From NCBI GenBank assembly GCA_022572185.1, contig JACZWL010000008.1:1-64000 (forward strand): a stretch of 64,000 bases of DNA, given 5' to 3'. This document shows positions 1-64,000 of the stretch, piece by piece (the stretch's first letter is position 1; each line of letters begins with the position of its first letter). The translations under genes and the position numbers were made by a program. The notes beneath the pieces were generated by a model, which searched no databases, was not told where the DNA came from, and worked only from the letters and a program-made list of their open reading frames with translations. This DNA is from Pseudomonadota bacterium (GTDB lineage Bacteria; Pseudomonadota; Gammaproteobacteria; Steroidobacterales; Woeseiaceae).

Positions 1-823
1 CTTTACCGTCTCCCTCGCTGAACTTCAGTTCCGTACCCGGGCCGTAATCGCTGGTCCTGACCGGATCCGGGCCGAAGCAGTTTCGAATATCGCCGTTGAA
101 AGTCTCGATATCGAAGCGGGCAGAGACTGAATTGCTGAAATTGATATCCAGATCCCCGTTGATCGTCTCGACGCTGAACGTTCCATCCTCTGTCAGCGCT
201 GCATCAAAAACGATGTCGCCGTTTACCGTTTCCATCCGGACTCGCTCCAGGCTGCTGTTGACCAGAACGAGGTCACCACTGACGGAGTCGACGGAAACTT
301 CTCCGGCAAGATTCTGAATTTCAATATCGCCGCTGACAGCGCTCAGTTCGGCATGTGCCATTTTATCATCGCCTTGCACTTCGATGTCTCCGCTCACGGT
401 CACGATCTCAATGTCGGCAGCATGAACCTCGCTGTCGATATCTCCGCTGACAGATTGCAAGTTCAGTACTCCGAGAACGTTTCTTATATCAATGTCGGCA
501 CTTACGCCGGCAACCTTGACCGCACTCATCTCCGGCACATGAATGACCAGGTCGCTGGAAATATTGTGATCACCGCGACCCGGAGCCTTGACCGTAATCT
601 CGATTTCATTATCGTCACGCTCGAAGATCAGCTCCTTAACGCCGCTACCGAGATCGCCGCTTACTTCAACTTCATTGCGCGACCAACCAGTGACCTCAAC
701 CGATCCGGAAATATTGGAAATGGTCACCACGCCATCCGGAGCTGCATCCAGCCGTTGATCTATGCTGTCTGCCATCGCTGTGGCGCCAATTAAACTCAAA
801 CAAGTCAGGGTAAAAATTTTCAT
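1..823 (-). CDS. Secreted DUF4097-type beta-repeat protein (3' end outside window)
   Basis: The reading frame is open from 823 leftwards to the window edge, so the C-terminus is missing; 274 codons are visible. It begins with a signal peptide (MKIFTLTCLSLIGATAMA, cleavage after AMA). After that a motif of the type SVSGDIEI / TVNGDIVF / TINGDLDI recurs about every 20 residues, the pattern of DUF4097 proteins, which fold as a right-handed beta solenoid and are exported to the envelope. The biochemical role of the family is unknown. An in-frame ATG at 838 is a second possible start; I prefer 823 because AAGAGA lies 6 nt upstream. It follows the anti-sigma gene by about 57 nt and is probably co-transcribed with the ECF sigma pair, so it may be a target or sensor-linked product of that sigma factor (inference). 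The long frame on the opposite strand is a shadow. Confidence 0.8.
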   Translation of the reverse strand, partial: MKIFTLTCLSLIGATAMADSIDQRLDAAPDGVVTISNISGSVEVTGWSRNEVEVSGDLGSGVKELIFERDDNEIEITVKAPGRGDHNISSDLVIHVPEMSAVKVAGVSADIDIRNVLGVLNLQSVSGDIDSEVHAADIEIVTVSGDIEVQGDDKMAHAELSAVSGDIEIQNLAGEVSVDSVSGDLVLVNSSLERVRMETVNGDIVFDAALTEDGTFSVETINGDLDINFSNSVSARFDIETFNGDIRNCFGPDPVRTSDYGPGTELKFSEGDGK

Positions 824-879
824 AATCAGTCTCTTCATCTTAGGCGGGGTTCTGCGGTGCTTACCCTTGTCGCACTGCC

Positions 880-1440
880 TCAAATATCCGTTCTCAACAT
901 CGCAGCGTTCACGACGCGGTCAACTTTCATCATTACCGACAGCTCTTCACGATATGTGCTGAGGAGCAGTTCCTGCAGCAATACGTTATCTGGCTCATCG
1001 GCCAGGGCCCTGTTGATTTCGTTGATGGCTGCACGAATTGCATTGAGGTTTTTCTCCACCTCAGCGCGTGCTTCAGGCGACAGGCGCTCGAGTTCTTCCT
1101 CGAGTTGTGCTCTCAGACCGCTGCGCGCATCCTGATAACCAGGGCCGAGCGTGTAGTGGCCGCCAAAGCTTGCCCGCTCATAATTGAGCCCCGTATTGTC
1201 TGTGATAAGCGTCCCGACCGGCGTCTTCTCATTCATCGCCAGATACGTCAGGCCCGATGAGGCGCCGACAAGCAACAGCACTGCCGCGGCCTGTGCAAAC
1301 ACGGTATTCCAGCGTGTCCGCGAAGGCCTGGCAATTGCGTTTTCAATGTTTGGCCACAGATCGTGCTCGGGAGCGACCTCCGTCTCGAGCGCACGCGCCG
1401 CTTCCATCAGTTTGTCGTCGAAGCTTTGATTCTCATTCAT
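880..1440 (-). CDS. Membrane-anchored anti-sigma factor candidate
   Basis: 186 residues. The N-terminal 45 residues are hydrophilic and would face the cytoplasm (HDLWPNIENAIA is similar to the short sigma-binding segment seen in many such proteins). One transmembrane helix follows at about residues 46-70 (FAQAAAVLLLVGASSGLTYLAM). The outer part, about residues 105-180, is strongly charged and predicted helical or coiled coil (RAQLEEELERLSPEARAEVE). No HxxxCxxC zinc anti-sigma motif is present. The start codon overlaps the stop of the ECF sigma gene by 4 nt, which implies translational coupling and is the strongest argument for an anti-sigma role. A membrane regulator of another kind is possible. 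Confidence 0.7.
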   Translation of the reverse strand: MNENQSFDDKLMEAARALETEVAPEHDLWPNIENAIARPSRTRWNTVFAQAAAVLLLVGASSGLTYLAMNEKTPVGTLITDNTGLNYERASFGGHYTLGPGYQDARSGLRAQLEEELERLSPEARAEVEKNLNAIRAAINEINRALADEPDNVLLQELLLSTYREELSVMMKVDRVVNAAMLRTDI

Positions 1441-2024
1441 GACTCATATCCGTTTTGCTTCAGTTGCTGCGCGAGTAGTCTTTTCGCGCGGTGCAATTGT
1501 GCCTTGCTCGTGCCTACTGCTATGCCGAGCATGCTGCTCGTTTCATCATGGCTGTAGCCGTATACGGCGTGCAGCACAAAAACACGTCTCGCTCCGGCCG
1601 GTAACTCATCGACTGCTTTTTGCAGGTCCTCGAGATTACCGCTGTCGCCCACCGTTTTTGCTGCGGGCGAGATGTCCGTCACAGCCTGGATGCGATCCTG
1701 CTCGCGCCTCGACTTTCTCATGCGCACGAGTACCGCGTTCACGGCGATCCGGTGCAACCAGCTACTGAACGCGCTATCGCCCCGAAACTTTGCAAGCTTT
1801 CTCCAGGCCTGGATAAATGCATCCTGGGTACAGTCCTCAGCCTCGCTCGCATTGCCCGTCATACGCAGGCAAAGGCCGTAGATCTTATCGACGTGCAGCC
1901 TGTAGAGCGATTCGAAGGCAGACGTATCCGCCTGCCGGGCGCGCTCCACCCACTCAAGCTCGTCGGCAAGACCCTGTTCGGTCACCGCCGTCACCGCGTC
2001 ACCCGCTGCGGCACCGGCTGCCAT
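1437..2024 (-). CDS. ECF RNA polymerase sigma factor (RpoE-like)
   Basis: 195 residues from the ATG at 2024 (GGAAG 5 nt upstream); a TTG at 2036 would add four residues. Sigma region 2 is clear: FESLYRLHVDKIYGLCLRMTG, then AEDCTQDAFIQAWRKL and FSSWLHRIAVNAVL. After a short linker, region 4 reads LPAGARRVFVLHAVYGYSHD followed by SMLGIAVGTSKAQLHRAK, the helix-turn-helix that contacts the -35 element. There is no additional C-terminal domain. It is the first gene of a probable operon with the anti-sigma candidate and the DUF4097 protein. The stimulus cannot be read from sequence. Confidence 0.9.
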   Translation of the reverse strand: MAAGAAAGDAVTAVTEQGLADELEWVERARQADTSAFESLYRLHVDKIYGLCLRMTGNASEAEDCTQDAFIQAWRKLAKFRGDSAFSSWLHRIAVNAVLVRMRKSRREQDRIQAVTDISPAAKTVGDSGNLEDLQKAVDELPAGARRVFVLHAVYGYSHDETSSMLGIAVGTSKAQLHRAKRLLAQQLKQNGYES

Positions 2025-2187
2025 AAGCGCTTCCAAAGACTATTTCTCCCCATGCTTTACTACTTTGATGCCGATCACTGCGTAATGGTTTAGTCCCATT
2101 GGCCCGTCACGGTCAAAGTTCCTTTGTCAGACTGAGATTTACGGCGATTCTGGTATTATGCGTCAGGCCCTTTTTTGACGCTGCCGA

Positions 2188-2262
2188 CCGGGTGTTTCGC
2201 CCGCTGCTGTGCCCTCGCTCAGACTTTGACCGATCTTACACAGCACCGGGCGAAACACCCGG
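2188..2262. repeat. 24-bp inverted repeat upstream of the GGDEF-EAL gene
   Basis: Arms at 2188-2211 and 2239-2262 match at 23 of 24 positions when folded, around a 27-nt loop. It lies in the 357-bp gap between the divergent ECF sigma gene and the GGDEF-EAL gene. I see nothing else definite in that gap. The arms share no clear sequence with the GGGGACAGACCC family elsewhere in the window. It could be a REP-like element or a structured 5' leader of the downstream gene. Confidence 0.75.
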
Positions 2263-2381
2263 GCTAACGCTGCGGCGACAAGCCGAACAAAAAGAACTAT
2301 GAGAATAATGACGACTTGTCCGGTTTCCGGGCGCATGCGCCAAACCAGCGGCAAGTTACCTGCGGAGACAACCTGGAACTG

Positions 2382-4490
2382 ATGGCGGGGCATTCGATTC
2401 TATATCTGGGACGTGGTGATTTTTCAGCCGATTTTCTCGAAAAGCTGAAGGTTTCGCCTTGCTGCAGCCAGCTAAGCCGGTCTGAGACGCTGACAATCCC
2501 GGACGACGCGCCGGAACTGATCGATCTGGTTTTGTTCGAAGCAGGACCGGCTATCGCGCAGTCCGGCCAAACGCTGCAAGAACTTATCCACTCCCTGGGC
2601 GACTATCCGGTTGTCGCGGCTACCACACGGCAGCAAGAACACCGTGGGATCGCTGCTGTTCGCCTGGGGGCACAGAGTTTCGTTTGTGTGGACGATATTT
2701 CCGACGCAGAGCAGGAAGCCGTCTTTGACCACGCAATACAGAGATTCCGGCTTCTGACCCGCCTGTCGGACACCGACGGCACCGTACTCGGCATTCTCAA
2801 GAGCATTAACGACGGTGTCATCGTCGTTGACCGCCATGGCAATGTGCTGGATATCAATCCGGCCGCCCGTTCGATACTCAGCCTCGGGCCCAGACAGCGT
2901 CCGGCCGACAAGTGGGCCGACAATTTCTGCAATATCGCGCCCGACGGTCAGACCCTACTCAACGCCAAAGACATGCCGCTCGTCAGGGCGCGCAGAGGTC
3001 AGAAATTCAGTAGCCAGATCGCTATCTATCGCGTTCCCGATCAGGAGGACACGATTCTCAGCATCAACGGGCAGGGCCTGTTCGACGGCAACCATGCACT
3101 GATCGGCGGCGTCATAACTTTTCGCGATGTCACTGACACGATGAAGAGGACGGTCGAGCTCGAGAAGCGTGCCCAGTACGACGAACTGACGCTGATGCCG
3201 AACCGTCGTCTCTTTATTCGCCAACTGGAAAAAGCAATCGGCCGCAGTCAGCGAGCGTCAAGAGCACTGGCTGTGCTTTTCATCGATCTCGACAAATTCA
3301 AGTCGGTGAACGATACGCTCGGTCACGACGTTGGGGACGAAGTGTTGCGGCAGGTTGCCGACCGGCTGACAAAGAATCTGCGTATTGGCGATTTTTCGGG
3401 CCGCTGGGGCGGCGACGAGTTCGTCGTCATGCTCGAAGACTTTGGAGAGTCAAGAAATGCGGCGGCAGCGGCTCAAAAACTCGTGTTGGTCCTGTCGGAA
3501 AAATATCTCGTCAGTGGCAGCGAAGTTTATGCCACACCGAGCATCGGTATCGCGAATTATCCGGAGTCGGGCACGGAGGCCAAACGTTTGATCAAGGCGG
3601 CAGATCTGGCCATGTACCAGGCAAAGCAACGCGGCGGCGGTCGCTTCCAGTTTTACTCGAGTGCACTGAATACCAAGCTCGAGCAGCGTGAGGAACTGGA
3701 ACTTGGCCTGCGGCACGCGCTGGTCCGAGATGAGTTCATCCTGCACTACCAGCCGCGAATCGATGTTGGCTCGGGACGCCTGATTGGTCTTGAGGCTTTG
3801 CTGCGCTGGCAACACCCGCGATTCGGTTTACTGCCTCCGGCGCGGTTCCTGAGCATCCTCGAGGGTAGCGGTCTCATCCACTCCGCTGGCGAGTGGGTTA
3901 TCGATACCGCTTGCCGCCAATTGGCCGCCTGGCAACACCAGTTCGAACTGCCGGACCTCGCGATGGCCATTAATCTCTCGCGGCAACAATTGATGCACGG
4001 CAGGCTTGTCGAAGCAGTATCCAAATCTCTGGAAAATACTGCACTCGATCCCGGTTGTATCGAATTTGAAATTGGTGACAGCGACATCGTCAGCAGACGG
4101 TCCTCGGAGCTTGAAACGCTGCATAGCCTTCGGAAACTCGGGGTGAGGCTATCGCTGGACCACTTCGGCACCCGTGACCTTTCGTTCAGTTCGCTGGATA
4201 CGGGGGTGATCGACAGTTTTGTACTCGACCCGTCGCTGATCCAGGATGTCGAAATCAATGGCAGCCATCAGCGCATCGTCCGCGCCGCCATCGCGATGGC
4301 GCGGGGGCTCGATATCGAAGTGGCAGCGGAGGGCGTTGAAACAATCACGCAACTCGAGTTTCTGAGAAGTTGTCAATGCGATCTCGCGCAGGGTTTTCTG
4401 ATCAGCAAACCCATGCAGGCCGATAAAGTGTCGTCAATTTTGAGAAGCGAGATTGCCGGCACGCAATTGCTCAGTCGAGGCATGCCGTAG
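2382..4490 (+). CDS. PAS-GGDEF-EAL protein, probable diguanylate cyclase with degenerate EAL
   Basis: 702 residues from the ATG at 2382; a TTG at 2316 would add 22 residues of unlikely sequence. Order: a receiver-like N-terminal domain without a clear phospho-acceptor (about 1-115), a PAS domain (about 135-250, ILKSINDGVIVVDRHGNVLD), a GGDEF domain with intact GGDEF (343-347) and an inhibitory RxxD site five residues before it (RIGD), and an EAL domain (about 435-690). EAL itself is present (471-473), but the usual DDFGTG is DHFGTR and the metal/base Lys of the KID motif is replaced (FVLD). From knowledge of the family, cyclic-di-GMP synthesis is likely and hydrolysis doubtful. No membrane segment is visible, so it is cytosolic. 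Confidence 0.9.
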   Translation: MAGHSILYLGRGDFSADFLEKLKVSPCCSQLSRSETLTIPDDAPELIDLVLFEAGPAIAQSGQTLQELIHSLGDYPVVAATTRQQEHRGIAAVRLGAQSFVCVDDISDAEQEAVFDHAIQRFRLLTRLSDTDGTVLGILKSINDGVIVVDRHGNVLDINPAARSILSLGPRQRPADKWADNFCNIAPDGQTLLNAKDMPLVRARRGQKFSSQIAIYRVPDQEDTILSINGQGLFDGNHALIGGVITFRDVTDTMKRTVELEKRAQYDELTLMPNRRLFIRQLEKAIGRSQRASRALAVLFIDLDKFKSVNDTLGHDVGDEVLRQVADRLTKNLRIGDFSGRWGGDEFVVMLEDFGESRNAAAAAQKLVLVLSEKYLVSGSEVYATPSIGIANYPESGTEAKRLIKAADLAMYQAKQRGGGRFQFYSSALNTKLEQREELELGLRHALVRDEFILHYQPRIDVGSGRLIGLEALLRWQHPRFGLLPPARFLSILEGSGLIHSAGEWVIDTACRQLAAWQHQFELPDLAMAINLSRQQLMHGRLVEAVSKSLENTALDPGCIEFEIGDSDIVSRRSSELETLHSLRKLGVRLSLDHFGTRDLSFSSLDTGVIDSFVLDPSLIQDVEINGSHQRIVRAAIAMARGLDIEVAAEGVETITQLEFLRSCQCDLAQGFLISKPMQADKVSSILRSEIAGTQLLSRGMP

Positions 4491-4635
4491 CAAAAAAAGC
4501 GGCCGGACCCCAATACTTGCTGATTTTGCGAGCGGCTTGCGTCGGGTGTGTTCCACGAGCGAGTTTAAAGCCCGAGCGAGCGGGATATACGCGACACAGG
4601 CCGTGAGCAGTCCCGCTGACAACAATCGGGTCTGT

Positions 4636-4865
4636 CCCACTGCTGTCCCATAAACGAATGTTGCTGCGGCTGGAACGAAGTGATTGTATGGAGTTCTGGT
4701 GGAGTGTCTCGTTACGGACATGGGTTGCAAGGCTTGTCTCAGAGGCCGTGGCCCGCAGGGATGCGGGCCCCGAGCCTACATGGACGTACTTGCGGCGTGT
4801 CTCTGAGACAAGCCTTGCAACTCATGTCCTTGATCGTGGTACCGGCTTTAGGGGACAGCAGTGGG
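4636..4865 (+). mobile_element. 230-bp hairpin-rich MITE-like element, copy 1
   Basis: It begins CCCACTGCTGTCCCATAA and ends with the near-complement (TTTAGGGGACAGCAGTGGG). Inside is a second inverted repeat of about 30 bp (centred on AAGGCTTGTCTCAGAG / CTCTGAGACAAGCCTT) and near the middle a GGCCCGCA-GGGA-TGCGGGCC hairpin. A copy of exactly the same length and about 90% identity by eye lies in opposite orientation at 27966-28195. No open frame of interest. The short flanks GGGTCTGT and TCTGTTCCC resemble the REP family near the RAYT gene. It fills most of the 391-bp gap 4491-4881; the remaining 4491-4635 shows nothing I can name. Confidence 0.85.
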
Positions 4866-4881
4866 TCTGTTCCCGATTTTA

Positions 4882-5301
4882 TTAGCAGCCGTCGGTATAA
4901 CTGATAACGACTGGCTCGGACTCCGGGTTCGGCGGGGGGATGTACAAAACGGCGCAGCCCGGTGCCGACAGCAACTCCCTGTGCTGCCAGTAGCCGACTT
5001 TGAACAGGAAATCGCCGCTGGTGACGACGACCTCCCTGATCGAACTCTCGGTCGGATAACCAAAGCGCATCTCGAGCATCCGTCCATCGACGGTGAGCCT
5101 GGCCGGCCGACCATTCGACAACCAGATGCGGTTGGTCAGATGAGCCGAACTCTGAACGTTGGTGGCAAGCGCTTCTACAGCGCCGGCCCGGATGTCCTTG
5201 TTGATTGCAGCAAAACGCGGCACGGCAGCGGCCGCGAGCATCGCCAGCACGGCTACCACTATCAACAATTCCGTGAATGTAAAGGCTCTTTGCAAGCTCA
5301 T
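4882..5301 (-). CDS. Type IV pilin-like protein, MshA-like
   Basis: 139 residues from the ATG at 5301 (a GTG at 5310 adds three). The prepilin signature is MSLQRA followed by FTFTELLIVVAVLAMLAAAA: a short basic leader, cleavage before Phe, Glu at mature position 5 and a hydrophobic helix of about 20 residues. The residue before the cut is Ala rather than Gly. The C-terminus has a Cys pair (GCAVLYIPPP ... YTDGC), as in the disulfide loop of MSHA and PilE pilins. No other MSHA genes are next to it; it lies just downstream of trpA with the 230-bp element after its stop. It could be a minor pilin of the type IV system encoded elsewhere in the window. Confidence 0.8.
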   Translation of the reverse strand: MSLQRAFTFTELLIVVAVLAMLAAAAVPRFAAINKDIRAGAVEALATNVQSSAHLTNRIWLSNGRPARLTVDGRMLEMRFGYPTESSIREVVVTSGDFLFKVGYWQHRELLSAPGCAVLYIPPPNPESEPVVISYTDGC

Positions 5302-5372
5302 CAGGGCCACCGAAAAAAGGCTTCTGACCCTTTTTACGCGTCCGGTGGCTGAGGTCTGTGACCGGAGTCACG

Positions 5373-5408
5373 ATTCGGGGACGGACCCCTCGGGGTCTGT
5401 CCCCGAAT
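5373..5408. repeat. GGGGACAGACCC-family REP palindrome after trpA
   Basis: Arms of 17 nt (ATTCGGGGACGGACCCC and GGGGTCTGTCCCCGAAT) pair at 16 of 17 positions with a 2-nt centre. It ends about 11 nt past the trpA stop codon. The same core occurs on both sides of the RAYT gene at 20.6 and 21.4 kb. It may act as a transcript 3' end of the trp operon, but it lacks a clear T-tract. Confidence 0.85.
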
Positions 5409-5419
5409 TACCCTGGTTT

Positions 5420-6187
5420 TTAGCGGAGCTGTCTGAGGAAAATGGCCGGGTCTGCGCCTTGCTCCAGCACTTCGACGAGCGCAGAACCTACGATCGCGCC
5501 GGCGGCATGTTTGCCGACGTTGACGATGTCTTCAGCCGAGCGTATGCCGAAGCCCGCACAAACCGGCAGCGTCGATACTTCCGACACCGAATCGAGGTAG
5601 CCGGCCAGGTCCGCGGGTAGCCCACTGTCTCCGCCCGTGATGCCGGTGATCGTTACCGCATACAGGAAGCCGCGCGATTCCCTGGCCAGCAACTTGAGTC
5701 TTTCGGCAGGGGTTGCGGGCGTAACCAGCTGGATAAGACCGATGCCTTTTTGTTCGAGTGCGTGCCGAATTTCGCCGCTTTCTTCAAACGGCAGATCCGG
5801 CACGATGAACCCGCATACGCCGGTATCGAGTGCGCGTTGTGCAAGGGCCTCAAATCCGAAAGCGAGCAGTGGATTGAGGTAGGACATGAAAACAATCGGT
5901 ATTTTGATTTCGCCCTTGATCGATTCGAGCTGATCGAAAATCCATTTCAGCGTGACACCTTTCTGGATTGCAACAAAACTGGACCTCTGAATCGTCATGC
6001 CGTCTGCCATCGGGTCGGAAAACGGAACGCCAATTTCAACGACGTCACCAACTTCAGCAATTGCACGTAGAGTATTCAGAAACTCTGCAGGCTCCGGGTA
6101 TCCGGCAGTAAAGAACGGAACGAGGCCGGTTCGTCCCTCGGCCTTGGCCGCTTCGATCGCTGCGCTTATCGATTCATGCGGCTGCAT
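5420..6187 (-). CDS. trpA: Tryptophan synthase alpha subunit
   Basis: 255 residues, a TIM barrel that splits indole-3-glycerol phosphate to indole and glyceraldehyde-3-phosphate; indole passes to TrpB through a tunnel. The catalytic acid and base are in VVEIGVPFSDPMADG (Glu51 and Asp62). The phosphate-binding segments GFGIRSAEDI and GAIVGSALVE are present. Length is normal for the family (about 265). The start codon lies inside the trpB coding region (14-nt overlap), consistent with coupled, stoichiometric synthesis. Last gene of the trp operon; a REP palindrome follows. Confidence 0.97.
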   Translation of the reverse strand: MQPHESISAAIEAAKAEGRTGLVPFFTAGYPEPAEFLNTLRAIAEVGDVVEIGVPFSDPMADGMTIQRSSFVAIQKGVTLKWIFDQLESIKGEIKIPIVFMSYLNPLLAFGFEALAQRALDTGVCGFIVPDLPFEESGEIRHALEQKGIGLIQLVTPATPAERLKLLARESRGFLYAVTITGITGGDSGLPADLAGYLDSVSEVSTLPVCAGFGIRSAEDIVNVGKHAAGAIVGSALVEVLEQGADPAIFLRQLR

Positions 6188-7427
6188 GAGTTCGTGTTCT
6201 CGCCGCGTATTTCGTCAATGTCGGCATGTCTTTGTCGCCCCTTCCCGAATTGCAGATCAGTATCCGCTTGCCGGGATGCTCCTGCGACCAGCGTTTCGCC
6301 GCGGCATAAGCATGCGCCGTTTCGAGCGCGGTCAGTATGCCCTCCGTCTCACAGAGTTCCTCGAGAGCCTCGAGCGCTTCATCGTCACTCGCCGTCACAT
6401 ACGTCACCCTGCCTACCGCCTGCAGCAAGGCATGCTCCGGTCCGACGCCGGAGTAGTCCAGTCCGGCGGAAATAGAATGCGTCTCCTGGACCTGCCCATC
6501 ATCGTTCTGCAGGATCAGCGAGTAACAACCCTGCAACACGCCGGCCGTGCCGGTTGCGAGCGTTGCCGCGTTTTGCCCCAGCCCGTCGCCGGTGCCACCG
6601 GCCTCAACACCGATCAACTCGACATCGTCTGCGAGCAACGCGTAGAAAAGACCGATCGCATTAGAGCCGCCGCCAACACAGGCGAACGCCACATCGGGCA
6701 GACTGCCTGCCAGGTCCAGCATCTGTTGACGCGCCTCGGTACCGATCACCGATTGCAATTCGCGCACGAGGTAGGGATAGGGGTGCGCGCCGACCGCAGA
6801 GCCCAGGAGGTAGTAGATGCCGGCGGGATCCGAAACCCATTCGCGCATGGCTTCGTTGATGGCCGCCCGCAAAGTCTTATCGCCCGTTTCGACCGGCAAC
6901 ACTTCGGCGCCCAGGCGATGCATCCGATCAACATTCGGCGCCTGCCGTTCGATGTCGACCACCCCCATATAGACACTGCATGGCAGGCCGACCCTCGCAC
7001 AGGCGGCGGCGGACGCGACGCCATGCTGGCCCGCGCCAGTCTCCGCAATGACGCGCTCTGCACCAAGACGTTTAGCCAACAGCGCCTGGCCGATGGCATT
7101 ATTTATTTTGTGCGCGCCGGTATGCGCGAGGTCTTCACGCTTGAGCCATACCTCCGTACCCCAGCGTTCGCTGAGGCGCGGTGCCCGACTCAATGCAGTC
7201 GGGCGTCCTACCCATTCACGCAACTCTTGCTGAAACTCGGCCTGAAATTCCGGGCTGTGCAGGTGTTTCTTTACGCCTTCTTCCAGGCGCTCAAACGCCG
7301 GTACGAGGGTTTCCGGCACATAGCGCCCGCCAAAGGGCCCGAACCGGCCACGCTCATCCGGCAGCTCACCATTTATCAAGGCCTTCCGCAGCGCTGCAGC
7401 TTCGTTGGCCTCCAGTATCGACTTCAT
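6174..7427 (-). CDS. trpB: Tryptophan synthase beta subunit
   Basis: 417 residues from the ATG at 7427 (AGGGGC upstream; an adjacent TTG at 7430 is in frame). A PLP enzyme that condenses indole with serine. The Schiff-base lysine is Lys107 in HTGAHKINNA, and the phosphate-binding glycine loop is GGGSNAIG. RFGPFGGRYVPETL and the GAGQHG segment are typical. It has about 20 more N-terminal residues than the E. coli protein. The gap to trpF contains a dispersed palindromic repeat. Overlaps trpA by 14 nt. Confidence 0.97.
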   Translation of the reverse strand: MKSILEANEAAALRKALINGELPDERGRFGPFGGRYVPETLVPAFERLEEGVKKHLHSPEFQAEFQQELREWVGRPTALSRAPRLSERWGTEVWLKREDLAHTGAHKINNAIGQALLAKRLGAERVIAETGAGQHGVASAAACARVGLPCSVYMGVVDIERQAPNVDRMHRLGAEVLPVETGDKTLRAAINEAMREWVSDPAGIYYLLGSAVGAHPYPYLVRELQSVIGTEARQQMLDLAGSLPDVAFACVGGGSNAIGLFYALLADDVELIGVEAGGTGDGLGQNAATLATGTAGVLQGCYSLILQNDDGQVQETHSISAGLDYSGVGPEHALLQAVGRVTYVTASDDEALEALEELCETEGILTALETAHAYAAAKRWSQEHPGKRILICNSGRGDKDMPTLTKYAARTRTHAAA

Positions 7428-7452
7428 CAACAGTGCCCCTGATTTTCAGTTG

Positions 7453-7482
7453 TCCATCAATATAACTTTGTTGGACCACTAG
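7453..7482 (-). repeat. CTAGTGGTCCAACAA repeat carrying the trpF stop codon
   Basis: On the minus strand it reads CTAGTGGTCCAACAAAG then TTATATTGATGGA; the ends TCCAACAA and TTGATGGA are near-complementary. The TAG in its first four bases is the stop codon of trpF. The same sequence, with TAG used the same way, ends ubiA at 56046, and related copies are at 25794, 38638 and 38896. It occupies most of the 51-nt trpF-trpB gap. Confidence 0.8.
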
Positions 7483-8081
7483 CTTCCTGGATTCGGCGTA
7501 GCTCTTACGGTCTCGATAAACGCCCGTATCATGTCCGGATCTTTGGCTCCCGGGGATGACTCAACAGCGCTCGACACGTCGACCCCGAATGGCCCGACCT
7601 GCCGAATCGCCTCAGCAACATTCTCAGGGCTAAGTCCGCCGGCCAGTATCAGCCTGGCACGTTCTGCGAGCCTGGCAGCGATACTCCAGTCAACAGTCTC
7701 GCCCTGGCCGCTTTCCACGCCTTCATATACAAACGTGCCCGGCAGGTCTCCGTTCCCGGGAACCTTTCCTTCCCGAATGACCGGCCATTTCGTAATATCG
7801 TCCGCCACATCCAGGTACCGAAAGTCCTCTGCGTCCGTCTGCAGGATGTCGGGGCAGAAAATCGTTTGCACCTCCTCCCATTCTTCGACACTCGGGTGCC
7901 TCATGACGGCAACACGCAGTATATGCTCCGGCACATTTGCGGCGATGAATGTCGCGTGCCGCGCCGTCACCCGCCGCAGCGATTTCGCGAACACGAAACC
8001 GATTGCATCGGCGCCCGCTTCTACCGCAGCATCCACGGATGCTGCGTGCTTCAATCCACAGATTTTTATCAGGCAGGACAT
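7479..8081 (-). CDS. trpF: Phosphoribosylanthranilate isomerase
   Basis: 200 residues, the usual size of stand-alone TrpF. It catalyses the Amadori rearrangement of phosphoribosylanthranilate. The catalytic Cys is in MSCLIKICGL (Cys8) and the phosphate-binding C-terminal part is FGVDVSSAVESSPGAKD. It is separate from trpC, unlike the fused enterobacterial gene. Its stop codon is the first TAG of the CTAGTGGTCCAACAA repeat, so the last residues (NPGS) may have been set by that element. It is preceded by a 178-nt gap with a REP and a short tandem repeat. Confidence 0.96.
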   Translation of the reverse strand: MSCLIKICGLKHAASVDAAVEAGADAIGFVFAKSLRRVTARHATFIAANVPEHILRVAVMRHPSVEEWEEVQTIFCPDILQTDAEDFRYLDVADDITKWPVIREGKVPGNGDLPGTFVYEGVESGQGETVDWSIAARLAERARLILAGGLSPENVAEAIRQVGPFGVDVSSAVESSPGAKDPDMIRAFIETVRATPNPGS

Positions 8082-8111
8082 GGCGCTCTTAAAAACTCAA
8101 GGTTGGCTGCA

Positions 8112-8162
8112 GGGGCGGCTTTGGCCGCGATACCCTGCAAAATCGCGGCTAAAGCCGCTCCT
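8112..8162. repeat. REP element, Pseudomonas-like GTAGGAGCGGCTTTAGCCGCGA type
   Basis: Two facing copies of GGCGGCTTTGGCCGCGA / TCGCGGCTAAAGCCGC separated by about 12 nt. Read on the minus strand it starts TGTAGGAGCGGCTTTAGCC, the form of REP sequences known from Pseudomonas and relatives. It lies in the trpC-trpF gap. Confidence 0.8.
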
Positions 8163-8165
8163 ACA

Positions 8166-8213
8166 GCCGTTCCAAAAGCCGTTCCAAAAGCCGTTCCAAA
8201 AGCCGTTCCAAAA
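8166..8213. repeat. Four tandem copies of a 12-bp unit
   Basis: GCCGTTCCAAAA is repeated four times exactly (8166, 8178, 8190, 8202), followed by two degenerate GCCGCTC units. It is contiguous with the REP element and looks like expansion of its arm. It is within the trpC-trpF gap, not inside a gene. Confidence 0.9.
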
Positions 8214-8259
8214 GCCGCTCTGCAGCCGCTCCTGCGCTTGTTTTTACGTGACGTCAGTT

Positions 8260-9078
8260 TCACGCGGCTCTCCTTTCGCGGCCGGCCGTGAGCATTTCCT
8301 GAATCAGTTGTCCGGGATCCGGGCTGCGCATCAGTGCTGTGCCGACCAGCGCCAGGCTATATCCCCAACCTGCCGCTGCGGCAGCATCATGTCCATTGTG
8401 CAGGCCGCTTTCGGCAACACACGCACACCCTTGCGGCAAATGAGGCCCGAGTGTTTTCAAGCGTTCCGGGTCGACATGCAATGTACGGAGATCCCGCGTG
8501 TTGACTCCGAAGAGCAACTTGCCGCGCTCCGCCTGTTCGCGATACCGGGTCTCATCGAGTAATGCCGACGAGCGTTGCAGATCTTCCGCATCGAACGATT
8601 CCAGCAGAACGAACATGCCATGTTCGTACGCGCAGTTCAGCATGTCCTCGATTTGCTTTTCTGACAACATGGTCACAATGAGCAGAACACCGCTCGCACC
8701 GGTGGCCCTTGCCTCAAGGACCTGTATCGGGTCGACCAGAAAGTCCTTTCGCATAACCGGCACGGCGGAATGCTCAACAGCGCGGACGACTTCCTCCAGA
8801 TGTGCAAGCTCGCCGGCAAACTGTGTCGGCTCAGTCAGGACTGATATGGCAGCAGCCCCGCCATCCACGTATCGAACCGCCTGTTCGCTGCGGCTCGCAG
8901 ACGCGGCGGCGAGCGCTCCTTCCGATGGCGAGCGGTTCTTGATCTCGGCGATCACGTCGAAAGCACCGAGTTGCAGCGGCACCAGCGGCAGGTCCAGGTC
9001 GATGGATCGCACCGAGCCCTGCGCCGCCGATGCCCTGTCAGCGCTTTGTCTGGCCATCGTTTTCAGAAAATCGCTCAT
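8260..9078 (-). CDS. trpC: Indole-3-glycerol phosphate synthase
   Basis: 272 residues, a TIM barrel converting CdRP to indole-3-glycerol phosphate. Signature segments: VIAEIKNRSPSEG (usually IAEIKKASPSKG, so slightly divergent), VMRKDFLVDPIQVLEARATG with the catalytic Lys, FGVNTRDL, and AESGL near the end. The N-terminus is shorter than usual (starts [14 protein letters not shown]). The start overlaps the trpD stop by 4 nt. Single-function gene, not fused to trpF. Confidence 0.95.
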   Translation of the reverse strand: MSDFLKTMARQSADRASAAQGSVRSIDLDLPLVPLQLGAFDVIAEIKNRSPSEGALAAASASRSEQAVRYVDGGAAAISVLTEPTQFAGELAHLEEVVRAVEHSAVPVMRKDFLVDPIQVLEARATGASGVLLIVTMLSEKQIEDMLNCAYEHGMFVLLESFDAEDLQRSSALLDETRYREQAERGKLLFGVNTRDLRTLHVDPERLKTLGPHLPQGCACVAESGLHNGHDAAAAAGWGYSLALVGTALMRSPDPGQLIQEMLTAGRERRAA

Positions 9079-10097
9079 GCGGCTGCAAAATGTGCTTTCA
9101 GATCATCGAGCAGTTTCTTTGCAGCGCCGCCGTCGATGGCCGCTGCAGCCATTTCGACGCCCTCTTGCGCGTCCCCGACCATGCCGAGCACTTCCAGCAC
9201 CAGCGATGTGCCCATCAGCAAGGCATCGCGGTGTGGCCCTTTGTCTTCGTTGTCGAATACGCGAATTAACTCTCCGGCATTATATTTTGCGTCGCCGCCA
9301 GTCAACTCCTCGGGCTTGCAGCGTTTGAGCCCGTATTGTTCCGGTGTCCTGAAGGTTTCTTCAACTGAGCCCCTGTGGGTATCGTAAAGAACAAACTCTC
9401 CGACCGGCGTCGCCTCGTCCCATCCGGGTTCGCCATGCACGATAAATGCCCTTTCGATCGGCATACCTGCCAGCGTGTCCGCCATGAGCCTGGCGGTGTC
9501 TTTGCTGAACGCGCCAATCAATTGAAACGGGGGCGCGGCAGGATTGACCAGCGGTCCGAGCAGATTGAAGACGGTGCGAACACCAAGTGCGCCACGCACA
9601 GGCATGATCGCTTTCATCGCCGGATGAAAGGCCGGCGCAAACAGAAATGTGAAATTGGTCGCTGCCAGGCAATCGATGACTGCCTGTTCATCGAGTGGCA
9701 GTGGCATACCAAGATGCTCCAGCACGTCGGCGCTGCCCGACTCGCTGGAGATCGCCCGATTGCCGTGTTTGACGACGCGCGCGCCACAGGCAGCCGCCAA
9801 CAGCCCTGTGCCGGTAGACAGGTTCAGGCTGCCCGAGCCATCACCCCCGGTGCCGACGGTGTCTACGGTCGGCGCGCCGTCAGGTATCGCCGGATGCAGC
9901 GCGAGTTCGCGCATGGCAATCGCGAAGCCGCGTATCTCGTCCGCCGTCTCTCCTTTCGCCCTTAAGCCGGCCAGCAACGCGCCCGCGAGAGCCGGCGCCA
10001 TTTCACCGTCGGCGAGCTCGTGCATGAGCGCGGCGGCCTCCGGCTCCGTCAGTGATTCGCCGTCGAGGATGCGTTCCAGCAATTGGCGATTGCTCAT
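9075..10097 (-). CDS. trpD: Anthranilate phosphoribosyltransferase
   Basis: 340 residues. Transfers phosphoribose from PRPP to anthranilate. The PRPP loop is [15 protein letters not shown], followed by [27 protein letters not shown] is a conserved segment. The glutamine amidotransferase part is a separate upstream gene (trpG), as in Pseudomonas. Overlaps trpG and trpC by 4 nt each, so translation of the three is probably coupled. Confidence 0.97.
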
Positions 10098-10684
10098 CTT
10101 CTTGTCATCCGCATGAAGCTATGCATCAATTTATCGCCCTCAGGCGTCAGCACGCTCTCGGGATGAAATTGCACGCCTTCGAGCGGCAGCTCCTTGTGTC
10201 GAACGCCCATGATTTCCCCCCTTTCCGTCTGTGCTGTCACCTCGAGAACATCCGGCAATGATGCCTGGTCTGCGCACAGTGAATGATAGCGGCCGGCCTC
10301 GAACGGCTGGGATAGTCCGGCATAAACGGTTTTGTTGTCGTGCTTCACCATGGATGTCTTGCCATGCATCAGGCGTTCGGCGCGCACGATCTCGCCACCG
10401 AAGTGACTGACGAGACATTGGTGCCCGAGACAGACGCCGAGCATCGGCACTTTTTTCGCGAACACGCCGATCATCGTGAGCGACACGCCGGCATCTTCGG
10501 GCCGCCCGGGGCCCGGTGAGATAACAAGGTGACTAGGCTCGAGTTCGAGCGCCTCGTCTGTGTCAATCGCGTCATTTCGATAGACGAGAACCTCTGCTCC
10601 CTGTGCTGCAAATCCCTGCACGAGGTTATACGTGAACGAATCATAATTATCGATCAGCAGGATGCGCACGTCTGCATGCTTCAT
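10094..10684 (-). CDS. trpG: Anthranilate synthase, glutamine amidotransferase subunit
   Basis: 196 residues, class I glutamine amidotransferase that feeds ammonia to TrpE. The nucleophile is Cys85 in [10 protein letters not shown] and the His-Glu pair is in [15 protein letters not shown]-terminal [16 protein letters not shown] and [12 protein letters not shown] are typical of TrpG/PabA. As in many bacteria it could also serve p-aminobenzoate synthesis. Overlaps trpE and trpD by 4 nt each. Confidence 0.96.
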
Positions 10685-12066
10685 AAGCCTTCCCCCGCGA
10701 TCTCGAGAGCCCGGCGAAGAATCGCGCTCTTGGCGAGGACTTCCTGGAACTCCCGCTCAGGCACGCTGTCTGCGACAATGCCCGCGCCGGCCTGATAACT
10801 GTACTCGTTGCCGTTGAATACGAGTGTGCGGATCGTGATCGCCTGGTCCATATCACCGCCACTGCCATAGTAACCGGCCGTGCCAGCGTAAAGGCCGCGA
10901 CCAACTTCTTCCATTTCCTCGATTATTTCCATAGCCCGCACTTTGGGCGCACCGACGAGAGTGCCGGCCGGAAAACTCGCGGCAAATAAATCGAACGCAT
11001 CGTATTCGGGGGCGAGTTCGCCCTGCACGCCGCTGACGATGTGCATTACGTGGCTGTATCGCTCGATCGCGCGGTACGGGTCGACATGCACACTGCCCGC
11101 CACCGCGACGCGTCCAAGGTCATTACGAGCCAGGTCGACCAGCATCACATGTTCGGCGGACTCCTTGGGATCGGCCAGCAACGAGATCTCGTTGTTTCTA
11201 TCCTCTTCGGGTGTTCTGCCACGCGGTAGAGTGCCGGCAATTGGCCTTAGAGAAGCGGTTCTGCCGTTCAATTTGACCAGTGCTTCCGGTGAAGACCCGA
11301 CTACTTTCAGATCGCCGAACTCCAGAAAAAACATGTACGGCGACGGGTTGAGCAGACGCAACGCACGATAGACCTCGAACGGCGGGACGTTCGACTCGCC
11401 ACGAAACAAAACAGACAAGACAATCTGGTAAATGTCACCTGCCGCTATGTACTCCTTGCAGGCCTCCACCCGTTCCGCGAACTGCGTGTCGGTCATGCTG
11501 CCGATGGCCGGAGATGTCGATATGGCATGGCCGTTTGACGGTATCGCCCCGCGCAGAAGTTTGATCACTTCCTTTCTCAGGCTTGCGCGTTCAGCAGCAG
11601 GGCCATCGTGCAGCAGGGCAACGCGTCGAGTCAGGTGGTCGAACACCAGGGTAGATGATGGCGCAGTGAATGCCGCTTCCGGAATGCCGGCTTGCGGTGT
11701 GGTTTTTCGCGGTAACCGTTCGAATAAACGCGCGACGTCATAGCCGGATACACCGACCAGACCGCCTGAGAATGGCAGGCCCTCGACGAGCGGCTCCGGT
11801 CTCGGTGCTGCCGCCAATGCCTTTCGCAGCAGGCTCAGGTAGTCCGACTGATTCCGCGGGCACTCGAACACCTCGTCGCCGATCGACAATTCCTGGCCGT
11901 CGAGGCGGACCTCGAGCGCATCACCGAAGCCAAGGAACGAATACCGCGCGAGCCGCTCGCCGCCCTCGACGCTCTCGAGCAGGAACCTCGGCTTGAGGTC
12001 TCGAAGCTTGAGATACGCCGATACCGGCGTATCCAGATCTGCTGCTATGTCGAAAGGTGCCTGCAT
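10681..12066 (-). CDS. trpE: Anthranilate synthase component I
   Basis: 461 residues, rather short for the family (usually about 490-520). Converts chorismate to anthranilate with ammonia from TrpG. N-terminal [18 protein letters not shown] carries the LLES motif that binds tryptophan for feedback inhibition. The chorismate-binding domain includes [24 protein letters not shown]-like segments ([20 protein letters not shown]) and the C-terminal [15 protein letters not shown]. First enzyme gene of the operon, 206 nt downstream of the leader peptide stop; controlled by the attenuator and by feedback. Confidence 0.97.
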
Positions 12067-12207
12067 TTATGTGCCTACTCGCTCGTGCCTTGTGCCAGTT
12101 TCTGCCTGGTGGTCCCTCAATACGACCTTGCCGGGCCACCCGGGACCGGTCAGGGAACTGATTGAGCCAGAGCGCAGCACACTGCTGCAACACCCGGGCT
12201 CATCCAT

Positions 12208-12254
12208 AAAAAAACCCACCCCCCACGATCTGGCGGAGATGGGCTTTTTTTTCG
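12208..12254 (-). terminator. trp attenuator terminator
   Basis: On the minus strand a stem CCCATCTCC / GGGGGTGGG (two G-T pairs) is followed by seven Ts, just before trpE and about 20 nt after the TrpL stop codon. The distance and the Trp codons in the leader peptide fit a ribosome-stalling attenuator. A purine/A-rich run (ACGAAAAAAAAGCCC) precedes the stem. Confidence 0.85.
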
Positions 12255-12271
12255 TTTTGCTCTGCTAAACG

Positions 12272-12340
12272 TCAGCCAGCCGCCCACTCCCCCGGGGACA
12301 GCCATGACCAGTTCCGGTCTTGCGCGTAGCGAGCATTCAT
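12272..12340 (-). CDS. trpL: trp operon leader peptide with three Trp codons
   Basis: A 22-codon frame, MNARYAQDRN then WSWLSPGEWAAG, stop TGA at 12274-12272. Trp is at positions 11, 13 and 19, far above chance in so short a peptide. It lies upstream of the T-tailed attenuator and trpE, so it is very likely the ribosome-stalling leader of the trp operon. GAGGAG lies 12 nt before the ATG, a loose ribosome site. A TTGACG/GATACT promoter would place transcription start at or next to the ATG, so leaderless translation is possible. Confidence 0.85.
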   Translation of the reverse strand: MNARYAQDRNWSWLSPGEWAAG

Positions 12341-12347
12341 GCAGCCG

Positions 12348-12376
12348 AGTATCTCCTCGACTTGTATCTCCGTCAA
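12348..12376 (-). promoter_or_regulatory. Candidate sigma-70 promoter of the trp operon
   Basis: On the minus strand TTGACG (12376-12371), 17-nt spacer, GATACT (12353-12348). It is the only good match in the short gap between the SLC13 gene stop and trpL. Expected start of transcription is around 12341, directly before the TrpL ATG. Confidence 0.6.
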
Positions 12377-12392
12377 GCGGAAAAGACCATCA

Positions 12393-14228
12393 TCAGAGTT
12401 CGTAGAGCAGCGGCAGAATGAGTGAGAAGCCGACCCACATGATGACCGTGAGAGGTATGCCGACCCTTAGAAAGTCCGAAGACTTGTACCCGCCGGCGCT
12501 TCGGATAAGCAGGTTGGTCTGGTAACCGAACGACGTGGCATAACTCATGTTGGCACCAAAAAGCACAGCCAGCACGAAAGGCTCCGGACTGGCGTTCAGC
12601 TGCTGGGCAATCGCAACCGCAATCGGCGTGCCGATGACGGCTGCGGCATTATTGGAGACGACATTGGTCAGGATCGCCATAATCAGCATGAAGGCACTCA
12701 ATATGAACGGGATCTCCATACCTGAGGCAACATTGACGAAACTCATCGCGAGATAGTCGGCCATGCCAGTGCCCATCAGGGCCTTACCGAGCGCCAGGCT
12801 CGTCACGATAATCATGATCACCGGCGTCGACAGCGCGTGTGCCGCATCCCGCCAGGACAGGCAACCCATTAACATCATCAGGCCGACGCCAATCATTGCG
12901 CTCACGGAAATCGGCATGATGCCGACAGCGGCCGCGAGCACCACGAATGCCATGGCCGCCAGGGCCCGGTTGGCACGATGTGTATGCGGCAGGTCGGTCG
13001 TGCCGTCCAGTACGAGCATGTTGCCACTGGCTTTCAGGTTATCGATTGACTCGCGCGAGCCCTGAACCAGCAGGACGTCACCGGCGCGGAGGCGAATCGT
13101 GTTGAGGTCACCGGTGACCTGAGAGCTCGGCGCCCGCGCCCTGTGTAATGCCAGCGGCAAAAGCCCGAAACTGCTGCTGAACCGCGCCGCGGCCAGACTT
13201 CGCAAATGCAATGGAGAACCGCGGGTCACGACCACTTCCGCGAGCTGCTGTCCCTCGGCTTCCAGCGGCGTATCTTCGTCGACCGGGTGCTCGATGTCTG
13301 AAATGTTGTAAAGCGTTGCACCCAGAACGCGTTCAAAGTGCTTGAGGTTGTCCGGCGAGTCTTTCACGAACAGGCGGTCACCGGGCTGCAGCGTCACCGA
13401 CGGCAATTTGGCAAGGAACAGGGATTCACTACGCTGTATCTTGTCCACACGCATGTGCCCATCGGTTTTTGCGAGTATTTCGGAAAGAGTCTTGCCATCG
13501 GCGAAACTGCCTTCCTTGATGTAAAGCTGACTTGAAAACACTCGCGGTGACGTATCCACCATCGGCGGATCGCGCTCCGGCAACAAGCGGGGTGCAATCA
13601 GCCATAGAAATGCGAGACCGACGCCACCGACGAGAATGACAGGCAGCATGAAGTCGAACATCGCAAGGCGCTCCATGCCGAGATCTTCTGAAATGCCGAC
13701 AACCAGAAGGTTCGTCGATGTCCCGATGGTCGTAGACATCCCGCCGATAATCGTGGCGAGGCCCATCGGCAACATGACACCCGAGACCGGAAACTTAACC
13801 CTGAGCGATACACCGACCAGTATCGGCATCAGCAATACGACGATGGGCGTGTTGTTCATGAATGCGCTGAGCACGGCTGCCGCCACAAGCGTGAAAAGCA
13901 ATGCAAGTACCGGCCGCGTTGACCATGCGCGTGCAACAATTGTTGCCAACGGCTGCAACGCGCCAGTCGTCTCGAGTGCCTTGCCGACGATCATGAGGGC
14001 GCAGATCGTTATCAGCGCCTCATTGCCGAATCCGGCGAAAAACTCGACCGGTCCGACGGGAACGCCGTCGCTTGCGTACGGAAAGAACTGAAAACCCGCG
14101 ACAAGAACAATCAGAATTCCCAGGCTCGAGGATTCGAGCGGGATGCGGTCACGCGTAAACAGGAAGAGGGCTACTACGGTAAGCAGCAGGACAGCAATTC
14201 CGTGAGCATCTGGTGTTATTTGGTGCAA
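12393..14228 (-). CDS. SLC13-family transporter with two RCK_C domains
   Basis: 611 residues. Hydrophobic helices fill residues 8-210 and 430-611. Between them are two soluble TrkA-C/RCK_C domains (about 215-300 and 325-415; LFLAKLPSVTLQPGDRLFVK and RLRAGDVLLVQGSRESID). FMNNTPIVVLLMPI in the first half and TNVVSNNAAAVIGTPIAVAI in the second are the paired SNT-like motifs of DASS transporters. Members with this layout are sodium-coupled anion (sulfate or dicarboxylate) symporters of the inner membrane; the substrate cannot be read here. It stands alone between trpL and the RNR-like gene. Confidence 0.88.
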   Translation of the reverse strand: MHQITPDAHGIAVLLLTVVALFLFTRDRIPLESSSLGILIVLVAGFQFFPYASDGVPVGPVEFFAGFGNEALITICALMIVGKALETTGALQPLATIVARAWSTRPVLALLFTLVAAAVLSAFMNNTPIVVLLMPILVGVSLRVKFPVSGVMLPMGLATIIGGMSTTIGTSTNLLVVGISEDLGMERLAMFDFMLPVILVGGVGLAFLWLIAPRLLPERDPPMVDTSPRVFSSQLYIKEGSFADGKTLSEILAKTDGHMRVDKIQRSESLFLAKLPSVTLQPGDRLFVKDSPDNLKHFERVLGATLYNISDIEHPVDEDTPLEAEGQQLAEVVVTRGSPLHLRSLAAARFSSSFGLLPLALHRARAPSSQVTGDLNTIRLRAGDVLLVQGSRESIDNLKASGNMLVLDGTTDLPHTHRANRALAAMAFVVLAAAVGIMPISVSAMIGVGLMMLMGCLSWRDAAHALSTPVIMIIVTSLALGKALMGTGMADYLAMSFVNVASGMEIPFILSAFMLIMAILTNVVSNNAAAVIGTPIAVAIAQQLNASPEPFVLAVLFGANMSYATSFGYQTNLLIRSAGGYKSSDFLRVGIPLTVIMWVGFSLILPLLYEL

Positions 14229-14282
14229 CGGATCCTCGCGAACTCAGGGTTTATTGCGTCATCACTCAACGCAACACTGTCT

Positions 14283-14376
14283 GGAATTTCCGGGGACGGT
14301 ATGCTCAATACCCGGGGAGGCTCCGATTGATCTGAACCTGACCGTTTCGCTTAAGCACACCGTCCCCGAAAATTCC
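14283..14376. repeat. Inverted repeat of GGGGACGGT type
   Basis: Arms GGAATTTCCGGGGACGGT.. (14283-14305) and its complement (14354-14376) match at 21 of 23 positions with a 48-nt loop. The GGGGAC core resembles the RAYT-linked REP family. It occupies the gap between the SLC13 gene and the RNR-like gene. Confidence 0.75.
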
Positions 14377-14400
14377 TCCGGCGATAGACCGTATATCAGT

Positions 14401-15753
14401 TCATACCCCGCCCGCAATGAGCGAACGGGCATTTCGACCTTGCATAACAGCCCATGCCCTGCTGTGAAAATTCTTAAAATCCCTGATATTCCAACCACTT
14501 AGGGTTGGTTTGCCGGCAAATGCATAAGCATCGGCGTGCGCCAGAACCGGCAGGAGATCGGTAAAGCCCGCCTCGACGTCCCCTCCCTCCGGCAGTACCG
14601 AATACGGTGACATGACCAGCAGGTTCCGATGTCTTACGGCCGAGTTTGCCAGGGCCAGACGCCACCGGCGCTGCCAGTTTTGTCTGTGCGCGTGGTCGCA
14701 CAAGTCCGCCGACGGATCCGAGCGTGCCAGTGCCGGCAGTAGCTCGGTCTGGCCAGCGATAACTCGCGACCGGTCCCACAGGGTTTTTCGTACTCGCAGA
14801 ATGATCTGGTCGAGCCATTGCAGGCACTTGAAGCCGGCAGGATCCACGCCGCGTTTTTGCACCAGGTCGCCGATACCGCTAATTACAATACCAAGTCTGC
14901 GGTTCAACCATGCGTCGCTCCGCTGACAGGCCGTGGGCCAGCCAAGGACATCCAGCAATTGATCCCCAAGGTCGATGCAGCCTTCAAGTGCAGTTTGCAA
15001 CAGTGGCCAGTTGATCTGTCCGTTGCCATCGGCAAAGCGCGTCAAGTGCAGACCGATTGGCAACCAGGCGGAGCCCGCTGGCACCTGTATGCCGTGGAGT
15101 GGCAGTATGGCTTCTGCGGATTCATCGCCCAGCAGCGGACAGCCCGTCCTGACGCCCGCTCCGTAAGCGGGTATCAAGGAGGCCTCCGCTGTTCGCTGCC
15201 GCCACAGAAACGACCAGTTCCTGTCCGTTTCCTCCTGAACCCTGTCGTTCTTGTGACGCTGCATCTGCAGGCTGTCCAGGATCACGTATCGTGGCCCGCA
15301 ACCAAGCAGCGTGCGCGAAATCAGAAAATAAGCCTGGAGCGGTATCTGATGAGAACGCAGACTGAGGCCGATTTTCGACATCAGCGGTTTGTCCGCGCCC
15401 AGGGAGTTCCGCAGACGAGAACAAAAGTCTTCGAGAACCTGTATGCCGCTGTCGCACGGGCCCAGCTCTCTCAGCGACAGCGTAACCGGTATGCCACCGT
15501 CAATCAGCGCGGCGACGCGGCCCAGGAAGTGCCCGGCCGCCAGCTTGGACTGGTCGAGTTCCCGTGGCCACACCTGAAGGTCTGCGCCACCGGCCGTAAG
15601 GCCAGATTTGCCCCGCAGCAGGCCCGGCCGGAGACCCAGACCGCGCAAGCTGGCAACCAGGCTGCAGGCCATGTCTGTTACCGATTCCGGCGGGCGCCGG
15701 CAGGTCTCCTGCCGAGCTGGAAGAGCATCAAATGCTATCGATTTTTGTAACAT
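14401..15753 (-). CDS. Degenerate ribonucleotide-reductase large-subunit-like protein
   Basis: 450 residues. The part from about residue 190 to 405 follows the order of RNR alpha-chain motifs: GDESAEAILP in place of the NxCxE finger loop, WLPIGLHLTRFAD in place of CNLxSINLAKF, WPLLQTALEGCIDLGDQLLDV, then LNRRLGIVISGIGDLVQKRG (canonical NRRIGLGVMGLADLL) and RNLLVMSPYSVLPEGGDVEAG (canonical APTGTIS..). The Cys that would form the thiyl radical is Ser212. It is also shorter than real reductases. Catalysis on nucleotides is therefore unlikely; function unknown. The ATG at 15753 has AGGGACGG upstream. It is divergent from yajQ across about 198 nt. Confidence 0.55.
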   Translation of the reverse strand: MLQKSIAFDALPARQETCRRPPESVTDMACSLVASLRGLGLRPGLLRGKSGLTAGGADLQVWPRELDQSKLAAGHFLGRVAALIDGGIPVTLSLRELGPCDSGIQVLEDFCSRLRNSLGADKPLMSKIGLSLRSHQIPLQAYFLISRTLLGCGPRYVILDSLQMQRHKNDRVQEETDRNWSFLWRQRTAEASLIPAYGAGVRTGCPLLGDESAEAILPLHGIQVPAGSAWLPIGLHLTRFADGNGQINWPLLQTALEGCIDLGDQLLDVLGWPTACQRSDAWLNRRLGIVISGIGDLVQKRGVDPAGFKCLQWLDQIILRVRKTLWDRSRVIAGQTELLPALARSDPSADLCDHAHRQNWQRRWRLALANSAVRHRNLLVMSPYSVLPEGGDVEAGFTDLLPVLAHADAYAFAGKPTLSGWNIRDFKNFHSRAWAVMQGRNARSLIAGGV

Positions 15754-15951
15754 ATCGGTCCGTCCCTGGACTTTTTTGCATTGTCATCTGATTTGCGCCC
15801 CTGTGCCGCCCAACTAACTGGGCAGCTTGCGGAGTTTTTGCTATTGTCGCGGCGCCCCACCTGCCTGCGAGGGCGGACAAGCTTGTCGGATCGCTGACGC
15901 TTGTCAAACGATGCGACAATTGGTCAGAAAACATGAAAGAGGTTCGAACAC

Positions 15952-16434
15952 ATGCCATCGTTTGATGTAGTTAGCGAATTTGACGCACACGAAGCAAGCA
16001 ACGCGGTCGATCAGGCGAACCGCGAAGTCAACACGCGTTTTGATTTCAAGGGAACGGGTTCAAAGTTTGAGCTTGAAGGGCAGTTGCTCACACTCACGAC
16101 ACAGTCTGATTTTCAGCTTAAGCAAATGCTGGATATCCTTCGCCAGAAACTCGCAAAGCGAGGCGTCGATATCGGCTGCATGAAGGAAGAGGAACCCGAG
16201 CTTACCGGCACCCGGGCGCGGCAGGAAGTTCTTCTGCGCAAAGGAATCGACATGCCGCTCGCAAGGAGTCTTGTCAAAACAGTAAAAAGCAGCAAGCTGA
16301 AGGTGCAGACAGCGATCCAGGGCGACAAGCTGCGAGTGAGCGGCAAGAAGCGAGACGATCTCCAGGCTGTCATCAGCCTGCTCAAAGACACAGACGTCGA
16401 TTTGCCATTGCAATACGAGAACTTTCGCGATTGA
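15952..16434 (+). CDS. yajQ: YajQ family nucleotide-binding protein
   Basis: 160 residues, the full family length. Starts MPSFDVVSEFDAHE and has the family segments NTRFDFKGTG and VRVSGKKRDDLQ-like (LRVSGKKRDDLQAVI) with LKDTDVDLPLQYENFRD at the end. Two ferredoxin-like domains. Members bind cyclic-di-GMP in Xanthomonas and Pseudomonas and act on transcription factors; elsewhere nucleic-acid binding was reported. The ATG follows AAAGAGG at good spacing. ppc follows after 18 nt and may be co-transcribed. Confidence 0.95.
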   Translation: MPSFDVVSEFDAHEASNAVDQANREVNTRFDFKGTGSKFELEGQLLTLTTQSDFQLKQMLDILRQKLAKRGVDIGCMKEEEPELTGTRARQEVLLRKGIDMPLARSLVKTVKSSKLKVQTAIQGDKLRVSGKKRDDLQAVISLLKDTDVDLPLQYENFRD

Positions 16435-16452
16435 AGTAGTCCGGACAAGATC

Positions 16453-19182
16453 ATGCGAAGAGTACTGCGCAGACAGGACATAACTTTCGAGGATAAAGAC
16501 CAGGCGTTGCGGCATGATGTGCACACGCTTGGCGCGCTTGTCGGCGAACTCATAAAGGAACAGGGCGGCGACGAGCTGTTCGACCTCGTAGAGAACGCGC
16601 GACTGCGTTCGATCCGGCGACGCGAGGGCAACGAGAAGCCCGGCGAGGAACTGGTGGACATCGTCAAGAACCTCGATCTGTCGCTGGCGATGGAGGTCAT
16701 TCGATCGTTCTCGACCTATTTTCAGGTGGTCAACATCGCCGAGAAAGTACACCGGATCAGGAGGCGCCGGCAGTACCTCCAGAAACCAGGCCAATTCCAG
16801 CCGGGCGGTCTCGAAGAGACCCTCGTAAAATTGAAGGCCGCCGGTTTCGGCCTGGATGCGCTTCAGGAGCTGCTAAACCGAATGCGCATAGAGCCCGTAT
16901 TCACGGCACATCCTACGGAACCGACGCGACGCACGATTCTAAGAAAGGAACAGAACATCGTACGGCGCCTGATCGACATGTTGAACCCGACAATGACGGC
17001 GCAGGAGATGCATGTTTCCCTGGAGAACATCAAACTCGAAGTAACGACGGGATGGCAAACGGACGAACACCCATCTGAGCAGATGAGCGTCTCGGACGAG
17101 CTCGAGCACGTGCTGTTTTTTGTAACGGACGTTCTTTATCCTGCGATGCCCCCGTTTTATGAAGACATCGAGAACGCTGCCATACGCATTTATGGCGAGG
17201 AGGGGCGGCGTCTAAAGGTGCCCAACCTCCTCAGCTTCGCATCGTGGGTCGGTGGCGACATGGACGGTAATCCGAACGTTAACGCGAAAACCATCCGCGC
17301 GACGATGGCGAGACAAAGGTCGCTGATTCTCAACCTCTATTACGATGAATGCGCGAGACTTTCAGGCAAATTGAGTCAGTCGAGCCAGCGAGTAAACATA
17401 GACAAGGCTATTCAGGAAAAATTGGCTGAGTACAGCCACATTTTTCCGAATGCGTATCACGCTGTACCGTCAAGGCACAGGGACATGCCCTACAGGGTCC
17501 TCCTCAGGCTGATTGAGCAACGCTTGCAGGCAACCTACGACGATGACGTCTATCCCTACGAGAAGGCGAATCAGTTCGAGGCTGATATTTGCCTGATCGA
17601 GAGCAGCCTTATAGCAAACAAAGGCGAACATGCCGGCCTTTTTGCCGTTCGCCGCCTGCTCAGGCGAATCAGGACATTCGGCTTCCATCTGGTCACGCTG
17701 GATGTGAGACAGGACGCGCTCGTTCACCGTCAGGTGGTCGGTGAGTGTCTGGGCGAAGCCGACTGGCTCGACTGGAGCCCACAAGAACGCCTCAGCCGCA
17801 TTGAGACAGCATTGAACAGCAAAGAATCTCCTGTCAACGCCCAGGGAGTACAGGCGCGCAAAACCCTCGCGGTTTTCCAGGCTATTGCTTCTTGCCGCCG
17901 CAAGTACGGCAAACACGCGATCGGCCCGTTCATCATCAGCATGACGCAGGGCGCGGATGACATTCTGTCAGTGCTGTTGCTGGCTTATTGGGGACAACTA
18001 CACAACCGCCGCGAGGAAATACCGCTCGATATAACGCCGTTGCTGGAAACCGTCGAGGACCTGGAAAAAGGCCCGCAGATACTGGACAGCCTGCTTGCAA
18101 ATGACATCTACCGTGAACACCTCAGGTTTCGCAATGACCGGCAGATGGTGATGATCGGCTACTCCGACAGCAACAAGGACAGTGGCCTGGCGTCGGCGCG
18201 CTGGGCCCTGCAAAACGCTCAGGTGGCACTGGCGGCGTCCGTATCAGAAAAGGGCATCGAACTTACCCTGTTCCACGGACGTGGCGGCTCTATCAGCCGC
18301 GGCGGCAGCAAGACGCACGCGGCCGTTCTCGGCGCCCCGCCCGGCACGGTCAACGGCCGCCTCAGGGTCACCGAGCAGGGCGAGATCATCAACGAAAAGT
18401 ACGGCCTGCGGGGCATCGCCCTGCGCACCCTCGAGCAGGTCGCCGGCTCGGTGGCGCTGGCCACAGCCATGCCGCAACACCGCGGCAACGACATGCCCGA
18501 GTGGCACGCGATGATGGATGTTATCGCGCGCGAAAGCCGTCGCGCCTATCGCGACCTGATTTACAGGAACCCGAGGTTCTATGAGTACTTCAGGCAAGCG
18601 ACGCCGATCGATCTGATCGAGCGAATGAGAATCGGCTCACGGCCATCGGCCAGGCGCACAGGCACAGGCGTCGAAGACCTGAGAGCGATTCCATGGGTGT
18701 TCGCCTGGACTCAAAGCCGGTATGTATTACCTGGATGGTACGGTTTCGGTACAGGATTGAAAGCCGCTTCCAAAGAATTCGATGCCGCAGCTTTCACGGA
18801 CATGTTCCGCGAATGGTATTTCATGCGCGCCCTCACAGCGGACGCCGAAATGGTGCTTGCAAAAGCGGACTTGACTATAGCAAGACTTTATTCCGAGCTT
18901 GCTGGTGACCTGCATGACGAGTTTTTCCCGATAATCGAAAAGGAATACGAACTGACTCGCGATCTCATACTCGAGTTCTCGGGGCACGAAGCATTGCTCG
19001 ACGGCGACACCACATTGCAGCGTGCCATCATGCTCAGGAACCCTTACATCGATCCAATGAGCTTCATGCAGGTTGACTTGCTCGAACGATGGCGCGCATC
19101 GAATTACGAGGATGAACAATTATTTTCGGTGTTGCTCGCCAGCGTAAACGGGATCGCACAGGGTCTGCAAAACACCGGTTAA
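16453..19182 (+). CDS. ppc: Phosphoenolpyruvate carboxylase
   Basis: 909 residues, normal for bacterial Ppc. Adds bicarbonate to PEP to give oxaloacetate, refilling the TCA cycle that gltA draws on. Catalytic His in VFTAHPTEPTRRTIL, the bicarbonate/PEP loop FHGRGGSISRGG, and YSDSNKDSG are all present. QNTG is the expected C-terminus, which in the family forms part of the aspartate inhibitor site. Cytosolic tetramer. It lies 18 nt after yajQ. Confidence 0.98.
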   Translation: MRRVLRRQDITFEDKDQALRHDVHTLGALVGELIKEQGGDELFDLVENARLRSIRRREGNEKPGEELVDIVKNLDLSLAMEVIRSFSTYFQVVNIAEKVHRIRRRRQYLQKPGQFQPGGLEETLVKLKAAGFGLDALQELLNRMRIEPVFTAHPTEPTRRTILRKEQNIVRRLIDMLNPTMTAQEMHVSLENIKLEVTTGWQTDEHPSEQMSVSDELEHVLFFVTDVLYPAMPPFYEDIENAAIRIYGEEGRRLKVPNLLSFASWVGGDMDGNPNVNAKTIRATMARQRSLILNLYYDECARLSGKLSQSSQRVNIDKAIQEKLAEYSHIFPNAYHAVPSRHRDMPYRVLLRLIEQRLQATYDDDVYPYEKANQFEADICLIESSLIANKGEHAGLFAVRRLLRRIRTFGFHLVTLDVRQDALVHRQVVGECLGEADWLDWSPQERLSRIETALNSKESPVNAQGVQARKTLAVFQAIASCRRKYGKHAIGPFIISMTQGADDILSVLLLAYWGQLHNRREEIPLDITPLLETVEDLEKGPQILDSLLANDIYREHLRFRNDRQMVMIGYSDSNKDSGLASARWALQNAQVALAASVSEKGIELTLFHGRGGSISRGGSKTHAAVLGAPPGTVNGRLRVTEQGEIINEKYGLRGIALRTLEQVAGSVALATAMPQHRGNDMPEWHAMMDVIARESRRAYRDLIYRNPRFYEYFRQATPIDLIERMRIGSRPSARRTGTGVEDLRAIPWVFAWTQSRYVLPGWYGFGTGLKAASKEFDAAAFTDMFREWYFMRALTADAEMVLAKADLTIARLYSELAGDLHDEFFPIIEKEYELTRDLILEFSGHEALLDGDTTLQRAIMLRNPYIDPMSFMQVDLLERWRASNYEDEQLFSVLLASVNGIAQGLQNTG

Positions 19183-19185
19183 GGA

Positions 19186-19617
19186 TTAGCCGCTGAGACG
19201 CCAGAGGATTGACCACTCTTCGGTCTCGGTCTCCGAAACGACCCTGCCCCTGACCGATATCCCGGCCTGGTGCACCGAATCCGGATCGCCGGTTTTCAGG
19301 GGATGCCATTCCGGCAGGTCCTGGCCTTCGGCAAGCAGGCGATACGCACAGCTTGCCGGCAGCCAGCGATAGAGCTCCGGCTTATCGGCCGCGAGCTCGA
19401 GACAGTCAGCGACCCTTTTTGCCCGGGCCTGGTAGTCGGTGCACCGGCATGTACTGGTGTCCAGCAGCCGGCATGCAATATCCGTAAAATGCACCTCGCC
19501 CGTGTCCTCGTCTTCGATTTTCTGCAGACAGCAAAGTGCGCAACCATCACAAAGAGACTCCCACTCTTCAGGCGTCATCTCTGTGAGCGATTTGCGTTTC
19601 CAGAATTCATCGTTCAT
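19186..19617 (-). CDS. YcgN-family cysteine cluster protein
   Basis: 143 residues. Cysteines are arranged as CDGCALCCLQK (about residue 23), then C and CRCTDY (about 50-60), DCLEL and SCAYRLL, the pattern of the UPF0260/YcgN group, which probably bind a metal or Fe-S cluster. No function is established. It converges on ppc with a 3-nt gap and is divergent from the dehydrogenase gene. Confidence 0.88.
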   Translation of the reverse strand: MNDEFWKRKSLTEMTPEEWESLCDGCALCCLQKIEDEDTGEVHFTDIACRLLDTSTCRCTDYQARAKRVADCLELAADKPELYRWLPASCAYRLLAEGQDLPEWHPLKTGDPDSVHQAGISVRGRVVSETETEEWSILWRLSG

Positions 19618-19655
19618 CGTCGGTGTTTCCGCAAGGAAGAATAACTGAAAACGCC

Positions 19656-20615
19656 ATGAAAGCCGTGTTTCTTGATTTCGCGACGATGGGTGCCGACGAT
19701 CTCGATGCGTCGCCCCTCACCGATCTGCTGCCGGACCTGAAGTTCTTCGATGTCACACCGGAAGAGCTGACCGCGGAGCGCATCAAGGACGCAGAATTCG
19801 TCTTCACAAACAAAATCAGGTTCAACGAAGAAACGCTGGGCGGCGCAAAGTCACTTCGCTTCATCGGTCTCACTGCAACAGGCACAGACAATGTCGATCT
19901 GTCCGGTGCAGACAAGTACGGCATAGCCGTTTGCAACATTCGCGCGTATTGCACCCAGTCAGTAGTTGAGCACGTCTTTGGCGTACTTCTGAATTTTTCA
20001 CACAATATCAGCCGGTTCGCGGAACTTGTACGGAAAGGTAAATGGCAGGAGTCAGATGAATTTTGCATGCTCAAATATCCAATCAGAGAGCTGTCCGGCA
20101 TGACCCTCGGCATCGTTGGTCACGGTGTGCTTGGCCGCAGTGTTGAAAAGACTGCCCGAGAGTTTGGAATGACCGTTCTCATCGCGAGGCGACCGGGAAT
20201 ATCCGCGAAGCATGATGACGGCAGGACTGACTTTCACGAGATGCTCGGTTGTGCCGATGTAATCACTCTGCATTGTCCGTTGAGTGATGACACGAAAAAC
20301 CTGTTCAGCGAAGAAGAGTTTCGATTGATGAAGCCGGATGCCATTCTAATTAATACGGCGCGTGGCGGGCTGATCGACTCTGCTGCGCTGGCGGCCGCGC
20401 TTGGCAGCGGGGAAATCGGCGCGGCCGCCGTCGATGTATTACCGAATGAACCGCCTGTGGATGGCGATCCGCTTCTCGACTACGATGGGCCGAACCTGAT
20501 AGTCACGCCGCATGTTGCCTGGGCAACAAAGGAAGCCAGGCAGAATGCAATCGACGAGCTTGCGGCAAACGTTGAAGCGTTTCTTAAGGGCGAAAAAAGA
20601 AACCGCGTCGTCTAA
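19656..20615 (+). CDS. D-2-hydroxyacid dehydrogenase, probably glycerate dehydrogenase-like
   Basis: 319 residues from the ATG at 19656; a GTG at 19623 is in frame but gives an unlikely extension. NAD-binding Rossmann loop GIVGHGVLGRSVEK, and the catalytic Arg (INTARGGLID), Glu (LPNEPP) and His (VTPHVAWATKEAR). The N-terminal MKAVFLDFATMGADDLD and the overall form are those of the hydroxypyruvate reductase/glycerate dehydrogenase branch (HprA); other D-2-hydroxyacids are possible. A REP palindrome starts 2 nt after the stop. Confidence 0.85.
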   Translation: MKAVFLDFATMGADDLDASPLTDLLPDLKFFDVTPEELTAERIKDAEFVFTNKIRFNEETLGGAKSLRFIGLTATGTDNVDLSGADKYGIAVCNIRAYCTQSVVEHVFGVLLNFSHNISRFAELVRKGKWQESDEFCMLKYPIRELSGMTLGIVGHGVLGRSVEKTAREFGMTVLIARRPGISAKHDDGRTDFHEMLGCADVITLHCPLSDDTKNLFSEEEFRLMKPDAILINTARGGLIDSAALAAALGSGEIGAAAVDVLPNEPPVDGDPLLDYDGPNLIVTPHVAWATKEARQNAIDELAANVEAFLKGEKRNRVV

Positions 20616-20617
20616 CT

Positions 20618-20644
20618 GGGGACAGACCCCGGGTCCGTCCCCAA
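20618..20644. repeat. REP palindrome left of the RAYT gene
   Basis: TGGGGACAGACCC and GGGTCCGTCCCCA fold with one mismatch. It is 2 nt after the stop of the dehydrogenase gene and about 90 nt upstream of the RAYT start. Same core as 21369-21404 and 5373-5408. Confidence 0.9.
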
Positions 20645-20732
20645 AACCGTAAAGTTCGCTAAGAAATACGAAAAGAGTAACCCACAGCTGCCGATTATGG
20701 TGTCTGCCTGATATGTAATTGGGAGAAGGAAA

Positions 20733-21344
20733 TTGCCACGCCAGGCCCGCCAAGCTGTTGCTGACATACCGTGGCACGTTATTCAGCGAGGGCATGATCG
20801 TCATGCTTGTTTTTTCACTGACGAAGATTATCAGTTCTATCTACGCCATTTGAAAGAACAGGCAAGCCAGCACGGATGTTCAATACACGCCTATGTCCTG
20901 ATGACCAATCACGTGCATATGTTGGTAACGCCAGATACTAGAGAAGGTGTATCTTTGATGATGAAGAATTTAAGTCAGCGCTACGTTCAGTACATAAATA
21001 GGGTATATGAACGAAGCGGCACGCTTTGGGAAGGTCGATTTAGATCTTGTTTGACTCTTTCTGATAGCTACGCGCTGGCTTGCTATCGATATATCGAATT
21101 GAATCCTGTTAGAGCAAACATGGTCCAACATCCCATTGAATATCAATGGTCTAGCTATTCAGCAAACGCAGAAGGTCGGACAAATTCTCTGGTGCGCCCA
21201 CATTCTGTCTATTTGGCATTGGGAACAGACGACTTGGCACGACGGCGACGTTATCGTGCGTTAGTCCAATCAGGGCTGAACGAGGACACTTTGAATAGAA
21301 TTCGATACGCGATAAACAGCAGTACAGTCTTGGGGGATTCGTGA
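20733..21344 (+). CDS. REP-associated tyrosine transposase (RAYT, Y1_Tnp/TnpA_REP)
   Basis: 203 residues from a TTG at 20733 with AGAAGGA just upstream; the start MPRQAR is usual for the family. Motifs: WHVIQRGHDRHACFF, the HUH metal site in YVLMTNHVHMLVTP (His60, His62), GTLWEGRFRSC, and the catalytic tyrosine region LACYRYIELNPVRANM (Tyr118 or Tyr120). These enzymes cut and rejoin single-stranded REP hairpins. Here GGGGACAGACCC palindromes flank the gene on both sides in opposite orientation. The gene is visibly richer in A+T than its neighbours, a sign of separate origin. It appears intact. Confidence 0.95.
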   Translation: MPRQARQAVADIPWHVIQRGHDRHACFFTDEDYQFYLRHLKEQASQHGCSIHAYVLMTNHVHMLVTPDTREGVSLMMKNLSQRYVQYINRVYERSGTLWEGRFRSCLTLSDSYALACYRYIELNPVRANMVQHPIEYQWSSYSANAEGRTNSLVRPHSVYLALGTDDLARRRRYRALVQSGLNEDTLNRIRYAINSSTVLGDS

Positions 21345-21368
21345 ATCGCGGAGGATAGGGGTGGGCCG

Positions 21369-21404
21369 GGGGTCTGTCCCGGGGTCTGTCCCGGGGTCTG
21401 TCCC
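21369..21404. repeat. Three tandem GGGGTCTGTCCC units right of the RAYT gene
   Basis: GGGGTCTGTCCC at 21369, 21381 and 21393, exact copies, ending in CAATTA whose TTA is the stop codon (minus strand) of the Nudix gene. Units are inverted relative to the REP on the left side of the RAYT gene. Confidence 0.9.
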
Positions 21405-21407
21405 CAA

Positions 21408-21830
21408 TTACGTACCGATGATTTGACGGGCCCATTGCACGACCAGGCGCACACGAGGCGCCGATAAATCGAAAGCCTCGTCAAAACTGATCCAGCGATA
21501 TTCGTGGTGTTCCGGGCGGCCCAGTTCGGGCGCAATGCCCATTTCGACCGACTCCTGATTCGTCCTGGCCAGATAGTAGCGTGCAATCTTGCCGCGATTG
21601 TAAGGACCAGTGTCCATGAAGCGTTCGCCCCACTCGAATTCGAGATCGGTAATACTGGTTTCTTCGCCGACTTCCCGAACGGCCGCATCGATCGGCGATT
21701 CTCCTGCCTCACAAAATCCTTTAGGGAAGTCCCAGTTGTGATAGGCCCTTAACATCAGGGTCAACCATCCCGCATCTGTTTTGCGAGCGAGTACCGCCCC
21801 GCACGACAGCCTGTTGGATGCCTCATTCAC
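21408..21830 (-). CDS. Nudix hydrolase
   Basis: 140 residues from a GTG at 21830 with AAGGA 8 nt upstream; a longer frame from 21950 runs through the permease gene and has poor composition. Nudix box GFCEAGESPIDAAVREVGEE (Gx5Ex7REVxEE) at about residues 38-60. The short form with WDFPKGFCEAGE resembles bis(5'-nucleosyl)-tetraphosphatases (asymmetrical Ap4A hydrolases), but the substrate is not certain. It follows the YbbP gene by 11 nt, so it is probably in that operon. The stop codon abuts the REP array. Confidence 0.88.
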   Translation of the reverse strand: MNEASNRLSCGAVLARKTDAGWLTLMLRAYHNWDFPKGFCEAGESPIDAAVREVGEETSITDLEFEWGERFMDTGPYNRGKIARYYLARTNQESVEMGIAPELGRPEHHEYRWISFDEAFDLSAPRVRLVVQWARQIIGT

Positions 21831-21841
21831 TACCGGAGTCC

Positions 21842-24331
21842 TTATGCTGCCCGCAACACATCGATCGGCGGCACATTGATTGCGCCGCGCACCGCAACAA
21901 AGCCGCTCACGCAGACAAGAACAACCCCACCTGCGAGACCACCTACCCACAACATGGGATTAAAGCTGTAGTCGAGATCGAATAGCTGTACGGCGATGAC
22001 GGCGGCCAGTATGGAGGCGCCTGCCGACGCAAGAAGCCCTGCTGCGAATCCCAGCGCGGCAAACTCCGTCAATACACCGGCTAAAACAGTCCGGCGCCTG
22101 ACACCGAGCGCTCGTAGCAGTGCGCTCTCGAACCGCCGCTCATCGATCGTCGATTGAACTGCCGCGAACAGCACTGCAACACCGGCCGCGATCGTGAAAG
22201 CAAACACCACCTGTACAGCAAGACTCGCCTTGTCGATAATTCCCTTGACCTGCTCGAGAATTACTTCCAGGTCGATGACCGAGACACTGGGGTGCGCCCT
22301 CACAAGTCGCAGCAAAACATTATTTTGTTGTTCCTCGATTTTCAGGCTGGCAACAAATGTCGTCGGAAAACCATCCAGCGCGCCGGGTGAAAGAACCATG
22401 AAGAAATTTGGCTGAAATGAATCCCAGTTGACATGTCGAATACTCGATACTATCAGTGAAATTTCCTGGCCGGCGGCCAGAAAGTTCAGCTTGTCGCCCA
22501 ATCCCACGCCAAGCTCCATGGCCGCCTCTTCTTCCAGGGAAACGAGTGGCTCGCCGTCATAGTCCGGTGGCCACCAGGTGCCCTCAATGATTTCATTGCT
22601 CGAACTCAAGGATTCGGCCCAGCTCAAATTTTGCTCGCGGTTTGCCATCCAGCGGCCATTCTCCTCCGGATACTCGCGCGTCTTGATTGACTCGCCGTTT
22701 ATCTCTGTCATGCGCGCCCTGACGAGCGGTACGAATCGCGGCGCGGCAATGCCGCCGCTCTGGAAAATTTCTGCTATCGAGCCCCGTTCATGCGATTGAA
22801 TGTTGATCACGAAGTGATTAGGCGCGTCTTCATCGAGCGTGCGTTGCCACCCTTCAAGTAAATCTGTCCTCACAAATGTAAGCAGCAACAAGACCGTGAG
22901 ACCGAGACCAAAAGCAACAACCTGTACCGCGCTGTCGCGCCCTCGTCGCGAGATGTTTGCAAGGCCGTATCGCCACGCAATGCCAACGCCGCCGCGCGAA
23001 CGGCCCATGGCCGAAACCAGGAGACGCCCGACACCATATAGCGCTGCAGAAATGACAAGCATGCCACCGAGCACAATAACCAGCATCAACGCATCACCGA
23101 TTGTCAGGTAAAGAAGCAGGGCCACAGCGACCAGTGAGGTGCCGGCGACGAACATCCGTGATGGCGGCGGCGGCATTTCATCGTGGCGCAAAACGCGCAA
23201 TGATGGGGTGTTACGCAGCTGAATAAGTGATGGTAGTGCGAAACCAACGAGCAGTATCAGCGCACTGCCACTTGCCAGGCCTACTGGCCTGAGACTGGCA
23301 CCGGGCAGCTCGCTTGCAAACAGGTCAGCAAGTATTACCGTCAAACCGTTTTCGACCGCATACCCGACGGCGCTGCCAATCAGGATCCCGAGAACGCCGA
23401 GCATCACGATCTGCACACAGCTTACAGAAATAACGAAGCGCTGCCTTGCGCCCAGGCTTTTCATTAATGCGACAGTATCCATTCGGCGATGTGCAAATCT
23501 TCTCGCCGACATGGCGATCGCGACCGCGCTCAGTAACAGGCTGATTACTGCTGTCAGGGACAAAAACCTCTGCGCTCGGTCAGCTGCATTCGTCGCTCGC
23601 TGACTGCTGTCCTCCTGGTTGCGTACGCGAACCGACTGCGGCAACTCGTCTTCGACCGCCGCATAAAACTCGTCGATGGCGGACTCATCCCCGGCAACGA
23701 GAAGGGCATAGCCAACTCGACTGCCTTCGTTAATCAGTGCGGTCCCCGGCAGGTCGAGTAAATTAACAAGCAAAGACGGCGCCAGCGACGCAAAACCGAT
23801 TGACTGGTCCGGACGATACGTCAGGACTGCATCGACCCTGAGATCCGACTCACCCACCGTTACGTAGTCACCGACGCGGAGTCCGAGACGCGCCATCAGT
23901 GCACCATCTGCCCAGACTTCGCCCCGCGACGGGATGCCGTCGGCGACGTGTTGTTCTCCGAACAGCCGGTCCGAAACACGAACGCTGCCGCGGAGTGGGT
24001 AGTTATCGCTAACACCTTTTATGGTGGCAAGCGCGCTCAAATCACCGGCAAAAACAACACTGGGAAATGTCTGCGTTTCGGCAGTCTGCAGCGCGTACTC
24101 CAGGGCGGCGTCACGCCATTCCCCGGGCACGGGGTCCGGCGAGCGTAAGCGAAGATCGGCAGCAAGTACTTCGTTGGCCTGTCTCGCGACGCCCCGCCCG
24201 ATCCGGTCCGTCAGAAATCCGACGGCCGTGAGTGCGGCCACGGCAAGCGCAACCGCCGCGAGCAGCACCAGGACTTCTCCAGTACGCAGTTCACGCCCGA
24301 AGCCTCGTATCGCATAGGTCAAAGCCTTCAT
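21842..24331 (-). CDS. ABC transporter permease, YbbP-like (FtsX/MacB superfamily)
   Basis: 829 residues with two FtsX-type repeats. N-terminal helix at about 17-42, large periplasmic domain, helices at about 260-285, 305-335 and 345-370, then two more around 390-440, a second periplasmic domain and three helices at the C-terminus (TIAAGVAVLFAAVQSTIDERR; GGLAGGVVLVCVSGFVAVRG). The layout is that of YbbP, partner of the YbbA ATPase. The E. coli pair sits beside tesA as here. Substrate unknown; lipid or lipoprotein extraction is a common guess. Overlaps the ATPase gene by 4 nt. Confidence 0.9.
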   Translation of the reverse strand: MKALTYAIRGFGRELRTGEVLVLLAAVALAVAALTAVGFLTDRIGRGVARQANEVLAADLRLRSPDPVPGEWRDAALEYALQTAETQTFPSVVFAGDLSALATIKGVSDNYPLRGSVRVSDRLFGEQHVADGIPSRGEVWADGALMARLGLRVGDYVTVGESDLRVDAVLTYRPDQSIGFASLAPSLLVNLLDLPGTALINEGSRVGYALLVAGDESAIDEFYAAVEDELPQSVRVRNQEDSSQRATNAADRAQRFLSLTAVISLLLSAVAIAMSARRFAHRRMDTVALMKSLGARQRFVISVSCVQIVMLGVLGILIGSAVGYAVENGLTVILADLFASELPGASLRPVGLASGSALILLVGFALPSLIQLRNTPSLRVLRHDEMPPPPSRMFVAGTSLVAVALLLYLTIGDALMLVIVLGGMLVISAALYGVGRLLVSAMGRSRGGVGIAWRYGLANISRRGRDSAVQVVAFGLGLTVLLLLTFVRTDLLEGWQRTLDEDAPNHFVINIQSHERGSIAEIFQSGGIAAPRFVPLVRARMTEINGESIKTREYPEENGRWMANREQNLSWAESLSSSNEIIEGTWWPPDYDGEPLVSLEEEAAMELGVGLGDKLNFLAAGQEISLIVSSIRHVNWDSFQPNFFMVLSPGALDGFPTTFVASLKIEEQQNNVLLRLVRAHPSVSVIDLEVILEQVKGIIDKASLAVQVVFAFTIAAGVAVLFAAVQSTIDERRFESALLRALGVRRRTVLAGVLTEFAALGFAAGLLASAGASILAAVIAVQLFDLDYSFNPMLWVGGLAGGVVLVCVSGFVAVRGAINVPPIDVLRAA

Positions 24332-25035
24332 GCGATCAGCTTGTTGTCAGAGACGAGGCGGCCCGCATCGAGGCCGATTTCACGCTCGCAGCGCGCTGCG
24401 AGCGCCTGATCGTGCGTGACGAGAACCAGCGTTGTCGATGAGGTCTTGTTCAGCTCGAACATCAGATCCATTACACGATCGCCGGTACGACTATCGAGGT
24501 TGCCCGTCGGCTCATCGGCAAATAGAACTGCCGGCTCGGTTGCGAAGGCCCTGGCAATTGCCACGCGCTGCTTCTCCCCACCGGAGAGCTGGGCCGGATA
24601 ATGGCTCCAGCGATCGGCCAGACCGACTTGTTTGAGTATTTCCGAGGCAGCTTGTCGGGGCCTCTCCCTGCCGGACAGCTCGAGCGGCAACATGACATTC
24701 TCAAGGGCGTTTAAGGATGGCACGAGGTGAAACGACTGAAACACGAAGCCGACACTTGTCGCCCTGACGTCCGCCCGGCCATCCTCGTCCAGATCATTGA
24801 GATTGACGCCGTTCAGCCAGATCCGGCCCTCCGTGGGCAGATCAAGCCCGGCCAGCAAGGCCAGCAGTGTGGATTTCCCTGCCCCTGAAGCACCGACAAT
24901 TGCGACCGATTCTCCTTTATTCACACTGAAACTGACATCGGAAAGAATGGTCAGACTGCCTTCCGGGCTGATAACCTGCTTGGTGACGTTTTCCGCGGCC
25001 AGCACCGTGTTGTCATTTGCTGAATGGTTCGACAT
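24328..25035 (-). CDS. ABC transporter ATP-binding protein, YbbA-like
   Basis: 235 residues from the ATG at 25035; earlier in-frame starts at 25074 and 25143 exist but would run into tesA. Walker [13 protein letters not shown]-loop [12 protein letters not shown], signature [14 protein letters not shown], Walker [16 protein letters not shown]-loop VTHDQALA. A LolD/MacB-type ATPase that pairs with the permease gene (4-nt overlap). Its ATG overlaps the tesA ATG on the other strand (both inside CATG), an extreme divergent arrangement. Confidence 0.92.
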
Positions 25036-25660
25036 GCGAAAATTGGTAACCCTTTTCTTGTTTCTGCTTGCCATGCCCGCGCGGGGCACGGAAGCGCCAA
25101 CCATTCTGGTGTTCGGCGACAGCCTGAGCGCGGGCTTCGGCATTGACGTTGACCAATCGTGGACCGCTTTGTTGCAATCCCGACTGCAGAGACAAGGGTA
25201 CGAACATCAGGTGGTAAACGCCAGTATTAGCGGGGACACGACTGAGGGCGGCGCCAGCCGCATTCACAGCGCCCTCGAGCGCTTCAGGCCATCAGTCGTC
25301 ATTCTCGAACTGGGCGGCAACGACGGCCTGCGCGGGATTCCCACGGAGCGCATGAGACGCAATCTCAAGCTGATCATCGAAAGCAGCAAATCCAGCGGCG
25401 CCGCGGTTGTCCTTCTCGGCATCCGCATACCGACTAACTATGGTGCCCGCTATACACAGGCGTTCGAGAATGTCTTTCGCGAACTCGCGAGTGAACTCGA
25501 TGTTCCGTGGATAGAGTTTTTCATGGACGGCATCGCAACAGACGAGGAGCTGATGCAGGACGACGGTATTCATCCCAACGCCAACGCACAACCGATACTT
25601 CTCGACAACGCCTGGCCTATAATTCAGCAAGCACTTGAACAGGCAAATGCGACAAGCTAA
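25034..25660 (+). CDS. tesA: Periplasmic thioesterase I / lysophospholipase L1 (SGNH hydrolase)
   Basis: 208 residues. Signal peptide [22 protein letters not shown] blocks: LVFGDSLSAGFG (Ser), VNASISGDTTEGG (Gly), LELGGNDGLRG (Asn) and DDGIHPNANAQ (Asp-His). This is TesA, which hydrolyses acyl-CoAs, esters and lysophospholipids in the periplasm. Start chosen at the signal peptide; no clear ribosome site precedes it. Divergent from ybbA as in E. coli. Confidence 0.94.
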   Translation: MRKLVTLFLFLLAMPARGTEAPTILVFGDSLSAGFGIDVDQSWTALLQSRLQRQGYEHQVVNASISGDTTEGGASRIHSALERFRPSVVILELGGNDGLRGIPTERMRRNLKLIIESSKSSGAAVVLLGIRIPTNYGARYTQAFENVFRELASELDVPWIEFFMDGIATDEELMQDDGIHPNANAQPILLDNAWPIIQQALEQANATS

Positions 25661-25683
25661 CAGGCTGTACAGGGATGTACCGT

Positions 25684-25819
25684 CATTTTCGATGGCTATA
25701 AGCCATTGAAAATGTGAGGGATCCGAAAATCGCACTTTTCGGATCACGTCGTTGAAAAAGTCATGGAAGACTTTTTCAACATCCTGCTAATAGTCCAGCA
25801 AGGCTATATTGATGGATCA
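25684..25819. repeat. Cluster of three hairpins and a TGGTCCAACAA-type repeat
   Basis: Stem 1: 25684-25697 / 25701-25714 (13 of 14). Stem 2: GATCCGAAAA / TTTTCGGATC, perfect (25720-25745). Stem 3: GTTGAAAAAGTC / GACTTTTTCAAC, perfect (25751-25780). Then TCCAGCAAGGCTATATTGAT (from 25794), a member of the repeat family at 7453 and 38638. It fills the tesA-fadD gap. One of the stems may terminate tesA. Confidence 0.8.
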
Positions 25820-25855
25820 CTGTAGAGAGCCTGCTTCATCGAGGAAGCGGATAAC

Positions 25856-27520
25856 GTGAACAAAATCTGGCTTGAGTCCTACCCGGAGGGCATACCCGAG
25901 GAAATTCCAACACCCGAGGCCAAGTCTGTCCGGGACATGATCGATTCGGCCCTGTCCGCGTTCGCGGATCGCCCGTGTTTTACAAACATGGGCACGACTT
26001 TGACCTACCGCGATGTCGACAAATTATCGATGCAATTCGCCTGTTACCTGCAACAGACCCTGGGCCTCATCAAGGGTGAACGGGTGGCAATCATGCTGCC
26101 CAATGTGCTGCAGTACCCGGTGGTTCTGTGCGGAATTTTTCGCGCGGGCATGGTCGCCGTTAACGTCAACCCTTTATATACGGCCCGCGAACTCAAATAT
26201 CAATTGTCCGATTCGGGCGCCAGATGCATTGTCGTTCTCGAAAACTTCGCCCATACGCTTGAGAAAGTTATCGACGACACCGGCGTGGACCATGTTGTCA
26301 CGACTCAGGTTGGCGATCTCCTGAAGTTCCCGAATAATATCCTGACCAACTTCGTACTGAAGCGAATCAGGAAGGCTGTTCCGCCCTATTCCCTTCCAAA
26401 CAGCATCAAGCTGCGATCAGCCCTCAAGACGGGGCGACACGGCCAGCTTGCCACGGTCGAGCTCGGCTATGCCGACATTGCGTTTTTGCAATACACAGGC
26501 GGCACCACGGGGCTTGCCAAAGGCGCGATGCTCAGCCATCGCAACATGGTATTTAACGTGCACCAGACGAAAGCCTGGGAAGCGGGAGTTTTCGATAATG
26601 CAGTCCCGTTGGTCGCCATTACCGCATTGCCGCTCTATCACATCTTCTCTTTACAGAGCAATTGCCTGTCGATAATGCATAAAGGCGGCGAAAACATATT
26701 AATCACCAATCCAAGAGATTTTCCCGCGTTTGTCAAAGAGCTTTCCCGCCACAAATTCGTTTATTTCACCGGTGTGAATACGCTTTTCACGGCGCTCTTG
26801 AATACGCGCGGATTTGCCGATCTGGATTTCACCTCTCTGCGACTCACCATCGGCGGTGGCATGGCTGTTCAGGAGGCAGTCGCAAAGCAATGGAAAGCGG
26901 TTACGGGCACGACCATCATTCAAGGCTACGGTCTGACGGAGACCTCGCCGTCCGCAATCGTCGTTCCTCTGCAAAGCGAGGACTTCACGGGCACGATCGG
27001 CTTGCCAATTCCGTCGACCGAAGTCCGTATTTGCGACGATGACGGCGATGATGTTCCACTCGGCGATCCAGGCGAGATTTGCATACGGGGCCCTCAGGTC
27101 ATGGAGGGGTACTGGCAAAAACCGGACGAAACGGCATTAGTCATGTTGCCGGGCGGCTGGTTCCGCACCGGAGACATTGGCCGCATGGATGAAGGCGGAT
27201 TCGTTTATATAGAGGATCGCAAGAACGACATGATTCTCGTATCCGGTTTTAATGTTTACCCGAACGAGATCGAGGGCGTTGTCGTCGAGATCGACGGCGT
27301 ACTCGAGGCAGCCGCCATCGGCGTACCCAACGAGAGGTCGGGGGAAACCGTCAAGCTTTATGTCGTAAAGAACGACGAGTCAGTCACCGCCAACGACATC
27401 ATGCGTTACTGCCGGGAAAATCTGACCGGGTACAAGGTGCCCAAAGAAATCGAATTCCGCGACGATCTGCCAAAGACGAATATCGGGAAAATACTGAGAC
27501 GCGCGTTACGTGAAGAATGA
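25856..27520 (+). CDS. fadD: Long-chain fatty acid-CoA ligase
   Basis: 554 residues from a GTG, aligned with the E. coli FadD start (MNKIWLESYPEG). AMP-binding motif FLQYTGGTTGLAKGAM, then GYGLTETSP, GWFRTGDIGRMDEGG and the fatty-acyl signature DRKNDMILVSGFNVYPNEIE, ending TNIGKILRRALREE with the catalytic Lys. It activates imported fatty acids to acyl-CoA at the inner membrane, which tesA products could feed (inference). GAGGAAG lies upstream. Confidence 0.97.
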   Translation: MNKIWLESYPEGIPEEIPTPEAKSVRDMIDSALSAFADRPCFTNMGTTLTYRDVDKLSMQFACYLQQTLGLIKGERVAIMLPNVLQYPVVLCGIFRAGMVAVNVNPLYTARELKYQLSDSGARCIVVLENFAHTLEKVIDDTGVDHVVTTQVGDLLKFPNNILTNFVLKRIRKAVPPYSLPNSIKLRSALKTGRHGQLATVELGYADIAFLQYTGGTTGLAKGAMLSHRNMVFNVHQTKAWEAGVFDNAVPLVAITALPLYHIFSLQSNCLSIMHKGGENILITNPRDFPAFVKELSRHKFVYFTGVNTLFTALLNTRGFADLDFTSLRLTIGGGMAVQEAVAKQWKAVTGTTIIQGYGLTETSPSAIVVPLQSEDFTGTIGLPIPSTEVRICDDDGDDVPLGDPGEICIRGPQVMEGYWQKPDETALVMLPGGWFRTGDIGRMDEGGFVYIEDRKNDMILVSGFNVYPNEIEGVVVEIDGVLEAAAIGVPNERSGETVKLYVVKNDESVTANDIMRYCRENLTGYKVPKEIEFRDDLPKTNIGKILRRALREE

Positions 27521-27567
27521 TCGCGAACCGTCGCCCGACGGCCGCTCGAACATTGACGAGGTCAGGC

Positions 27568-27942
27568 ATGCGAAAGAGCAACGTGAAATTCTGGTTGCCG
27601 CTGTTACTGCTACTGTTCGTGGCGGGTACGGTGGCAATACCATCCGCTTTAGATCCGGTGCAAGTCGCACCGCACATGTACCACGTTGCGTTTGAAAATG
27701 ACAAGGTCCGGATATTGAAGGCGACGATTCGAAACGGCGAAACACCACCGTTGCATGCTCATCCGGATCGCGTCATCGTTTACCTCAATCCCTGCGCCTG
27801 GCTCGAGAAAGACGGAGAGGGCGGCACGCGAATGCGATCGTACAAATTCGGTGAACCGGTTTGGGCGCCTGCCGAAATTCATGGCGGCATCACTGCCAGC
27901 GTCATCGAACAGTGCAGCCTTCTGGAGATTGAATTGAAGTGA
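27568..27942 (+). CDS. Small exported cupin-domain protein
   Basis: 124 residues from the ATG at 27568 (GAGG 6 nt upstream). An ATG at 27517 overlaps the fadD stop (ATGA) and would add 17 residues. A hydrophobic segment (FWLPLLLLLFVAGTVA) is a signal peptide or anchor. The rest is a single cupin: VRILKATIRNGETPPLHAHP with the metal-type HxH, and a later His (EIHGGIT). No known enzyme is recognised. The 230-bp element follows 24 nt after the stop. Confidence 0.75.
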   Translation: MRKSNVKFWLPLLLLLFVAGTVAIPSALDPVQVAPHMYHVAFENDKVRILKATIRNGETPPLHAHPDRVIVYLNPCAWLEKDGEGGTRMRSYKFGEPVWAPAEIHGGITASVIEQCSLLEIELK

Positions 27943-27965
27943 GAAAGGGAGAAACCTCGGTTCGA

Positions 27966-28195
27966 CCCACTGCTGTCCCATAACGCCGGTACCACAATCA
28001 AGGACATGGGTTGCAAGGCTTGTCTCAGAGACACGCCGCAAGTACGTCCATGTAGGCTCGGGGCCCGCATCCCTGCGGGCCACGGTCTCTGAGACAAGCC
28101 TTGCAATCCATGTCCGTAGCGAGATGCATCGGCAGAACCCCACACAATCACTTCGTTCCAGCCGCTGATACATTAGTTTATGGGACAGCAGTGGG
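27966..28195 (-). mobile_element. 230-bp hairpin-rich MITE-like element, copy 2
   Basis: Same length as copy 1 at 4636 and about 90% identical by eye, in reverse orientation, with no gaps in the alignment. Here the outer ends are a perfect 18-bp inverted repeat (CCCACTGCTGTCCCATAA). The central 70-odd bases, including the GGCCCGCA hairpin, are identical in the two copies. Its flanks are GGTTCGA and TTCGACC, so the element may sit inside or next to another palindrome. It lies between the cupin gene and hemE (convergent). Confidence 0.85.
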
Positions 28196-28211
28196 TTCGA
28201 CCCTGGATTAC

Positions 28212-29273
28212 TTAATGGTATTGCGGGCTTAGTTTTCTCACGGCATCGATTACCACGCCCAGGTGGTCGGGGTCGATGTCCGGCGTTATTCCGTGCCCCA
28301 GGTTGAACACGTGCCCCGGACCCTGGCCGTAGCTTTGCAGTACTTCTGCTACCCGCTCTTCAATGACCTCCGGCGACTCCCGTAGTACGTCCGGATTCAG
28401 GTTTCCTTGCAGCGCAACCTTGTCGCGGGTCAGCTCGCGGGCTGTGCCAAGGTCTGTTGTCCAGTCGACTCCCAGCGCGTCACAATCAGTATCGGCCAAA
28501 TCAGTGAGCAGCGACCCAGCGCCTTTGGTAAACAGGATGATCGGAATAGTGTGGCCGTATTTCTGCCGGTTCAGCCCGTCCAGTATCCTCTGCATGGCGG
28601 ATAGCGAGAACCGGCGGTAGTCATCACCCTCGAGTGTCGCCCCCCAGGTATCAAAGATCATGACGGCTTGTGCTCCAGACTCGATCTGGGCGTTGAGATA
28701 CTCGATCGTCGTTGCGGTAATGACGTTCAACAGTGTCTCCATCATCGACGGTTCGTCCGCCGCCAGGGCTTTGATCTTCTCAAACTCCCTGCTCGACCGC
28801 CCTTCGACCATATAGGTGGCAACTGTCCAGGGGCTTCCTGCAAAACCGATCAGCGGCACCTTGTCATCGAGTTCGCGGTGGATGAGCGCGACGGTATCGA
28901 ATACGTAGCCAAGCTTTTCGCCAACATCCGGCACCGCAAGTTTCTTTATGTCTGCAACAGTTTGCACCGGTCTTTCGAATCGCGGCCCTCCGCCTGTTTC
29001 GAAATATAGTCCCAAGCCCATCGCATCCGGAATTGTCAGAATATCGGAGAACAAAATTGCAGCATCCAGGTCGAAGCGCCTTAACGGTTGCAGCGAGACC
29101 TCGCAGGCGAGCTCGGGATTACTGCAGAGGCTCATGAAGTCGCCTGCCTTTGCCCTGATCTCCCGATACTCCGGCAAATAACGGCCTGCCTGACGCATTA
29201 TCCAAACCGGTGTGCGCGGTACCGGCTGACGCAAGAGCGCCCGAATCAATAAGTCATTTTTCAACGGCGTCAT
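28212..29273 (-). CDS. hemE: Uroporphyrinogen decarboxylase
   Basis: 353 residues from the ATG at 29273 (a longer frame from 29357 overlaps pyrF). Signature [19 protein letters not shown] at the N-terminus, and [16 protein letters not shown]. The catalytic Asp is in [14 protein letters not shown]. Converts uroporphyrinogen III to coproporphyrinogen III in haem synthesis; hemW and cyoE in this window belong to the same or a following path. One nt separates it from the pyrF stop, so the genes are coupled. Confidence 0.97.
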
Positions 29274-29274
29274 G

Positions 29275-29985
29275 TCAGAACTGCGCCGCAATCGTCTGCT
29301 GAATGGAGTCGGCCGCAGCACGAGGACTTTCGGCGTCGCGGATCGGCCGACCGACAACGATGTAGTCCGCCCCGCTGGAAAATGCTTGCTCTACGGTAAC
29401 GACGCGCTTTTGATCGCCGATTGGGCGGTTATCGACCGGCCGAATACCCGGTGTAATAACCAGCAACTTGTCGTCGACATGTTCGCGCAACATCGGGACC
29501 TCGAGTCCGGATGAGATGACGCCGTCGCATCCTGCTTCGAACGCGCGGCGTGCTCTGGAGACGACCAGCGCTTCGACGTCACAGTCGAAACCAAGGTCAT
29601 CGAGATCGCCCCTGTCGAGACTCGTCAAGACCGTCACCGCGAGCACTTTCAGATCATTGCCTTTGTTTGCGGCCGCAGCCTCCATCATGGATTGGTTGCC
29701 GTGCACGGTAAGGAAACTTGCGCCACGATCCTTTAGCTGTCGTACTGCGGAACCGACCGTCGCTGGAATGTCGAAGAACTTCAGGTCCGCGAATACTTTC
29801 TTGTTCCGCTTGAGCATCCACTCCATCAACTCGAAATAGCCGCCGCTCATCATGAGTTCCAAGCCAAGCTTGTAAAAAGTGACTGAATCGCCCAGGTCTT
29901 CAGCGAGCGCTTTGGCCTGGTCGCACTCTGGCACGTCCATGGCGAATATCAGTCGCTCATTGGCGGGTATCGATTGTCCTGTCAC
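29275..29985 (-). CDS. pyrF: Orotidine 5'-phosphate decarboxylase
   Basis: 236 residues. Last step of UMP synthesis. The catalytic Asp-Lys-Asp set is in [14 protein letters not shown], and the phosphate region includes [12 protein letters not shown] and ITPGIRP. N-terminal [13 protein letters not shown] is typical. It is between dgt (upstream, 117-nt gap with a hairpin) and hemE. In this direction the gene set is aroK-aroB-dgt-pyrF-hemE. Confidence 0.97.
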
Positions 29986-30052
29986 GTGTTTATTTCTCCA
30001 GACGGGCCGCGGCGCATTCTATCATTCGTAGAGCTTATCGACCTTTGGAATA

Positions 30053-30101
30053 TCGCCCGTCAGGCAGAAGTTGCAGAAGCATTCACCTGCCTGACGGGCG
30101 A
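30053..30101. repeat. GCCCGTCAGG palindrome at the dgt stop
   Basis: Perfect 15-bp arms TCGCCCGTCAGGCAG / CTGCCTGACGGGCGA with a 19-nt loop. It ends 1 nt before the dgt stop codon. Shares GCCCGTCAGG with 32451-32519 and 59702-59789. No T-tract, so an mRNA-end stabiliser is more likely than a terminator. Confidence 0.85.
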
Positions 30102-30102
30102 A

Positions 30103-31230
30103 TCAAGAGAGCCGCTCGTATTCGGCGATCGCGAAACGATCCGTCATGCCGGCAACGTAGTCGGCTACAACGCGCGCCTTACCTGTCTGATCCCTGTCGT
30201 CGGCGGACGCACGCCCCGCGAACTCAGCAGGCATCTCCTCCGGATCAGTCATGTAAAGGTCGAATAGCACCTCGATCATGCCTTTCGCCTCGCCGACCAT
30301 GCCCAACACTTTCTCGTGCTGGTAAAGGTTCTTGTTCAAAAAGTGTTTCAGGTTCGTGTGTTTCTCGAAAACCTCATCGGTAAAGCCAACGATCGCTGCC
30401 CTCCCGGACCTGACATCGTCTATCGATGATGGCTTGAGTTCGTCAAGACGTGATGCTGTCTGATCAATCAGATCGGTCACCACGGTGTTGATCATCCGAC
30501 GGATGATCTCGTAGATCAGACGGCGATCTTCGAGACCCGGGTGTTCTGCATGAACGACCTGGTATTGATCGTCGAACAGGCGTTCCTCGCATAGTTGCTC
30601 GAGGCTTAGAAGGCCCGCGCGAAAACCATCATCAACGTCATGATTGTTGTACGCGATCGCATCAGCAATGTTCGCGAGCTGCGCCTCGAGCCCTGGCTGC
30701 TTTCTCTCGAGAAAGCGCTTACCGACTTCACCGAGCTCGCGGGCGTTCTTTTTCGAGCAGTGCTTCAGTATTCCCTCGCGAGTTTCATAAGTCAGATTGA
30801 GCCCGTGAAAACTCGCATACTTCGCTTCGAGTTCGTCGACGACGCGCAGCGACTGAAGATTATGCTCGAAGCCACCGAAATCCTTCATGCGGGCATTGAG
30901 CGCATCCTGTCCAGCGTGGCCGAACGGCGTGTGGCCCAGGTCGTGAGCGAGGCATATTGCTTCCGTCAGCATCTCATTGAGGCCGAGTGCACGTGCGACC
31001 GTCCGGGCAATCTGCGCAACTTCCAGGGAGTGCGTCAACCGCGTTCGATAAAGGTCGCCCTCGTGATTCACGAATACCTGTGTCTTGTACATAAGCCGGC
31101 GGAACGCCGTCGAATGAACAATCCTGTCCCGGTCTCTCTGAAACTCCCCGCGATACGGGGCCTTCGGTTCATCGAATCGACGGCCGAGGCTCTGTTCCTC
31201 ATGTGCCGCGTAAGGTTTCAGTGTGTCCAT
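30103..31230 (-). CDS. dgt: dNTP triphosphohydrolase (dGTPase-like, HD domain)
   Basis: 375 residues, the shorter type-2 form (E. coli Dgt is about 505). HD residues: His67 in RTRLTHSLEVAQIA, His96-Asp97 in AICLAHDLGHTPFGHAG, and the distal Asp in NNHDVDDGF. Splits dGTP (or other dNTPs) into nucleoside and triphosphate. N-terminal FDEPKAPYRGEFQRDRDRI is typical. Follows aroB by 86 nt in the same direction. Confidence 0.93.
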   Translation of the reverse strand: MDTLKPYAAHEEQSLGRRFDEPKAPYRGEFQRDRDRIVHSTAFRRLMYKTQVFVNHEGDLYRTRLTHSLEVAQIARTVARALGLNEMLTEAICLAHDLGHTPFGHAGQDALNARMKDFGGFEHNLQSLRVVDELEAKYASFHGLNLTYETREGILKHCSKKNARELGEVGKRFLERKQPGLEAQLANIADAIAYNNHDVDDGFRAGLLSLEQLCEERLFDDQYQVVHAEHPGLEDRRLIYEIIRRMINTVVTDLIDQTASRLDELKPSSIDDVRSGRAAIVGFTDEVFEKHTNLKHFLNKNLYQHEKVLGMVGEAKGMIEVLFDLYMTDPEEMPAEFAGRASADDRDQTGKARVVADYVAGMTDRFAIAEYERLS

Positions 31231-31316
31231 CGCCCAGCCGTATATTGCATCACTTGGCTGTTGATGAGCCAGTCAAGGTCTAAGCGTGGGCGCGTCATAC
31301 TGCTGCGATATCCGGG

Positions 31317-32402
31317 CTATAAGCCGGCATTTTGGAAAACCTTGTTCAGCAGCGACTCTGAATAGTCTGTGCCTATGTAGGCCTCGCCAATTGACTTAAG
31401 GAGTACGAACCTGAGCCGCTTCGCCCGTACTTTTTTGTCCATTTCCATGGCTGCTCGCAGTTTTTTCGCGTCCATTGCCGGAGGCAGGACGGGAAGGCCT
31501 GCCGCCGCAATCAAGTCTCGTATGCGCTCCCCCGCTGGCTGCTCTATATCACTTAAATCGGTCGCCATTACCATGCCCGCCGCAACCGCCTCACCATGCA
31601 ACCATTCGCCGTAGCCAAGACAATTCTCTATCGCATGTGCGAACGTATGACCGAAATTCAGTAACGCCCTGTTGCCTTTTTCTTGTTCGTCTGCAGAAAC
31701 GACTGCGGCCTTGATTTCACATGACCGGTGTATCGCATGAGCGAGCGCATCGGCGTCTCTCGCAAGCAGTGCATCGATATTCACTTCCAACCATTCGAAA
31801 AATTCCGCATCGCTGATCACACCGTGCTTGATCACTTCGGCGAGCCCTGCCCGCAGCTCTCGGTCTGGCAGAGTGACCAGCGTGTCTGTATCAATAAGTA
31901 CCAGGCGAGGTTGATGAAACGCACCAATCAGGTTTTTCCCGTCCGGGTGATTGACCCCGGTCTTGCCGCCGACTGACGAGTCGACCTGTGCAAGCAACGT
32001 GGTCGGCACCTGTATGAACGCAACACCCCTCATGTAGCAGGCAGCCGCAAATCCGGCAATATCACCAACGACCCCGCCACCTAGCGCTATAACGGTCGTA
32101 TCGCGGTTTGTGTGCGCGCTGACAAGGCAGTCGATGATGGATTCGACGCTGGCCATCGTCTTGAAGGATTCACCATCCTTCAGGTTGATCGAGTGGACCG
32201 CACGATCCGGTAGATTCTTTTTGAGACTCTTCAGGTAGAGCGGCGCGACCGTCTCGTTACTGACGACGAGACAATCTGAACCGACCAGGTGGGAAGACAG
32301 GTCGAAGGCACCGCCGAGCAGGCCGCCACCTATGATAATAGGGTAGCTGCGGGCGCCGAGATCTACTTCTAAAGTGCGCGGTTCGGTCAAGGCCCGTTCC
32401 AA
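31317..32402 (-). CDS. aroB: 3-Dehydroquinate synthase
   Basis: 361 residues. Forms dehydroquinate from DAHP with NAD and zinc. VIALGGGVVGDIAGFAAACYMRG and the zinc ligands in LAEVIKHGVI, NFGHTFAHAIE and HGEAVAAGM are intact; PTTLLAQVDSSVGGKTGVNH is the central signature. Second gene after aroK, with a palindromic repeat in the 161-nt gap. Supplies the chorismate route that feeds the trp operon. Confidence 0.97.
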   Translation of the reverse strand: MERALTEPRTLEVDLGARSYPIIIGGGLLGGAFDLSSHLVGSDCLVVSNETVAPLYLKSLKKNLPDRAVHSINLKDGESFKTMASVESIIDCLVSAHTNRDTTVIALGGGVVGDIAGFAAACYMRGVAFIQVPTTLLAQVDSSVGGKTGVNHPDGKNLIGAFHQPRLVLIDTDTLVTLPDRELRAGLAEVIKHGVISDAEFFEWLEVNIDALLARDADALAHAIHRSCEIKAAVVSADEQEKGNRALLNFGHTFAHAIENCLGYGEWLHGEAVAAGMVMATDLSDIEQPAGERIRDLIAAAGLPVLPPAMDAKKLRAAMEMDKKVRAKRLRFVLLKSIGEAYIGTDYSESLLNKVFQNAGL

Positions 32403-32450
32403 AGCATTACGGAGCGGTCAAGATTACCTGATTTACACAGTATGGCGAAC

Positions 32451-32519
32451 ATCGCCCGTCAGGACGGGCTCCTGCGACGCGTTGGCAGCTACCTGTTGGC
32501 GCCCGTCCTGACGGGCGAT
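32451..32519. repeat. GCCCGTCAGGACGGGC double palindrome between aroK and aroB
   Basis: Perfect 19-bp arms (ATCGCCCGTCAGGACGGGC and its complement) with a 31-nt loop; each arm is itself a GCCCGTC-AG-GACGGGC hairpin. This two-hairpin layout is that of a REP pair. One arm recurs at 59774. Confidence 0.9.
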
Positions 32520-32563
32520 TTCTGACGGCAGTTTATGCGCCGATATCCTGGCGGGTGATCCTT

Positions 32564-33073
32564 TTACAAGGCATCGTGAATTTCGCGAGCGACCGTCTGT
32601 ACTCTCCGCCCATCGGTCTCGATGATCAGGTCTGAGATCTCCCGGTACAGGGGATCCCGTTGCTCCATCAGCTCCCGCAGAACTTTTTCCTTGTCTCCAT
32701 TCTCGAGCAACGGCCGTTTGCGTCTTCTCTGTGTACGCTCGAGCTGTTGCTTGACGCTGGTATGCAGGTAGACCACGAAACCTCGGGCGCCCAGGCGGCT
32801 ACGGCTTTCCGGATCGGCGATTGCACCGCCGCCCGTTGCAAGTACGACGCCTTCCCGTTGCGACAGCTCGTCGATAACCTTAACCTCACGCCTTCGAAAA
32901 CCCTCTTCGCCTTCCTTTTCAAATATGAAAGGAATATCGACGCCCGTCCGTGTCTCTATCTCTTCATCGCTGTCGACGAATTCGAGATGCAGTAGCCGCG
33001 CGAGGTGACGGCCGACCGCAGACTTGCCGGCACCCATCGGGCCAACCAGAAACAGGTTCTTTGGTTTGTTCAT
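32564..33073 (-). CDS. aroK: Shikimate kinase
   Basis: 169 residues. P-loop LVGPMGAGKSAVGRHLAR, the shikimate-binding DSDEEIE and RRREVKVIDEL, Walker B-like LATGGGAI, and the lid RRRKRPLLE. Transfers ATP phosphate to shikimate. It is preceded by a 9-bp hairpin and pilQ, the order found in many gammaproteobacteria. Confidence 0.97.
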   Translation of the reverse strand: MNKPKNLFLVGPMGAGKSAVGRHLARLLHLEFVDSDEEIETRTGVDIPFIFEKEGEEGFRRREVKVIDELSQREGVVLATGGGAIADPESRSRLGARGFVVYLHTSVKQQLERTQRRRKRPLLENGDKEKVLRELMEQRDPLYREISDLIIETDGRRVQTVAREIHDAL

Positions 33074-33084
33074 CTACGAAGGAG

Positions 33085-33108
33085 AAAGCCAACCCGGAGG
33101 TTGGCTTT
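33085..33108 (-). terminator. Intercistronic hairpin between pilQ and aroK
   Basis: Perfect 9-bp stem AAAGCCAAC / GTTGGCTTT with a 6-nt loop. The T-run after it is short, so it could attenuate rather than stop transcription into aroK. Confidence 0.6.
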
Positions 33109-33144
33109 CATCTATCTGCTGCAATTCCGCATGTACGGCCACAT

Positions 33145-35337
33145 CTAATAGACGCTCGATCCTTCTGACAGTATTTTCGGCGTTACAAAGATCAGGAGTT
33201 CTGCCTTTCTTCTCTCATTCTGCGTCGAGCGGAACAGAAAGCCGAGTCCCGGAATATCGCCAAGGAACGGCACTTTGTTTACCGTTTCCCGGCGTTCCGT
33301 CTCGTAGATGCCGCCGAGCACGACAGTCTGACCATCTTGGACCAGTACCTGGGTTTCAATTGACCGGGTATCGATACTCGGGACGAGACCACCCGTCGCA
33401 CTCTGGACCAGCTCGCCAACATTATCCTTGCTTACCCGCAAATCCATGATGATGTGGTCGTCGGGCGTAATCTGCGGTGTCACCGTCAGGCTCAGGACGG
33501 CCTTCTTGAACTGCGTTGTGGTAGCGCCGGATGAGGCTGACTCCTGGAACGGTATCTCTACGCCCTGTTCAATACGGGCTTCCTTCTGATTCGCCGTTAT
33601 GACCCGCGGCGTCGAAATAATTTCCGCACGTCCTTCCGTCTGCAGAGCAGTCAGCTCAAGGTCGACGAGGTACTCGGTCTCGAGTAAAGCAATGGCAAAC
33701 CGCCCCGCCGGACTCGCTATCGGCACGTTAACGTTGAACCGGTCGTTCAGGTCCGGAAACTGAACCGGGAAGATCGTCCCGTTGGCGGGATCATCCCGAT
33801 TACCCAGTACGGAATTGATCATTGTATCGGTACCGCCGGCGGTGCCCGATATGACGGTTACTCCGTCGGTACTGTTCGCTCTGTAGGCCGTGGCACCGAA
33901 GCGCACGCCGAGTTCACGACTGAAATTGTCGGCAACAACGACGATTCTCGACTCGATCAATACCTGTCGAATCGGAATATCCAGCGTACGCACGAGGCGA
34001 CGAATATCCTGCAGCCGCTCGGCCGAATCCTGAACGAGCAGTGTGTTCGTCCGCTCATCGATGGCAACGCTGCCACGATCTGACAACAACGAGTTCTCAC
34101 TGCCGTCCGCTCTAATCAGCCCTGCAAGATCGGCGGCCTTAGCATAGTTAACCTGCAGGAACTCGGAATAAAGGGGTTCCAGCTCGAGAATCGCCTGACG
34201 GGCTTCGAGATCCGCCGTTTCGCGTGCAGTAATTTCCTCGGTCGGTGCAACAATAATCACGTTGCCGTTCTGCCGCATATCGAGGCCCTTGGTCGTCATG
34301 ACGATATCGAGCGCCTGATCCCAGGGTACGTTCCGCAAACGCAGGGTAACATTACCCTGAACGGTATCCGAGACCACGATGTTGCGGCCCGATGTTTCGG
34401 CCAGAAGCTGCAGTACCGCGCGCGTCTCGATATCCTGGAAGTTAAGGGTCAGACGCTGGCCGCTGTATTCCTTGGTCTCGGAGAACAGACTCGCTTGCTC
34501 GATATCCACCGCTTTCGGGTTGATTTCGATCGTGAACTCATTGTCCGACTGATAAGCGAGTTGCTCATATTTACCTTCCGCAGTAATTACGATGCGCGTG
34601 TCCAGATTGGTTCGCAGCGTGTCGACCGTTATAACCGGTGTTGCAAAATCCACGACGTCCAGGCGGCGCATCAATTCTGCCGGCAGGCTCGTGTCCTTGA
34701 ATACTGCAATGACACGGCCGCCTTCCTGGCGAATGTCGACCGGCGTAGACGGGTCACTCAACGTGACCATAATCCGGCCGCCGCCGCCGCGTGTGCGACG
34801 GAAGTCAACGCCCGTGATCGAGCGGCCGCCTGTACTTGCATAAGAGGGCCGGGCAGCAGACGGTGCGGAACCCGCGAACTGAGTGGTCATCGGGCCACCC
34901 TCGTCTTCAACGCCCAGTGTTATCACTATCGTGTTACCGCTGCGGCGCATTTCATACGGTACCATCGAATCGAGATTCAGCACGACGCGCGTGCGGCCGT
35001 TTGCCTCAGCGGTCAGGACAGTATCCAGTGGACCGAGATTGACGTCCCGGCGACGTGAAGACAGCCCGAGAGTGGTCTCAGGCAAGTCGAGCGCGATTCG
35101 GGCTGGGTCGTCAATCGTAAAAGTGAGTGGCTCGGGCGCCGTGCCACTTAAGATCAACCTTACCTCCACCCGTTGTCCCGGGAGGCTCTGCACCTGAATA
35201 TCCTGCAGGCGATTGTTGTCCTGCGCGTTTGCGCTCGGGCCCCACAACAGCAGAATTGCCGCCTGTAATACAGCCGTCAGTCGCAGCAACGAACGCCGGT
35301 TACTTATGCCGGTAGCCGGCTTGATTTTGAGCGTCAT
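33145..35337 (-). CDS. pilQ: Type IV pilus secretin PilQ
   Basis: 730 residues from the ATG at 35337 (GGGAG 8 nt upstream); an ATG at 35358 is also in frame but lacks a ribosome site. Signal peptide ending SANA. Two AMIN (peptidoglycan-binding) domains at about 40-300, a secretin/TonB short N-terminal domain (LLAETSGRNIVVSDTV), an N1-type domain, and the secretin pore at about 490-725 (TEGRAEIISTPRVITANQ, VPFLGDIPGLGFLF). It forms the outer-membrane channel for the pilus. Last gene of pilMNOPQ. Confidence 0.96.
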   Translation of the reverse strand: MTLKIKPATGISNRRSLLRLTAVLQAAILLLWGPSANAQDNNRLQDIQVQSLPGQRVEVRLILSGTAPEPLTFTIDDPARIALDLPETTLGLSSRRRDVNLGPLDTVLTAEANGRTRVVLNLDSMVPYEMRRSGNTIVITLGVEDEGGPMTTQFAGSAPSAARPSYASTGGRSITGVDFRRTRGGGGRIMVTLSDPSTPVDIRQEGGRVIAVFKDTSLPAELMRRLDVVDFATPVITVDTLRTNLDTRIVITAEGKYEQLAYQSDNEFTIEINPKAVDIEQASLFSETKEYSGQRLTLNFQDIETRAVLQLLAETSGRNIVVSDTVQGNVTLRLRNVPWDQALDIVMTTKGLDMRQNGNVIIVAPTEEITARETADLEARQAILELEPLYSEFLQVNYAKAADLAGLIRADGSENSLLSDRGSVAIDERTNTLLVQDSAERLQDIRRLVRTLDIPIRQVLIESRIVVVADNFSRELGVRFGATAYRANSTDGVTVISGTAGGTDTMINSVLGNRDDPANGTIFPVQFPDLNDRFNVNVPIASPAGRFAIALLETEYLVDLELTALQTEGRAEIISTPRVITANQKEARIEQGVEIPFQESASSGATTTQFKKAVLSLTVTPQITPDDHIIMDLRVSKDNVGELVQSATGGLVPSIDTRSIETQVLVQDGQTVVLGGIYETERRETVNKVPFLGDIPGLGFLFRSTQNERRKAELLIFVTPKILSEGSSVY

Positions 35338-35365
35338 TCCAAATACTCCCAGTTTCATTCAGGCA

Positions 35366-35896
35366 TCAGTCCGCGAGACCCACGGCGGCTTCTCTTTCCA
35401 GATACCCGCCGATCCCGTCCGAAATAATTTCGACTAGTTCAATTTTTGATTCATTCACATTAATGATTCGTCCGTCGTTTTGCCCCAAATAATTGCCGGC
35501 CACGACGCGGTGAATCAGACCGTCAGAGGTTTGTATAAGACCGTAGTTCGCATCGCCCAACTCCATCGTGCCGACCATGCGCAAAGTGTCGAGCGGATAC
35601 TGCTCCAAGAACTCGCGGCTTCGGTCCCGGTCAGGCCGGGTGCCGCCAGCGCCCGCGCCGGCTGCTGCCTGCGGGGAATCGGGTACGAACGGTGAGCGAA
35701 AACCTTCCGCATCAGCGCGGTAGGTGAATACCTCGTAGGGCGTAATTTCAGGCAGTGGCTCAATCCGGCCTCCCGGACGTGCTTTGGTCTCATTAATGAA
35801 CTGATCCAGATCGTCCATGTCGCCGCCACAGCCCGCCACACCGAATCCAATGACCAGAATCGACAGCATCAAACGTTTCAAGTTCGAACCAGCCAT
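35366..35896 (-). CDS. pilP: Type IV pilus lipoprotein PilP
   Basis: 176 residues. Lipobox FGVAGCGGD (Cys at residue 23) after a short signal peptide, a proline-rich linker, then the beta-sandwich domain with LDTLRMVGTMELGDANYGLI and GNYLGQNDGRI. PilP links the PilN/PilO inner-membrane pair to PilQ. 2 nt after pilO, 28 nt before pilQ. Confidence 0.93.
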   Translation of the reverse strand: MAGSNLKRLMLSILVIGFGVAGCGGDMDDLDQFINETKARPGGRIEPLPEITPYEVFTYRADAEGFRSPFVPDSPQAAAGAGAGGTRPDRDRSREFLEQYPLDTLRMVGTMELGDANYGLIQTSDGLIHRVVAGNYLGQNDGRIINVNESKIELVEIISDGIGGYLEREAAVGLAD

Positions 35897-35898
35897 TA

Positions 35899-36498
35899 TT
35901 ATTCTGCCTCCTCGTCGAGGTAACGATAGGTCTGTGCCGTCACTTCCATCGTCAGCTTGTCGTACACGTCTTTATCCTCGGGTGTAATATTTATGTTATG
36001 CAACGTCACGATGCGCGGCAGCGCAGCAATACCGCTGACGAAATTAGCAATCTCGTGATAACCGCCTGACAGCCGGATCTTGATTGGCTTCTCCGCATAG
36101 AAATCCTTGGGAATTTCCGACTGCGGCTGGAAAAGCTTTTCCTGCAGCCCTGCAGCAAGACCGGTCTGCGAAATATCAACGATCAGGCTCGGAATCTCGG
36201 TTTTGCCGGGCAGTTGGCGCAGCATCGTACCGAACGACTGTTGCATTTGTGCCAGCTGTGCCTTGTAGGCATCATAGTTCGCGGCCTTGCGCTGTTTGTT
36301 CATAAACGTGATGCGAAGCGTGGCCTCGTCATCCTGCGCCCGCGTGAGCTGCGGCGCCTTGTTTTCGACGATGGTCCAGAAAATGCCCAGGCCGATTACC
36401 GCTGCAAAAACGATGCCGATTACGCCGGCGCGAAACACAAATGGCCAACGGCCAACGTCATTGACATCCAGCATTCTCAGTTCTTCAATGAGGTTCAT
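35899..36498 (-). CDS. pilO: Type IV pilus inner-membrane protein PilO
   Basis: 199 residues. One N-terminal transmembrane helix (about 25-47, AGVIGIVFAAVIGLGIFW), a coiled-coil stretch (about 55-95) and a ferredoxin-like C-terminal domain (KIRLSGGYHEIANFVSGIA). Forms a heterodimer with PilN. Start overlaps the pilN stop by 4 nt. Confidence 0.93.
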   Translation of the reverse strand: MNLIEELRMLDVNDVGRWPFVFRAGVIGIVFAAVIGLGIFWTIVENKAPQLTRAQDDEATLRITFMNKQRKAANYDAYKAQLAQMQQSFGTMLRQLPGKTEIPSLIVDISQTGLAAGLQEKLFQPQSEIPKDFYAEKPIKIRLSGGYHEIANFVSGIAALPRIVTLHNINITPEDKDVYDKLTMEVTAQTYRYLDEEAE

Positions 36499-37067
36499 CC
36501 GTCGTCCTCCAGGTCAAGCGCATCGTCATCACGAATCTGTTTCAGGGTGACAACAAATTCAGCCTGCCGGGCGGGGCCCTTTTCGGTTGTTTCGACTTTC
36601 ACAACATCCGGATCTGTCAGCCATTCCGATGAATCGATCTGCCGCATCAGTGCCGACACACGCGTGCTCGACTGAGCGACGCCCTTGATTTCGACTGTGG
36701 AGCCGTTTTGCTTCATGCCGGTAAGGTATACGCCCTCGGGCAGCTGGCGGGTCACCTCGTCGAAGAGATGAACGATCTCGGGCCGGCTTCTCTGTAACTG
36801 CTCGATGATTTCCATGCGGGCAAGAAGTCTTTCCCTCTGTCTTTCCAGGCCGTCGATCTCGGTAATGCTCTTTTCAAGTATGACGATTTCCTCCTCGAGG
36901 CGTTGGTTGCGATCGCCCTGGTGATTGATCATCTGCGAGAAAGCCAGGTTTGTCAGACCAACGATGACAAGACCGGCAACAAATGAACTGCCCATCGCAA
37001 CCATGAAATCACGTTGGCGTTTTTTGCGCTCCTCTTCGCGCCATGGGAGAAGGTTGATGCGTGGCAT
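36495..37067 (-). CDS. pilN: Type IV pilus inner-membrane protein PilN
   Basis: 190 residues. Starts MPRINLLPWREEERKKRQ, with the INLLPWR segment that binds PilM. Transmembrane helix at about 25-45, a coiled coil (about 45-85) and a ferredoxin-like periplasmic domain (LPEGVYLTGMKQNGSTVEIK). 1 nt after pilM. Confidence 0.95.
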   Translation of the reverse strand: MPRINLLPWREEERKKRQRDFMVAMGSSFVAGLVIVGLTNLAFSQMINHQGDRNQRLEEEIVILEKSITEIDGLERQRERLLARMEIIEQLQRSRPEIVHLFDEVTRQLPEGVYLTGMKQNGSTVEIKGVAQSSTRVSALMRQIDSSEWLTDPDVVKVETTEKGPARQAEFVVTLKQIRDDDALDLEDDG

Positions 37068-37068
37068 T

Positions 37069-38130
37069 TTAGTCGAAGCTCCTCAATGCAAGACCACAAG
37101 CCGTCAGCAGTGCGGTGGCGTCTTTGTGCACGCCCTGAGACTTGGCCTTTGATGAAATTTTCATTTGCCCGAGCGGATCGCCAACTTCAGTCGGTATCCC
37201 GACGCGGCTGGATATCACATCGGCGATACCCGGAATATTCGCGCAGCCGCCACACACGAGAATCATGTCCGGTTGCTCGCGTCCACCGCCGGATGCCAGA
37301 TAGAACTGCAAGGAACGGCTGACCTGTTGAGTCATATCGTCAATGAACGGCTCGAGGACTTCAGGCTGATAGTTACTCGGCAGGCCACCTTGTTTTTTCG
37401 CGCGGCCGGCATCTTCCATCGAGAGCCCGTAGGTGCGCATGATTTCCTCGGTAAGCTGCTGCCCGCCGAAAGCGAAATCACGCGTGTAAATTACTTTGAG
37501 GTCCTGAAGGACACTAAACGTCGTGCTGCTGGCACCGATGTCGACGATCGCGACAGACTGTCCCATGCCACCGTCAGGAATCTGGTGGCTCAGAAGCTGA
37601 CAGGCATTCTCCAGAGCAAAAGCCTCGACATCCACGATGTGAGCTCTCAGCCCGGCTGCCTCAACGGCCATCTGGCGCTGCTCGACATTATCGGTACGGG
37701 TTGCCACGAGAAGAACGTCCATCAACTCGGGATCATTTTCGTTCGGGCCGACTATCTCGTAGTCGAAACTGACTTCTTCCATCGGGAAGGGTATGTATTG
37801 GTCCGCCTGAATCTCGACCTGGCCTTCGAGGTCGCGCTCGGACAGGCTCGAGGGCATTTGAATAACCTTCGTTATCGCCGCATCGCCGCTGATGGCAATC
37901 GCTACGTCGGTCGCCTTCGCGCCCGATCTCTTGACTGCCCGACGGATGGCCTCGCCAACGGCCTTCGCATCGACAATCGCTTTTTCGTTTACCGAGCTCG
38001 GCGGCGTGGGCTCGGCTGAATACGATTCGACCCGAAAGCGCTTTCCGCTCTGAGAAAGCTCTATGAGCTTGACCGACGAGGTCGTGATGTCGAGCCCCAG
38101 TAATGGTTGGGTTTTTCTGCCAAAAAACAC
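37069..38130 (-). CDS. pilM: Type IV pilus assembly ATPase-like protein PilM
   Basis: 353 residues, actin-like fold. LGLDITTSSVKLIELS is the first phosphate loop and VAIVDIGASSTTFSVL the second; LVCGGCANIPGI is near the end. It sits on the cytoplasmic face and binds the N-terminal tail of PilN. First gene of the operon pilMNOPQ; a long gap to the divergent mrcA holds candidate promoters. Confidence 0.95.
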   Translation of the reverse strand: MFFGRKTQPLLGLDITTSSVKLIELSQSGKRFRVESYSAEPTPPSSVNEKAIVDAKAVGEAIRRAVKRSGAKATDVAIAISGDAAITKVIQMPSSLSERDLEGQVEIQADQYIPFPMEEVSFDYEIVGPNENDPELMDVLLVATRTDNVEQRQMAVEAAGLRAHIVDVEAFALENACQLLSHQIPDGGMGQSVAIVDIGASSTTFSVLQDLKVIYTRDFAFGGQQLTEEIMRTYGLSMEDAGRAKKQGGLPSNYQPEVLEPFIDDMTQQVSRSLQFYLASGGGREQPDMILVCGGCANIPGIADVISSRVGIPTEVGDPLGQMKISSKAKSQGVHKDATALLTACGLALRSFD

Positions 38131-38637
38131 GTATTTTTTCCTTCTAAGTCGGTAAGTTGCGGGCCAAAATTCGGCTGGACCTAAGCTTTGCGATTTAACT
38201 ATATATCAATAAAATGTTAAATAAAACGTGACTTTGTTCACGATCCGGCGATCCGTATGGTAATGCCGAGATGGGCCACCATTCCGTGAACTGGTTGGCG
38301 GCTCGGACCAGAGCTTCGTCAATAAATCCGGGCGCTGAAGCGGCTCTCAAATGGCCGGTGCCGGCTCGAGAAAGCCGCCCAATCGGGGCTCCCGGCCGCT
38401 TTTTCCGCTATTTTACCACGCATTGCGCTTCACCTTATATATAGGCCCGGTTTGTCCGGCCGACACACTTTGCCCATGAGTCCATTGCAGCCCATCACCA
38501 TACGTGGCTATTATTCTGCGCTATATACTCGAATCGACTCGAGGCATGGCCTTGAAATCGAATATTTTCATCCACCAGTAAGCCAAAATGGGCCTGGCCG
38601 CATGGCGGCTCACATCGACTATTTTCAGGCTTTGGCC
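38131..38637. other. Intergenic region between pilM and mrcA, left part
   Basis: No gene supported. It holds an AT-rich stretch (about 38195-38230), a CRP/Vfr-like palindrome and, further right, some GC-rich stems. Promoters for pilM (leftward) are expected here; I cannot place a convincing -35/-10 pair. Confidence 0.5.
38227..38242. promoter_or_regulatory. CRP/Vfr-like palindrome upstream of pilM
   Basis: CGTGA-CTTTGT-TCACG has the GTGA-N6-TCAC core of CRP-family sites. It lies about 97 nt upstream of the pilM start, next to an AT-rich stretch. CRP/Vfr control of type IV pili is known in Pseudomonas; a link here is inference. Confidence 0.5.
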
Positions 38638-38924
38638 TGGTGGTCCAACAAGGTTATATTGATAGGCTCAGCGAGTCGTGAAGCGGTTGCACCCAGAGGG
38701 CATAAAAAACCGCCAGGCGCGCCTCGCCGGGTAATGGCGCGTCCTTGCCAAGAGGCGCAACACCGCGGACGATCGCTTCACGGCTCGCCCGAAGGGAGCT
38801 GCCCAGATGATTCAATACGGCGTTGCTGCCCTTGAAAAGGACATGCCGTTCCCTGCGGACTGCATCTTGTCTTGGATCATCTGGACAGCTCTGTGTCCAT
38901 CAATATAGCCTTGTTGGATCACCA
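38638..38924. mobile_element. 287-bp element with 28-29-bp terminal inverted repeats
   Basis: Left end TGGTGGTCCAACAAGGTTAT (38638-38665), right end the near-complement (38896-38924) with few mismatches. Inside are two more hairpins: CGAGTCGTGAAGCGG with CGCTTCACGGCTCG (about 38672-38789), and GAGCTGCCCAGATGATTCAA with its near-complement (about 38798-38890). No convincing frame. Ends belong to the repeat family also at 7453, 25794 and 56046. It ends 14 nt before the mrcA start, which has no clear ribosome site. Confidence 0.75.
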
Positions 38925-38938
38925 GAACGCTCGAAACT

Positions 38939-41521
38939 ATGCAGAACTCAGGCACAGCGCACAAAGAAACCGGTCGCAGGCGGAAGGGCCGCCATGCGAA
39001 GTGGCTCATACTGTTCGCGGGACTGGGTCTGGCGTCCGGCATGGCTACCACGACTGCCGTTCTCGGGGCTTATTACTTTGTGGCTCCCGGCCTGCCGCCG
39101 GCAGAGACGATTCGTGAGATTCCCTTACAGATCCCCCTGAGGATTTTCAGCCGCGACGGGCGGCTGATTGCCGAAGTCGGTGAGCGTCGCCGGATCCTGG
39201 TTACTTTCGACGAGTTGCCGCCGCACGTGGTCGATGCGTTCGTCGCCGCGGAGGATCGCCGCTTTTTTGCACATCCGGGCATCGATTACCAGGGCATCCT
39301 TCGAGCCGGGGTGAGGATTATCGGGACAGGTGAAATCAGCGGCGGGGGTAGCACACTCACGCAGCAGCTCGCGCGTGACTACTTCCTGACCCGCGAACAG
39401 CTGTTTACGCGCAAGCTCCGGGAAGCATTCCTCGCCTACAAGATCGAGCAGGAATTTTCCAAGCAAGAGATACTCGCCCTGTTCCTCAACAAAATGTTTT
39501 TCGGTCAGCGAGCATATGGTGTTGCCGCGGCTGCACAAGTCTATTTCGGCAAGGCGCTCAAGGACATCAATGTTGCCGAAGCCGCGACGCTTGCCGGGGT
39601 TTTGCCGGCCCCGTCACAGTACAACCCGGTTCGCAGTCCTTCCAACGCAAAAGCGCGCCGGACCTATGTGCTTGAACGTATGTTCGACCTCGGATACCTC
39701 GATGACGATACCTATCAGCGAGCAATGATGTATCCGATGGAGTCCATGCTGCATGGTACCGCCACGGAATTGTCGGCCCCTTATGTTGCCGAAATGGTTC
39801 GGCGGGAAATGCTGTCCCGCTACGGCGAGGACACGTACAGGGCAGGCTACGAGGTGGTAACCACACTCGATTCCAAGCTGCAACGCGCGGCAATCTACTC
39901 CTTACGCAATGGCCTGTTCGAGTTCACGCGGAGGCGCGGATATAAAGGACCGATTGCAACTTTGGACGTCGATGCCGAAATTCTGCTGGCACCGTATGAT
40001 GAATGGCCGGAAGACCTGCGGCTCGCATTGGCCGACCAGCCGAATCCGGGCGGTCTCGATGTTGCGATCGTGACAGCGCTAAACGAAGACAACAGCGCTG
40101 AGATTGTATTGAAAAACGGCTCACGTTCGTCCCTTCCCTGGAACGGCATCTCCTGGGCCAAATCATTTGTGGATCGTGCCACTACGGGGCAGGCTCCTGA
40201 AACGGTTGCTGATGTACTTGCACCCGGCCAGATTATCCACGTCATGCCGACAACGCTCGGTAGCTTTGCACTGGCGCACATGCCTGAAGCACAGGCGGCG
40301 GTTGTCTCCATCGATCCCCGCGACGGCGCCATTACCAGCCTGTCCGGCGGCTTTGATTTTACGCTGAGCAAGTGGAATCGTGTGGTCCAGACAGCCCGAC
40401 AGCCCGGATCGTCGTTCAAGCCCTTTATTTATTCGGCGGCGCTCGAGCAGGGCAACACGGTAGCCACGATCGTCGATGATTCGCCCGTTGTGATCAGATC
40501 GTCAGAACTGGAAGACGTGTGGCGGCCCCTCAACTACAGCGGCAGGTTCTACGGCCCGATCAGGGTCCGGGAGGCGCTGGTTCGTTCCATGAATCTGGCT
40601 TCCGTGCGGCTGCTGCTGTACAAAACCGGCGTGAGTAATGCCGTCAGGCACCTGCAGCCATTCGGGTTTCCTGACGCTGCACTGCCGCCGAACGGTTCCC
40701 TGGCGCTCGGCGGTGGAAATGCCTCACCGCTGGACATGGCCCAGGGCTATGCAACCTTCGCCAATGGCGGTTATGCCGTCAAACCGTATGTGATCGATTC
40801 GATCCGCGGCCCGGATGGTGAATTGCTGTATCGCGCAGAACCGGCGATCGTTTGCCGGGAGTGCCAGACCGACGACGACGATGCCCTCCCGTCGGCACCA
40901 CGTGATCCTGCACAAGCGATGTCTTTCGAACTGATGGCCGAGGTAGGCGAGAGCTACCGGCCAGATGCTTCAATCTCCCCGGAGCTTTTTGCCGACATAC
41001 CTGCGGCGCCCCGGGTGATCTCTGAGCAAAACGCTTTTCTGATACAGGACATGATGCGCGATGTCATTAGACGTGGCACCGGCCGGCGCGCGCGCGTTCT
41101 TGAGCGCAGTGACCTGTCGGGCAAGACCGGTACATCGAACGACCGACGTGACGCGTGGTTCGGCGGCTACAACGGCGATCTGGTCGCTGTGGTCTGGGTT
41201 GGATACGACGACGACCTGCCGCTCGGCCCGGGCGAAGAAGGCTCACGGACGGCCCTGCCGATCTGGATCGAATTTATGCGCATCGCACTCGGGGGAGTAC
41301 CGTTGCATCAGCTCCCGGTTCCCGAGGGCATCGTCAGCGTGTTGATTTCCAAGGCCACCGGTTGTCCGGCCAGCGCCCTTGATGCCAGCTTCGATGTCAT
41401 GTTCGAAGTCTTCCGCGAAGGCCATGTTCCGGTCTGCGACGTCGCCGAGACCGTGCCTGACCCCTTCAACGACCCCAACGCCCTGAATGAAGAAGAGCAG
41501 GCAGCGGAAGAAATCTTTTAG
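38939..41521 (+). CDS. mrcA: Penicillin-binding protein 1A
   Basis: 860 residues, a bifunctional peptidoglycan synthase. N-terminal anchor at about 22-48. Glycosyltransferase domain: VAAEDRRFFAHPGIDYQGI, GGGSTLTQQLARDYFLT, RKLREAFLAYKIEQ. Transpeptidase: SSFKPF (SxxK), RSMNLAS (SxN) and SGKTGTSNDRRDAWFGGY (KTG). The region between (about 300-430) is the usual OB-like insertion. Divergent from pilM, as in Pseudomonas. Start codon is next to an inverted-repeat element. Confidence 0.96.
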   Translation: MQNSGTAHKETGRRRKGRHAKWLILFAGLGLASGMATTTAVLGAYYFVAPGLPPAETIREIPLQIPLRIFSRDGRLIAEVGERRRILVTFDELPPHVVDAFVAAEDRRFFAHPGIDYQGILRAGVRIIGTGEISGGGSTLTQQLARDYFLTREQLFTRKLREAFLAYKIEQEFSKQEILALFLNKMFFGQRAYGVAAAAQVYFGKALKDINVAEAATLAGVLPAPSQYNPVRSPSNAKARRTYVLERMFDLGYLDDDTYQRAMMYPMESMLHGTATELSAPYVAEMVRREMLSRYGEDTYRAGYEVVTTLDSKLQRAAIYSLRNGLFEFTRRRGYKGPIATLDVDAEILLAPYDEWPEDLRLALADQPNPGGLDVAIVTALNEDNSAEIVLKNGSRSSLPWNGISWAKSFVDRATTGQAPETVADVLAPGQIIHVMPTTLGSFALAHMPEAQAAVVSIDPRDGAITSLSGGFDFTLSKWNRVVQTARQPGSSFKPFIYSAALEQGNTVATIVDDSPVVIRSSELEDVWRPLNYSGRFYGPIRVREALVRSMNLASVRLLLYKTGVSNAVRHLQPFGFPDAALPPNGSLALGGGNASPLDMAQGYATFANGGYAVKPYVIDSIRGPDGELLYRAEPAIVCRECQTDDDDALPSAPRDPAQAMSFELMAEVGESYRPDASISPELFADIPAAPRVISEQNAFLIQDMMRDVIRRGTGRRARVLERSDLSGKTGTSNDRRDAWFGGYNGDLVAVVWVGYDDDLPLGPGEEGSRTALPIWIEFMRIALGGVPLHQLPVPEGIVSVLISKATGCPASALDASFDVMFEVFREGHVPVCDVAETVPDPFNDPNALNEEEQAAEEIF

Positions 41522-41523
41522 TC

Positions 41524-42141
41524 ATGGCGAGGCAAGCATCCAACGAAAACGACCGGGCCAGAACAGTCCTGGCTCAGGAAGCCGCCCGCATAATCGTCGA
41601 GCAGGGCATCGAGGATTACCGCGTCGCCAAGATCAAAGCGGCCGAGCGGCTGGGCATGACCGCGCGCGGCTCGCTGCCGGGGAATCCCGAGATCGAACAC
41701 GCGGTGAGCGAACACCTCAAGCTCTTTGGTCGTGAATCGCATCTCGATTTGCTGCGTGTTCTCAGAAGAGCAGCTCTGTCTGCCATGGAACTTCTCGCGC
41801 CTTTTACGCCACGGCTGGTCGGCCCGGTCCTGCACGGCACCGCGGCTGCGAACTCCGCAGTCAATCTGCACGTGTTCTCAGACAGCGCTGAGCTCGTCGC
41901 GGTCAGGTTGCAGGAGAGCAGTGTGCAATACCGCCCATACGACCGGCGCCTGAAAAGCCGTCGGGATCGTGCTGAAACATTTTCCGGATTTCAGTTTACA
42001 CAGGACAACTCATCGATAGAGGCAACCGTGTTCCCATTGAATGGCATGCGGCAGGCACCGATCAGCCCGGTAAACGGCAAGCCGATGCGGCGGGCTGATT
42101 CTCAGGCTGTCCTGAAGCTTCTAAGAGGCGAAGAACCGTAG
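41524..42141 (+). CDS. Conserved hypothetical protein downstream of mrcA
   Basis: 205 residues, not recognised as a known family. The N-terminal third is helical and charged (AARIIVEQGIEDYRVAKIKA then AAERLGM), the middle reads FTPRLVGPVLHGTAAANSAV followed by LHVFSDSAELV, and the C-terminus is FPLNGMRQAPISPVNGKPMRR. The central part has a fold-like alternation that may be nucleotidyltransferase-like, but I see no catalytic GS..DxD motif. No signal peptide. Starts 2 nt after the mrcA stop, so it is co-transcribed with mrcA. Confidence 0.75.
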   Translation: MARQASNENDRARTVLAQEAARIIVEQGIEDYRVAKIKAAERLGMTARGSLPGNPEIEHAVSEHLKLFGRESHLDLLRVLRRAALSAMELLAPFTPRLVGPVLHGTAAANSAVNLHVFSDSAELVAVRLQESSVQYRPYDRRLKSRRDRAETFSGFQFTQDNSSIEATVFPLNGMRQAPISPVNGKPMRRADSQAVLKLLRGEEP

Positions 42142-42185
42142 CCAAGGGAGACGGATCCTGCCGGGACCCATCAGTCTCAGCCCAG

Positions 42186-42252
42186 GTAAATGCGGTCGAA
42201 TCGTTTAGAAATGTCGTTTGAACCCGATTCTTAGCGGTTCGACCCCATTTAC
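42186..42252. repeat. Palindrome overlapping the gltA stop codon
   Basis: Arms GTAAATGCGGTCGAATCG and CGGTTCGACCCCATTTAC match at 16 of 18 positions, with an inner GAATCG/CGATTC stem. The TAA of gltA lies in one arm. The GGTTCGACCC core also flanks copy 2 of the 230-bp element. Confidence 0.75.
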
Positions 42253-43544
42253 TTGCGCTTTTCGATCGCCACGTAATCCCGCTGAACCGGACCCCTGTAG
42301 AGCTGCCTCGGTCTGCTGATGCGTCGATTGGATTCCGTAATCATCTCGCGCCAGTGCGCTACCCAACCCACGGTCCTGCCGATAGCGAACATAACGGTGA
42401 ACATCGAGGTCGGAATGCCTAAAGCCCGATAGATAATGCCGGAATAGAAGTCGACGTTGGGGTAGAGGTTCTTCTCGATGAAGTAATCGTCCTTCAGCGC
42501 CACCTCTTCCAGTGCCAGCGCCAGATCGAACAACGGCGCGTCCTTGCGGCCCATTTGCTTCAAGACCTTGTGGCACATCTCCCTGATAATCGTGGCTCTC
42601 GGATCGAAATTCTTGTAGACGCGATGACCGAAGCCCATCAGTCTGAACGGGTCGTCCCTGTCTTTTGCCTTGGCGACGAACTTCGGGATGTTTTTCGCGT
42701 CACCGATTTCGCGAAGCATGCGTAGCACGGCCTCGTTCGCCCCGCCGTGGGCCGGTCCCCACAGGGCGGATATTCCAGCCGCGATTGCCGAGTACGGATT
42801 GGTACCGGAACTACCGGCCATCCTCACGGTCGAGGTCGAGCAGTTCTGCTCATGGTCGGCGTGTAATATGAAAAGCAGGTCCAGCGCTTCCGCCGCCACC
42901 GAGTTGATCTCGTATGGTTCGGCCGGCACGGCGAAGAGCATTTGCAGCAGGTTCTCCGTGTAACCCAGGTCGTTACGCGGATAGATAAACGGTTGCCCCG
43001 CATTGAGTTTGTGTGCCGCGGCTGCGATCGTTGGTAGCTTGGCGAGGATGCGGTGCGCAAAAATATCGCGTTGCTCCGCGTTGTCGATGTCCATCGTGTC
43101 GTGATAATAAGCGGACATCGAGCCGACGACGGCAGACAGCATGGCCATCGGATGGGCATCGTAGCGGAATCCCGTGAAGAAACGCAGCATGCCCTCGTTG
43201 AGCATCGTGTGCGTGCGGACGGTTGTATCGAACTTCTCCAACTCGCTTGGCGTGGGCAGCTCTCCATGCAACAGCAGATAAGCCACTTCCAGGAAGCTCG
43301 AGTACTTCGCGAGCTGCTCAACCGGATAGCCACGATACAGCAAGATACCCTCGTCGCCATCGATGAAGGTGATGGTGCTTTCACAGCTTCCGGTAGCCAT
43401 AAAACCGGGGTCGTAGGTGAATACACGCTGGTCCCGATAAAGGCGACCGATTTCCAAAACATCCGGTCCAAGTGTTCCGCTGCGGACCGGTAATTCGATC
43501 TCGGATCCGTCCGGGCTGGTCAGTTTATATGCCTCTTTGCTCAT
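42249..43544 (-). CDS. gltA: Citrate synthase (type II, hexameric form)
   Basis: 431 residues. Condenses acetyl-CoA and oxaloacetate. Catalytic His residues in [20 protein letters not shown] and [15 protein letters not shown]; the Asp region near the end is [16 protein letters not shown]. The C-terminus [11 protein letters not shown] is typical. N-terminal beta-domain (about 1-60) is the Gram-negative NADH-sensitive type. Single gene with its own 234-nt upstream gap. Confidence 0.97.
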
Positions 43545-43750
43545 TCTTACCTCTGTCCGAATCGGCCGGACATTGTGCTCCCCCCGCCGGCCACTCTCGG
43601 GCCTGCGCCCTGCGATAGCAGGCGATCAGTCGTCATTCTCTTCTGAAGGCGGCATGCACGGGAGCAAACCGCCAACACGCTATGGTGCCGGAAGCTCAAA
43701 TACCGGGCAACTTGGGGATGATACGTATGTGGGTCTTTGGCTTCTGATGA

Positions 43751-43782
43751 CTAGTACTCCGTCAATATTGATGGAGTACTAG
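43751..43782. repeat. 32-bp palindrome carrying the rpmE stop codon
   Basis: CTAGTACTCC-GTCAATATTGAT-GGAGTACTAG is its own complement except for one base pair. The TAG inside its right CTAG is the rpmE stop (43781-43779). The core TCCATCAATATTGA resembles TCCATCAATATA of the repeats at 7453 and 38896. It might also serve as a two-way terminator. Confidence 0.85.
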
Positions 43783-43982
43783 CTCAGGCCGTACTTGCGA
43801 CGGAATTTGTCGACCCGGCCACCCGTATCAATGATTTTCTGCTTGCCCGTGTAGAACGGATGACATGCCGAACAGACCTCGATAGTCAGATCCTGACCCA
43901 GGGTAGACCGGGTCGTGAATTCGTTGCCGCAACTACAGGTCACTTTGATATCGTTGTAGTCGGGATGAATATCGGCTTTCAT
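43779..43982 (-). CDS. rpmE: 50S ribosomal protein L31, zinc-binding form
   Basis: 67 residues from the ATG at 43982 (GGAG 7 nt upstream). Starts [20 protein letters not shown], with Cys16, Cys18 and CSACHP (two more Cys), the zinc-ribbon C+ type of L31. The segment [20 protein letters not shown] is characteristic. The C- paralogue that replaces it under zinc limitation is not seen here. Confidence 0.96.
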
Positions 43983-44074
43983 TGAGAGTCTCCGGTGTCC
44001 AGAGTCGGTGTCAGCGGCGGCGTAGGATATCGGGAAGCCTGTCCTGCCGCAAGCCCTCTGTTTACAGCCATTTC

Positions 44075-44109
44075 TTATCCACAAAAGCTGTGGATAACTC
44101 TGTGGAAGA
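44075..44109. promoter_or_regulatory. Cluster of DnaA boxes upstream of rpmE
   Basis: TTATCCACA (44075-44083) and TGTGGATAA (44089-44097) are perfect DnaA boxes in opposite orientation 5 nt apart; TGTGGAAGA (44101-44109) is a weaker third. To the right, 44139-44212 is strongly AT-rich. They are about 93 nt upstream of the rpmE start. Confidence 0.7.
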
Positions 44110-44332
44110 AAATTGAGTGAGTGCGCTAAGTGCGGGTTTTTAAAGCAACGTTATTAAAATGTCTATTTTATCGCCAATTTAACAAACTCTTTTATTTCAA
44201 TGATTTATAGGGGTTTTGGACAGTCAGGCTGAATTATCGGCCTTATCACACGGAAAAAATAGGTATCCCTGAAGTACTGTGCATAAAGGGCAGCCGCGCC
44301 AGAGCACCTGAGGCAGGCTGATCGGCGCAAAA
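44110..44332. other. AT-rich gap between rpmE and hemW
   Basis: No gene supported. The stretch 44139-44212 is the most AT-rich I noticed in the window (for example TTATTAAAATGTCTATTTTA). It may hold the rpmE promoter, or an unwinding element if the DnaA boxes are functional. Confidence 0.5.
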
Positions 44333-45490
44333 TCACGGCAGGAAGATCGCGGTCAAGTCGTTGAGAAAGCGTAAACCGAGTGCCGTCGGCCGCCAACCGG
44401 GCCCATCGAAGGACTCAATCAGGCCCTTGGCCTCTGCCACTGCCAGACGCTCTTCCAGGGTATCGACAGATAGCCCCGTTCGGGCGTTGTAGTCCGACGC
44501 CAGGAAGCCCTCCGGCAGGCGCATGGTATTCAGCATGAATTCGAAGCCGATATCGGCGCCGGAGACCCCATGTTCCCTGGTCTCAATGGACTGTGATTCC
44601 GCCTGCTCAATGAAGCTTAGCGGATGCCTCGGTTTTTCATACCGCAGGATTTCGCCCCCGCAGTCGGTAACCTTGCCATGTGCCCCGGCACCGGCGCCGA
44701 GATAGTCGCCGAATGTCCAGTAGTTCAGATTGTGCCGACAACGCCGGCCTGGCCTGGCGAAAGCAGATATTTCATATTGCTCATAGCCGCTTTCGGCCAG
44801 CAAGGCGTGGCATTGTTGCTGCATGACAAAGCTTTCCTCCTCGCCGGGAAGGCCGGGCGGTGGGTTGTTGTGAAATACCGTGTTCGGTTCCAGCGTCAGC
44901 TGGTAATAGGAGATATGCGCCGGCCCGAGCGCGATTGCCTGTTCGACATCCCGAACCGCCATTTCAAGGTCCTGGCCTGGCAGTGCGAACATGATGTCCA
45001 GATTAATGCTGTCGAAGCCGGCTCTCGAAGCATCTGCATAGGCAGAATAGATTTCGTCGGGGCCGTGAATTCGGCCGAGCCTTCTTAGCGACTCCGCGTT
45101 GAAACTCTGGGCACCCAATGAAAGCCGGCTGACACCTGCGGTGCAGTAGTCGCGAAGATCGCCGTGCTCCACAGTGCCCGGATTCGCCTCCATGCTTATT
45201 TCAATGTCCGGCTGCAAGCTGAATTCCGCCGCAATGACATCGATGAGCTGTCCGATTTCGGCACCGTTGAAAAAGCTCGGTGTGCCACCACCGATGAACA
45301 CGCTCACCAGCGACCGGTTCTCCGTGCGTCGGGCTTCCTGTTTGAGATCGGTCTCCACCGCCCTGAGATACCGTTCCCTTGGTGGCGCATCTCCGGCCCT
45401 GTGTGAATTGAAGTCACAGTAAGGACATTTGCTGACGCACCACGGCAGGTGAACATAAAGAGACAGGGGAGGTTCGATGCTTGCGCTCAT
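44333..45490 (-). CDS. hemW: HemW, radical-SAM haem chaperone family
   Basis: 385 residues from the ATG at 45490; the longer frame from 45907 crosses rdgB. Radical-SAM cysteines in HLPWCVSKCPYCDFNSH (CxxxCxxC), then VSVFIGGGTPSFFNG and ISMEANPGTVE. HemW C-terminal domain is present. Formerly annotated as oxygen-independent coproporphyrinogen III oxidase; members are now regarded as haem carriers. Third gene in rph-rdgB-hemW, 16 nt after rdgB. Confidence 0.95.
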   Translation of the reverse strand: MSASIEPPLSLYVHLPWCVSKCPYCDFNSHRAGDAPPRERYLRAVETDLKQEARRTENRSLVSVFIGGGTPSFFNGAEIGQLIDVIAAEFSLQPDIEISMEANPGTVEHGDLRDYCTAGVSRLSLGAQSFNAESLRRLGRIHGPDEIYSAYADASRAGFDSINLDIMFALPGQDLEMAVRDVEQAIALGPAHISYYQLTLEPNTVFHNNPPPGLPGEEESFVMQQQCHALLAESGYEQYEISAFARPGRRCRHNLNYWTFGDYLGAGAGAHGKVTDCGGEILRYEKPRHPLSFIEQAESQSIETREHGVSGADIGFEFMLNTMRLPEGFLASDYNARTGLSVDTLEERLAVAEAKGLIESFDGPGWRPTALGLRFLNDLTAIFLP

Positions 45491-45506
45491 GTCAGGGGGC
45501 TGCTCG

Positions 45507-46109
45507 TCAGCGCTTGAGCACGCTATGCAACTGCTCGCCAAGTTGCTGAAAGGCCTTGCCTCGATGACTCTGACGGTTCTTTTCCTCGTCGGACATCTCG
45601 GCAGCACTTCTGCCAAGATTTGGGTCGAAAAAAACCGGGTCATAGCCAAATCCGCCCCGCCCTCGACGCTCGGCAAGGATTCGGCCGCACCATCGTCCTT
45701 CCGCGACCAGCGGTCTGACTGAGTCGTCCGGACTGACCCAGACCGCGGCACAATGAAAGTGAGCGCCCCGCTCCTCCCGTGGAACGTCCCGCAGCTCCGC
45801 CAGCAGCTTGTCAATGTTGTCGTCATCGCTCGCGCCTGTTCCGGCGTACCTGGCGGAATTGATGCCCGGACGTCCATCCAGCGCATCGACGACCAGTCCG
45901 GAGTCATCGGCTATCGCCGGCAGGCCCGACTCGGCCGCGGCATGGCGCGCCTTGATCATTGCATTGTCAGCGAAGGTCGCACCGGTTTCGGCAACAGAAG
46001 CAATGCCGAGTTTACTCTGTGGAATTATTTCGCAATCGAGATCACTGAGAATTGTGCCGATCTCGCGTAGTTTCCCCTTGTTGCCACTGGCGATAACGAC
46101 CTTCTTCAT
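45507..46109 (-). CDS. rdgB: dITP/XTP pyrophosphatase
   Basis: 200 residues from the ATG at 46109; no strong ribosome site. An in-frame TTG at 46157 overlaps the rph stop. VIASGNKGKLREI is the nucleotide-binding start, FADNAMIKARHAA, ADDSGLVVDALDGRPGI, and GFGYDPVFFDPNLG then SHRGKAF. Removes inosine and xanthosine triphosphates from the pool. 44 nt after rph. Confidence 0.95.
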   Translation of the reverse strand: MKKVVIASGNKGKLREIGTILSDLDCEIIPQSKLGIASVAETGATFADNAMIKARHAAAESGLPAIADDSGLVVDALDGRPGINSARYAGTGASDDDNIDKLLAELRDVPREERGAHFHCAAVWVSPDDSVRPLVAEGRWCGRILAERRGRGGFGYDPVFFDPNLGRSAAEMSDEEKNRQSHRGKAFQQLGEQLHSVLKR

Positions 46110-46153
46110 TGCATCGTTCACGGGGACGGTAAATCGCCACTTCACGCTTGCAC

Positions 46154-46873
46154 TCAAGCCTTTGCGATGGCTACGTTTTGCGCCTCTATTATTTCACTGA
46201 CACCGGCGCTCGCCAGCTCGAGGAGCGTATCTAATTCCTCGCGAGTGAACGCGTGACCTTCCGCTGTACCCTGAACCTCGACGAAGCGGCCCGCTTCATT
46301 CATCACGACGTTCATGTCCGTTTCGGCCTGCGAATCTTCCTCGTAATCAAGATCAAGCACTGGAACACCTCTATATATGCCGACTGAAACGGCAGCAATC
46401 TGACCGTGGACAGGATTCGTCTTCAGTTGCCGGTCTTTGCAAAGTTTCTGCATCGCTATCAGAAGTGCGACATAGGCGCCACTGATCGCCGCCGTTCGGG
46501 TTCCCCCATCTGCCTGCAACACATCACAATCGAGCGTGACAGTTCGTTCGCCGAGCGCGTCGAGGTCGGTCGCTGCCCTCAAAGAGCGTCCGATCAAGCG
46601 CTGGATTTCCAACGTTCGGCCGCCCTGCTTTCCTCGCGCTGCCTCACGAGCCGATCGCGAGTGGGTTGATCTCGGCAACATGCCGTACTCGCCAGTCACC
46701 CATCCGTGACCTGCTCCGCGCATCCATGGCGGCACGCGGCTCTCGACGCTTGCCGTGCACAGGACGCGTGTGTCGCCAAACTCCGCCAGCACGCTTCCCT
46801 CAGCGTGTTTGGTGAAATTGGGCGTGAAAATCACCGGTCTCATCTGCTCCGGTTCGCGGCCGCTTGGACGCAT
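46154..46873 (-). CDS. rph: Ribonuclease PH
   Basis: 239 residues, full length. Starts [14 protein letters not shown]. Phosphorolytic 3' tRNA trimming; [18 protein letters not shown] and [10 protein letters not shown] (phosphate and RNA contacts), and [19 protein letters not shown] are conserved. First gene of rph-rdgB-hemW. A 64-nt gap separates it from the PP2C gene upstream. Confidence 0.97.
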
Positions 46874-46937
46874 TGCTGTCTCCTGTTTTTCCTGGCTGTT
46901 CCGGCCTGCGATTTGTCGCGCACTTCAATCGGCGCGG

Positions 46938-47684
46938 TCACTCCCCCAGCCACCGCAACGCAGTGCCGGTTGTGTTGTCGCTGTACGGTGCGTTCACATG
47001 CAGCGCCCTGACGCTTAGCGCTTTCAGGTTTTCGGCCAGGCTATCAGACGTGCGCGTTGCCATCTCGGCCATCTCCTCGTCGCTTACGCCGGACCAAAGA
47101 CCGTCGCTGCAGGCGAGCAGCACATCGCCGGGCGAAAGTGCCCGCTTCGCCGTAATGCTCATATCCGGCACGGCCGCATCACCGCCTATGCAACATTCGA
47201 CGAAGTTTCGCATGGGATGGTCCAGCGCTTCCTCCTCTGTAATCGCGCCTTCCTGTATCAATACTTCAACGTGACTGTGATCCCGTGACCTCGAAATGAC
47301 TTCGCCGCTGCGCATCTGATAGATCCGGCTATCACCGACATGTCCCCAGTATGAGCCACATTCCTGAATCAGGCAGATCGCGCAGGTCGCTCTCGGGCGA
47401 GCATCAACCGTCAGGTCGGCGCCCAGCTTCACCACCTCGTCATGTGCGCGGGCGAGCGCTGTGTAAAGAAAACCCTGCGGGTCGAACACCGGCAGCGTTA
47501 CCGCCATGAACATGTCCTGGATGATGTTGAGACCGGTCTCGGCGGCGAGCGCGCCATCCGCGTGCCCTCCCATGCCGTCGAATACCAGCATGAGCGCCGC
47601 GTCCTCGGCGACAACGATCGCAGCGCGGTCCTGGTTGTCGCTGCGGTCTCCGAGCGCAGAAACTTTGGCGTATTCGATTCGCAT
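46938..47684 (-). CDS. PP2C-type serine/threonine protein phosphatase
   Basis: 248 residues, catalytic domain only, no membrane part. Metal-binding Asp residues in DRSDNQDRAAIV, LVFDGMGGHADG, CSDGLWSGVS and the last YSDNTTG. Typically partners with a Hanks-type kinase, but none is present nearby. Together with the rph group in the same direction; divergent from yicC. Confidence 0.93.
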   Translation of the reverse strand: MRIEYAKVSALGDRSDNQDRAAIVVAEDAALMLVFDGMGGHADGALAAETGLNIIQDMFMAVTLPVFDPQGFLYTALARAHDEVVKLGADLTVDARPRATCAICLIQECGSYWGHVGDSRIYQMRSGEVISRSRDHSHVEVLIQEGAITEEEALDHPMRNFVECCIGGDAAVPDMSITAKRALSPGDVLLACSDGLWSGVSDEEMAEMATRTSDSLAENLKALSVRALHVNAPYSDNTTGTALRWLGE

Positions 47685-47856
47685 GGTGGGATTTACTGCT
47701 TTTTCTTGCTTAGGCTGGCAGCACCGGGCTAACGCAGCTTAGAATAATTGATTCCTCAAGCGAAGTGCGCGCTCGATTTCATGGTCGGATCAGTGTAAGT
47801 ATGGCTCGCTTCCGGCTTCGAAGTCTGTGACAAGAGCAACAATAACGGAGTAATCG

Positions 47857-48723
47857 ATGTTACACAGTATGACAGGGTTTGCGCGACAAGCCGCCGAGTC
47901 TCCTGTCGGTACGCTGACCTGGGAACTCCGTACGGTGAACCATCGTTTTCTCGACGTTCAGTTTCGCCTGCCTGATGAACTGCGCCCGAAGGAAGCCGAG
48001 TTTCGGCAGCAGGTCGCCACCTGCTTGAAAAGAGGCAAAATCGAATGTTCGCTGCACTTTCACCACGCGATTTCCGCTGCTGCGGAGCTCAAACTCGATC
48101 ATGAACTGGTACGGCAGATCAGGGCGAAGATCGAAGAGCTGACCGGTCTGTTGCCCGAAACCCAGGCGGTTGACCCGATCGATGTTCTTCGGTGGCCCGG
48201 CGTCATTTCCGAAGCGGAAGTTGAAACCGAGTCACTGTTTGAAGAGGCAGGCCGGTTGCTTGACGAGGCCCTGGCCGCGCTCGGCAAGATGCGGGCAAGC
48301 GAAGGCAGGCGAATTGCCGAAATGCTCGAATCACGCTGCGCCGGCATAATGGCTGTCTCGGAGACTGTCAGGGCGCGCATGCCGGATGTTCTTGCTGCTG
48401 TCCGCACACGGCAGCAGGAGCGCATCGATAAACTGGACGTCGAGGCCGACCCTGCCCGCCTCGAGACCGAGCTGGCGCTGGTCGCACAAAAACTCGATAT
48501 CGATGAAGAACTCGATCGCCTCGAGAGTCACATCAGCGAGATTCGCGACGTGATTACCAGCGACGAACCTGTCGGGCGACGGCTCGACTTCCTCGCGCAG
48601 GAACTGAACCGGGAGGCCAACACGCTGGGGTCGAAATCGGCAGACACCGAGACTACCAAGGCCGCTGTAGAGCTCAAGGTGTTGATCGAGCAGATGCGCG
48701 AACAGATTCAGAATGTCGAATAG
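47857..48723 (+). CDS. yicC: YicC family endoribonuclease-like protein
   Basis: 288 residues. N-terminal MLHSMTGFARQA and the C-terminal DUF1732 part (VDRLESHISEIRDVI-like: ELDRLESHISEIRDVITSDE, then GRRLDFLAQELNREANTLGSK). Family members are RNases. Followed by gmk with an 11-nt overlap, a frequent pairing. AACGGAG lies upstream. Confidence 0.96.
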   Translation: MLHSMTGFARQAAESPVGTLTWELRTVNHRFLDVQFRLPDELRPKEAEFRQQVATCLKRGKIECSLHFHHAISAAAELKLDHELVRQIRAKIEELTGLLPETQAVDPIDVLRWPGVISEAEVETESLFEEAGRLLDEALAALGKMRASEGRRIAEMLESRCAGIMAVSETVRARMPDVLAAVRTRQQERIDKLDVEADPARLETELALVAQKLDIDEELDRLESHISEIRDVITSDEPVGRRLDFLAQELNREANTLGSKSADTETTKAAVELKVLIEQMREQIQNVE

Positions 48724-49330
48724 GGCCAGTCTGTTCGTTATTGCGGCTCCATCCGGTGCCGGCAAGACGACGCTCGTTAAAGAGCTGCTCGAAAGGAAAC
48801 CTGGACTAAGGTTTTCAATTTCATATACGACGCGTAAGAAGCGGGTCACCGAAGTCGAAGCCAAAGACTACTTCTTCGTGCGAGAGGCTGAGTTTCAGAA
48901 GCTTCAAGCAAAAGGGGAGCTGCTTGAATCCGCGCGCGTATTCGACAATCACTACGGCACAAGCCGGTCACAGGTCGAACAACATCTTGGCAACGGCCAT
49001 CACGTAATTCTTGAAATCGACTGGCAGGGCGCACAGCAGGTACGGCAATCAAAACCCGATTGCATTACGATTTTTGTCCTGCCGCCCTCGCGAGACGAAC
49101 TGGAGCGGCGGCTCAGGGACAGGCGCACCGATAACGATGATGTTATCGAAAGGCGTCTCAACGATGCTCTCGGCGACATGTCGCATTGGAGCGAGTTTGA
49201 CTATGTCATCATCAATGACGACCTGACGCTCGCCGTCACTGAACTCGAATCGGTACTGAATGGAGAGGGTGAAGCCAACCGGGTCGGCAACGAAAGCCTG
49301 CAGGCGCAGGTTGAAAAAATTATCAGCTGA
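48713..49330 (+). CDS. gmk: Guanylate kinase
   Basis: 205 residues. P-loop APSGAGKTTLVKELL, GMP-binding SISYTTRKKR (usually TTRxPRxGE, here divergent) and DYFFVREAEF, then LEIDWQGAQQVR. Converts GMP to GDP. Overlaps yicC by 11 nt. Supplies GDP/GTP which SpoT, two genes on, uses. Confidence 0.96.
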   Translation: MSNRASLFVIAAPSGAGKTTLVKELLERKPGLRFSISYTTRKKRVTEVEAKDYFFVREAEFQKLQAKGELLESARVFDNHYGTSRSQVEQHLGNGHHVILEIDWQGAQQVRQSKPDCITIFVLPPSRDELERRLRDRRTDNDDVIERRLNDALGDMSHWSEFDYVIINDDLTLAVTELESVLNGEGEANRVGNESLQAQVEKIIS

Positions 49331-49586
49331 TCCCGTGCAAGATAACTCCGCTTCGCGGCGACTTCTTGTACATGGAGGTACTTATTTCGCGCGCGCGTCC
49401 TGCCCCTTAGAAATGAATCCGGGCTGAAACCGCTCCCCATGCCGCTTAGGCATCGATGGTCTTTGCAGCGCGCCCGGCACCCGCGAAAAATCACACTAAG
49501 GCTTCCTTCTTTGGCCCTATTTCGACTACACTGGTGGGTCTGGGTTATCAAACGGCCTTCGCGGTCAACAATGGAGAAAATGCTAC

Positions 49587-49868
49587 ATGGCCAGAATTAC
49601 GGTCGAAGATTGTCTGGCAAACATCGACAATATTTTTGAGATGGTACTGGTCGCGGCCAAACGCGCCAGACGACTGGCTCATGGTGCCGACGCCCTGGTC
49701 GAGCTTGAAAATGACAAGCCGACGGTAATTGCATTGCGTGAAATTGCTGCCGGACACATCACCTCGGCAATTCTCGAAGAAATTGATGAGCCGTCCACAG
49801 ACGAATTCATGCAAGCAGAGGCCGCTGACGACATCATTCCGCTGCGTGGGATTTCAATCGGCAACTGA
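49587..49868 (+). CDS. rpoZ: RNA polymerase omega subunit
   Basis: 93 residues. [15 protein letters not shown] with [18 protein letters not shown] then [10 protein letters not shown] are the diagnostic segments. Binds the beta' C-terminus and helps form a ppGpp site. It is preceded by a 256-nt gap (no gene seen) and followed by 560 nt with an 80-bp tandem repeat, unusual because rpoZ and spoT are normally adjacent. Confidence 0.96.
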
Positions 49869-50060
49869 GACATACTTTCCACGACAATCACGGCGCCTGC
49901 CGTTTCGAAGCGCCAGTTGTCAAATACCTGGGTACTGAAGTTCCCACTACGCCGGGGTGAGGTGAAAATCCGATGCATGGCATTGGCTCACCGAACGCCG
50001 CAGCCATGGAAGGCAAAGGCCGGAGTTGTTAGTGAGGCAGGATGCCGAACTTACAAAAAA
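49869..50060. other. Gap after rpoZ, before the tandem array
   Basis: No gene supported. Weak hairpins are visible (for example GGCGCCTGCCGTTTCGAAGC) and nothing I can name. It joins the tandem array, so rpoZ and spoT are 560 nt apart. Confidence 0.4.
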
Positions 50061-50360
50061 TTTGGATGCCCAGCGGGCACCTCCGCGAAGCGAAGCTCAC
50101 GACCATGGACAACCGTGATCACAAATTCGCCGGGAGCGAATTTGGATGCCCAGCGGGCACCTCCGCGAAGCGAAGCTCACGACCATGGACAACCGTGATC
50201 ACAAATTCGCCGGGAGCGAATTTGGATGCCCAGCGGGCACCTCCGCGAAACGAAGCTCACGACCATGGACAACCGTGATCACAAATTCGCCGGGAGCGAA
50301 TTTGGATGCCCAGCGGGCACCTCCGCGAAACGAAGGTCACGACCAGGGATGATCGTGATC
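50061..50360. repeat. 80-bp tandem repeat, about 3.75 copies, between rpoZ and spoT
   Basis: TTTGGATGCC begins units at 50061, 50141, 50221 and 50301; the period is exactly 80. The first three are almost identical (AAGCG/AAACG is the main change) and the fourth decays after about 60 bases. Each unit has an AAATTCGC-CGGGA-GCGAATTT hairpin at its junction and a GCCC-AGC-GGGC stem. Short frames cross the array in shifting phases since 80 is not a multiple of three. Confidence 0.95.
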
Positions 50361-50428
50361 AATCCGCCCCCGGCCGACAGAGTGCGCATCGGTTCGCAGA
50401 TGGATTGCGCAACCGGGTATGATTAGTC

Positions 50429-52588
50429 ATGGACTACGCCGCATCAATTCTCGCCAAGATACCTGGCACGTCCTCGCGACGTGACCGGGGCTTAAGGCGG
50501 CTGTTCGAAAAACTTGAATCCTATATGCCTGCCGATCATATCGAGCAGGTCATGCACGCGTACGAGTTCGGTGCGGCGGCGCATCAGGGACAAACGCGCC
50601 TGTCGGGCGAACCCTTCATCTCCCATCCCGTTGCTGTCGCCAAGGAACTGGCCGACATGCACATGGATGCCCAGACGATTGCCGCGGCCATCCTCCATGA
50701 TGTGGTAGAGGATACGCCCACAACACTCGACAATATCGAAGAGCAGTTTGGCCAGGAGATTGCGGCCCTCGTTGACGGCGTCAGCAAGCTCGATCAAATT
50801 CGTTTTCACAGCCGCGCCGAAGCGCAGGCCGAGAGCCTCCGCAAAATGATGCTCGCCATGATCGAGGACATCCGGGTTATTCTGGTAAAGCTCGCCGACC
50901 GCCTGCACAACATGCAAACACTCGATGCAATGCCCCGCGAAAAGCAGGCACGCATCGCGCGTGAAACAGTCGAAATTTATGCGCCGATTGCAAACCGCCT
51001 CGGCATCAACCACATGAAGGTTGATCTGGAGGAACTCGGCTTTCGTTATCTATACCCGTTCCGTCATCGCGTGCTGAAAAACACGCTGAAGAAAAGCAAG
51101 GGCAATCAACGTCAAATCGTCAAGAAAATTTCCGAAGGCCTGCAGAAGGCTCTGGAAACTGAAGGTATTGAGGGAGAGGTCGTCGGCCGGGAAAAACATC
51201 TTTACAGCATTTACAAGAAAATGGCGGAGAAGAAGCGCCTGTTGAGCGACGTTGTCGATGTTTACGGTTTTCGGATTGTCGTCAATGACGTCAATACCTG
51301 TTACCAGGTGCTGGGTCTCGTGCACGGACTGTATAAACCCATGCCGGGTCGATTCAAAGACTACATAGCCATTCCGCGCCTTAACGGCTATCAGTCTCTG
51401 CATACAACCTTGTTCGGCCCCAAAGGGCTGCCGCTCGAGGTGCAGATTCGCACCGTGGAGATGGACCGGGTCGCCGAATCCGGCGTTGCCGCACACTGGC
51501 AATACAAAGCGGAAGACAAGACGAGCGCAACGCCGCAGCGCCGGGCACGGGAGTGGCTCACCCACCTCGTCGAGATTCAGCAGTCCGGCAGTTCGGAAGA
51601 GTTTCTCGAAAGTGTCAAGGTGGACCTGTTTCCCGACAAGATTTATGTATTTACGCCGAAAGGCGACATCATGCCTTTACCCAAGGGCTCGACCACGGTC
51701 GACTTTGCTTATGCGGTACACACCGCAATCGGCGATCGCTGCGTGGCCGCAAAAGTCGATCGCCATCTCGTGCCACTGAGAACACAGCTGCAGAATAGCC
51801 AGACGGTCGAAATTATTACCAGCCGCGGCGCCAAGCCGAATCCGAACTGGGTCACTTTCGTCGTTACAGCCAAAGCGCGGTCTGCGATTCGCCAATATAT
51901 GAAGAATATGCGCTCGAGCGAGTCAATCGATTTGGGCAAGCGCCTGCTCGATCGGTCCTTGAAAGACCTCGGTTCATCGCTTCGAAAGGTGGGCAAGATT
52001 CGAATGCGGGAAGGGCTCGACGAACTGGCCCTCAAGGATACATCCGAGCTTTTCGAACAACTCGGCATGGGCGAGAGGCTCGCACCGCTGACCGCACGCT
52101 TCCTGATCGGCGTGAACGAAGAAGGCGACACCGAGCCTGCCGCGGCGAGCCTCGTCATTGCCGGCACCGAAGGCATGGTCGTAAGTTATGCAAAGTGTTG
52201 TTACCCGATCCCCGGTGACGATGTCATGGGATACCTGAGTTCTGGAAGGGGCGTCGTGATTCACCGCAATTGCTGCGGCAACCTGATTAATTTCCGAAAG
52301 CAGCCGGAAAAGTGGCTTGCCATTAGCTGGGAAAAAGACATAGATCGTGACTTCTCCAGCCAGGTTCAGGTGGAAACTGAAAGCAGGACGGGAGTGCTGG
52401 CAGAAGTGGCTGCAAAAATTGCCGACTCCGAGTCGAACATCGAGCAGGTCGCCGTACTGAGCCGGCACGAAGACTGCTCCACGCTTACGTTTCTCTTGCA
52501 GGTGAAGGATCGGACGCACCTGGCGAAAGTCATGCGAAATGTGCGCAACATGCAAAACGTCATGCGAGTATCGCGAGACTGCGCCTGA
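50429..52588 (+). CDS. spoT: Bifunctional (p)ppGpp synthetase/hydrolase
   Basis: 719 residues. HD hydrolase domain (about 40-200: FISHPVAVAKELADMH then ILHDVVEDTPTT), synthetase domain (about 230-350: GRFKDYIAIPRLNGYQSLHT), TGS (about 390-455: VFTPKGDIMPLPKGSTTVDF) and ACT at the C-terminus (QVEVETES-like: VQVETESRTGVLAEVAAK). The intact HD motif supports hydrolysis. Second-messenger control of growth. Followed by ridA after 23 nt. Confidence 0.96.
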   Translation: MDYAASILAKIPGTSSRRDRGLRRLFEKLESYMPADHIEQVMHAYEFGAAAHQGQTRLSGEPFISHPVAVAKELADMHMDAQTIAAAILHDVVEDTPTTLDNIEEQFGQEIAALVDGVSKLDQIRFHSRAEAQAESLRKMMLAMIEDIRVILVKLADRLHNMQTLDAMPREKQARIARETVEIYAPIANRLGINHMKVDLEELGFRYLYPFRHRVLKNTLKKSKGNQRQIVKKISEGLQKALETEGIEGEVVGREKHLYSIYKKMAEKKRLLSDVVDVYGFRIVVNDVNTCYQVLGLVHGLYKPMPGRFKDYIAIPRLNGYQSLHTTLFGPKGLPLEVQIRTVEMDRVAESGVAAHWQYKAEDKTSATPQRRAREWLTHLVEIQQSGSSEEFLESVKVDLFPDKIYVFTPKGDIMPLPKGSTTVDFAYAVHTAIGDRCVAAKVDRHLVPLRTQLQNSQTVEIITSRGAKPNPNWVTFVVTAKARSAIRQYMKNMRSSESIDLGKRLLDRSLKDLGSSLRKVGKIRMREGLDELALKDTSELFEQLGMGERLAPLTARFLIGVNEEGDTEPAAASLVIAGTEGMVVSYAKCCYPIPGDDVMGYLSSGRGVVIHRNCCGNLINFRKQPEKWLAISWEKDIDRDFSSQVQVETESRTGVLAEVAAKIADSESNIEQVAVLSRHEDCSTLTFLLQVKDRTHLAKVMRNVRNMQNVMRVSRDCA

Positions 52589-52611
52589 CACGGAAAACCA
52601 CGGAGAGAACC

Positions 52612-52992
52612 TTGAACAAAGAAGCAATATTTAGCGAGGGTGCACCATCAGCGATCGGCGCTTATTCCCAGGCCATCAGGACGGGCCAATTCGTATTCAT
52701 CTCAGGCCAGATTCCTCTTGACCCGGCGACGATGGAGATTGTCGAAGGTGATTTCGAAGCCCGCGCCCGGCGTGTGTTCGATAATCTCAAGGCCATCGCG
52801 AAAGAAGCGGGCGGAGAGCTCGATCAGATCGTGAAACTTACGGTTTACCTTACCGATCTCGATAACTTCGCGACCGTAAACAGCGTAATGGCGGATTATT
52901 TCCAGGAGCCCTATCCCGCGCGCGCGGCCCTGGGGGTCGCTGCACTGCCCAAGGGCGCCGATGTTGAGGCCGAGGCAGTTCTCGCCGTGTGA
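52612..52992 (+). CDS. ridA: RidA-family enamine/imine deaminase
   Basis: 126 residues from a TTG at 52612 with GGAGAG 4 nt upstream. GAYSQAIRTGQFVFISGQIP, and PARAALGVAALPKGADVEAEA hold the conserved Arg and Glu. Hydrolyses reactive enamines from PLP enzymes such as threonine dehydratase. It is inside the spoT-recG group; recG starts 16 nt after its stop. Confidence 0.95.
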   Translation: MNKEAIFSEGAPSAIGAYSQAIRTGQFVFISGQIPLDPATMEIVEGDFEARARRVFDNLKAIAKEAGGELDQIVKLTVYLTDLDNFATVNSVMADYFQEPYPARAALGVAALPKGADVEAEAVLAV

Positions 52993-53008
52993 GCCCTTTA
53001 CCTGTCCG

Positions 53009-55096
53009 GTGCAGAAATCTGACGCTAATCTTGATTCGCCGTTAACCGTTCTCTCGGGCGTCGGCCCGGCACTCGACACAAAACTTGCTCGCCTCGGTCT
53101 GCGCCGCGTGGAAGACCTGTTGTTCCTGTTGCCTAACCGCTACGAAGACCGCACGACCCTGGCCAAAATCGGTTCGCTGCAGGCAGGTAGCCGCTGTCTC
53201 GTCAGCGGCGAAGTCCTGCTTGCGGAAACCGTATATCGCGGTCGACGAAATCTGCTCGTCCGTATTGGTGACGGTACGGGCCAGATGACGCTCCGGTTTT
53301 TTCATTTTTCGAGGCAGCAACAAGCGCAGTTTCGAACAGGCGTCGTGCTTAGTTGTTTTGGCGATGTCCGCACGGGTCCGGTTGGCCTGGAAATGGTCCA
53401 CCCGGAATACCGGATTCTCAAGCCGGGCCAGCATCCGGTCATTAGCGACTCGCTAACGCCGATCTACCCGGCCACCGAAGGCGTGCAGCAGGGCCGGCTC
53501 AGAAATCTTGCCACTCAGGTATTAGAGATTGCGAAGGCCTCGCCGCCCGATGAATTGTTGCCCGATGAAATTCGCCGACAGTACGACATGCCCGCGTTGT
53601 TCGATGCCTTGCTCTACTTGCATCAACCCCCACCAGATGCAGATCTCGCGAGCATCGATGCGGGCAGACACCCCTGTCAGCAACGACTGTCATTCGAAGA
53701 GCTCCTCGCACATTATCTGAGCCTCCGCAATCTTCGTGACATCGCCAGAACCGCAGGCGCGCCTCAATTACGCGAAGGCGCGAAACTGGCTGAGCGCTTT
53801 ATCAGCGGGCTTCCATACAAGCTGACCGCTGCCCAGCAACGCGTTATCGACGAGATCACGGACGATATTGCAACGCCTTATCCAATGCTTCGATTGATTC
53901 AGGGCGATGTCGGCTCCGGAAAAACCGTTGTTGCCGCAGTCGCATGTCTGAGGGCGATTGCCAGCGGCGTACAAGTCGCCGTCATGGCACCAACGGAACT
54001 CCTTGCCGAGCAGCACTACCGAAATTTCTCTGACTGGTTTCGGCCGCTCGGCATCGAACCGACGTGGTTGAGCGGCAGCCAGCGGCAGGCGGAAAGGCGT
54101 GAGTCACTGGAAGCCATCGCGAGTGGCGATGCATCACTCGTCATCGGCACACACGCGCTATTTCAGGAGGGAGTTACATTCAAACAACTCGCCCTTGTCG
54201 TAATCGACGAGCAGCACCGCTTTGGTGTGCATCAGCGCATGGCTTTGCGAGAAAAAGGCGAGCAGGGCCAGGGACACCCCCACCAGCTCGTTATGACTGC
54301 GACGCCGATACCCAGAACGCTTGCCATGGCTGCTTATGCGGACCTCGATACATCAATCATCGATGAACTCCCGCCCGGCCGACAGCCCGTACAAACTGTC
54401 GCGATGCCGGAGACGCGGCGTGCCGAAGTCATCGAACGCGTGCGTTCATCCTGCAAAAACGGCCAACAAGCCTACTGGGTCTGTCCGCTCATCGAAGAAT
54501 CGGATGTCCTCGACTACCAGGCCGCTGAAGCGAGTTACAGAATGCTGGCCGAGGCGCTACCGGATCTGCAGGTCGGTCTTGTACACGGCCGCATGAAGCC
54601 GGCTGAAAAAGACTCGCTAATGCGCGCGTTCAAAAACGGCAAGATTCAGCTCCTGGTTGCAACAACGGTGATCGAGGTCGGTGTCGATGTGCCGAACGCA
54701 AGCCTGATGATCATCGAAAACGCGGAACGCATGGGGCTATCGCAATTGCACCAGCTCCGCGGCCGGGTGGGGCGCAGCAGCACCAAGAGCCATTGTGTAA
54801 TGTTGTATAAACCACCGCTCGGTCAGCTTGCCCGCAATCGGCTGGCTATCCTTCGGGACACCAATGATGGCTTCCTCGTTGCGCAGAGAGACCTCGAGCT
54901 CCGCGGTCCCGGAGAGCTTCTGGGCACGAGGCAGACGGGATTGCCGCAGTACCGAATTGCCGACCTGGTACGCGATGCCGGGCTCATGCCCAAAGTGCAG
55001 CTTGCCGCGGAATCGATACGAAGATCGGCGGCCGGCAAAGGCGATGAAATCGTCCGCCGCTGGCTCGGCGATGCGGGACGATACGGCAAGGTCTGA
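53009..55096 (+). CDS. recG: ATP-dependent DNA helicase RecG
   Basis: 695 residues from a GTG at 53009; an ATG at 52961 would overlap ridA. Wedge domain first (TVLSGVGPALDTKLARLG, OB fold), Walker A GDVGSGKTVVAAV, DEQH box VIDEQHRFGVHQRM, motif III TATPIPRTLAM, IV-VI (TTVIEVGVDVPNAS, QLRGRVGRSS) and the TRG motif towards the C-terminus. Reverses stalled replication forks. The start is uncertain because no good ribosome site is near. Confidence 0.95.
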   Translation: MQKSDANLDSPLTVLSGVGPALDTKLARLGLRRVEDLLFLLPNRYEDRTTLAKIGSLQAGSRCLVSGEVLLAETVYRGRRNLLVRIGDGTGQMTLRFFHFSRQQQAQFRTGVVLSCFGDVRTGPVGLEMVHPEYRILKPGQHPVISDSLTPIYPATEGVQQGRLRNLATQVLEIAKASPPDELLPDEIRRQYDMPALFDALLYLHQPPPDADLASIDAGRHPCQQRLSFEELLAHYLSLRNLRDIARTAGAPQLREGAKLAERFISGLPYKLTAAQQRVIDEITDDIATPYPMLRLIQGDVGSGKTVVAAVACLRAIASGVQVAVMAPTELLAEQHYRNFSDWFRPLGIEPTWLSGSQRQAERRESLEAIASGDASLVIGTHALFQEGVTFKQLALVVIDEQHRFGVHQRMALREKGEQGQGHPHQLVMTATPIPRTLAMAAYADLDTSIIDELPPGRQPVQTVAMPETRRAEVIERVRSSCKNGQQAYWVCPLIEESDVLDYQAAEASYRMLAEALPDLQVGLVHGRMKPAEKDSLMRAFKNGKIQLLVATTVIEVGVDVPNASLMIIENAERMGLSQLHQLRGRVGRSSTKSHCVMLYKPPLGQLARNRLAILRDTNDGFLVAQRDLELRGPGELLGTRQTGLPQYRIADLVRDAGLMPKVQLAAESIRRSAAGKGDEIVRRWLGDAGRYGKV

Positions 55097-55136
55097 TAAT
55101 CTTCGTGACCAGGCAATCCGCGAAGGCTTTCAGAAA

Positions 55137-56048
55137 ATGAAAAAAGGGCAGGCAGGCGGCAGCAATATCCCCGGCTTCCTCAATCAGCTCTCGAACTATG
55201 TTCAGCTGATGCGGCTCGATAAGCCGATCGGTGTCTGGCTTCTGTTATGGCCGACGCTCTGGGCACTTTGGCTCGCCGGAAAAGGCCACCCGGACGGCGG
55301 TATCTTCTTCGTATTCATGCTCGGCGTCGTCGTCATGCGCTCGGCAGGTTGCGTCCTGAACGACTTTGCGGACAGGAAAATCGATCCATACGTCGAGCGA
55401 ACGCGTACCCGCCCCATTGCTTCAGGGGCTGTGGCGCCGATGGAAGCGCTGACTTTGTTTGTTGCGCTGGCACTGGTTGCTATCGGCCTTGCCGCAATGC
55501 TCAATCGGCCGGCACAGCTCCTCGCCTTTATAGCAGCCGCACTGACTGTCCTTTATCCGTTTATCAAACGATTTGTTTCCATTCCGCAGCTCGTGCTTGG
55601 CGCAGCATTCGGCTGGGCCGTGCCAATGGCCTTTGCCGCACAAACAGGACAGACGCCACAGCTGGCATGGCTGGTGTTCGGAACGGCGCTGGTCTGGGCG
55701 GTCATCTACGATACGTTTTACGCAATGGCAGACCGTGAAGATGACTTGAAGGTCGGCGTTAAATCAACGGCCATTCTGTTCGGCGACGCAGATCTTTTTG
55801 TCATCAGTGGACTGCAAATCCTGATGCTCGTGGCGCTTATTTTTATCGGCAATATGGCCGAGATGGGTGCCTGGTACTACGCGTCCGTCCTTATTACGGG
55901 GATCCTCATGGCCTATCACCAGTGGCTGGCCCGGAACCGGCAACCGGTAAACTGCTTTAACGCATTTCTGCACAACCACTACATCGGCATGACAGTGTTC
56001 ATCGGCATAGTTTTGCACTACACATTTAATCCCGCATTACCTGTCTAG
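55137..56048 (+). CDS. ubiA: 4-Hydroxybenzoate polyprenyltransferase
   Basis: 303 residues from the ATG at 55137. First Asp-rich motif NDFADRKIDPYVERTRTRP and second YDTFYAMADREDDLKVG; about eight transmembrane helices. Attaches the prenyl chain in ubiquinone synthesis. A longer frame begins in recG but is not the gene. The TAG stop is the one at the start of a TAGTGGTCCAACAAG repeat. Confidence 0.96.
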   Translation: MKKGQAGGSNIPGFLNQLSNYVQLMRLDKPIGVWLLLWPTLWALWLAGKGHPDGGIFFVFMLGVVVMRSAGCVLNDFADRKIDPYVERTRTRPIASGAVAPMEALTLFVALALVAIGLAAMLNRPAQLLAFIAAALTVLYPFIKRFVSIPQLVLGAAFGWAVPMAFAAQTGQTPQLAWLVFGTALVWAVIYDTFYAMADREDDLKVGVKSTAILFGDADLFVISGLQILMLVALIFIGNMAEMGAWYYASVLITGILMAYHQWLARNRQPVNCFNAFLHNHYIGMTVFIGIVLHYTFNPALPV

Positions 56049-56061
56049 TGGTCCAACAAGC
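56045..56061 (+). repeat. CTAGTGGTCCAACAAGC repeat carrying the ubiA stop codon
   Basis: CTAGTGGTCCAACAAGC follows the last ubiA codon; its TAG (56046-56048) is the stop. The same first 15 bases end trpF. The APC permease ATG lies 3 nt past it, so the repeat is all of the intercistronic gap, and the ribosome site is inside or replaced by it. Confidence 0.75.
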
Positions 56062-56063
56062 TT

Positions 56064-57383
56064 ATGGCCAAGTTTCGTTTTACGACCGTCATTGCCATCG
56101 TCATCGCCAACATGGTTGGCACTGGCATATTCACGAGCCTTGGTTTTCAGCTTCTGGAGATTCGTTCCGGCTTCGTTCTGCTGATGCTCTGGGCTGTCGG
56201 CGGAATCGTCGCGCTCTGCGGCGCCATAACATACGCCGAACTCGGCGCCGCGTTGCCACGATCCGGTGGCGAGTACAATTTCCTGGCGAGGATCTATCAT
56301 CCTGCTGCCGGGTTCATATCCGGCTGGGTGTCTGTCACCATCGGCTTCGCTGCACCAACTGCCCTTGCGGCAATCACATTTGCGGCGTACGCAACTTCGG
56401 CTTTGCCCGGCGAGTCGTCCGATGCCCTGCAGAGGACACTGGCTTGCAGTCTCGTGGTTGCACTCACGCTCGTTCACGCGAGCACGAGGCGAAATAGCGG
56501 TAGTCTGCAGGTAATTTTCACGATCCTGAAGGTTAGCGTCATCGTCGGTTTCTGTATTGCCGCAGTCACGTTTGCCAAAGTGCCTCAGCCAGTTCATTTC
56601 TGGCCTGCAGCTGGCGACAGCGTGTTACTGACGAGCAGCGCATTTGCCGTGTCCCTTATCTATGTCAGTTATGCTTACACCGGCTGGAATGTTGCAACCT
56701 ATCTCTCCAGCGAACTCGAAAATCCACAACGTACGCTTCCCGGTATTCTGATGACCGGCACCCTGGTCGTCATGCTCCTGTATCTGGCGCTGAATTTCGT
56801 TTTCCTGTGGGTCGCGCCCATGGACGCTATGGCGGGTCAGATTGAAGTCGGCTACATCGCGGCACGATCTGCATTCGGTGACGTGGGGGGCCGACTTACC
56901 GGCCTGGTGCTCGCCTTGTTGTTGGTGTCCACGGTCAGCGCCATGACCCTCGCCGGCCCGCGTGTATTACAGGTGATAGGGGAGGACTTTCATGCCCTAC
57001 GGCTTTTGTCACGAACAAACAAGGACGGCATACCTTCAACTGCGATCTTTGTTCAGTCCTGTCTCGCCGTACTTTTCATCCTGACGTCGAGTTTCGAATC
57101 CATACTCATATTCGCCGGTTTCACTTTGGCGCTGAACAGTTTCGCCACTGTGCTCGGCGTATTCGTGCTGCGATGGCGTCAGCCGGATCTGCCACGCCCT
57201 TACCGCACGTTTGCTTATCCCCTGACGCCGTTGATTTATCTGGCACTGACCGGGTGGACCCTGACTTTCGTGCTCATCAACAAGCCGGTAGAGGGACTGT
57301 TTGGCCTGGGAATTATCACTGCCGGTTTGCTTTTCTATTTTCTCTCAGCCGCCAGAAATCGCGGCTATCGAGCGACAGCCTAG
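56064..57383 (+). CDS. APC-superfamily amino acid permease
   Basis: 439 residues, about 12 transmembrane helices. N-terminal VIAIVIANMVGTGIFTSLGF (the GIG/GTG unwound helix 1) and GGEYNFLARIYHPAAGFISG are those of the LAT/APC group. VSYAYTGWNVATYLSSELENP is the helix-6 region. Substrate unknown. It follows ubiA after 15 nt, but the two genes have no clear functional link. Confidence 0.9.
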   Translation: MAKFRFTTVIAIVIANMVGTGIFTSLGFQLLEIRSGFVLLMLWAVGGIVALCGAITYAELGAALPRSGGEYNFLARIYHPAAGFISGWVSVTIGFAAPTALAAITFAAYATSALPGESSDALQRTLACSLVVALTLVHASTRRNSGSLQVIFTILKVSVIVGFCIAAVTFAKVPQPVHFWPAAGDSVLLTSSAFAVSLIYVSYAYTGWNVATYLSSELENPQRTLPGILMTGTLVVMLLYLALNFVFLWVAPMDAMAGQIEVGYIAARSAFGDVGGRLTGLVLALLLVSTVSAMTLAGPRVLQVIGEDFHALRLLSRTNKDGIPSTAIFVQSCLAVLFILTSSFESILIFAGFTLALNSFATVLGVFVLRWRQPDLPRPYRTFAYPLTPLIYLALTGWTLTFVLINKPVEGLFGLGIITAGLLFYFLSAARNRGYRATA

Positions 57384-57740
57384 GCAATAAAAAGCCACCC
57401 TGGCAGCTGCTCCCACAGCACTGTTTTCACCCGGAGGTCCTGTGACATTCCCTGGCGTCGATGCCTGTTTGGCACCAGGCATTGGCATAAAGCTTGTGAC
57501 GCAGTACAGCGACACAGACGACAGTTTCGGTCAGATTGTGACCAAAATTGGCACATCGACCGACTGAATCCTGCCCTTTTCAAATCCTGTTCGCTGATGA
57601 ATAATTTTTTATTTCCTTTTAGAACAGACACTTATGGAATTCGCTGCGATTCTGGCACAAGTATCGCTTTAGATATGGGTGGAGGCCGAAAACCGCGTAT
57701 CAAATGAAAGCCGATGCGCCTGCGTTTCAAGGAGCGGAAC
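57384..57740. other. Upstream region of pilA
   Basis: 357 nt with no gene. It holds an ATGCCTG-TTTGGCAC-CAGGCAT hairpin (about 57461-57484), an AT-rich stretch (57595-57625) and the sigma-54 promoter candidate. Space for PilR-type activator sites, which I cannot pin down. Confidence 0.6.
57653..57668 (+). promoter_or_regulatory. Sigma-54 promoter candidate of pilA
   Basis: TGGCACAAGTATCGCT has GG and GC separated by 10 nt and matches TGGCAC-N5-TTGC[AT] except one base. It lies 72 nt before the pilA start, so a 5' leader of about 60 nt. pilA is sigma-54/PilR-dependent in Pseudomonas and relatives. Confidence 0.75.
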
Positions 57741-58172
57741 ATGAGAAAAAATCAGTGGGGTTTTACACTGATCGAATTAATGATTGTGGTCGCCATTATC
57801 GGCATTCTGGCGGCGATCGCGATTCCGATGTACCTGGATTACTCGACCCGCAGCCAGATCGCGGAGGGCCTCAGCGTCGCGGGGGGCGCAAAATCTGCCG
57901 TGACCGAGTTTTACCAGGACCGTGGCACGTTTCCGGCCAACAACGCCGAAGCCGGCCTGGACGCCCCCGGCAACATTACCGGTAAATACGTTGTTTCAGT
58001 ATCCGCTGACAGCAGTGGCGTCATTACAATTCTTTACGGCAACGATGCCCATCCATTGATAAATGGCGAGACAGTTATTTTGACGGCGTTAGACAACGGC
58101 GGCAGTGTGGGCTGGGCCTGCGCAAGTGGTGGCGTTATTCAGGCTAAACACCTGCCGTCTGCCTGCCGGTAG
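57741..58172 (+). CDS. pilA: Type IV major pilin PilA
   Basis: 143 residues from the ATG at 57741 with AAGGAG 6 nt upstream. Leader MRKNQWG, then [20 protein letters not shown] with Glu at mature position 5. C-terminal Cys pair (GWACASGG ... PSAC) forms the D-region loop. No chaperone or accessory genes adjoin; assembly proteins PilM-Q are encoded 20 kb away. Its stop is 3 nt from the stop of the convergent AGCS gene. Confidence 0.95.
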
Positions 58173-58175
58173 GCA

Positions 58176-59654
58176 TCACAACTTTTTGTTGCTCCAGAAG
58201 TCCGCGTTCTTGATCCCCAAAGCATCGGGGTCGAAACTGTATTCTTTGACGCCGGCTTTCCTTTGTGCTTCGTAGTCCTTCAGCGCCTTGAGCGCCGGCC
58301 TGCCCATCAAGAACAGAATTAATATGGCGATGATGTTCAGCCAGGCCATCAGACCGACGCCGATGTCACCCAGCCCCCAGGCAAGGTTGGCGGTCCTCAC
58401 TGCCCCATAAAATACCGAGGCCATTAACGCCACTTTCAAAATCATCATCTCACCGGGGATTTTGAATGTTCGCCTGAGATAAGCGACGTTGGTTTCAGCG
58501 ATATAGTAATAAGCGAGCAATGTGGTGAACGCGAAAAAGAATAACGCGATCGCCACAAACGGCTTGCCAAAACCGGGCATGACGCCTTCCACTGCATATT
58601 GTGTAAATGCCGGGCTGTTCGCCGCAAGGTCGGCCGGTAGATTCTGAATAAGGAAGGCGCCCTCACCCGCGTGAACATTGTAAGCACCGGTGATCAGAAT
58701 CATGAAAGCCGTGGCCGAGCAAACGAACAAAGTATCGATGTAGACCGAGAACGCCTGCACCAGCCCCTGCTGGGCCGGATGTTGCACTTCGGCCGCGGCT
58801 GCCGCATGCGGCCCGGTGCCCTGGCCCGCCTCGTTGGAATAAACACCTCTTTTGACGCCCCATCCGATAGCCGCGCCGAAACCCGCCATCGGCGTAAATG
58901 CGTCCCTGAAAATCAGGCTGACCACTCCAGGCAACTCGGAAATGTTCAGGAAAACAACGACGACAGCCACGACGATGTATGCCAGCGCCATGAACGGAAC
59001 GACAATCTGCGTGAAATGAGCAATGCGCTTCACACCACCGAAGATGATGAAGCCCAGAACTGTCACGACAGCAACGGCTGTGGCGATTTTCGTGACGCCG
59101 AGACTGCCGAAGCCAGTATGGATCATCTGTCCCGGGCCTAAAGCAACTTCTGCGGCATTGGCGATACTGTTCGCCTGAACACCGGGCAACAGCAGCCCGG
59201 TAGCGATGATCGTCGTGACCGCGAATAGCCAGGCATACCATTTTTGCCCCATGGCTTTTTCGATATAGAAAGCAGGCCCGCCACGGTACTGACCCTCGTC
59301 CTCTTCTTTATAAATCTGACCAAGGGTGGATTCGACGTAGGCGGTAGATGCACCAAGGAATGCCACCACCCACATCCAGAAAACGGCGCCCGGCCCGCCG
59401 AAACCGATTGCAGCCGCAACGCCTGCGATGTTACCGGTGCCGACCCGCCCTGACAGCGATACGGACAATGCCTGGAAGGATGAAATGCCCTGGTCCGAAC
59501 TCTTCGAGGAAAACAGGAGATGAACCATCTCCCGGAACAGCCGGACCTGAACAAATCGGGTAAGAATGGAAAAGAACAGTCCGGCGCCCAGCGCCAGATA
59601 AACAAGCGCAGGGCTCCAGACGACTGCGTTAACCTGGTTAACGAATGATTCCAT
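58176..59654 (-). CDS. Alanine/glycine:cation symporter (AGCS family)
   Basis: 492 residues, about 11 helices. Family signature FQALSVSLSGRVGTGNIAG and the long central GWGVKRGVYSNEAGQGTGPH. Sodium-coupled uptake of alanine or glycine; substrate not fixed. C-terminal SFDPDALGIKNADFWS is cytosolic. Convergent with pilA, divergent from the E2-like gene. Confidence 0.94.
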   Translation of the reverse strand: MESFVNQVNAVVWSPALVYLALGAGLFFSILTRFVQVRLFREMVHLLFSSKSSDQGISSFQALSVSLSGRVGTGNIAGVAAAIGFGGPGAVFWMWVVAFLGASTAYVESTLGQIYKEEDEGQYRGGPAFYIEKAMGQKWYAWLFAVTTIIATGLLLPGVQANSIANAAEVALGPGQMIHTGFGSLGVTKIATAVAVVTVLGFIIFGGVKRIAHFTQIVVPFMALAYIVVAVVVVFLNISELPGVVSLIFRDAFTPMAGFGAAIGWGVKRGVYSNEAGQGTGPHAAAAAEVQHPAQQGLVQAFSVYIDTLFVCSATAFMILITGAYNVHAGEGAFLIQNLPADLAANSPAFTQYAVEGVMPGFGKPFVAIALFFFAFTTLLAYYYIAETNVAYLRRTFKIPGEMMILKVALMASVFYGAVRTANLAWGLGDIGVGLMAWLNIIAILILFLMGRPALKALKDYEAQRKAGVKEYSFDPDALGIKNADFWSNKKL

Positions 59655-59701
59655 GATCAGGCCCTTATTGTTCTATCCAATATTTTGCCGATATCGAAGT
59701 T

Positions 59702-59789
59702 TGCCCGTCAGGGTGCAGGCCGCCCGCAGTGTTGTTCGGCGTATGGCTATCGGCTATTGGTATTCGTTCATTTGCCCGTCAGGACGGGC
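59702..59789. repeat. Two GCCCGTCAGG repeats upstream of the E2-like gene
   Basis: TTGCCCGTCAGGG at 59700-59712 and GCCCGTCAGGACGGGC at 59774-59789, same orientation. The second equals one arm of the aroK-aroB element. They lie in the 208-nt gap between the AGCS gene and the E2-like gene. Confidence 0.75.
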
Positions 59790-59862
59790 GAATTCGGACA
59801 AGCAGCGCAGTCCATATCATATCCAGGGTCCCTTGTCACAGAAATCGGCTATCCTCGCCAGC

Positions 59863-60714
59863 ATGGATCGGTTCAATACACCGTGGCGTGTAACTGCCGC
59901 CGCAATATATACGGCACCGTCGGATTCGCGTGTCTATGGCACTCTCGACATTGATGTGACCGATGCAAAACGCTTCATGGACGAACAGCGTCGGGCCGGT
60001 GTGAAAATCACGATGGTCCACCTGACAACCGCAGTACTCGCTCGAGCAATCGCCTTCGACGTCCCGGAGCTCAATTGTTTTATTCGACGAGGCAGGATTA
60101 TCGGGCGCAGGCGGCTCAACGTAATGCTGCCGGTAATGCTCGATAGTCAGGCCGGTGTAAGTTCCGTTATTGTGAATGATGCGCACGCGAGGCCGGCAAG
60201 TGATCTGGCGCAGGACATACGTGAGCTTGCAAAAAAGAGTCGTGGTGGCACTGAATCGCAGGCCTCCAGGAATAAATATTTGCTCAACAGCATTCCCTGG
60301 CCGTTCCGTCGCGCCGTGTTCAAATTTCTGAAGTGGCTGAGTATGGATCTCGGCATCGAACTGCCGCGGCTGGGACTGTCATCAGACAGCTTCGGATCAT
60401 TCATTGTCTCCGATATCGGCAGTTTCGGCCTCACAACCGGTATGGCAGCGCTCTTCCCCGCTGCCAAAATTCCTGCCGTCATCATCATGGGCAAAATGGA
60501 ACAGAAACCCGTCGTGCGCGATGGCGAAATTGTCATTCGGACCATTCTCCCCCTCACGGGCACCTTCGATCATCGGATTGTCGACGGCATGCAGATCGGC
60601 AAGCTGGGCCGGGCGATCCATCGAAATTTCGCGCGCCCCGAATGGCTTGACGAGGTACCGGAAAAAGAGCTGGCGGGCTGCCTGTTCGAGTGCGGAAAAA
60701 CCCGGGACAACTGA
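59863..60714 (+). CDS. Stand-alone 2-oxoacid dehydrogenase acyltransferase (E2) catalytic-domain protein
   Basis: 283 residues from the ATG at 59863; longer frames begin in the repeats and are unlikely, but no ribosome site is clear. It has only the E2 catalytic fold: TMVHLTTAVLARAIAFD, FIVSDIGSFGLTTG and GTFDHRIVDGMQIGK with the HxxxDG active site. No lipoyl or peripheral-subunit domain, so it cannot take a substrate from an E1/E3 complex in the usual way. The middle carries a hydrophobic FKFLKWLSMD segment. It probably acts on another acyl-CoA or is a regulator; function unknown. Confidence 0.8.
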   Translation: MDRFNTPWRVTAAAIYTAPSDSRVYGTLDIDVTDAKRFMDEQRRAGVKITMVHLTTAVLARAIAFDVPELNCFIRRGRIIGRRRLNVMLPVMLDSQAGVSSVIVNDAHARPASDLAQDIRELAKKSRGGTESQASRNKYLLNSIPWPFRRAVFKFLKWLSMDLGIELPRLGLSSDSFGSFIVSDIGSFGLTTGMAALFPAAKIPAVIIMGKMEQKPVVRDGEIVIRTILPLTGTFDHRIVDGMQIGKLGRAIHRNFARPEWLDEVPEKELAGCLFECGKTRDN

Positions 60715-60731
60715 GTCGTCAGGGCAGCGGC

Positions 60732-61448
60732 TCAGGCCGGTACCGCGCGCGCTACGGCCAGCACGCTGACTCTCTCCGCCCCGGCGGCCAATAGCGTCCC
60801 GGCAAGCTGGCGGCAGGTCTCACCCGTCGTTATGACGTCATCGACCACAAGTGGATGACGAAAATACAAGCTACCGCGGACTGCAAACGCCGCCTTCATG
60901 TTGCGGCGGCGCTCGAGCGCGTCAAGTCCTGACTGGGGCTTCGTAAACCTTACCCGGCGGACATTGCCGATCACTGGCAACCCGGATTTCCTGCGCAGCG
61001 GCCGACACAGTTCAGCAGCCTGATTGAACCCCCTGCGCGCGTGTCGCCTTGGGTGAAGCGGTACAGGTAGCAGGGCATCCACATCCGCGAATATTTCTTC
61101 GAGCAGGGGCAAAAAAAGCTTGCCGAAGGCGGGCGCATAGAAAAGCTGTCGCCGAAACTTCAGCGCTTTCAGCGCGCCGTCTACCGGGAATATGTAGAGA
61201 AGCGGCGCAAAGGCCTTCTCAAAAGGCGGTGGCCGCAGTTGACAGTCGGAACAATACGCGCCTGGCGGCAACGGCACAGCCAGTGGCTTCCCGCAACGCT
61301 CACAGGCAATACCCGTCCATGGCAGGTCGGATCTGCATGCCCCGCAAAAGTGGCCCTCCGCCAGGCTTAATCCACAAATCACACAGCTGTGCGGCAAGAG
61401 AAGCCTCAATAAGCTGCTGACTGCAGCAATGACCGGTTGTCCTTTCAT
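60732..61448 (-). CDS. comF: ComF family protein
   Basis: 238 residues from the ATG at 61448 (a GTG at 61472 adds eight). Zinc-ribbon cysteines CVICG, CGAC, CERCG and CSDC in the first 80 residues, then a phosphoribosyltransferase domain with PVPLHPRRHARRGFNQAAEL and the PRPP loop LVVDDVITTGET. Members act in DNA uptake or in phosphoribosyl chemistry (GntX). Divergent from bioC across 107 nt; comF is often beside biotin genes in gammaproteobacteria. Confidence 0.93.
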   Translation of the reverse strand: MKGQPVIAAVSSLLRLLLPHSCVICGLSLAEGHFCGACRSDLPWTGIACERCGKPLAVPLPPGAYCSDCQLRPPPFEKAFAPLLYIFPVDGALKALKFRRQLFYAPAFGKLFLPLLEEIFADVDALLPVPLHPRRHARRGFNQAAELCRPLRRKSGLPVIGNVRRVRFTKPQSGLDALERRRNMKAAFAVRGSLYFRHPLVVDDVITTGETCRQLAGTLLAAGAERVSVLAVARAVPA

Positions 61449-61555
61449 GCCGGTACACTCGCATCGAACCACGGCGATGCGCAGCCGGCGTAAGTTCCCT
61501 GTCCGGGCACAAACAGCTGCTGTTACCCGTCCGGCCCAGACGGCAAAGAACGGTT

Positions 61556-62437
61556 ATGCTTGTTGCCGTAATGAACTCGCAGCCAGGCATGCTTAAATTC
61601 AGGGACTTACAGCGTCGCTTCGATCGCGCGGCAGCAGGTTTTGATCAGGCGGATTTCGTCCACCGAAAAACCGCAGACGGCCTTATGGACCGACTGGACC
61701 CGATGTTGATTGATGCAAAATGGATTCTGGACATCGGCGGTGCAACCGGATCAGCAGGCCGCCATCTTTGCCGGCGGTTCAAACGCAGCCGCGTTATCGT
61801 TCTTGACGCCTCGCACGAAATGCTGCAACAAGCCAGGAAGAAACAGACGTGGTTTTCACGCGTGTTCGGGCTGCAGGCCAACGCACTCGCTTTGCCCGTG
61901 CAAGCCGGCTCGGTTGATCTGGTTTTTTCGAACCTGCTTTTGCCCTGGATTGACGATGTGCGAGCCATGTTTACCGAGGTCACGCGGGTGCTGCGCAAGG
62001 GCGGGCTTTTTGTCTTCTCTACACTTGCGGGGGATAGTTTGTCGGAGCTACGGGAAGCCTGGGCAACCGTCGACAATGACCCGCACGTCAACCGCTTTGC
62101 AGACATGCACGATATCGGAGACGGTCTGGTTCACGCGGGCCTGCGTGACCCGGTGCTCGATACCGACTTCCTGAACGTGAGTTACAGGGACACGGCTTCG
62201 CTTTTTCGCGACCTGACTCTGATTGGGGCTCGAAACAGCCTTGCTGGCCGTGCAAAAACGCTGACGGGGAAGGGCCGCTTTCGCAATATGGACCGACAGC
62301 TCAGCAGCCGCTTCAGGGGGGGCTTGCTGGAGCTCAGACTGGAGATCGTCTATGGGCATGCCTGGGGCGGCGGCCCCCGACCGGCGGCCGGAGAATATCT
62401 TGTAGAAGCGGCACAGATCCAGAGGAGGCAGCGGTAA
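61556..62437 (+). CDS. bioC: Malonyl-ACP O-methyltransferase BioC
   Basis: 293 residues from the first ATG; ATGs at 61571 and 61589 are possible starts. SAM-binding motif I ILDIGGATGSAGRHL, motif II QANALALPVQAGSVDLVFSN and FVFSTLAGDSL, with the N-terminal FDRAAAGFDQADFVHRKTAD of BioC (usually RFDRAAxxYDxxAxLQ). Makes the methyl ester that starts biotin pimelate synthesis. No other bio genes are in the window. Confidence 0.88.
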   Translation: MLVAVMNSQPGMLKFRDLQRRFDRAAAGFDQADFVHRKTADGLMDRLDPMLIDAKWILDIGGATGSAGRHLCRRFKRSRVIVLDASHEMLQQARKKQTWFSRVFGLQANALALPVQAGSVDLVFSNLLLPWIDDVRAMFTEVTRVLRKGGLFVFSTLAGDSLSELREAWATVDNDPHVNRFADMHDIGDGLVHAGLRDPVLDTDFLNVSYRDTASLFRDLTLIGARNSLAGRAKTLTGKGRFRNMDRQLSSRFRGGLLELRLEIVYGHAWGGGPRPAAGEYLVEAAQIQRRQR

Positions 62438-62551
62438 AGGTCCGATCCGCGAATCGGCCTCCCGGACTGCTTCCCTGAATCACAATCCCCGGTTACGATA
62501 TGCGTCCGCTCAAGCGCGTATACAAGAAGCATCCGGGCTTGTCGCGCACGG

Positions 62552-63472
62552 GTGAATAACGAGGGCAGGCAACTGAACATCAGCATTGTACAAACTGTCG
62601 CCGATTGGCGAGATTATTACGAACTGACGAAACCGCGCGTCGTAATGCTGATCGTATTTACGGCCGTTGTCGGCATGTTTCTGGCCGTACCGGACTGGCC
62701 GGGGGTCAACGCTTTGCTCTTCGGTACGGTTGGCATCGGTATGGCCGCATCTTCGGCTGCGGTAGTCAATCATGTGCTGGATGCCCGGATCGATGCTCAA
62801 ATGTCCAGAACGGAAGCGCGGCCTTTGCCACAGGGCAGACTGTCGGAATTCCAGGCTCTCACATTTGCTACAGCTCTGTGTGTGATCTCAATGTTGATGC
62901 TGTGGTTTCTGGTTAACCCGCTCACCGCAGTTTTGACGTTCGCGTCTCTGATTGGCTATGCCATTATCTATACCGTTTATCTGAAGCGTGCGACACCGCA
63001 AAACATCGTTGTCGGCGGCGCCGCTGGCGCCGCACCACCGGTTCTCGGCTGGACGGCAGTGACCGGCGCAATTCACGGCGATGCTTTGCTGTTATTCCTT
63101 ATTATCTTTGTTTGGACGCCACCTCACTTCTGGGCACTCGCAATCGCCAAAAAAGACGAATACGCCAAAGTCGGCATTCCAATGCTGCCGGTAACACATG
63201 GTAACGATCTTACACGCCTGTTCATTTTGCTTTACACAATCCTGCTCGTATTCATCACTGTTTTACCGTACTCGTCAGGCATGAGCGGATTGATTTATCT
63301 TGTTACTGCCATCACGCTCAGCGTAACGTTCGTGTCTTATGCCGTCCGCCTCAGGAAAGACACCGGTATCGAGCTGCCGATGCGGGTTTTCCGTTACTCG
63401 ATTGATTACCTGATGATTCTTTTCGCAGCACTCCTCATCGATCACTATTTTATGATTCGCGTCGATTTCTGA
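62552..63472 (+). CDS. cyoE: Protohaem IX farnesyltransferase
   Basis: 306 residues from a GTG. WRDYYELTKPRVVMLIVFTA, then NHVLDARIDAQMSRTEARPLP, the first Asp-rich (farnesyl-PP) motif, and LTRLFILLYTILLVFITV. About nine helices. Makes haem O for terminal oxidases; an oxidase itself is not in the window. 114 nt after bioC. A CAGGATGTTGAAAAA repeat follows its stop codon directly. Confidence 0.95.
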   Translation: MNNEGRQLNISIVQTVADWRDYYELTKPRVVMLIVFTAVVGMFLAVPDWPGVNALLFGTVGIGMAASSAAVVNHVLDARIDAQMSRTEARPLPQGRLSEFQALTFATALCVISMLMLWFLVNPLTAVLTFASLIGYAIIYTVYLKRATPQNIVVGGAAGAAPPVLGWTAVTGAIHGDALLLFLIIFVWTPPHFWALAIAKKDEYAKVGIPMLPVTHGNDLTRLFILLYTILLVFITVLPYSSGMSGLIYLVTAITLSVTFVSYAVRLRKDTGIELPMRVFRYSIDYLMILFAALLIDHYFMIRVDF

Positions 63473-63498
63473 CAGGATGTTGAAAAACTCTGTTTTTC
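63472..63498. terminator. Hairpin after cyoE, CAGGATGTTGAAAAA repeat
   Basis: Perfect stem GAAAAAC-TCT-GTTTTTC (63482-63498). CAGGATGTTGAAAAA starts at 63473, immediately after the TGA stop. The same bases, on the other strand, form the end of the third hairpin at 25751-25785. Could be a weak terminator. Confidence 0.6.
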
Positions 63499-63610
63499 GG
63501 CGGCCTGCTGGCGCAATTAATCTATCCGCTCGACCAGGTCTCATAATCGCTACGTTGTTCTTGTGAAATAGCAAACGGCTTATACACTCGGGCCTTGCCC
63601 GAGTGAGCCC

Positions 63611-64000
63611 ATGGATATTTCTGACCATAATCGTAATGCAATCTTCGAGCGTCTTCTGCGGCCGTATCTCGAGCGCCTGTACCGGCTCGCCTACCGTTTA
63701 ACGGGCAGCAAGGCGGAGGCCGAAGACCTTTTTCAGGACGTGCTGGTGAAGCTTTTCGGCAAGCTCGAGGACCTCGCAGCAATCGAAGAACCCGGCTCAT
63801 GGACAAGCCGCGTCATGTTCCACCATTTCATCGATAACCGGCGGCGCTTTGCCCGCCAGCGGCTCCTCAGCGTTGACGAAAGTCAGCTGCCGCAGAAGAG
63901 CATTGAGTCCCTGCCTGGCGTGGACGATCCGGAGCAGGATGCAGAGCGTCTGGATGACATAATCCGGCTTGGCAAAGCACTTGCCGAACTCAGTGACGAC
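63611..64000 (+). CDS. ECF sigma factor, N-terminal part (runs off the window)
   Basis: 130 codons are visible from the ATG at 63611 (GAGTGAG upstream); the 3' end is beyond the right edge. Region 2 reads LLRPYLERLYRLAYRLTGSK followed by AEAEDLFQDVLVKLFGKL and WTSRVMFHHFIDNRRRF. Region 4 begins at the very end (LGKALAELSDD). It is not closely related to the first sigma in the window. Any anti-sigma gene would lie outside. Confidence 0.88.
   Translation, partial: MDISDHNRNAIFERLLRPYLERLYRLAYRLTGSKAEAEDLFQDVLVKLFGKLEDLAAIEEPGSWTSRVMFHHFIDNRRRFARQRLLSVDESQLPQKSIESLPGVDDPEQDAERLDDIIRLGKALAELSDD

Follow-up and report, generated by a model that had tools for sequence, protein, structure and literature searches.

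The window, a stretch of 64,000 nucleotides from a bacterium of the Woeseiaceae (contig JACZWL010000008.1), holds two inverted copies of a short hairpin-rich element. A sequence-only reading described them as copies of 230 bp without a transposase and left the family unrecognised. The question was raised whether they belong to a mobile family or to a duplicated fixed structure, and why the hairpin core is conserved.

Two copies in the window

Most of the earlier description could be reproduced. Positions 4636-4865 (+) and 27966-28195 (-) were identical at 211 of 230 positions (91.7%) without gaps, which agrees with the estimate of about 90% and with the opposite orientation. The ends pair as described, apart from a single mismatch in copy 1. 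For the inner inverted repeat of ~30 bp a length of about 28 bp was measured, and the middle of ~70 identical bases extends to roughly 75 at the centre. The equal size of the copies was retained as well, while their length had to be corrected: the element proper has 226 bp, and the outermost CC/GG is part of a 9-bp target duplication. Both copies are intergenic and lie at the 3' ends of the genes named before. Copy 1 adjoins the 3' end of a pilin-like ORF (4882-5310, -) and copy 2 that of the ORF 28212-29357 (-), called hemE in the earlier reading. The features are as follows.

4638..4863, + strand: copy 1 of the probable MITE, 226 bp; its core is turned against the frame in the derived (flipped) sense
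4629..4637, no strand: left target duplication of copy 1, GGTCTGTCC; 8 of 9 bases equal to the right one
4864..4872, no strand: right target duplication of copy 1, GGTCTGTTC
4638..4653, + strand: left terminal inverted repeat of copy 1, CACTGCTGTCCCATAA; the 16-mer also bounds other copies in the genome and a 1,273-bp IS4-family IS in genome G279
4848..4863, - strand: right terminal inverted repeat of copy 1, 1 mismatch
4716..4829, + strand: inner core of copy 1, ~30-bp stem around two hairpins (three-way junction); match of covariance model R1 at 4713-4829, 127 bits
4757..4762, + strand: hexaloop 1 of copy 1, AGGGAT (GC-ANGGAN-GC)
4780..4785, + strand: hexaloop 2 of copy 1, ATGGAC (UAC-ANGGAN-GUA)
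27968..28193, - strand: copy 2 of the probable MITE, 226 bp
27959..27967, no strand: target duplication of copy 2, GGTCGAACC on the - strand; 9 of 9 bases identical
28194..28202, no strand: target duplication of copy 2, second side
28002..28115, - strand: inner core of copy 2; R1 match at 28002-28118, 127.9 bits
28069..28074, - strand: hexaloop 1 of copy 2, AGGGAT
28046..28051, - strand: hexaloop 2 of copy 2, ATGGAC

The outer frame

A search of the genome of the window (3.14 Mb, 99 contigs) returned about 25 loci of the element. Only two copies, both at syntenic places in all relatives, would have pointed to a duplicated fixed structure; the element is no two-copy feature. Most loci contain the complete frame of 224-237 bp, usually 226 bp, which starts with CACTGCTGTCCCATAA or a close variant and ends with the reverse complement. 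With up to two mismatches, the CACTGCTGTCCCATAA pattern matched 45 times in this genome, compared with 2 matches of the reversed control pattern. The 9-bp target duplication agreed in at least 7 of 9 bases in 15 of 19 copies and was perfect in 7, whereas only 20 of 342 mismatched pairings of left and right flanks from different copies reached at least 7 of 9.

The exact 16-mer was present in 12 of the 369 genomes of the class. For G279, 16-mer ends bounding a complete unit of 1,273 bp were detected five times among the matches listed. The unit encodes an IS4-family transposase of 383 aa (DUF4372 and DDE_Tnp_1; NF033592, E 2.4e-80). Elements of 217-383 bp with quite different, unrelated interiors are enclosed by CACTGCTGTCCCATAA ends in other genomes, and in G371, which belongs to another family, the core again lies within a CACTGCTG frame. 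No transposase with matching ends was detected beside any of the ~25 copies. An autonomous IS with CACTGCTGTCCCATAA ends was not found in the genome of the window either, and its three PF01609 genes all lack these ends; as this genome is a draft, the missing IS is not proof, and an autonomous copy in the same genome is not required of a MITE.

The proposal of a mobile family without a local transposase is thus upheld by ~25 loci of one length, 9-bp duplications and ends matching an IS in another genome. Copies of the same length with differing flanks, target duplications and a transposase with matching ends had been named as checks; the first two were found in the genome of the window and the last in G279. 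That the outer frame is a non-autonomous IS4-family MITE, and that frame and core taken together are correctly identified, is in our opinion very probable. The element shares with IS4-family MITEs the short, coding-free build, IS-type inverted ends, a constant duplication and ends common to a full IS, but differs from them by a structured RNA cassette. Judging from the ends, the duplications and the matching IS, it would move, or would have moved, by an IS4-family transposase acting in trans, which would recognise the CACTGCTGTCCCATAA ends and duplicate 9 bp of the target.

Two loci with other flanks were observed. The full IS4-family IS at G279:C1:1398108-1399380 (L258) is flanked by long inverted repeats (~30 bp), not by direct ones, unlike most MITE copies. 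At G000:C12:5485-5723 (L034) the same terminal repeats enclose a different interior with a long palindrome (CGCGGCTGAAGCCGCTCCCAC), and the flanks are palindromic in place of a direct duplication. A dyad-symmetric target for the MITE seemed likely by eye, but was not significant.

Furthermore, the core occurs in both orientations inside the frame. In an alignment based on the core, most copies showed one orientation relative to the frame, and the window copies (together with L002 and L003) as well as L009 the other. Between L005 and a window copy the frame was 96% identical, and the core was 97% identical only when inverted (59% otherwise). Since two subfamilies show the flipped core, it was inverted within the frame at least twice. 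The break points fall in the arms. These near-perfect arms would allow the flip, probably by template switching or by recombination between them.

The inner core and its relatives

The 114-bp core also occurs without the IS4-type frame, namely in further genera of the same family and elsewhere in the class. In relatives of the same family 19 (G002) and 10 (G012) matches without these ends were detected; their ~30-bp arms vary from copy to copy, yet remain complementary. One unframed core was found in the genome of the window (C10:6432-6548). With R1 the core was identified in 73 of 369 genomes of the class and in 65 of 272 genera, and named carriers range from Yersinia to Marinobacter. Several genomes contain 33-120 matches, with a maximum of ~120. 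All 15 positive genomes of a phylum-wide search belong to the same class; as the classes of the negative genomes are not given, a restriction to this class is not claimed. Carriage of a 60-nt consensus by plasmids or phages was not found. The element combines two parts, the MITE frame and an independent inner element that is widespread in the class.

For the 114-nt core a folding energy of -83.6 kcal/mol (z = -10.7) was calculated, and none of 200 shuffled sequences was as stable. RNAalifold with 18 cores yielded a long stem and two hairpins in a three-way junction, with compensatory changes in 30 of the 44 pairs. Among 91 distinct R1 matches, mostly from other genomes, 94.6% of the cells pair (shuffled 56.0%, slid 33-44%), double changes affect 43 of 44 pairs and the covariation score is 0.893 vs 0.183. 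Covariation of the stems is nearly saturated. The suggestion of the earlier reading that the hairpin core is under selection is backed by this class-wide covariation and by the conserved loops. CGAGC and a TTYAC bulge are further conserved parts, whose conservation is not accounted for by CsrA.

The core could be compared with named elements. YPAL, or RU-2, of Yersinia (De Gregorio 2006; Delihas 2007; PMC2759123) has the same stem, ANGGAN-loop hairpin, CTCGAGCC-TAC-ATGGAT-GTA-TTTACGGCG and matching stem, and is dispersed and intergenic as well. The Y. pestis sequence printed in PMC2759123 includes the core, and R1 gave 68 matches in Yersinia similis (E 1.3e-14). YPAL measures ~168 bp, its inverted repeats are internal and not terminal, and its target duplications comprise 3-26 bp (PMC2229807), in contrast to the 226 bp, the IS4-type terminal repeats and the fixed 9-bp duplication of the window element. 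The latter contains a YPAL-like core and is not itself filed as YPAL. Rfam Ysr224 (Yersinia sRNA 224) showed a weak match on the antisense strand at L124:1326-1419 and other loci (best E 5.8e-6, below threshold); Ysr224 may be the transcript of a YPAL copy.

The Rfam family TwoAYGGAY (RF01731) scored above its threshold in G223 at loci where R1 reaches 82-91 bits. The same loci were found with both models, which thus describe the same kind of element there. TwoAYGGAY likewise has two AYGGAY-loop hairpins within a long stem, but is typed by Rfam as cis-regulatory and not as a mobile repeat. Its gathering threshold was reached neither by the window copies nor anywhere in their genome. A search of the window with Rfam gave no match, and one of the element chance-level matches only. 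The window loops are AGGGAT and ATGGAC, and the family overall has ANGGAN, not strictly AYGGAY. By sequence comparison, the core is that of YPAL, joined to TwoAYGGAY through bridging copies.

In the literature found, YPAL repeats, the orphan TwoAYGGAY RNA and transposon-framed repeats are described separately; they are joined here. The comparison suggests that all three share one core, which rides transposons through much of the class. The sequence-only reading did not recognise this core, although it is recognisable from YPAL and TwoAYGGAY, and missed the composite build and the CsrA-type loops. CsrA binding was already proposed for TwoAYGGAY (PMC4333381). What seems to be new is the connection with YPAL and MITEs, together with the scale; no paper naming both YPAL and CsrA was found in the literature searched. 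The frame is of an ordinary kind, an IS4 MITE; the remarkable part is its cargo, which belongs to a mobile RNA family that extends across the class and has CsrA-type loops.

The chromosome of Stenotrophomonas maltophilia SJTL3 (G687, via L172) carries ~120 copies of the core. Among the 108 copies listed there are 28 close pairs, with distances of 108-219 bp, and all of these are arranged head-to-head (minus then plus). REP/BIME sequences are palindromes of 20-40 bp with a terminal GTAG and are linked to RAYT. The window element differs from them as a framed element of 226 bp with a core of 114 bp, and no transposase gene was detected between the paired cores inspected. A REP/RAYT-like autonomous gene was considered for this position and rejected, as only ordinary genes such as aroA are located there.

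Hairpin loops and possible functions

According to the alignment columns, every one of 89 copies has ANGGAN as loop 2, and 77 of the 89 have it as loop 1; GGA is retained in most of the remaining copies, within a loop of different length. Columns were used because MFE folding alone is unreliable for the weak three-pair hairpin 2. As R1 was trained on ANGGAN-type loops, a contig scan with loop 2 as six free letters served as unbiased test. ANGGAN was recovered in 78 of 79 cases, and each of the two N positions showed all four letters. On the antisense strand, GGA was present in 4 of 191 loops.

High-affinity sites of CsrA/RsmE consist of an apical CANGGANG hexaloop, and two of them are optimally spaced ~18 nt apart (PMC4894983). 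In the core, the two ANGGAN hairpins are spaced by ~23 nt, and the variable loop positions are precisely the two N's of the CsrA/RsmE motif. Furthermore, 15 copies contain RUACARGGAUGU, the in-vitro-selected consensus from the CsrA literature, letter for letter. Both loops match a CsrA/RsmE-type site almost perfectly, and judging from this motif the core most likely binds CsrA. For an in vitro assay we would expect binding with good confidence. A csrA gene is present in the genome of the window. Among near-complete genomes of the class, the element occurs in 58 of 280 with csrA and in 1 of 34 without (Fisher p = 0.009), an association confounded by small csrA-less genomes (genome reduction) and by shared ancestry.

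Altogether, a composite mobile element, in which an IS4 MITE frame carries a CsrA-binding RNA cassette, appears to us the likely explanation, held with some reserve. Transcribed on its own strand, the core would form a long stem displaying the two ANGGAN hairpins, a fold backed by covariation, and these would most likely bind dimeric CsrA/RsmA. Copies read from neighbouring promoters would either withdraw CsrA from the free pool or bring it to the host transcript. An influence on host regulation is conceivable, but we rather doubt it.

The hairpin might instead work on the end of the host mRNA, where it would stabilise the transcript or expose it to RNase III, the loop sequence being incidental. 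Such a role was already proposed for YPAL and other bacterial MITEs; YPAL was reported to be co-expressed with upstream genes, and an effect on transcript stability was suggested (PMC2229807). The very stable fold and the short distance to gene ends (median ~50 bp) are in agreement with it. A pure stabiliser, however, requires no set loop letters, yet both loops are A-GGA while the stems are saturated. In tandem gene contexts, determined by crude ORF calling, 19 cores are in sense and 23 in antisense orientation. A cis-regulatory strand bias was rejected on these counts, and its absence argues against a simple cis or 3'UTR role. We regard this explanation as unlikely.

Slightly less probable again is that loops and junction are read as single-stranded DNA by a recombinase or a hairpin-binding transposase moving the core, in which case the loops would resemble CsrA sites by chance. 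The core is mobile apart from the IS4 frame and has no known enzyme of its own, its ordered head-to-head pairs recall REP/BIME elements, and the conserved junction and bulge letters lie outside the loops. However, both loops follow the CsrA consensus in their fixed letters as well as in the two free positions, the selected 12-mer is matched exactly by some copies, and no candidate enzyme lies between paired copies. A functionless MITE, in which a palindromic passenger has similar loops only by recent common descent, fits the close relation of the copies within the genome of the window, but is very improbable, being already contradicted by arms and stems that show nearly all pair types across the class while the loop letters are fixed.

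If the preferred reading of a CsrA-binding cassette is followed, mobile DNA may scatter CsrA-binding RNA over many bacterial genomes. CsrB/CsrC/RsmX/Y/Z are sRNAs from single loci with many sites and own promoters. Like these sponge RNAs, the core has GGA hairpin loops in pairs, by which CsrA would be held, but it is dispersed and mobile, with two sites and no promoter shown. More tentatively, and with less expectation than for a regulatory effect as such, the class-wide family could act as a CsrA sponge distributed over the genome: between some tens and more than 100 copies per genome would lie in several transposon frames, each with a two-hairpin site, and in some genomes there would be head-to-head pairs of which either strand gives a CsrA-binding RNA. 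In this case, the amount of free CsrA in the host would be determined by mobile DNA. Provided that CsrA is indeed bound, the copy number of the repeat would be a heritable means of adjusting a global regulator, and the puzzle of the exact loop retention in such repeats would become testable. For the pairs of SJTL3, transcription of either strand would give one GGA-bearing core, and this pairing may be a reason for the lacking strand bias in that strain. In the genome of the window each frame has one core, so the pair explanation is not applicable there.

Some further arrangements of the core were observed. Five tandem cores on one strand, with a period of ~227 bp, are located at G580:C1:94413-95440. 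In two different genomes, an aroA-like gene has inverted cores on both sides (L158:2325-3898 and L109:444-2007). At L274:1257-1516 (G371) an extra hairpin is inserted in loop 2 of the core, and a similar insert motif was detected in L266.
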